The notes below the pieces were generated by a model. That model saw only the letters and a list, made by a program, of their open reading frames with translations, did no database searches and was not told the origin of the DNA. From a virus: a DNA stretch of 23,746 nt. The stretch is taken from positions 1-23,746 of the IMG/VR virus record IMGVR_UViG_3300032073_000252, one strand, 5' to 3'. How positions within the stretch are numbered: the first letter of the stretch is position 1; each line of letters opens with the position of its first letter. The position numbers and the translations under genes were made by a program. Below are positions 1-23,746 of this stretch, one piece after another.

Positions 1-2
1 CT

Positions 3-374
3 AAAGCTAAGCCAAAAGTAGTAATGCCTCTTAGAACTAATAAAGGCAAGTTTACTTCTGCTATGAATATACAAGCTATACTAGACCAACGTATTAAACA
101 ACAAGTGCAAGACAACATGGGAGAAGGTGGCGCTTTAGTAAATAGAACAGGTAGGTTTGCTTCTTCTGTAACAGTAGAAAAAGTTATGCAGTCTAGACAA
201 GGTGTACTGACTGCGTTTTATACTTATATGAAAGCACCTTACCAAACGTTTGAAAGAGGTTTCGCTCAAGGTTCTCTGAGAAGAGACCCTAGAAAACTTA
301 TTAGCAGGTCTATAAGAGAAATAGCCGCAGAAACTTTAAATCATAAATTACCAATTAGGACTAGGAGAGTATAA
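3..374 (+). CDS. Tail completion protein, HK97 gp10 / lambda Z-like (5' end outside window)
   Basis: This is probably the protein that finishes the head-proximal end of the tail before joining. The frame is open to the left window edge and the first ATG, at 24, has no Shine-Dalgarno sequence before it. I therefore take the gene as 5'-truncated; the residues before the ATG are Lys/Pro-rich. Visible features are an RTGRFA-type motif and YTYMKAPYQTF, followed by RRDPRKLI and a C-terminal helix; these are typical of gp10/Z-like proteins of siphoviruses as I remember them. Its stop overlaps the next start (TAATG). Position immediately before a tail-terminator-like and a tail-tube-like gene supports the call. 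The family assignment is from pattern memory and synteny, so moderate confidence. Confidence 0.65.
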   Translation, partial: KAKPKVVMPLRTNKGKFTSAMNIQAILDQRIKQQVQDNMGEGGALVNRTGRFASSVTVEKVMQSRQGVLTAFYTYMKAPYQTFERGFAQGSLRRDPRKLISRSIREIAAETLNHKLPIRTRRV

Positions 375-829
375 TGGCAGCAAAATCACGTTCAGGAATT
401 ACTAATGCGATTATAGCCGAATTAAAAAAGATTAATGGCGGTAATATTGGGGGTACTACTGATAAGTACTCAGTAGACTTAGCTGATAATGTTACTAACA
501 AACTTATATTTTGGGATGAAGTAAACGATTTTCCTTTTGTTAGTGTAGTCCCTGGTAATGAAGTAAGAGAGTACCACCCTGGAGGATTTAAGTGGGGTCA
601 CTTAGGCATTAATATTAGAGCCTACGTCTATGGGGAAGAGCCCCTAGACGAATTAGAAAACGTTTTATATGAAATTGAAACTCAGTTAGAAAGAGACCAT
701 ACATTAACTTATGATACTGGTAAATCTACTGAGCAAATAACCATTTTATCAATCGCTACGGACGAAGGCTTATTGGCACCGTACGGGGTTGGTGAAATAA
801 CCTGTGAAATCAGGTATCAAGTAGTCTAA
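374..829 (+). CDS. Tail terminator protein (lambda U-like)
   Basis: This is likely the protein that caps the finished tail tube and joins it to the head. It has 151 residues, close to lambda gpU (131). The N-terminus forms a helix (SGITNAIIAELKKI); a strand-rich core follows with FPFVSVVPGNEVREYHPGG, then GHLGINIRAYVYGEEPLDELENVLYEIE and a strand near the C-terminus (GVGEITCEIRYQVV). This alpha/beta pattern, with a helix after a central strand bearing a paired Glu/Asp segment, is common to tail terminators. The ATG overlaps the previous stop and AGGAG lies about 6 bases upstream, so the start is secure. The function comes from position between the Z-like and tube genes and from the general fold pattern. 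Confidence 0.65.
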   Translation: MAAKSRSGITNAIIAELKKINGGNIGGTTDKYSVDLADNVTNKLIFWDEVNDFPFVSVVPGNEVREYHPGGFKWGHLGINIRAYVYGEEPLDELENVLYEIETQLERDHTLTYDTGKSTEQITILSIATDEGLLAPYGVGEITCEIRYQVV

Positions 830-878
830 TGTAATGACAGACAATAGTCAAGTTTATTACTAAAGGCAAGAGAAAAAG

Positions 879-884
879 AAGGAG
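879..884 (+). promoter_or_regulatory. Strong Shine-Dalgarno sequence of the tail tube gene
   Basis: AAGGAG lies six bases before the ATG at 891. It is one of the best ribosome binding sites in the window and precedes the protein needed in the highest copy number in the tail. The 61-base gap before the gene holds no other clear element; I see no good -35/-10 pair there. Confidence 0.8.
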
Positions 885-890
885 ACCTTT

Positions 891-2030
891 ATGGCACTTT
901 CATTAAGCAGAAATGCAACGCTTATTCTATCTTATCAGGCTTCTACAGCTACCGCATGGGACGGAGCTGGTAGAAACCCTGCAGATGCGAATACATTTGA
1001 GATTCCTATTTTAGATGGGTTCTCATTTTCACAATCAACGGGTACGCAAAACGTAACGTTGAACGAAGCAGGTGCATCTCCAAAACGTGGTCAAGCGATG
1101 TTTAATACATCAATTGAACCCGTAGATTGGAGTTTTACTACTTACATGCGTCCTAGAATTGACGATTTAACTTCTGACCTTCATGGTATGACTGAAAAAA
1201 TACTATGGAATGCATTAGTTTCAGGAGTCAAGACGGACAACGTAGGTACTGGTGGTGTTACATCCACTGCTTCAGCATGTACTGTTGATTTAGAAGAATC
1301 AAATAAAAATCAGTTATTAAAATTAACTGGTTGGTTTGTTTTCTCTGATTCAGCTACAAACTACAGACTTAAAAATATGTGTGTAAACTCAGCATCAATG
1401 GATTTTGATGTTGATGGTATCGCACAAATTACATGGTCGGGATATGCAGAAGCAATTGATTCTGTCAACGCAGGCGCTACACCTAGTACAGGTGACGACG
1501 CTTCAGACGGATACGCACTTGCTCCAGCATCAGCGGACTTTATTCTAAATAGACTTAGTACTGTTTCACTAGTATCTAGTATTTCAGGAAGTTCTAAAAC
1601 ATACACCTTTGCACTTACAGGTGGTAATGTAACTATTGATAATGGTATCTCTTATGTGACACCAGAATCTTTAGGTAGAATTAATGTTCCAATCGGTCAT
1701 CAGACTGGTACAAGAGCTGTTTCAGGTAACTTTACTGCTTACCTAGATACTGCTGCTCTAAGCACAAAGGTCATGTACGACGATATCTTAGCTGATATCA
1801 ATGCGGCAGACCCTGATACTATTACTAATGTTTTTAATATTACTCTAAGTATCGGTGGAGCTTCAGCTCCTAAAGTAGTATTCACAATGCCAAAATGTCA
1901 TTTAGAGTTACCATCTCTAGACACAGCGGATGTTATGGGTGTTACTATTAACTGGACAGCGTTAGAAGACGGTTTCGGTACTGGAAACGACGAAGCAACA
2001 ATTGCTTATACTGGTTTAACAGTAGTATAA
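891..2030 (+). CDS. Major tail tube protein, two tube-like halves
   Basis: Predicted to form the tail tube. At 379 residues it is larger than lambda gpV (246). The two halves look alike in plan. The first, about residues 30-190, has GFSFSQSTGTQNVTLNEAG, then SFTTYMRPR and a final strand pair (SASMDFDVDGIAQITWSGY). The second, about residues 200-379, has a strand-rich start, VSGNFTAYLDT, and a matching final strand pair (CHLELPSLDTADVMGVTINW). I infer two tandem tail-tube folds, as in phages whose tube rings are trimers of double-domain subunits (T5 pb6 is the known example). A strong RBS and a terminator directly downstream fit high expression. The function is well supported by position and the duplication is an inference. 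Confidence 0.8.
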   Translation: MALSLSRNATLILSYQASTATAWDGAGRNPADANTFEIPILDGFSFSQSTGTQNVTLNEAGASPKRGQAMFNTSIEPVDWSFTTYMRPRIDDLTSDLHGMTEKILWNALVSGVKTDNVGTGGVTSTASACTVDLEESNKNQLLKLTGWFVFSDSATNYRLKNMCVNSASMDFDVDGIAQITWSGYAEAIDSVNAGATPSTGDDASDGYALAPASADFILNRLSTVSLVSSISGSSKTYTFALTGGNVTIDNGISYVTPESLGRINVPIGHQTGTRAVSGNFTAYLDTAALSTKVMYDDILADINAADPDTITNVFNITLSIGGASAPKVVFTMPKCHLELPSLDTADVMGVTINWTALEDGFGTGNDEATIAYTGLTVV

Positions 2031-2038
2031 GTAGTTTT

Positions 2039-2072
2039 ATAGTGAGGTATCTCATGTACCTCACTATTTTTT
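2039..2072 (+). terminator. Rho-independent terminator after the tail tube gene
   Basis: An 11-bp perfect stem (2039-2049 with 2057-2067) closes a 7-base loop and is followed by a T-run (2067-2072), with a second T-run shortly after. It begins nine bases after the tail tube stop codon. It probably ends or thins transcription so that tube protein is made in excess of the chaperones and tape measure downstream. I see no strong promoter between it and the gene at 2099, so it is likely partly read through or antiterminated. Confidence 0.9.
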
Positions 2073-2098
2073 AAATTTTTTAATTAAAGGTAAATATT

Positions 2099-2545
2099 AT
2101 GACAGAAACAACAGCCCCGAATGGAGCAGCATTTCAGAGCTTATCTGACTTACTTACTCCTAGCAAACAAACTAGTGTTGAATTCCCAGGTTACGAAGGA
2201 TTCAAAATCACAGTTACATATTTAGCAAGAGAGGAATTGCTAAAACTTCGTAAGAAGGCTATTACTACTAAAATTAATCGTAGAACTAGGCAGCCAGAAG
2301 AAGAATTAAACGAAGAAGTTTTCCTCAAAGAATACACAAAAGCCGTAGTCAAAGGCTGGTCTGGGTTAAAGATGAAGTACTTAGTTCAACTTATACCTGT
2401 AGACGAAGATAAAATTGCCGACATGGAAGCAGAGCTACCTTTCACTATAGAGAACGCATTAATTATGATGGAAAACTCTAATGATTTTGATGCTTGGCTA
2501 ACAGAAACAGTAGGCGATTTAGCAAATTTTACAACGACCAGTTAG
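2099..2545 (+). CDS. Tail assembly chaperone, short form (lambda G-like)
   Basis: Predicted to be the short product of a tail assembly chaperone pair that coats the tape measure protein while the tube is built; it is not expected in the virion. It has 148 residues, near lambda gpG (140). It starts with a Thr/Ala-rich leader, then PGYEGFKITVTYLAREELLKLRKKA, a basic stretch and EEELNEEVFLKEYTKAVVKGWSGLKMKYL, a layout frequent in G-like proteins (first strand, helix, then a domain with KGW). The start has AAAGG about 9 bases upstream. The stop at 2543-2545 lies just after a -1 slippery heptamer, and a second frame continues past it. Position between tube and tape measure genes supports the call strongly. 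Confidence 0.85.
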   Translation: MTETTAPNGAAFQSLSDLLTPSKQTSVEFPGYEGFKITVTYLAREELLKLRKKAITTKINRRTRQPEEELNEEVFLKEYTKAVVKGWSGLKMKYLVQLIPVDEDKIADMEAELPFTIENALIMMENSNDFDAWLTETVGDLANFTTTS

Positions 2546-2919
2546 ACTACTGGTCAAGCCGTTTAAAAGAACATTTTGAGGGTACGGGTCAGTCCTACGA
2601 CAGACAAAAACGTATCGATATGATGATTCAAATGGAAGAAAACGGTATGGAAGTTGACTGGTCTGTTTTAGATCAAGAAGAAGGTATTGAATGGCCTATG
2701 CTATTCGAACAAGCTTTTTCAGTTTGGAATAGTTTAACTGACCAATGGGACGGTATGAGCGGTTCTTACTTCGGTAAACAAATGTCAGGAATTAAGGACA
2801 TTATGGAAATACTTGAAGTTGAAAATCAAAGGGAAGTATTAAAATTAGTTAGAATTATTGACGCTAAATACTCAAAAGAAGTTAATAAGAAAAACAAAGA
2901 CGCACAAAAGAAGAAGTAA
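2099..2919 (+). CDS. Tail assembly chaperone, -1 frameshift fusion (lambda GT-like)
   Basis: Long product made when ribosomes slip back one base at 2524-2530. It reads the first 144 codons in the 2099 frame (ending Leu-Ala-Asn-Phe), then re-reads base 2530 and continues YNDQLDYW for 129 residues to the stop at 2917-2919, giving 273 residues. The downstream part has no credible start of its own: its only upstream candidate is a TTG at 2494 with no RBS. It is acidic and helical (YWSSRLKEHFEG, WPMLFEQAFSVW) and ends in a Lys-rich tail. In lambda the T part binds the tape measure protein, and the G:GT ratio is critical. Here the tape measure starts two bases downstream, as expected. Confidence 0.88.
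2524..2530 (+). other. -1 ribosomal frameshift slippery site A AAT TTT
   Basis: In the frame starting at 2099 the bases read gcA AAT TTT, a perfect X XXY YYZ heptamer. Both tRNAs can re-pair in the -1 frame as AAA TTT. The zero-frame stop follows five codons later, and the -1 frame is open for 129 codons. Its position between the tail tube and tape measure genes is where nearly all siphophages carry this signal. I did not find an obvious stable stimulatory hairpin just downstream. Confidence 0.88.
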
Positions 2920-2921
2920 CT

Positions 2922-5900
2922 ATGGCTGAAAAAATCGTAAAAAAGGTAATCATTGAGGTAGATGATAAAGGCTCCCTCAAAAAAACTGGTAAAGATTCCC
3001 AAACGCTAAATCGTAATATGAAGGGACTGTCACAACAGTCTTCTAACGCCTCTAAAAACTTTTCAAAACAAGCTCAAGGTATGCAAGGTATCTTGGTGCC
3101 TGCTTACGCAGAAGTCGCAGCAAGGGTATTTGCCCTTAGTGCAGCATTTATGGCGTTATCCAAAGCTGCCGATTATAACATACTAATACAAGGTCAGCAA
3201 GCCTACGCTGCTATGACTGGTAAAAACATGGCAGCAATTGCTAAATCAGTACAGGTAGCTTCTAAACATATGTTAGACTTTAAAGAAGCATCTACTAGTG
3301 TTGCTTTAGCCACTACTTCAGGAATTTCATCCAAACAAATTGTAGCAATGACAAAAGCTGCAGTAGACTCATCCTCTGCTTTAGGACGTTCTGTATCTGA
3401 CACTATGGATCGTTTAACTCGTGGTATTGTAAAAGCTGAGCCTGAAATACTTGACGAAATTGGTGTTATTATTCGACTTGATAAAGTTTACAAAGATTAT
3501 GCTGAATCAGTGCAAAAAAGTACCCAAGAGTTGACAGAAGCAGAAAAAGCTTCGGCCAGGTACACCGCTATTATGGGGCAATTAGAAAATAAATTTGGAG
3601 GTATATCAGACAGTTTAGACCCTAACTATTTTGCTGCTCTATCTTCTACTGTAATGGATATCATAAACACTGTTAGTGCATTAACAGTAAAATGGCTCGG
3701 GGGCCCACTTAGATTCTTAACTGAGTCTAAAACTTTACTTGTTGCTTTAATGGCCTTAGTACTTAAAAATATTTTAGGTAAAGTATTCCCGGCAATTACT
3801 ACTTTAGGGCAAAAACTAACTGATATGCCAGCAAAAATGGCTGCAAAAAATAAACTACTTGCAGAGTCAATTAAAAAATTAAAAAATGATATAAAGGGCA
3901 GTGCGTTAGAGGTAGAAAAATTTAATAAGATGACGGAAGGAAGTAGAATGACTCCCGGCATGCAGCAAGCCCGAAGTAAAGGAGACTTAGATAAGTATAC
4001 TAGATTACAGAAAGCAGCGCTAAAAAGAGCCCAGCAAAGTATAGAACCCGGAGGTACCGTCAAGGGGGGTATTTACAAGGGATTAAACGCTGGCGCTTTG
4101 AAACTTATAGAACAGCAAACAAAAAGCTTAGAAAAAGTACAAACTAATTGGCATACTAAACAAAGAATAGAAATGAAAAAACATGGAATTTCTTTAAAGG
4201 GGTTGCAACTACGATACCAACAAGTAAAACAAAAAGCCGCACAATTTGGAGCTAAGCAGATAGAGCTCATGAATATGAGTGTTCGTGATGGCATAAAACA
4301 GGTTGGTATAAACTGGGCATGGACTGGAAATATGGGTCATAAAGCACTTGTTGTGATGCAAAGAGGAGTAGGGTACTTGACTGTTGGAGTTAAAGCTCTT
4401 GGAGTAGCTATTAATTTTGCTTTTAAAGCTTTTATGATGATTACTATAGCTTGGTCTTCTATTAAAGCCATTATGTCCCTGTGGCACGATTTTGATAAAC
4501 CTTTTAAAGCTGCGGCGGAAAATGCTGCTAATATGCGAGTAGAGTTACATAAGACTCTAGAAGCTTTAGACAAAAAACCTGAATTTATAAATTTTGAAGG
4601 CATAGCAGGTAGTTTTAATCACGCTTTAAAAAATTCAAGTTTTGCTGCTAATTTAGCAGATGAAATATACAATTCAACTCATAAAGCTATGTTAAAAATT
4701 AGTGAAGAAATGGCTCAAATGGGCTGGTTGGATAAGTTAATAGATAAGATTAAAAGTCTTCTTAACATGCAAACTTTCAAAGACAACTTATCCGATAGTT
4801 TAGTATACCAAGTACAAATGGCTCAAAAATCGGGAACTAAGCTTCCTCAAGAACTACAAGCTCTTGTAGATACTAATTATACTGGAGGTACAAAGGAAAA
4901 TCCTGCTACTTGGGAATCTTATATAAGACAAGACTTAAACCAAAATCAAATAATAACATTTCTAACAATGTTAGACAAGCAAAACGAATTAACTGCTGAA
5001 GCATTAAAATCTCACGATAATAATTTAAAAGAGCTTGGGCAGACGTATACTAAAGTAGCAAAGTATACCCGGGAATACGCAGAGTCTTTAGTATCTAAAA
5101 CAGACTATGATGATTTAGCTAAAGCTCACCAATCTTTAATAAATATATTTGCAAAAGATGATCTTACTGCATCCGAAAAGGTTTTAGGAGCAATTGAGGG
5201 GGGCTTTATGACAGCTCCTGAAGAGCTAGCTAAAAATTTTAAAGAGCTTGAAAAATTTGAAAAATTACTGGGGGAATACCAGTCTGGTGAAAAACAGGAT
5301 AGAACAGGCACTACAGTAAGTGGAATTCAACAGAGTATTAAAGCTTTGAACCTTGCAATTACTACAGCGTCAGCAGACATGTGGGGTACAGGTTTAACTG
5401 CAGAAAAAGTACTGGGGGACGATTTCATAGGAAAGCACCAAGAAGCTTTAGCAGCCATAACAGCTAGATTAGGTTTAGAAAAAGAATCAAAAGCGTTACA
5501 AATCTTTGGGGGTACTGCTATACAAGAGCAAGCAGCAGTCAAAAAAGAAATGCTTGATCTAGAGATAGCTGTAATGAGAAGTAAAATAGAAGTAGGAAAC
5601 TTAGATAAAGAAGAGCTAGCAAATACTAAAGAAAAATTAAGATTAAAACTGCTAGAGGTAAAGGAACTGGGAGCAACTGCTTTAGCACAGGCACAACATA
5701 AAGCAAAAGTAGAAGGCAGAAGCTTAACCATTACGGAAAGATTTCTTGCAATGAGTAAAGACTTAAAAGATACTTATACTTCAAAAGAACTAGAAGAAAA
5801 CGGTTTTATAAAGATATTGGAAAGAATGGAGGGAGAAGCAGTACAAACCTTTTTTGCAAAATATATTGAGTCCATAGATAAGACTATTAAACTAGCCAGA

Positions 5901-7208
5901 GAAATGGAAGATTTTGATAAGAACTTTAGTAAGTTAAGTGCCGCAGAGCAAATAAAAGTAGTAAATGCTCAAATAAAAGCTCTCAGGTTTACTTCTTATT
6001 CAGGAAATATGAGTGCAGCTCAAATGGCTAGAGTACTTAAAGATTCTGATGGTATGGGTATAGCCACTTCTCACAGAAAAGCAATGAAAGAAAGAAGCTT
6101 TTTAGACGAAGAACAATACGGAGAAGGGGCCTATACCTTTAGAAAGCATAAAGTACTAATAGATATTGCTATGAAGGTTGAACAAATTAAAGCAAAGAAT
6201 ATAAAAGCCGAAGAAAAAAACTTACAAACTAAATGGTATATAGAGCAAGAGCTATGGAAGGCTCAAGAAGCAGAAAGAAGTGCTATATGGAAAGAACGTG
6301 CTGCCACCTTCGGAGCTGCAATGACTAAAGTAGCAGATTCGTTTGGAAGTGCTATAGGTAATTACTTCAACGATATATTTATGAATAAAAAGCCTGAAAA
6401 GGGAGCTTTCAGAAATACGTTAGCTAAAGGTTTTGCTAGTGCTGGGTCTGGTTTGATAGCTAACACAGTACAGAAACAAGTATTTGGTAATCAAGGATTC
6501 TTAGCAGGCATAGCTGGACAGTTCATGAGTCCTGAATGGGTGGATACTTTATTCCCTAAAACAGAACTCGAAATGGCATCAGAAAGAACAAACTACTTGA
6601 AACAGATATGGGAAAAATACGATAAAGACAGCAATATTTATAGCGGTCATCCTCTCTTTGGTAGTGGTAATAATACTTATGGTGTTAAGGGTGATTATGG
6701 CTTAGGAGGAAAGATTGCAAATGGTGCAGGAGGAGAAGTCTTAAGTCAAATTCTACCTATGTCACTGGTTGAAATGGCAGCGCCATTTTTAGGTTTATTC
6801 CAAGGTGGAACCGGCACCAGTACTATTTTTGGTAGAGGACAAAACATGCTCAATACCAAAGGGTATAGCCCTTTTAATTCTAACGCAACAGGAAGTAGTA
6901 ACTTTGTATCTTTTATAATACAGGAATTATTTGGTGGTTTCTTTGCAAATGGGGGCACATTAGGTGCTGGTAAGTTTGGTATTGCTGGAGAAAATGGTCC
7001 AGAGCTTATACACGGACCAGCAAATATTACTCCAATGAAAGTAGGAGGAAATGTTACCGTAAATGTAGCAGTAGACGCTAATGGCCAATCTTCAGTAGCT
7101 GATAGTAGTGGGGATGGAGCCAGGGAGTTAGGGCATATGGTATCTCAAGCAGTACAATCAGAATTAATAGAACAACAAAGACCAGGAGGATTGCTTAGCG
7201 CATTTTAA
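2922..7208 (+). CDS. Tape measure protein (lambda H-like)
   Basis: Sets tail length and is probably ejected with the DNA. It has 1428 residues, mostly helical. The N-terminus is KKVIIEVDDKGSLKKTGKDS, followed by Ala-rich helices typical of tape measures. Hydrophobic stretches lie at about residues 271-290 and 482-521, suitable for membrane insertion. Long charged helical regions follow. Near residues 1341-1367 lies FANGGTLGAGKFGIAGENGP, the Gly-rich motif seen near the C-end of many tape measures. I see no cysteine in it. At 0.15 nm per helical residue it predicts a tail of about 200 nm. The start is two bases after the chaperone fusion stop and its RBS is weak, so coupling to the fusion product is likely. 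Confidence 0.93.
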   Translation: MAEKIVKKVIIEVDDKGSLKKTGKDSQTLNRNMKGLSQQSSNASKNFSKQAQGMQGILVPAYAEVAARVFALSAAFMALSKAADYNILIQGQQAYAAMTGKNMAAIAKSVQVASKHMLDFKEASTSVALATTSGISSKQIVAMTKAAVDSSSALGRSVSDTMDRLTRGIVKAEPEILDEIGVIIRLDKVYKDYAESVQKSTQELTEAEKASARYTAIMGQLENKFGGISDSLDPNYFAALSSTVMDIINTVSALTVKWLGGPLRFLTESKTLLVALMALVLKNILGKVFPAITTLGQKLTDMPAKMAAKNKLLAESIKKLKNDIKGSALEVEKFNKMTEGSRMTPGMQQARSKGDLDKYTRLQKAALKRAQQSIEPGGTVKGGIYKGLNAGALKLIEQQTKSLEKVQTNWHTKQRIEMKKHGISLKGLQLRYQQVKQKAAQFGAKQIELMNMSVRDGIKQVGINWAWTGNMGHKALVVMQRGVGYLTVGVKALGVAINFAFKAFMMITIAWSSIKAIMSLWHDFDKPFKAAAENAANMRVELHKTLEALDKKPEFINFEGIAGSFNHALKNSSFAANLADEIYNSTHKAMLKISEEMAQMGWLDKLIDKIKSLLNMQTFKDNLSDSLVYQVQMAQKSGTKLPQELQALVDTNYTGGTKENPATWESYIRQDLNQNQIITFLTMLDKQNELTAEALKSHDNNLKELGQTYTKVAKYTREYAESLVSKTDYDDLAKAHQSLINIFAKDDLTASEKVLGAIEGGFMTAPEELAKNFKELEKFEKLLGEYQSGEKQDRTGTTVSGIQQSIKALNLAITTASADMWGTGLTAEKVLGDDFIGKHQEALAAITARLGLEKESKALQIFGGTAIQEQAAVKKEMLDLEIAVMRSKIEVGNLDKEELANTKEKLRLKLLEVKELGATALAQAQHKAKVEGRSLTITERFLAMSKDLKDTYTSKELEENGFIKILERMEGEAVQTFFAKYIESIDKTIKLAREMEDFDKNFSKLSAAEQIKVVNAQIKALRFTSYSGNMSAAQMARVLKDSDGMGIATSHRKAMKERSFLDEEQYGEGAYTFRKHKVLIDIAMKVEQIKAKNIKAEEKNLQTKWYIEQELWKAQEAERSAIWKERAATFGAAMTKVADSFGSAIGNYFNDIFMNKKPEKGAFRNTLAKGFASAGSGLIANTVQKQVFGNQGFLAGIAGQFMSPEWVDTLFPKTELEMASERTNYLKQIWEKYDKDSNIYSGHPLFGSGNNTYGVKGDYGLGGKIANGAGGEVLSQILPMSLVEMAAPFLGLFQGGTGTSTIFGRGQNMLNTKGYSPFNSNATGSSNFVSFIIQELFGGFFANGGTLGAGKFGIAGENGPELIHGPANITPMKVGGNVTVNVAVDANGQSSVADSSGDGARELGHMVSQAVQSELIEQQRPGGLLSAF

Positions 7209-7213
7209 TAGTT

Positions 7214-7756
7214 ATGGCTAATTTTAATACAGATGTAAATGTTATACCAGACAGAGGAGTTTCCACTAGTCAAACGGCTCGTGTATACAAAGCTACTTAT
7301 GGAGATGGATATGAGCAAAGAGTAGCGGCAGGAATTAATAACCTGCCAGAAGAATGGAAACTAACCTGGAAAGGTAGAACCGTAAACGATGCTAATAAGA
7401 TAATTAAATTTTTGGAAGACCACGCCGGAGTGACTGCATTTGACTGGTATCCACCAGATACAGAAATATCTAGTACTACTACTAGTGCGGCAACAAATAA
7501 ACTAATAGATACATCTCAGATATTTACTAATAGACTTTTAAATCAGACTGTTACTGACCAAGGGTCTAACACAGCAACAATTACGGCAATAGATAGCACT
7601 ACTCAATTAACTCTTAGTGCAGATTTAATGGCTAATAATGAAAACTATACTATATACCCTAATAAAAAATATAAATGTGAAAAATGGTCTACTACTATAC
7701 CATTTTCTGGGTATAGGACTGTAAGTGCAACTTTTGTTAAGGTATTCGAACCATAA
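7214..7756 (+). CDS. M: Minor tail protein, lambda M-like, with inserted beta module
   Basis: Tail tip component that assembles with L, K, I and J. The conserved frame of the family is visible in two pieces: residues 24-81 (VYKATYGDGYEQR, EEWKLTWKGRT, AFDWYPP) and residues 152-180 (KYKCEKWS, SGYRTVSATFVKVFEP). Between them, about residues 82-150, is an extra Thr-rich stretch with NKLIDTSQIFTNRLLNQTV, ATITAIDSTTQLTLSADLM and ENYTIY. It reads like a small self-contained beta module that I recall in other phage structural proteins. Without it the protein would be about lambda gpM size (109). The stop overlaps the L-like start (TAATG). Confidence 0.88.
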   Translation: MANFNTDVNVIPDRGVSTSQTARVYKATYGDGYEQRVAAGINNLPEEWKLTWKGRTVNDANKIIKFLEDHAGVTAFDWYPPDTEISSTTTSAATNKLIDTSQIFTNRLLNQTVTDQGSNTATITAIDSTTQLTLSADLMANNENYTIYPNKKYKCEKWSTTIPFSGYRTVSATFVKVFEP

Positions 7757-8679
7757 TGTCAGATAAGATTATAAGTGATATAAACGGCTTAGAGCCTGGG
7801 CATATAATAGACTTATTTGAGCTAGATATGTCAACGGGTACAGCATCCGCTTCTCAGCCAATATTCAGATGGCACTCTGGACAAAATGAAAATTTGCAAG
7901 AAATAGTTTGGCAGGGTAATAGATACTCTGCTTTTCCTATTGTAGCAGAAGGTTTTGAATTTTCTGGAAAAGGAGCTATACCTAGACCTAGTTTAACAGT
8001 AGCTAACATAACTACTTTGCTAACTTCAGTTATAGAGTCGTATGATGATTTAATCGGCTCTAAAGTTATACGAAAAAGAACCTTTGCAAAGTACTTAGAT
8101 GCTTATTGTTACTTAGGGGGTTATCCTTCTGGAGGAGTATGTAGTGGCGAGTCGGGAGGAGCACCTTTTAGTTTAAGTAAATCCGATTGTTTAGACTCTA
8201 CAAAAAATGGAGGTGTAGGTACTTGGACTGCATATACAGAAGCTACTTGTGGTAGTTGTAGTGTTGCAGGGCACACTACTAAAACAGCTTGTGAATCTAA
8301 TTCTGGTACTTGGACTCAAGGTATATGGTACGCAAGTGCTTTAGCGGATGATACCGCAGACTTTGCTGAAGAAATATGGTATGTTGACAGAAAGGCGTTA
8401 GAAACTAGAACCCATATACAGTTTGAATTAACTGCAGCACATGATGTTCAAGGAGTTAAATTACCGGCTAGATCAGTTATTGCTAACTTATGCCCTTGGA
8501 AATACAAAGGTGTAGAGTGTGGCTACTCTGGAACTAATTATTTTGATATAGATAATAATACTACTAATAGTGCGGGAGATGTCTGTGCAAAAAACTTTAG
8601 AGCATGCGAACTTAGATTTCCAGAACCTCAAGAGATACCTTTTGGAGGGTTTCCTGGAGCTGGCATGAATATGGGGTAG
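7756..8679 (+). CDS. L: Minor tail protein, lambda L-like iron-sulfur protein, with Cys-rich insertion
   Basis: Tail tip protein between tube and J hub. The C-terminal part holds four cysteines, C246-x8-C255 and C277-x6-C284, in the spacing of the [4Fe-4S] ligands of lambda gpL; CPWKYKGVEC is the hallmark. The N-terminal domain (GHIIDLFELDMS, FRWHSG, FEFSGKGAIPRPSLTVAN) and the segment EIWYVDRKALETRTHIQFEL are also family-typical. At 307 residues it is about 75 longer than lambda gpL (232). The excess lies between KRTFAKYLDA (to residue 116) and about residue 196, a stretch with six extra cysteines (118, 129, 145, 165, 168, 179) and two GTW motifs. That insertion is unusual and its role is unknown. 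Confidence 0.92.
   Translation: MSDKIISDINGLEPGHIIDLFELDMSTGTASASQPIFRWHSGQNENLQEIVWQGNRYSAFPIVAEGFEFSGKGAIPRPSLTVANITTLLTSVIESYDDLIGSKVIRKRTFAKYLDAYCYLGGYPSGGVCSGESGGAPFSLSKSDCLDSTKNGGVGTWTAYTEATCGSCSVAGHTTKTACESNSGTWTQGIWYASALADDTADFAEEIWYVDRKALETRTHIQFELTAAHDVQGVKLPARSVIANLCPWKYKGVECGYSGTNYFDIDNNTTNSAGDVCAKNFRACELRFPEPQEIPFGGFPGAGMNMG
8140..8313 (+). repeat. Two Cys-GTW mini-modules inserted in the L-like protein
   Basis: The second unit (8257-8313, residues 168-186) reads C-x10-C-x4-GTW and starts CSVAGHTTKTAC. The first unit (8140-8226, residues 129-157) is a looser version, C-x15-C-x9-GTW. The J copy at 10843 has the same spacing and the related start CSIGGHRRKDNC. The module lies outside the conserved L framework. 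It is a recurrent protein-level motif, not a DNA repeat: the codons differ widely. Confidence 0.8.
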
Positions 8680-8682
8680 AAA

Positions 8683-9399
8683 ATGGAAGATACTACCTTA
8701 GAAGAATTTAGAACTCATACTAAAGAAGAGTACCCTAGAGAAGCCTGCGGGTTTGTAATAGTAACTTCTAGAGGTAGAGAGCAGTATCATAGGGCTAAAA
8801 ATGCTGCTGAAAACTCAGAAGAACACTTTATTATAGACCCTGTAAGTTACGCAGATGCAGAAGATAGAGGTGAGATTATTGGAATATGTCACTCTCATCC
8901 AGATGCTACTAGCGAACCTTCGGAGGCAGATAAGGTATCTTGTGAAACCACGAATAAGCCTTGGCATATACTTAGTTGGCCTTTAAACCAACTTTATAGT
9001 TGGGAGCCTGATGGGTATGAGGCACCACTTATTGGCAGACACTTTTCGCATGGAGTCCTAGATTGTTACACATTAGTTAGAGATTATTACAAACGAGAAT
9101 TAAATATTAATTTGAAAAATTATTTTCGAGAAGATGAGTGGTGGGAGAAAGGAGAGAATCTCTACGTAGATAATTTTAAAGAGCAAGGTTTTGTCCAGAT
9201 ACTTGATGAAAATGATTTGCAAAAATATGATACATTTTTGATAAAATTAGTTTCATCTGTGCCTAACCATGCCGCAATTTATATTGGAAACGACACTATT
9301 TTACATCATGTTTATGGTAGGTTATCAAATAGACAAATGTACGGAGGGTACTGGCGTAAGCATACCACACATCATTTAAGGCACGAATCATTATGTTAA
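8683..9399 (+). CDS. K: Tail tip peptidase, JAMM + NlpC/P60 (lambda K-like)
   Basis: Two-domain tail assembly enzyme. The first domain is a JAMM/Mov34-type metalloprotease: E20 in PREACGF, then H70-S-H72-x7-S80-x2-D83, a complete zinc-binding signature. The second is NlpC/P60-like: C128 in HGVLDCYTLVRDYY, H196 in PNHAAIYIG, and a His pair at 208-209. All catalytic residues are present, so both domains may be active; in lambda this protein is needed for tail tip maturation and may help cell wall entry. The length (238) matches the family. It begins three bases after the L-like stop and overlaps the I-like gene by seven bases. Confidence 0.93.
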   Translation: MEDTTLEEFRTHTKEEYPREACGFVIVTSRGREQYHRAKNAAENSEEHFIIDPVSYADAEDRGEIIGICHSHPDATSEPSEADKVSCETTNKPWHILSWPLNQLYSWEPDGYEAPLIGRHFSHGVLDCYTLVRDYYKRELNINLKNYFREDEWWEKGENLYVDNFKEQGFVQILDENDLQKYDTFLIKLVSSVPNHAAIYIGNDTILHHVYGRLSNRQMYGGYWRKHTTHHLRHESLC

Positions 9400-10013
9400 A
9401 GAAAGTTATACTATACGGTGAGTTAGCAGAAAAGTACGGTAAAAGCTGGAGCTTAGACGTTAGTTCACCCTCAGAAGCAGTAAGAGCTTTATGTGCAAAT
9501 AACCCGGGATTCAAAAGTTTTCTAGCAACATCGCAAGATAGAGGTGTCGGTTATAAGGTAATGGTTGGAAAAACTTACCTACAAAACCAAAATGAAATTT
9601 ACAACCCTTCAGGTAGACAAGATATAAAAATTATACCTGTAGTACTTGGTGCTAAGAAAGATGGATTAGCAGCTATATTACTAGGAGCAGCTTTAATTTA
9701 TTTTAGTGGCGGGCTGGCTACGGCTGCCGTTACTGGAGCTACTGCTGCCGGAGCTAGTGCTTCTGCTGCTGCTACAATAGGAACAATGGTAAGTGGTGCT
9801 GCAATGAACATAGGAGTAGGTTTAATTAAGGGAGGAATAGCACAAGCTTTAGCCACTACTCCAGAAGAAATAAAGGATGACCAGAATTATTCGTTTAACG
9901 GAGCTGCAAATACTGTAGTACAGGGAGTACCTGTGCCTATTTGTTATGGTCAGTTAATGATTGGGGGAGCAGTAATAAGCTCAGGTGTAACATCAGAGAA
10001 CTATAATCCATAG
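9393..10013 (+). CDS. I: Tail assembly protein, lambda I-like
   Basis: Tail tip assembly factor working with K and J. The N-terminal 85 residues form a beta-grasp (ubiquitin-like) domain, LKKVILYGELAEKYG to IKIIPVVLGAKK. A long Gly/Ala-rich hydrophobic region follows (about residues 90-150, LAAILLGAALIYFSGG onwards). The C-terminal tail has VVQGVPVPICYGQLMIGGAV, the signature end of this family, where a segment preceding J is typical. The length of 206 is near lambda gpI (223). The start ATG lies inside the end of the K-like gene, pointing to translational coupling. Confidence 0.9.
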   Translation: MLKKVILYGELAEKYGKSWSLDVSSPSEAVRALCANNPGFKSFLATSQDRGVGYKVMVGKTYLQNQNEIYNPSGRQDIKIIPVVLGAKKDGLAAILLGAALIYFSGGLATAAVTGATAAGASASAAATIGTMVSGAAMNIGVGLIKGGIAQALATTPEEIKDDQNYSFNGAANTVVQGVPVPICYGQLMIGGAVISSGVTSENYNP

Positions 10014-10020
10014 GAATATT

Positions 10021-12417
10021 ATGAGTGAACAAGATTACATTATAGGTTACGGCGGCGGAAAGAATGGTAAAGGGTCTGGAGGTCAAGAAGACCAAAATAC
10101 TTTATTTTCTACGGCTAAGGGTAGAGTAGTAGACTTGTTATCTGAGGGAGAAATTAGTGGTTTGCTAAATGGCAAAAAATCTATTTTTATAGACAACACT
10201 CCTTTACAGGATGCTACTGGAACTGATAATTTTGAAGGAGTTTCTTATACTACAAGAGTGGGTACTAATAACCAAACACACATTCCAGGATTTGCAGGTA
10301 CCGAAACTACTACTGCGGTAAATGCTGTAGTTAATAACGGTAGCCCTATAGTTAGAACTTTTACTTCCGCTATAGCAGACGCAGTCCGAGTAGGTATATG
10401 GGTTCCAGCTTTAACAAATGCTGATAATGATGAGGGTAACATTCATGGCTCTTCTGTTTCTTTTAAAATAGAATTAGATAGAAATAGTTCCGGATCCTGG
10501 GTAACTGTATTTAATGGTAGTATTAGTGGTAAGACTACTCAAAGGTTTGATAAGACTTATAGATTTGATATACCTACTTCCTTTAAAACAGCAGGGTTCA
10601 CACAAATTTCAATAAAAGTCACTAGAATCTCTGCGGATGAAACTAGTGCTAAAATAGTAAACACTATTTATTTTGGTGACCATACTATAATTGTAGATAA
10701 TAAGTTAACTTACCCAAATAGCGCTTTAGTAGCAATGCAATTTAATGCTGAGCAATTTGACTCTATACCTACTAGGGGTTACGAGGTAAAAGGAGTAAAA
10801 GTTAAAGTGCCAGCAAATTATACATCTTATGACCCCGGACATTGTTCTATTGGTGGACATAGAAGAAAGGATAATTGTGTAGCTGCCGGAGGTACCTGGA
10901 CAGGAACTACTGTAGGAACAAATTTGTATAATGGTTCATGGAATGGAACATTTACTACTGCTTGGACGTGTAATCCTGCTTGGATTTTATATGACTTATG
11001 TACTGAAGAAAGATACGGGTTAGGTAAATGGCTAACTACTTCACAACTAGATAAATGGGCGTTATACGAAATAGCAAAATACTGTGATGCCGTAGATAAT
11101 AGTGGTAATTTTGTAGGTGTAGATGATGGTTGGGGAAATAAAGAAGCAAGATTTACTTGTAACTTATACTTACAATCTGCAGAAGAGGCATACAAAGTAA
11201 TAAATGATATTGCAGCAGTATTTAGAGGTTTAACTTATTGGCAAGAAGGCATGATAACTCCTGTTCAAGATGCTCCTAAAGACCCTGTAATGACTTTTGG
11301 AGATGCTAATGTTATTGATGGTCAATTTACTTACGAAGGTTCGTCTAGAAAGCAAAGACATAATGTTGCTAAAGTTTCTTGGAATAACCCTGAAGATTTG
11401 TATAAACAAAATGTAGAATACGTAGAAGATGCAGATGGCATTGCTAATGCTAATAATCAAATATTTTCAAAAGATATTAGAGCCTTAGGCTGCACATCTC
11501 AATCTCAAGCTCGTAGAGTAGGAAAGTGGTTATTGCTTACCGAAAGACATGAAACCGAAATATGTACTTTTAAAACAGGAATGGAAGGAGCGGGTATTCG
11601 TCCAGGTGATATAGTAAAAATAGCTGATTCAGGTAGAGCCGGTAGAAGGTATGGGGGTAGAGTAGCAGCAGGTAGTACAGTTAATATGATACAACTAGAT
11701 AGTGCTACTCCTGTAACAAATGGAAAAATATATAAACTATCCCTACTAAATACGGAATCTGCCTGTGTACGAGATGGAGTAAAACAGTCTGAAAGTACTC
11801 AAGAAGCGTGTTTAAACGCTCATATAGATAATGAATGGAAGCCGTATACTTGGATAGAACAAAGAGATACCACAGCTGTTAGTGTAACAGAAAATGTAAC
11901 TCAGCTAGGTATTCCTACTGCTTTTACTAACGCTCCTACTACTACATATATGTGGATATTAGAGGAAATGGGTTCTGTAGAAGCTCAAGACTTTAGAATA
12001 TTAAGTGTAAGAGAAAGTGAGCCTAATATCTATGAAATATCAGCTTTAGAGTATCATCAGGCAAAATATGACGCTATAGAGAGTAATATAGAATTTTCTT
12101 CCAAGTCTACAAGTGATTTACCCGATCCGTCTGCAACAGTTCCTGAGCCTAGAGATTTAGAAGTTACTGAGGAATTATATACAGATTCAAGAAATTCTGT
12201 CAGAAACAGAGCAACCTTTAGCTGGAAGCCTCCGTATACAGGAGGAACTAGTACTCTATACCCTTATGTAGCTTCTTATTATGTGGAGTGGAGAAGAACG
12301 GCACCTACGATAACAAACTGGAACTCTTTAGGAGAAACAACTTCTACTAGTATAAATATAGATGACGCTCCAGCAGGGAACTTAGAGTTCCGAGTTAAAA
12401 CTAGAAGGATTTATTAA
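10021..12417 (+). CDS. J: Central tail tip hub protein, lambda J-like N-terminal part (split gene)
   Basis: Central receptor-contacting hub at the tail tip. Family marks are a Gly-rich leader, then TAKGRVVDLLSEGEISGLLN, YPNSALVAMQFNAEQFDSIP, GYEVKGVKVKVPANY, NPAWILYDLCTEERYGLGKW, KWALYEIAKYCD, and GIRPGDIVKIADSGRAGRR. Residues about 706-798 form one FN3 domain. At 798 residues it is shorter than lambda J (1132). It stops inside what is normally one continuous protein: the next gene begins with the expected continuation (YSKYATKTATVTGKS). Two Cys insertions are present. The first (C275-x10-C286-x4-GTW293) sits right after YDP, in a loop normally bridging directly to the GTF strand. The second is degenerate (C582, C597, W606). 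Confidence 0.93.
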   Translation: MSEQDYIIGYGGGKNGKGSGGQEDQNTLFSTAKGRVVDLLSEGEISGLLNGKKSIFIDNTPLQDATGTDNFEGVSYTTRVGTNNQTHIPGFAGTETTTAVNAVVNNGSPIVRTFTSAIADAVRVGIWVPALTNADNDEGNIHGSSVSFKIELDRNSSGSWVTVFNGSISGKTTQRFDKTYRFDIPTSFKTAGFTQISIKVTRISADETSAKIVNTIYFGDHTIIVDNKLTYPNSALVAMQFNAEQFDSIPTRGYEVKGVKVKVPANYTSYDPGHCSIGGHRRKDNCVAAGGTWTGTTVGTNLYNGSWNGTFTTAWTCNPAWILYDLCTEERYGLGKWLTTSQLDKWALYEIAKYCDAVDNSGNFVGVDDGWGNKEARFTCNLYLQSAEEAYKVINDIAAVFRGLTYWQEGMITPVQDAPKDPVMTFGDANVIDGQFTYEGSSRKQRHNVAKVSWNNPEDLYKQNVEYVEDADGIANANNQIFSKDIRALGCTSQSQARRVGKWLLLTERHETEICTFKTGMEGAGIRPGDIVKIADSGRAGRRYGGRVAAGSTVNMIQLDSATPVTNGKIYKLSLLNTESACVRDGVKQSESTQEACLNAHIDNEWKPYTWIEQRDTTAVSVTENVTQLGIPTAFTNAPTTTYMWILEEMGSVEAQDFRILSVRESEPNIYEISALEYHQAKYDAIESNIEFSSKSTSDLPDPSATVPEPRDLEVTEELYTDSRNSVRNRATFSWKPPYTGGTSTLYPYVASYYVEWRRTAPTITNWNSLGETTSTSINIDDAPAGNLEFRVKTRRIY
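10843..10899 (+). repeat. Cys-GTW mini-module in J hub
   Basis: Residues 275-293 of the J-like protein read C-x10-C-x4-GTW, starting CSIGGHRRKDNC. Spacing is identical to the L copy at 8257 and the FN3-protein copy at 14247. It interrupts the conserved loop between VPANYTSYDP and NGSWNGTF of J-type hubs, which points to an insertion. Confidence 0.8.
11764..11838 (+). repeat. Degenerate second Cys module in J hub
   Basis: Residues 582-606 read C-x14-C-x8-W, with ACVRDGVKQS and STQEACLNA around the cysteines. It is looser than the other copies and lacks the GTW glycine. It sits where J-like proteins normally continue directly from a KIYKLSLL-type strand into a short loop. I regard it as a diverged relative, not certain. 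Confidence 0.5.
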
Positions 12418-15086
12418 TGGCATCAAATATTTACTCTAAATACGCTACTAAGACTGCTACCGTCACAGGTAAGAGTACTAAACCTGCAAATATAACATTT
12501 AATACTCCTGTAGTACATTCTGCTACTGGTGGTATTACATTAAGTTGGAACAAAATAACAACGACTTTAGATTTTAAAGAGTATGTTGTGCAACTTTCTC
12601 CCAATGGAGTCTGGGATTATACTGGTAACACCGAAATATTTAGAGGTTTAGGACTAACACATTTACATACTGCAGCAAGCATTACTCCAGGAGTAAAAAC
12701 TTTTTTAATAAAAGCAGTAGATACTACTGGTAACTACTCGGAAACAGCAGGTAGTACTACAGTTACAATTGCTGCACCTTCTTGGACACTATCAGGCGGT
12801 AATACTCAAGTAATAACTCATGTAATTAATGATGGACAGATGACAATTACTTGGCCTACTCCTGCATCAGAGCAGTTTGTAGTAGAAAGTTACCAAGTAA
12901 AATTTAGGGCAGGAAATAGTTCAACGGCATGGGGTGGTGCAACAGCAACAGGACATGGAACAACAGAGGGAGTTTATAGTGCTACTAATTCTTTAACTTT
13001 TCCTGTAACATGGGGTCCAGGAGATGAGGGGGACGGAGACTCGTATAGAACGTTTATTATTTCTGCAAAAGATTCATTGGGAAATATATCTTCCAACCAG
13101 ATTAGCAAATCTATAGAAATTGACCCGCCTAGTACTCTAAATGTAGCACATCAATTTACTACTAGTGAAGAAGGAACTAAAGTGGATGCTAGAGTATTTT
13201 GGGCTTCTCCTACTATTGGGGATTCCCAATTGCCTATATCTCACTATAAAGTATTTTACAAAGATTATAAAACTGGTAGTTCTGCACCTACTTTTTCTAG
13301 TGCGGGTAGTGCCTATCTTAATGGTTTGGGTACAACAGAATTTAAACAAGAGGTAGATTGGGGTCCGTCTAAGACTAACTCTAACGGAGCTATAACCGCC
13401 TCTTCAGGTACTTCGAATGATATTAGAAGGTACTGGGTTGTTCCAGTAGACTTAGCAGGAAACTGGGGTATATCCTATGATGGCGGAGAAAGTGATTTTA
13501 TCCCCGAAATAGAAGATGTAACAGTAACAAGACCTAATAGTATAACAGGGTTGAGTACAACTGATTACTCTACAAAATCATCTAATGGTGTTGTAGAGGT
13601 AAATTGGACACTACCAGTTCCTACTACTGCACCTATTACCTCTATAAGAGTATTTTGGGAACTTCCTACATTTTTATCTTCTACGAATAAACTAACTTCA
13701 ACTAGAGGTGAAAAGAATTCTAAATCTGGTGCGGCTACTAAGTATTCAACTCCAGTAAACTGGGGTCCAAGTAATGGTTCAGGAGAAACTACTAGGGTTA
13801 TTTATTTTGTAGCTTATGATTCTATAGGCAACATATCTGTACCTACAGGTGTATCTATTCCTGTACAAAACCCTCCTCAAGTTACTTCTACTTCATTATC
13901 CGCTCAAACTGTTGATAATAACGTAATATTAAGATGGTCAGATCCCACATCTACTTCTTTACCTATAGCATCTTATGATATTTATAGATGCCCAGCATCG
14001 GGAACTTGTACTATTTCTGACTACTTAAGTACTTCAGAATATATTACTAATGTTGGTGGAACTAATACTTACTCATTCTTTGAAACAGCGGCAGGAACTT
14101 ATAAATATTTTGTAAGAACTAAAGACTTGGCAGGAAATTTTTCTACTCCACAAGCTATTTCAACTAGTGTTAGTGAGCCTAGAGACTTTGCTGTATTAAC
14201 AGATGTTACTTCTAAGTATAATACTACTGCTTTAACGGCAGGATACTGTAGTGGGGCGGTAGCAGCAAATGAAACTGCTTGTGAAAACGCAGGGGGAAAC
14301 TGGATAGAAGGTTCGAAAGCTCAGTGGACAAATATCGAAGACGAAAGTGACACAACCGCAGTACTGCCTGTTAATACTACAGAAACATGGCAAGAACATT
14401 TTGTAGGAACTGGTAGTGTATCAAGCCCACAATACGCAACTCCACAAGCACAAGTAAGTGCAGGATTTGAGTACTTTATTATACCTAAAAATACCGCTAC
14501 TTACTATCAGTCGTGGGACTTAGGCACTACTCAAGCTAGTGCAACCGTAACACTAATAACAACAGATGAGAATTTTGGACCTACAATAGCAAGTCCTCAA
14601 AACGTAAGTGCTACACCAGAAATATTTCTATCTAATACTGAAACTCACTATGAGCAAGATATTGATAATAATGCAAACTGGACAAGTATGGGTTCAGGTA
14701 ATGTATCAGCCCTAGGTAGTAACTTTAGATATGTTAAAGTAAAAATAACATACAGTGGTGGAGGAAATGGAGGATTTAAGAAAATTAGCCAACAAAGAGT
14801 TACACTTAACTTAGCAACTGTGAGGGACCAATCGGCTGGTCCAGTTACTATAAGTACTTTGACCGGCACACCTACAAATGGAACAAGGGTTACTTTTAAC
14901 AAAACATTTCAAGATGTTACAAGTATACAAGTATCCCCTAAATATAAGAGCAGCGGTAATCAAAATACCGCAATTTATGATTTTACAGACGTGGCTAACC
15001 CCACACATTTTGATGTCTACCTATTAGACGCAACAGACGGTTCGTATGCGTTAGGAGACTTTACATGGCAAGCAACAGGAGTTTAA
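12417..15086 (+). CDS. FN3-repeat tail tip protein, C-terminal part of split J
   Basis: Probably the outer, host-facing portion of the tail tip fibre. The ATG overlaps the J stop (TAATG), and the first residues (IYSKYATKTATVTGKS) match what usually follows the first FN3 in intact J proteins. Five FN3-like units follow at about residues 25-118, 119-236, 237-371, 372-485 and 486-587. Each ends in a D-x-x-GN-[SYW] turn (AVDTTGNYS, SAKDSLGNIS, PVDLAGNWG, VAYDSIGNIS, RTKDLAGNFS); units 2-4 share V-x-WGP. The C-terminal 300 residues carry ATVTLITT- and LPVNTTETWQEHF-type segments of J tails. A Cys module (C611-x10-C622-x4-GNW629) is inserted there. The protein has 889 residues. Confidence 0.85.
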   Translation: MASNIYSKYATKTATVTGKSTKPANITFNTPVVHSATGGITLSWNKITTTLDFKEYVVQLSPNGVWDYTGNTEIFRGLGLTHLHTAASITPGVKTFLIKAVDTTGNYSETAGSTTVTIAAPSWTLSGGNTQVITHVINDGQMTITWPTPASEQFVVESYQVKFRAGNSSTAWGGATATGHGTTEGVYSATNSLTFPVTWGPGDEGDGDSYRTFIISAKDSLGNISSNQISKSIEIDPPSTLNVAHQFTTSEEGTKVDARVFWASPTIGDSQLPISHYKVFYKDYKTGSSAPTFSSAGSAYLNGLGTTEFKQEVDWGPSKTNSNGAITASSGTSNDIRRYWVVPVDLAGNWGISYDGGESDFIPEIEDVTVTRPNSITGLSTTDYSTKSSNGVVEVNWTLPVPTTAPITSIRVFWELPTFLSSTNKLTSTRGEKNSKSGAATKYSTPVNWGPSNGSGETTRVIYFVAYDSIGNISVPTGVSIPVQNPPQVTSTSLSAQTVDNNVILRWSDPTSTSLPIASYDIYRCPASGTCTISDYLSTSEYITNVGGTNTYSFFETAAGTYKYFVRTKDLAGNFSTPQAISTSVSEPRDFAVLTDVTSKYNTTALTAGYCSGAVAANETACENAGGNWIEGSKAQWTNIEDESDTTAVLPVNTTETWQEHFVGTGSVSSPQYATPQAQVSAGFEYFIIPKNTATYYQSWDLGTTQASATVTLITTDENFGPTIASPQNVSATPEIFLSNTETHYEQDIDNNANWTSMGSGNVSALGSNFRYVKVKITYSGGGNGGFKKISQQRVTLNLATVRDQSAGPVTISTLTGTPTNGTRVTFNKTFQDVTSIQVSPKYKSSGNQNTAIYDFTDVANPTHFDVYLLDATDGSYALGDFTWQATGV
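14247..14303 (+). repeat. Cys-GNW mini-module in the FN3 tail tip protein
   Basis: Residues 611-629 read C-x10-C-x4-GNW, preceded by Tyr and followed by an acidic residue. Spacing equals that of the L and J copies. It lies just after the fifth FN3 unit, between SKYNTTALT and KAQWTNIEDE, at the start of the C-terminal region. Confidence 0.75.
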
Positions 15087-15089
15087 ACT

Positions 15090-16367
15090 ATGGCAGCTAA
15101 TTGGGCAAGCGGAACAGACCCGCAACTATCATCAACGTATGCTAATGTTCTTAGTAGCATTAGAGAGAGGGACGAAGATGTAGCAAAGCAATTTAACACA
15201 CCCTCTTCAAATGCGTTACTAGGAAGTAACCACCCCACAGGAGCCATAAGATGGGACGGAGCTAATAGCAAATGGTCTTTATATGGCGGATCTAGTTGGG
15301 CAGACTTAGCTTCAACCTATGATATAAATGTATCTACAGTAGCAGGTAAAGCTCCTAGTAACAACTCAGGAGCTAATAACTTACCAATTAATAATGGTAC
15401 TTTAAACAGTAACTTAATTGCAGAGTTATTAGGAGCTACTGGACAAGACGCAGCTTTCTTTAGAAATGCTAGTAACCTAAATGCAGGAACAGTTCCTGTA
15501 GCTAGGCTAGCTAATTTATCTGTTACTGGTTTGAATACTACAGGTAACGCAGGTACTTTCACAGTATCTGCTAATAATACAACAGACGAAACAGTATACC
15601 CAATATTTGTGGATGGAGCAACTGGTTCACAAGGAGCTGAAACTGACACAGGATTAACCTACAATCCAAGTTCTGGAACATTAACTACTACTACTGTGGT
15701 GGCTAATCTTACTGGTAATGTAACAGGTAATACTAGTGGTTCAGCTGGTTCATGTACTGGACTTTCTGCAACAGCAACGGCATTAGCAACCGCTCGTACT
15801 GTTGGAATGACAGGAGATGTTGTATGGACTTCAGCAGCTTTTAATGGTACAGGAAATGTAACAGGAACGGCAGCAATTCAAGCTAATACTGTAGATAATG
15901 CAGAATTAGTAAATAACTCTAATATACAATTTGGAGGGCTAGGAGTGGGTACTGCAGGAGCCGCAGGCGAAGTAAGAGCAACGGGTACTGTTACTGCACA
16001 TTATTCAGACGATAGATTAAAAATTAAAACAGGAAGAATAAAAGATGCACTAGATAAGGTAAACTATTTATCAGGATTTAATTATATTGAAAACAAAGTA
16101 GCAAATAGTTTGGGATATAATACAGGGGATAAATTTGTAGGTGTTTCTGCGCAGCGAGTAAAGGAAGTTTTACCTGAAGCAGTCAAGCCAGCACCTTTTG
16201 ATTTAGATGAAAATAATAAATCTATTTCTGGAGAGGACTACCTTACCGTTCAATATGAAAAAATTGTACCGTTACTTATTGAGTCTATAAAAGAGCTTAC
16301 GCATTTGGTCTACGAACAATCTTCGGAGATAGAAGATCTTAGAGCCCACCAAAAATTTACTTCTTGA
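15090..16367 (+). CDS. Tail fibre with C-terminal S74 self-cleaving chaperone
   Basis: Trimeric fibre that needs its own C-terminal chaperone to fold. Residues 1-305 are Thr/Ser/Asn/Gly-rich with beta-helix-like repeats (SNLNAGTVPVARLANL, TVVANLTGNVTGNTSGSAG). Residues 306-425 are a peptidase S74 domain: S306-DDRL-K311 is the Ser-Lys pair at +5 spacing, followed by GVSAQRVKEVLPEAV, YEKIVPLLIESIKEL and a long C-terminal helix. In this family the domain cuts itself off before the serine once the trimer is folded. The gene starts three bases after the FN3 protein and is the last of this transcription unit. Its stop codon (16365-16367) lies inside a -35 box and its last codons form one arm of a terminator. 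Confidence 0.9.
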   Translation: MAANWASGTDPQLSSTYANVLSSIRERDEDVAKQFNTPSSNALLGSNHPTGAIRWDGANSKWSLYGGSSWADLASTYDINVSTVAGKAPSNNSGANNLPINNGTLNSNLIAELLGATGQDAAFFRNASNLNAGTVPVARLANLSVTGLNTTGNAGTFTVSANNTTDETVYPIFVDGATGSQGAETDTGLTYNPSSGTLTTTTVVANLTGNVTGNTSGSAGSCTGLSATATALATARTVGMTGDVVWTSAAFNGTGNVTGTAAIQANTVDNAELVNNSNIQFGGLGVGTAGAAGEVRATGTVTAHYSDDRLKIKTGRIKDALDKVNYLSGFNYIENKVANSLGYNTGDKFVGVSAQRVKEVLPEAVKPAPFDLDENNKSISGEDYLTVQYEKIVPLLIESIKELTHLVYEQSSEIEDLRAHQKFTS

Positions 16368-16384
16368 CATTTTGGTGGTTTTTT
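16346..16384 (+). terminator. Intrinsic terminator overlapping the fibre gene end and the next promoter
   Basis: A perfect 9-bp stem, CCACCAAAA (16346-16354) with TTTTGGTGG (16370-16378), closes a 15-base loop and is followed by six T (16379-16384). The left arm is inside the coding region of the S74 fibre; the loop holds the stop codon and the -35 box of the next promoter. It would end the tail tip transcript. Confidence 0.85.
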
Positions 16385-16392
16385 GATATAAT
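16364..16392 (+). promoter_or_regulatory. Perfect sigma-70 promoter for the fibre array
   Basis: TTGACA (16364-16369), a 17-base spacer and TATAAT (16387-16392) match the sigma-70 consensus at every position. The bases TGA before the -10 (16384-16386) add an extended -10 TG motif. Transcription would start near 16399. The spacer consists of the terminator right arm and its T-run. This should be the strongest host-polymerase promoter in the window and drives the genes from 16506 on. Confidence 0.93.
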
Positions 16393-16398
16393 ATTAAT

Positions 16399-16505
16399 AA
16401 TAAGAAATGGTCTTAAAAAATTTATTGGAACAGACCTTTTAACAAGTACAGAGCGCATTAAGTGTACCTAACGAAATGTGCAAGGTTTTTACTAAGGATT
16501 TTTAA
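16399..16505 (+). promoter_or_regulatory. Structured 5' leader of the fibre array (candidate pseudoknot)
   Basis: Untranslated leader of about 107 bases. It can form a hairpin, 16405-16413 with 16432-16440 (nine positions, one U-U mismatch). It can also form an H-type pseudoknot: stem 1 GTACA 16446-16450 with TGTAC 16463-16467, stem 2 GCGCATT 16453-16459 with AATGTGC 16475-16481 (one G-U). The loops are 2, 3 and 7 bases. A good RBS, TAAGGA, lies at about 16493-16498. It could control translation or stabilise the mRNA; it matches no riboswitch class I can name. Pairings are seen in the sequence; the function is a guess. Confidence 0.45.
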
Positions 16506-16844
16506 ATGGCTGCAGGAACATACAATATAAGTATCGAGCAAGGCTCTACATGGAGTTTGAGATTATCAATTGACTCAAGTCCTGGGACAGATAAAGACAT
16601 GACTGGGTTTACTATAGCGTCTAAAATAGGTAAATCCTATTATGACACGGCTCCAATTAGTATGGCAGCTGCTTATGTGATTCAGAACCAGGGCATATTT
16701 ACTATATCTTTAACAGCAGCCCAAACTGCTGCGCTAGACCCCGCTCACGAATATGTATATGATGTAGAAATCACAGACGGAGCTGGAGTGGTAACTAGAA
16801 TGATACAAGGACGGGCAACTGTTTCTCCTGGGATTACATCATGA
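16506..16844 (+). CDS. Small beta-sandwich baseplate/fibre connector, BppU-like
   Basis: It has 112 residues and starts YNISIEQGSTWSLRLSI, then DMTGFTIASKIGKSYYD, GIFTISLTAAQTAALDP and YVYDVEITDGAGVVTRMIQG, ending TVSPGI. This pattern (IEQG-[ST]-[TW] opening, LTGxT-type turn, YDxE final strands, xxGxVTVSP end) is that of small immunoglobulin-like proteins that I recall in marine phages beside fibre genes, resembling the N-terminal BppU domain that anchors receptor-binding proteins. It is the first gene behind the strong promoter, has a good RBS, and overlaps the next gene by ATGA. Its role as an anchor or collar for the following fibres is an inference. Confidence 0.65.
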   Translation: MAAGTYNISIEQGSTWSLRLSIDSSPGTDKDMTGFTIASKIGKSYYDTAPISMAAAYVIQNQGIFTISLTAAQTAALDPAHEYVYDVEITDGAGVVTRMIQGRATVSPGITS

Positions 16845-17224
16845 GTGTAGTAGTAACTGTAACAGAAACAACAGGTAATGAGATAACAGTAACAACAGAT
16901 CAAGTTATTGTAACTACCAATACACTAGCTATAGCAGATGCTAGTCAGATTGCAATCAATCCCGTAGCGGGTACTGATATTGATGCAACAAATATACAAG
17001 ATGCATTGCATCAACTTGCTGACCAGAGGTTTACAGGGGCATCCGCCCCATCTTCGAGTGACTCAAACTTAGAAGAAGGCGACTTGTGGTATGATACAGC
17101 AAATGATTTACTGAAAGTTTACAGGAATACAACTTGGGAAGAGCTTGTAATTGCTGCACAACTAGCAGAGGGTTCGGGTGCCACAGAGTACAAGGACGTA
17201 AACCTTAATGGAGGTTATTTTTAA
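16841..17224 (+). CDS. Short fibre/attachment protein of unknown function, ending in GGYF
   Basis: 127 residues. The first third is Thr/Val-rich strands (VVVTVTETTGNEITVTTDQV), then a helix with NIQDALHQLADQRF, as in fibre neck segments. After that comes SNLEEGDLWYDTANDLLKVYRNTTWEEL, a GDLWYDT...LKVY...W element frequent in phage and prophage fibre proteins, probably a small beta hairpin repeat. The C-end is DVNLNGGYF; the next gene ends TIDGGTF, so the two may share a C-terminal docking or trimer-cap motif. The start overlaps the previous stop (ATGA). A structural role is likely from context. Confidence 0.6.
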   Translation: MSVVVTVTETTGNEITVTTDQVIVTTNTLAIADASQIAINPVAGTDIDATNIQDALHQLADQRFTGASAPSSSDSNLEEGDLWYDTANDLLKVYRNTTWEELVIAAQLAEGSGATEYKDVNLNGGYF

Positions 17225-19309
17225 ATGGCAAATACTATTCAAATTAAAAGAAGTACGGGTACAGCCCTGCCAGGATCACTAGCAAATGGTGAATTAGCCC
17301 ACACTCAAGGTTCGGGTACTCAGGCAAACAGCGGCGGTAGACTCTTAATAGGTGATGCATCAGGTATAGAAGTTATTGGTGGTGAATATTTTACAGGGAT
17401 GTTGGACCATGTACATGGTACAGCAACTGCTAGTTCAGCTCTAATTACAGATTCTACTAATGCACTAAACGTATTAAAGGTTGGTACAAGTAATTCAGCA
17501 GCAGGTACTATTCAGTTTAATGAAGGAACTGCAAACGGAACAAGCAAGATTACTCTTGCAGGTGTAGCATCTCTTGGGGCAGATAGAACATTAACTCTAC
17601 CAGACGCTACTGATACTTTAGTTGGTAAGGCTACAACTGATACACTAACAAACAAAACTTTAACCGCACCAGTAATAGAAGAAATTGATTCTAGTGCTGC
17701 AATTACACTAGATGCTGCTACAGATATTAATTTAGACGCAGCTGGTAATAACATTACAATGAAGTCAGCAGGTACAACTGTACTAGACTTTGTACTAAAT
17801 GGTGGAACAGATGTAACATTAGACGCTCCTGGCGACATTAAATTAGATGCTGACGGCGGAGATGTTATGCTATTAGATGCAGGCACACAGTATGGTAGTC
17901 TTACTTCCAATGGTGCCAATCTTATACTAAAGTCTGGCTCAACTACTGCAGCAACTTTCTCAGGTGCTAACGTTACTCTAGCGGGTACTGTAGGTTCGGG
18001 AGCAATCACTTCTACAGGTGTTATAACAGGTACTGGATTTACAATTGGTAGTGCGGTTATTAATGAGGCAGATCTAGAAAAGATAGATGACATCACAGAT
18101 GGTACTGCAGCAGCTAATAAAGCAGTAGTTTTAGATGGTAGTAAGAATGTATCAGGTGTTGGTACAATCGGTTCAGGAGCAATTACTTCAACAGGTGTTG
18201 TAACAGGTACAGGATTTACTATTGGTAGTGCTGCTATTAACGAAGCAGAGTTAGAAACAATTGATGGTGTTACTGCAGGAACAGTTGCAGCTTCTAAAGC
18301 TTTGGTTGTAGATGGAAACAGAGACCTTGCAACTTTAAGAAATGTTACTTTAGATGGCACACTTGTTGCAGATGATATCACAATATCAAATGCTACTATT
18401 TCTACAACTGGTTCTAATACCGATATCATTTTAGACCCACATGGTACTGGCGATATTGACGCATCAAACGCTAAGATTATTAATGTAGCTACTCCAACTG
18501 CTTCACATCATGCAGCTAATAAGTCATATGTTGACGCAGTTAAAACTGGTCTTGATATTAAAGACTCAGTAGTACTTGGTACAACTGCAGCACTTGATGG
18601 TTCTACTTATAATAATGGTGCAGGTACACTAACTAAATCTAGTAACGGAGCAATTAATAGCTCTACAGGACTTGGTCAAAGTGTTACTCTAGCATCTGGA
18701 GATAGAGTTCTAGTTAAAGACCAAGCAGACACTAAACAAAACGGTATCTATACAGTTACTACTGTTGGTGATGGTTCTACTGCATGGGTTATAACTCGTG
18801 CTACAGACGCCGACTCTAACTCAGAACTTACAGGTGGCTCATTTACTTTTGTAGAGCAAGGTACAAATTCAGAAAATGGATATGTATTTACTCACAATGG
18901 TGATGCTAACTTAGGTACTACTCTTTTAGGTGTAGCACAGTTCTCAGGTGCAGGTCAAATTACAGCAGGAAATGGTCTAACTAAGTCTGGTAATACTATG
19001 AATGCAGTAGGTACTGCAAATAGAATTACAGTTAGTGCAGATGCAATTGATATTCATGCTTCATATGTAGGACAGGATACAATAACTACTTTAGGTACTA
19101 TTGCTACAGGTGTATGGCAAGGTACTACAGTTGCAGTAGGATACGGTGGTACAGGATTGGCTTCCTTTACGGCGGGAGACCTAATGTATGCAAGTGCAGG
19201 TACTACACTGTCTAAGTTAGCTAAAGGAACTGCTGGACAATTCCTTCAAATGAATACTGGAGCAACTGCTCCTCAATGGACTAACACTATCGACGGTGGA
19301 ACGTTCTAA
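17225..19309 (+). CDS. Long tail fibre protein
   Basis: 694 residues, Thr/Gly/Ala-rich, no membrane or signal segments. The N-terminus, IQIKRSTGTALPGSLANGEL followed by SGGRLLIGD, resembles the fibre attachment motif also found in the genes at 19381 and later. Residues about 100-256 have repeated TLTLPD and ITLDAATDINLDAAGNNI-like strands, suggesting a triple beta-helix. A 59-residue tandem duplication occupies residues 257-374. Residues about 400-600 carry ASHHAANKSYVDAVKTGLDI and GDRVLVKDQADTKQNGIYTV, a module common in phage fibres. The end has GYGGTGLASFTAGDLMYAS and GATAPQWTNTIDGGTF. No S74 domain is present. It follows its upstream neighbour with no gap. Confidence 0.82.
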   Translation: MANTIQIKRSTGTALPGSLANGELAHTQGSGTQANSGGRLLIGDASGIEVIGGEYFTGMLDHVHGTATASSALITDSTNALNVLKVGTSNSAAGTIQFNEGTANGTSKITLAGVASLGADRTLTLPDATDTLVGKATTDTLTNKTLTAPVIEEIDSSAAITLDAATDINLDAAGNNITMKSAGTTVLDFVLNGGTDVTLDAPGDIKLDADGGDVMLLDAGTQYGSLTSNGANLILKSGSTTAATFSGANVTLAGTVGSGAITSTGVITGTGFTIGSAVINEADLEKIDDITDGTAAANKAVVLDGSKNVSGVGTIGSGAITSTGVVTGTGFTIGSAAINEAELETIDGVTAGTVAASKALVVDGNRDLATLRNVTLDGTLVADDITISNATISTTGSNTDIILDPHGTGDIDASNAKIINVATPTASHHAANKSYVDAVKTGLDIKDSVVLGTTAALDGSTYNNGAGTLTKSSNGAINSSTGLGQSVTLASGDRVLVKDQADTKQNGIYTVTTVGDGSTAWVITRATDADSNSELTGGSFTFVEQGTNSENGYVFTHNGDANLGTTLLGVAQFSGAGQITAGNGLTKSGNTMNAVGTANRITVSADAIDIHASYVGQDTITTLGTIATGVWQGTTVAVGYGGTGLASFTAGDLMYASAGTTLSKLAKGTAGQFLQMNTGATAPQWTNTIDGGTF
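17993..18346 (+). repeat. Tandem duplication of 59 codons in the long fibre
   Basis: Copy 1 spans 17993-18169 and copy 2 18170-18346, each 177 bases. Both start GSGAITSTGV, continue TGTGFTIGSA and INEA-[DE]-LE, and stay recognisable to the VLDG/VVDG region before diverging. The DNA differs at many silent positions, so the duplication is not recent. Confidence 0.88.
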
Positions 19310-19322
19310 ATAATCAAACTTA

Positions 19323-19342
19323 AGGGGTGTATATACACCCCT
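19323..19342 (+). other. Perfect 20-bp palindrome / hairpin between fibre genes
   Basis: An 8-bp stem (AGGGGTGT with ACACCCCT) around ATAT lies in the 71-base gap after the long fibre. No T-run follows, so it is not a normal intrinsic terminator. A second 10-bp palindrome, GCTATATAGC, lies at 19353-19362. Between them TATACA (19332) and TATATA (19355) stand at 17-base spacing, a weak promoter-like pair. It could be an RNA processing hairpin, an mRNA 3'-end stabiliser or a protein-binding site. Confidence 0.6.
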
Positions 19343-19368
19343 CAAAGCTCACGCTATATAGCAAGTAA

Positions 19369-19374
19369 AAGGAG
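19369..19374 (+). promoter_or_regulatory. Strong Shine-Dalgarno sequence for the short fibre gene
   Basis: AAGGAG six bases before the ATG at 19381. This gene starts after a real gap, unlike its overlapping neighbours, so it needs its own ribosome binding site. Confidence 0.75.
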
Positions 19375-19380
19375 CGCCAA

Positions 19381-19668
19381 ATGGCAAACGTAATCAAACC
19401 AAAACGTACCACATCTAGTGGTAACGTTCCTGGCACATCAGATATAACTAACGGAGAAATCGCTGTTAACCTGGCGGATAAGAAACTTTACGTTCGTGAT
19501 ACAGGTACGAATATATTAGAATTAACTACTAGAACAGTAAGTTCTTTAGATGATACTACAATATCTGGACCATCAAGTGGTCAGGTGCTAAAATACAATG
19601 GTAGCGTTTGGACAAATCAGGCGGACGAAGAAGGCGACGCAGTCGCAATGGCAATCGCATTAGGATAA
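19381..19668 (+). CDS. Short fibre N-terminal attachment protein, Mtd-N-like
   Basis: 95 residues. VIKPKRTTSSGNVPGTSDITNGEIAVNLADKKLYVRDTG follows the pattern [IV]-x-[LP]-[KR]-R-[ST]-x-x-x-G-x-x-P-x...GE-[IL]-A-[VI]-N-x-x-D-x-K-L-Y of the N-terminal attachment domain of tail fibre and tropism proteins, including the Mtd N-domain. It continues with SGPSSGQVLKYNGSVWTNQ, a beta hairpin element of fibres, and ends acidic. It is too short to hold a receptor domain. It could be a stand-alone anchor for the proteins encoded after it. Some phages have the two parts in one protein, so a gene fission is possible. Confidence 0.65.
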   Translation: MANVIKPKRTTSSGNVPGTSDITNGEIAVNLADKKLYVRDTGTNILELTTRTVSSLDDTTISGPSSGQVLKYNGSVWTNQADEEGDAVAMAIALG

Positions 19669-19672
19669 TATT

Positions 19673-19996
19673 ATGGCAAATACATTTAAAAGAAGCTCAG
19701 CAGATGCAGTAGGTACAAGTGCTGAAGTACTATACACAGTACCTAGTTCAACTAGAGCGGTATTAATTGGAGGGCTGTTATCAAATACTTCTAGTTCTAC
19801 ATGCAATGCTACAGTAACGGTTACTGTTGGTTCGGATGTAATTAATTTAATTGGAGAAAACACTCCTATACCAGCAAACACAGCACTCTCTTTTATTGAT
19901 GGTAAAATAGTTGTAATGACAACAGATGTAATCAAAGTAAAAGGGTCAGTAGCAGGTGCGTTAGACGCGCATCTTTCCTACATGGAGATAACCTAA
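19673..19996 (+). CDS. Small beta-sandwich structural protein, unknown role
   Basis: 107 residues. The opening NTFKRSSADAVGTSAEVLYTVPSSTRAVLIGGLLSNTS, the middle NATVTVTVG, and the end DVIKVKGSVAGALDAHLSYMEIT are a recurring pattern in small phage proteins next to fibre genes as I remember them. The repeated alternation of Val/Thr strands indicates a jelly-roll or immunoglobulin-like sandwich without a signal peptide. It starts four bases after the previous gene and its stop overlaps the next start (TAATG). A function in decorating or linking fibres is inferred only from neighbours. Confidence 0.6.
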   Translation: MANTFKRSSADAVGTSAEVLYTVPSSTRAVLIGGLLSNTSSSTCNATVTVTVGSDVINLIGENTPIPANTALSFIDGKIVVMTTDVIKVKGSVAGALDAHLSYMEIT

Positions 19997-20493
19997 TGGC
20001 AGGGTATATTGGAGGTTCTGCTCCGGTAGCTATGGTTGCCGATTCGGTTAATGTTACTTCTATTGCAACAGACGCAGTAGATACTGATGAGATTAAAGCG
20101 AATGCAGTAACTGCTAGTGAAATAGCGGCTAATGCCGTAGGTAACTCAGAGATGGCAGATGACGCAGTAGGTATTGCAGAATTATCTGCAACAGGAACTG
20201 CCTCTTCTAGCACGTACTTACGAGGCGATAACTCATGGGCTAGTGTAGATGCGCTACCCTCTCAAAGTTCTCATAGCGGAAAATATTTAACAACTGATGG
20301 AAGTACTGCTACATGGGGTACACTAGATACAGATGCTAATACTACTACTAAAGGTTTATACGAAATGAAAAACGTTATAGCCGCCAACTATAGTATTAGC
20401 TCTACTTATAATGCAGTAACAGCAGGTCCGATTACTATTAACAATGGAATTTCGGTAACCGTACCTTCAGGCTCTACTTGGGTGATAGTCTAA
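19996..20493 (+). CDS. Short tail fibre protein
   Basis: 165 residues. It begins GYIGGSAPVAM and continues with a heptad-like stretch of D/N-AV repeats (TDAVDTDEIKANAVTASEI, AANAVGNSEMADDAVGI), a form of trimeric stalk found in many phage fibres. Then comes TYLRGDNSWASVD and YLTTDGSTATWGTLD, two hairpin elements, and a C-terminal strand domain ending ISVTVPSGSTWVIV. The SGSTWV(I/V) ending occurs in small fibre-tip domains. It is linked by TAATG overlaps to both neighbours, so it should be made at similar levels with them. Confidence 0.68.
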   Translation: MAGYIGGSAPVAMVADSVNVTSIATDAVDTDEIKANAVTASEIAANAVGNSEMADDAVGIAELSATGTASSSTYLRGDNSWASVDALPSQSSHSGKYLTTDGSTATWGTLDTDANTTTKGLYEMKNVIAANYSISSTYNAVTAGPITINNGISVTVPSGSTWVIV

Positions 20494-22214
20494 TGGCAAA
20501 AGTAAAAATACAAGGACACGCATCAGGCACAGGGGTAATAACTTTAACTGCTCCGAATACAGATACAGACAGAACAATTACACTTCCTGATGAGAGTATT
20601 ACTCTAAGTGCTGGCACTACAACTCTTGGTGGATTGACTGATTGTGCAACTACAGCTACTAACAATATTGGTGTCGGAAGTGGTGCGGTAGATAGCATTA
20701 CGACAGGCGACCAAAACACAGGAGTAGGTGTTAATGCTTTAACAGCAAACACAGAAGGAAGTGAAAATGTTGCTGTGGGTTCTCTTGCCTTAGATGCAAA
20801 TACGACAGGCTCTGCTAACACAGCAGTTGGAAATCAAGCATTAGGAGCAAATACTACCGCTTCAAACAACACAGCAGTAGGTCAGGCTTCTATGGCTAAT
20901 ACTACTACAGGTGCTAACAACACAGCAATGGGAAGAAGTGCTCTGTCTGCAAACACTACAGGTGCTAGAAATACAGCAGAAGGTTTTTTATCTTTAAGTG
21001 CTAACACTGAAGGCGCAAGTAACACAGCAATGGGTGCATACTCTTTAGCTTCTAACACTACAGCTTCTTACAATACTGCTGTTGGTGATACTGCTTTGTA
21101 CACAAATACAACTGGAACTTCTAATACAGCAGTTGGCGACCACTCTTTATATTCTAATAGTACAGGTACTGACAATACTGCGGTTGGTATGAATGCTATG
21201 ACTACAACTACAACTGGCTCAAACAATGTGACAGTAGGTAGGTCATCTATGTCATCTAATCAAACAGGATATAGCAACGCAGTTGTTGGAAGAAATGCTT
21301 TATTGCAAAACACTACAGGTAAAGAAAATACTGTAATGGGTGCTTATGCAATGGATGCCAATACAACAGCATCAAATAACGCAGCATTTGGTTATGCAGC
21401 TTTAGGTGCTAATACGACTGGAGCTTCTAATACAGCAGTAGGATATGAGTGTTTATTAAATAATACAACCGCAAATAATAATACAGCAGTAGGTAATTCT
21501 GCTCTTATGAATAACACTACAGGAACTGGTAATACAGCATCAGGTTACCAAGCATTAAAAACTAACACTACAGGAGGATACAATGTAGCTGCTGGAAATG
21601 AGGCTTTAAAAAGCCTAACAACAGGAAGTCATAACGTTTGTGTCGGACACGGATCTGGTAATCACAATATTTCTATTACAACAGGTACTAATAATGTTTG
21701 TATTGGGTCATACACTAGACCTGGCGCTTCTGATGGTAGTAATCAAATATTAATAGGATATGATGTTCAAGGTAGTAGTGCTAACCAAGTACATCTTGGT
21801 AGCAATGCTGGAAAAATATATAACTCATTTGCATCTAACGCTAGTTGGACACAAAGTTCAGACCAAAGGTTAAAGAAAAATATACAAACAAATACTCTTG
21901 GTTTAGACTTTATTAATGATTTAAGACCAGTAACTTATAACTGGAAAAAATCAACTGAATTAGATTCTACAGACCCACATATGATTAATCATTATGATGC
22001 AGAAACTAATCATAAGGATGACACTACAACATTCCACGGTTTTATAGCACAAGAAGTCAAAGCAGCTTTAGATACTGCTGGTGTTGATAACCACGGTGCT
22101 TGGGATTTACAAAATGATGGTGTACAAGGCGTGTCTTTAGAAGCAATGGTTACACCTTTAGTCAAAGCAATACAAGAACTATCAGCAAAAGTTAAGGCAC
22201 TTGAGGAGGCATAA
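20493..22214 (+). CDS. YadA-like head-repeat adhesin with S74 chaperone
   Basis: Predicted trimeric adhesin fibre, 573 residues. I place the start at the ATG overlapping the previous stop (TAATG), not at the in-frame TTG 15 bases earlier. Residues 1-40 are a short strand-rich anchor (TITLPDESITLSAG). Residues 75-380 are eighteen tandem 17-residue repeats with consensus NTAVG-x-x-AL-x-x-NTTG-x-x, flanked by degenerate copies. They match the left-handed beta-roll head repeats of trimeric autotransporter adhesins (YadA family). Residues about 456-573 are an S74 chaperone: S456-DQRL-K461, GFIAQEVKAAL, and the helical end LVKAIQELSAKVKALEEA. Self-cleavage before Ser456 would leave the head repeats as the mature fibre. 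Confidence 0.9.
   Translation: MAKVKIQGHASGTGVITLTAPNTDTDRTITLPDESITLSAGTTTLGGLTDCATTATNNIGVGSGAVDSITTGDQNTGVGVNALTANTEGSENVAVGSLALDANTTGSANTAVGNQALGANTTASNNTAVGQASMANTTTGANNTAMGRSALSANTTGARNTAEGFLSLSANTEGASNTAMGAYSLASNTTASYNTAVGDTALYTNTTGTSNTAVGDHSLYSNSTGTDNTAVGMNAMTTTTTGSNNVTVGRSSMSSNQTGYSNAVVGRNALLQNTTGKENTVMGAYAMDANTTASNNAAFGYAALGANTTGASNTAVGYECLLNNTTANNNTAVGNSALMNNTTGTGNTASGYQALKTNTTGGYNVAAGNEALKSLTTGSHNVCVGHGSGNHNISITTGTNNVCIGSYTRPGASDGSNQILIGYDVQGSSANQVHLGSNAGKIYNSFASNASWTQSSDQRLKKNIQTNTLGLDFINDLRPVTYNWKKSTELDSTDPHMINHYDAETNHKDDTTTFHGFIAQEVKAALDTAGVDNHGAWDLQNDGVQGVSLEAMVTPLVKAIQELSAKVKALEEA
20715..21632 (+). repeat. Eighteen tandem 51-bp (17-codon) beta-roll repeats
   Basis: Each unit begins with Asn (NTAVG, NVAVG, NTAMG and so on), has A-[LM] near position 8-9 and NTT[GA] near 12-15. 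All eighteen are exactly 17 residues with no phase slip; together they make 918 bases. Asn at position 1 and Gly at position 5 are almost invariant. Codon choices vary between copies, so the array is old or under selection against DNA identity. Confidence 0.92.
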
Positions 22215-22942
22215 TGGCAATAGTAATTAACGGAGATGGAACAGTATCAGGACTATCTGTCGGTGGATTGCCTGATGGTACAGTAGATAGTGATACTCTT
22301 GCTAGTAATTCTGTAGTAACTGGAAAAATAGCAGATGGCACAATTGCTAATGCTGATGTAAATGATTTAGCTGCTAGTAAATTAACTGGTGCTTTACCAG
22401 CAATTAGTGGAGCTTCATTAACTGGGATTCCTAGCAACTTTACTTTATTGTCTACTACTACTTGCAGTAATACTAATAATATTGATATTACTTTAAGTAC
22501 AAGCTATACAGAAAACATTCTTAGGTTTAGTGGAATTGTTATGCAAAACAATAATGACACATTAAGAATCGGTATGAGTGACAATAATGGTTCTAGTTAT
22601 GGCGCACAAGGTTATTGTCAGTTAAATAGATTTACTTATGATTCAGGTTCTTGGACTGAGTATAGCTATTCAGCCGCTGGAGCAGTTACTTTTGCAAATG
22701 ATTTATCAAACGCATCTTATAAGGCTTACGATGCAGAAATGGTTTTTGGTCAAGCAGTTTCTAATAATGCACAAAGAAATACTGCTAGATTAATAGGTAA
22801 TCAAATAGGCAATAACTTAGCATTTAATCTTGCAACTCTTCGTTGGGATGAAGATAATCCAAATGCAGTTATTAAATTAAGAATTAATGGAAATGCTGGA
22901 GGCATAGCTAGTGGCACAATTAAACATTACGGAGTAGGCTAA
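22214..22942 (+). CDS. Fibre tip / receptor-binding protein candidate
   Basis: 242 residues. The N-terminus IVINGDGTVSGLSVGGLPDG followed by VDSDTLASNSVVTGKIADGTI is a fibre stalk of the same DTLA/GKI type as in the gene at 19996. A hinge GASLTGIPSNF leads into a C-terminal domain (about residues 78-242) rich in aromatic residues and strands: TYTENILRFSGIVMQ-like, LRIGMSDNNGSSYGAQGY, SWTEYSYSAAGAV, LATLRWDEDNPNAVIKLRI. This looks like a globular lectin-type beta sandwich suited to receptor binding. A small tail-assembly-chaperone-like gene follows, as is usual after receptor-binding fibre genes. The role is inferred from layout. Confidence 0.65.
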   Translation: MAIVINGDGTVSGLSVGGLPDGTVDSDTLASNSVVTGKIADGTIANADVNDLAASKLTGALPAISGASLTGIPSNFTLLSTTTCSNTNNIDITLSTSYTENILRFSGIVMQNNNDTLRIGMSDNNGSSYGAQGYCQLNRFTYDSGSWTEYSYSAAGAVTFANDLSNASYKAYDAEMVFGQAVSNNAQRNTARLIGNQIGNNLAFNLATLRWDEDNPNAVIKLRINGNAGGIASGTIKHYGVG

Positions 22943-23256
22943 TGAATAACTGGGTAGATGGTGTAAAAATTGAAATGACTGCTGAAGAAGAAGCAGCTCA
23001 AAAAGCTGTATATAACTCAAGAGCAATAGCAAGTAGTGTTCATAAATTAAATAGAATTAAAGAAATACGAGATGGCAAACTTAAACAAACAGATTGGTGG
23101 GTATTACGAGGTTCTATAACTGATGCTCAAAAAGCAAAACGACAAGCTTGGCGAGATATTCCAACAAACTTTACAACTGAATCACAATATGATGAATTGT
23201 TAGTAGTAGATTCAGATACACAAAAACTAACACACAGTATTTGGAGTACAGAATGA
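22942..23256 (+). CDS. Tail assembly chaperone-like protein (APC type)
   Basis: 104 residues, acidic N-terminus (TAEEEAAQKAVYNSRAIA), then HKLNRIKEIRDGKLKQTDWWVLRG and AKRQAWRDIPTNF. The order RD-x-KL-x-x-[ST]-DW ... [YW]-R-x-x-[LW]-RDIP is the signature of the phage tail assembly chaperone family found beside tail fibre genes (also the C-terminal pattern of many Tfa-like proteins). It may help fold or attach the fibre encoded just upstream. The start overlaps the previous stop (TAATG); the stop overlaps the next start (ATGA). Confidence 0.75.
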   Translation: MNNWVDGVKIEMTAEEEAAQKAVYNSRAIASSVHKLNRIKEIRDGKLKQTDWWVLRGSITDAQKAKRQAWRDIPTNFTTESQYDELLVVDSDTQKLTHSIWSTE

Positions 23257-23746
23257 GTACAATAAAATCACAAGATGAAGACTTAACACTAAACGCCCAC
23301 GGTAGTGGAAACGATATTAAGTTTCAAAGTAATGGAGTAGAGAAAGCTTCCATAAGTGACGGTGGTGTTATGACTGCAACTAGCTTTGCTGGTAGTGGTG
23401 CTAACTTAACTAACTTACCAGCACAAACAGATTCTACTAAGCTGCCATTAGCTGGTGGCACTATGACAGGAAACCTTTCTTTTAGTAATTCAGACCCACA
23501 AATCTCAAACTCTAGTGGTAATTTGAAAATATCTGCTGAAGATTCATTAGTAATTGAAATGGATAACAATAGTCAAAATACTGGTGGAGAAATGATTTAT
23601 TTCAAAACAGACCCTAGCACCACAGCTTTTACTATTAATGAATCGGGAAGAGTAGACTTTGGAACACAAAGCACTTCAGGTGGTTCATATGGTTTTCAAA
23701 TTCAAGGCTCAAATCAAGAATATACTTTGTATCAATCACAAGCTGG
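23253..23746 (+). CDS. Tail fibre protein, N-terminal part (3' end outside window)
   Basis: Open to the window end; 164 complete codons visible. The ATG overlaps the previous stop (ATGA). The N-terminus is TIKSQDEDLTLNAHGSGNDI followed by KFQSNGVEKASISDGGVMTATSFAGSGANLTNLPA, a form shared by many phage fibres; then LPLAGGTMTGNLSFSNSDP, a GGTMTG fibre repeat. After that VIEMDNNSQNTGGEMIYFK and GRVDFGTQSTSGGSYGF suggest a beta-helix shaft. It has the same style as the fibres upstream; whether it has an S74 domain cannot be seen here. Confidence 0.8.
   Translation, partial: MSTIKSQDEDLTLNAHGSGNDIKFQSNGVEKASISDGGVMTATSFAGSGANLTNLPAQTDSTKLPLAGGTMTGNLSFSNSDPQISNSSGNLKISAEDSLVIEMDNNSQNTGGEMIYFKTDPSTTAFTINESGRVDFGTQSTSGGSYGFQIQGSNQEYTLYQSQA

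Follow-up and report, generated by a model that had tools for sequence, protein, structure and literature searches.

A small two-cysteine unit of phage tail-tip proteins, related in sequence to pieces of T4 gp8 and gp10, as a probable exchangeable mini-domain

A small unit of conserved cysteine, glycine and tryptophan residues recurs within three different tail-tip proteins encoded in the window (the whole analysed stretch of 23,746 nucleotides, from IMG/VR record IMGVR_UViG_3300032073_000252), and in about 20 host-protein families among the matches listed from our searches. We consider it probable that this unit is an autonomous, disulfide-closed protein mini-domain, which has spread from phage to phage, with gains and losses in the loops of virion proteins. 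The unit would comprise about 20-25 residues: a strand with the first cysteine, a loop, a short helix with the second cysteine, a Gly-Gly turn, and a strand with the invariant tryptophan. It would be inserted in frame into surface loops, leaving the host fold undisturbed, in proteins of the neck, the tail tip, the baseplate and the fibres.

The cysteine units of the window and their host proteins

All three host proteins are encoded on the plus strand. The first, at positions 7756 to 8679, is a gpL-like hub protein (Phage_tail_L PF05100, E 1.5e-58): the profile match spans the HDI and the C-terminal domain, which places the protein in the Phage_tail_L / lambda gpL family, and its Fe-S cysteines (C246, C255, C277 and C284) align with cysteines of lambda gpL. 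The second, at positions 10021 to 12417, is a gpJ-like central fibre protein, which matches the lambda gpJ family over nearly its full length (phrog_31, 2.7e-226; structures of lambda J and of the F2-pyocin), as well as Phage-tail_3 and FNIII-A_GpJ, and belongs to this family. The third, at positions 12417 to 15086, has been recognised by profile search as a fibronectin-III-like (FN3) tip protein, and its relatives are found in kindred contigs only.

An earlier, sequence-only reading of the window had located the motif C-x10-C-x4-G-[TN]-W at residues 168-186 of gpL, 275-293 of gpJ and 611-629 of FN3; exact matches do begin there, at nucleotides 8257, 10843 and 14247, and the six frames of the window contain no further exact match. 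When the residues of the three proteins are shuffled (20,000 times), the mean number of motif matches is 0.0001, with any match at all occurring in 2 shuffles.

Where that reading had seen a single unit in gpL, we find three, which we read as nested. The outer unit (C118...C165...G-I-W191, positions 8107 to 8328, plus strand) encloses the other two; its residues C118, C165 and W191 are invariant in 27 relatives, and in L357/L339 its second half is YTESTCEAAGGIW or YTSTSCETAGGTW, i.e. the canonical unit. Inner unit 1 follows a relaxed pattern with a long loop (C129-x15-C145-x9-G-T-W157, positions 8140 to 8226, plus strand) and is likewise invariant in relatives at C129, C145 and W157; inside it, relatives L232-235 and L366 hold a different mini-domain of ~65 residues, and L333, L350 and L261 hold an extra cysteine unit. 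The canonical unit, CSVAGHTTKTACESNSGTW (residues 168-186, positions 8257 to 8313, plus strand), matches the motif exactly and is missing in L259, L270, L298-L300 and relatives of the L213 type.

The gpJ-like protein carries an exact canonical unit at what we call site 1, CSIGGHRRKDNCVAAGGTW (residues 275-293, positions 10843 to 10899, plus strand), which occurs neither in the F2-pyocin fibre nor in lambda gpJ, is fixed in close relatives, and is accompanied by a second unit in tandem in L246-L248 and L279. The relaxed unit of the same protein (C582-x14-C597-x8-W606, positions 11764 to 11838, plus strand), with C582, C597 and W606 invariant, is an insertion hot spot: its loop holds extra cysteine units or another mini-domain in L241, L244, L255, L266 and L272. 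The loops of existing units thus appear to be recurrent insertion sites, which gives rise to nested units. The FN3 protein contains one exact canonical unit, CSGAVAANETACENAGGNW (residues 611-629, positions 14247 to 14303, plus strand), which is fixed in relatives; residues 603-650 of this protein match Pfam Gp10_D3. A possible decayed unit with its second cysteine lost (C531...Y542...GGT, positions 14007 to 14072, plus strand) is a weak reading, made from the sequence only.

The units had been placed outside the framework of each host family, which agrees with the comparisons for gpL, where residues 122 to 208 occupy the place of lambda residues 121 to 135, and for gpJ site 1, where 31 residues replace 2 of the F2-pyocin fibre; for FN3, we have found no unit-less relative.

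Distribution of the unit and its kinship with T4 gp8 and gp10

The strict DNA pattern is found in at least 120 IMG/VR stretches, versus 6 for a reversed-order control, and the carrier families among the matches listed include neck, adaptor, baseplate, tip, fibre and unknown proteins, so that the earlier description of the unit as a decoration of the tail tip is correct for the tip but too narrow. Several of the large carrier families are uncharacterised, and their status as virion proteins is putative; for three uncharacterised families, tblastn against isolated phages has returned no relative. Several pattern matches (L052, L069, L076 and L121) are put down to chance, as zinc-finger-like sequences or short reading frames, and were excluded from the unit alignment. 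Secondary positions score 4 or 5 of 5 in 98 of the 120 viral matches listed versus 13 of 78 GTDB matches; the latter are largely chance matches of the same zinc-finger-like or short type. Several bacterial carriers appear to be exported (signal peptide-like starts, multihaem cytochromes, a subtilase), and plasmids give no unit match.

Scanning 63 single-unit fragments against 24,736 Pfam families has given repeated matches only to Gp10_D3 (35 fragments, best 5.4e-6) and Phage-Gp8 (31 fragments, best 2.5e-5), while the corresponding PHROGs scan points to phrog_977 (40) and phrog_958 (11). By tblastn, the unit consensus finds gp8 of KVP40-type phages (best 6e-4), and a gp8-type unit in about 1,400 phage records; a phmmer search of the PDB with a single unit has returned chance matches only. 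The T4 counterparts are CSIASLTDKDECLKLGGKWT in gp8 and CVGADSDDEVECSVLGGTW in gp10. The former lies at about residues 138-163 of this baseplate wedge protein (PF09215, phrog_977; PDB 1N7Z, 5IV5) and shares with our units the spacing C-x10-C-x4-G-x-W-T, the CSI start and the lysine at position 9; the latter, in gp10 domain 3 (PF22670 Gp10_D3, phrog_958), shares C-x10-C-x4-G-T-W together with its flanks. As the sequence in common extends beyond the cysteine spacing, the unit is, at the level of sequence, related to pieces of these two proteins, but the kinship ends there: gpL, gpJ and FN3 are not homologues of gp8, whose whole fold (family PF09215) is unmatched in them, the gpJ match to phrog_977 is limited to residues 251-306, and only the cysteine stretch of the 122-position gp10 profile is in common. 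The earlier reading gave no name to the unit; two relatives of solved structure are at hand, and our search of the literature has found no named motif that corresponds to it. Gp8-fold proteins without any cysteine exist (Milano gp125 and gp127, PMC10811340), which means that the unit is dispensable to the gp8 fold; T4 gp8 was considered as the source of the unit and dropped, since the Milano proteins argue for an addition there too.

The unit had been described as either mobile or convergent. Repeated origin of short cysteine loops with C-C-G-W spacing and a simple fold would be consistent with a length of only about 20 residues and with the variable spacing of the relaxed units, but it is unlikely, because the units also share S2, I/L3, Y/H6, K/Q9, E13 and A15, in addition to G16 and T18, and have their Pfam and PHROG matches in common.

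The predicted fold and the two cysteines

A model of the unit as a fragment, in which the gpL canonical unit is predicted on its own, has a strand-helix-strand fold (pLDDT 82-88). The model of the whole gpL is poor (pLDDT 44.5), the canonical unit being its best-predicted and single confident part, and for this reason the fold search was made with the fragment only. The sole PDB match of the fragment by Foldseek is T4 gp8 (1N7Z, 1.0 Å over 25 columns, E 3.1); the unit profile matches gp8 weakly in a PDB sequence search (E 0.16), and VIA-align with the fragment gives no Z of 2 or more, these weak scores being due to the tiny size of the piece.

The two cysteines are retained together: in cysteine-agnostic matches from loci that were not picked for cysteine, both are present in 27 of 27, and 17 of the 120 viral carriers among the matches listed have exactly two cysteines, both within the unit. 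Most likely, to judge from these patterns and from the exported look of several bacterial carriers, the two form a disulfide within the unit, as the earlier reading had surmised. The bacterial cytoplasm is reducing, which counts against such a bond; the disulfide would form once the virion is released, and would turn the unit into a rigid knob, presumably exposed on the virion surface, where the benefit may be stiffer or shielded loops, or altered weak surface contacts.

Alternatively, the cysteines could bind a metal, or extend the Fe-S site of gpL, with no disulfide being formed. The four-cysteine Fe-S site of gpL (PMC10721106) and the frequent histidine at position 6 (44 of 152 units) would suit such a role, but tyrosine is more frequent at that position (80 units), carriers with two cysteines only exist, and the Fe-S cysteines are separate from the units and conserved in unit-less relatives; we therefore hold metal binding to be improbable, and retain the disulfide-closed unit as our reading.

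Gain, loss and the scale of phage mosaicism

The presence of the unit varies between nearly identical genomes, which bears out the mobile half of the earlier description: contigs L333 and L363 share 97-100% identity along most of 3.5 kb and differ by one whole in-frame unit, situated in a short diverged tract of gpL. Close relatives differ by whole-unit, in-frame insertions of 48-60 nt, and two gpL loop sites require a minimum of 3 and 5 gains or losses. The gpJ site-1 and FN3 units are fixed in close relatives, and recent turnover is limited to the gpL units and the extra gpJ units; recent mobility thus holds for some copies but not for all.

That fixation, together with the gp8-type unit in so many phage records, would also fit units that have long belonged to each host protein by vertical inheritance, with loss alone mimicking mobility. 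The unit is, however, common to about 20 unrelated families; the insert is missing from lambda, pyocin and Synechococcus phage S-H1 gpL; within one loop of gpL or gpJ, units occupy differing positions, as nested or tandem copies; and the diverged tract around the L333 unit is what import predicts. Purely vertical descent is accordingly improbable. The DNA of the copies has diverged, as had been noted, and copies within one genome are no more similar than copies between genomes (5 pairs only); synonymous codons are not conserved, with those at the conserved Gly/Thr broadly following the background, which indicates a protein module. A transposon, homing element or hairpin that is in frame by chance could account for the whole-unit insertions, but is very improbable, as neither the nucleotide sequence of the unit nor its ends are conserved, the inserts vary in their ends and target sites with no visible target duplication, and the tract flanking the L333 unit is diverged as well. 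We infer that the exchangeable mini-domain travels as protein-coding sequence, through short-tract recombination between phages.

Promiscuous Ig-like domains of phages have about 90-100 residues and the Ig fold. Ig-like and FN3 domains decorate unrelated virion proteins and are variably present (Fraser et al. 2006, cited in PMC10721106); the likeness of the unit to them, at a much smaller size, had been proposed and is supported by its variable presence in unrelated proteins. The unit differs in its length of about 20 residues, its predicted strand-helix-strand fold and its nested positions within loops, and no Ig family is among its Pfam matches. A comparable exchange of protein fragments, which is prominent in tail proteins, has been described as domain mosaicism (PMC10684548); the sequence-based definition of that work requires that proteins share a fragment of 50 residues or more, for which the unit is too small.

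At least four kinds of mini-domain can be distinguished: the cysteine knob, an NKLID...LTL...YTIY module, a TGKTSTTFTGC module and a GGSGYT repeat module. With the balance of our judgement even, the knob may belong to a shared repertoire of tiny exchangeable mini-domains, which short-tract recombination carries from one virion protein to another, unrelated one, and which also lodge within each other; if so, tail proteins would carry nested decorations and evolve below the domain scale, in a way missed by surveys with a 50-residue cut-off.

Mosaicism in phages is familiar from whole domains; the piece exchanged in the present case has about 20 residues and a recognisable predicted fold, and is present, unnamed, in two solved baseplate proteins of T4. 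Automatic labels of "baseplate wedge subunit" in uncultured phages may rest on this unit alone. The knob offers a small, testable model of insertion tolerance, of loop hot spots and of the diversification of the tail surface without loss of assembly, and its recurrence in unrelated virion proteins of uncultured tailed phages, even within its own copies, implies that very small pieces can be exchangeable building blocks of phage tails.

Units of the tail tip proteins

The 23.7-kb IMG/VR virus record covers a lambda-like siphophage tail region, with genes for the tape measure, gpM, gpL, gpK, gpI, gpJ and an FN3-type tip protein. A six-frame scan for C-x10-C-x4-G-[TN]-W, the canonical form of the cysteine unit, has revealed exactly three matches, one each in gpL, gpJ and the FN3 protein, at the positions given by the sequence-only reading. 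When the three sequences are shuffled, the mean number of matches is 0.0001, so that observation is real and correct, and is not due to chance. The same reading was unaware of the nesting of the units and of their kinship with T4 gp8 and gp10, both described below.

gpL contains ten cysteines: C246, C255, C277 and C284 are the counterparts, by alignment, of the lambda gpL Fe-S cysteines C173/C182/C205/C212 (PMC10721106), while the remaining six are all located within residues 118-191, in a part of the alignment where window residues 122 and 208 correspond to lambda residues 121 and 135. We read this part as a nest of three units. The outer one (C118...C165...W191) has an inner unit (C129...C145...W157) in its loop, and the canonical one (C168...C179...W186) is placed between its C165 and W191. 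The relatives L357 and L339 argue for this reading, because the second half of their outer unit (YTESTCEAAGGIW and YTSTSCETAGGTW, respectively) is a canonical second half, and the 168-186 unit is absent.

In gpJ, the canonical unit is located at residues 275-293, where 31 residues occur in place of 2 in the F2-pyocin fibre. gpJ also has a relaxed unit (C582-C597-W606), with the same Cys-Cys-Trp plan at other spacing; the alignment, in which window residue 575 corresponds to lambda J 523, places it within the beta-sandwich inserted in HDIV (lambda J residues 483-569; PMC10721106). Residues 531-552 of the FN3 protein (window 14007-14072; CTISDYLSTSEYITNVGGTNTY) resemble a decayed unit, with the second Cys replaced by Tyr. 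The gpK-like protein (window 8683-9399) is a fusion of JAB-type and NlpC/P60 domains.

Gain and loss in gpL and gpJ

Copies of the unit are related and recur; they are inserted in loops, are gained or lost, and are predicted to fold on their own. In gpL, lambda, F2 pyocin and Synechococcus phage S-H1 lack the insert, which varies among the relatives of the window: the canonical unit is missing from L259 and L298-L300 (proteins about 77-80 per cent identical), L333, L350-type and L261-L263 gpL have other units, placed elsewhere, and L232-L235 carry a distinct module some 65 residues long at that site. On a quick tree of the gpL framework, many forks of which are weakly supported, one unit site requires at least three changes and the other at least five.

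The cleanest case of mobility is the comparison of L333 with L363, where most 60-column blocks are 97-100 per cent identical over 3.5 kb and one complete extra unit of 60 nt is found in L333, in frame, inside a tract where identity is 79-88 per cent; the divergence of this tract speaks for recombinational import over a simple deletion, in a direction that we infer. An extra tandem gpJ unit occurs in L246, L247, L279 and L248 and is absent from relatives that are 83-89 per cent identical in DNA, and in several lineages Cys units or a different module have entered the second-unit loop of gpJ. The mobility that had been proposed from the sequence alone is borne out. Codon choice at the conserved Gly and Thr broadly follows the background, so the protein is the level at which selection acts.

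There are other mini-modules as well. A second exchangeable one, which lacks Cys, TNKLIDTSQ..F......VTD...NTATITAIDSTTQLTLSADLM..NE.YTIY, is located between FDWYPP and KYKCEKW in the gpM-like protein (residues ~86-149; window 7469-7660), and also occurs in the gpJ loop of L255, L266, L270 and L272, and in the gpL loop of L232-235, L249, L274 and L366. The gpL Fe-S domain of L363, L351, L359 and L364 carries a mini-domain, ATATVSINGGGISTFTVTAGGSGYTN..., between its second and third cysteines; it is absent from L333, otherwise near-identical to L363, and in L351 and L364 itself contains a Cys unit. The mini-module TITVDDTTNFPSTGKIIIGEEIISYTGKTSTTFTGCIRG of L015 (residues ~268-336) gives matches in many virion PHROGs that are unrelated, as though it too were common to several protein families.

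Kinship with T4 gp8 and gp10, and predicted fold

The relatives of the unit are T4 gp8 and gp10, whose own units are CSIASLTDKDECLKLGGKWT and CVGADSDDEVECSVLGGTW, respectively. The gpL unit gives weak but nearly uniform tblastn matches to gp8 of T4-like phages, and the consensus of environmental units matches gp8 (best E 6e-4; 1,424 matching records). When 63 unit fragments were scanned singly, repeated Pfam matches were obtained to two families only, Gp10_D3 (35) and Phage-Gp8 (31), and PHROGs returned gp8 (40) and gp10 (11) for the same fragments; these rows are not mutually independent, and no other family comes near these counts. The NCBIfam scan of the fragments gave no notable match, and a family for the unit itself was found in none of the libraries searched (Pfam, PHROGs, NCBIfam). 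In the window, and independently of the fragment scans, FN3 protein residues 603-650 match Gp10_D3 (E 0.0029) and gpJ residues 251-306 match phrog_977, the gp8 family of PHROGs (E 0.0037).

AlphaFold2 modelling of a 44-residue gpL fragment with a cross-family alignment predicts a strand, a helix with Cys2 and a strand with Trp, at pLDDT 82-88 over the unit; the whole gpL model is poor elsewhere, with residues 161-190 as its best part and the same strand-helix-strand elements. A Foldseek search of the fragment against 350,542 PDB chains returned one chain, T4 gp8 (1N7Z), which is 40 per cent identical and fits to 1.0 A over 25 columns, but with E 3.1; named matches among predicted viral structures include Aeromonas phage baseplate wedge proteins. 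Cysteine is missing from the gp8-fold proteins of phage Milano (PMC10811340); that fold can therefore do without the unit.

The unit would be closed by an internal disulfide. A Cys-agnostic pattern gave 27 matches in loci retrieved independently of the unit, and all 27 keep both Cys; 17 viral carriers among the matches listed have no Cys other than the two of the unit; several bacterial carriers look exported; and phage virions can hold extensive disulfides, as in Milano (PMC10811340). The benefit, at a guess and as the weakest step, may be the stiffening or shielding of exposed loops, or altered weak surface contacts.

Spread among viruses and bacteria

At least 120 IMG/VR stretches match a degenerate DNA pattern for C-x10-C-E-x2-G-G-T-W; a reverse-order control with the same residues gave 6 matches across the whole collection, none of which encodes the unit. 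With the unit masked, the carriers among the matches listed form 22 groups, or 23 by another route, counts that include a few chance matches. According to PHROGs, they include head-closure Hc2 (L084), adaptor Ad2 (L056), baseplate wedge (L109) and tail fibre (L073, L116) proteins; J-like proteins are one further group, and several large groups had no family match in the PHROGs search.

GTDB genomes gave 78 pattern matches in 257 billion bases, most of which look like chance. Thirteen of them score 4 or 5 of 5 at secondary consensus positions, among them the tail-tip protein L167 (PF09327), presumably prophage-encoded; others have signal-peptide-like starts, including multihaem cytochrome-like proteins and a subtilase, in which the unit lies inside the S8 domain match. 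The exported-looking bacterial carriers at GTDB loci L134, L160, L187, L182 and L177 comprise this subtilase, multihaem cytochrome-like proteins and proteins with pilin-like N termini.

The phrog_977 matches of L043, L124 and the window gpJ indicate that the Cys unit can be the sole basis of a 'baseplate wedge subunit' label; automatic labels of this kind can mislead annotation. No paper naming the unit was found in the open literature searched, the coverage of which is incomplete; a large-scale study of mosaicism in phage proteins required at least 50 shared residues in its sequence-based test (PMC10684548), a minimum that the unit would escape. The unit shares with known promiscuous virion domains its promiscuity on phage virions and differs from them in being very small; it is a new, very small form of this known theme.
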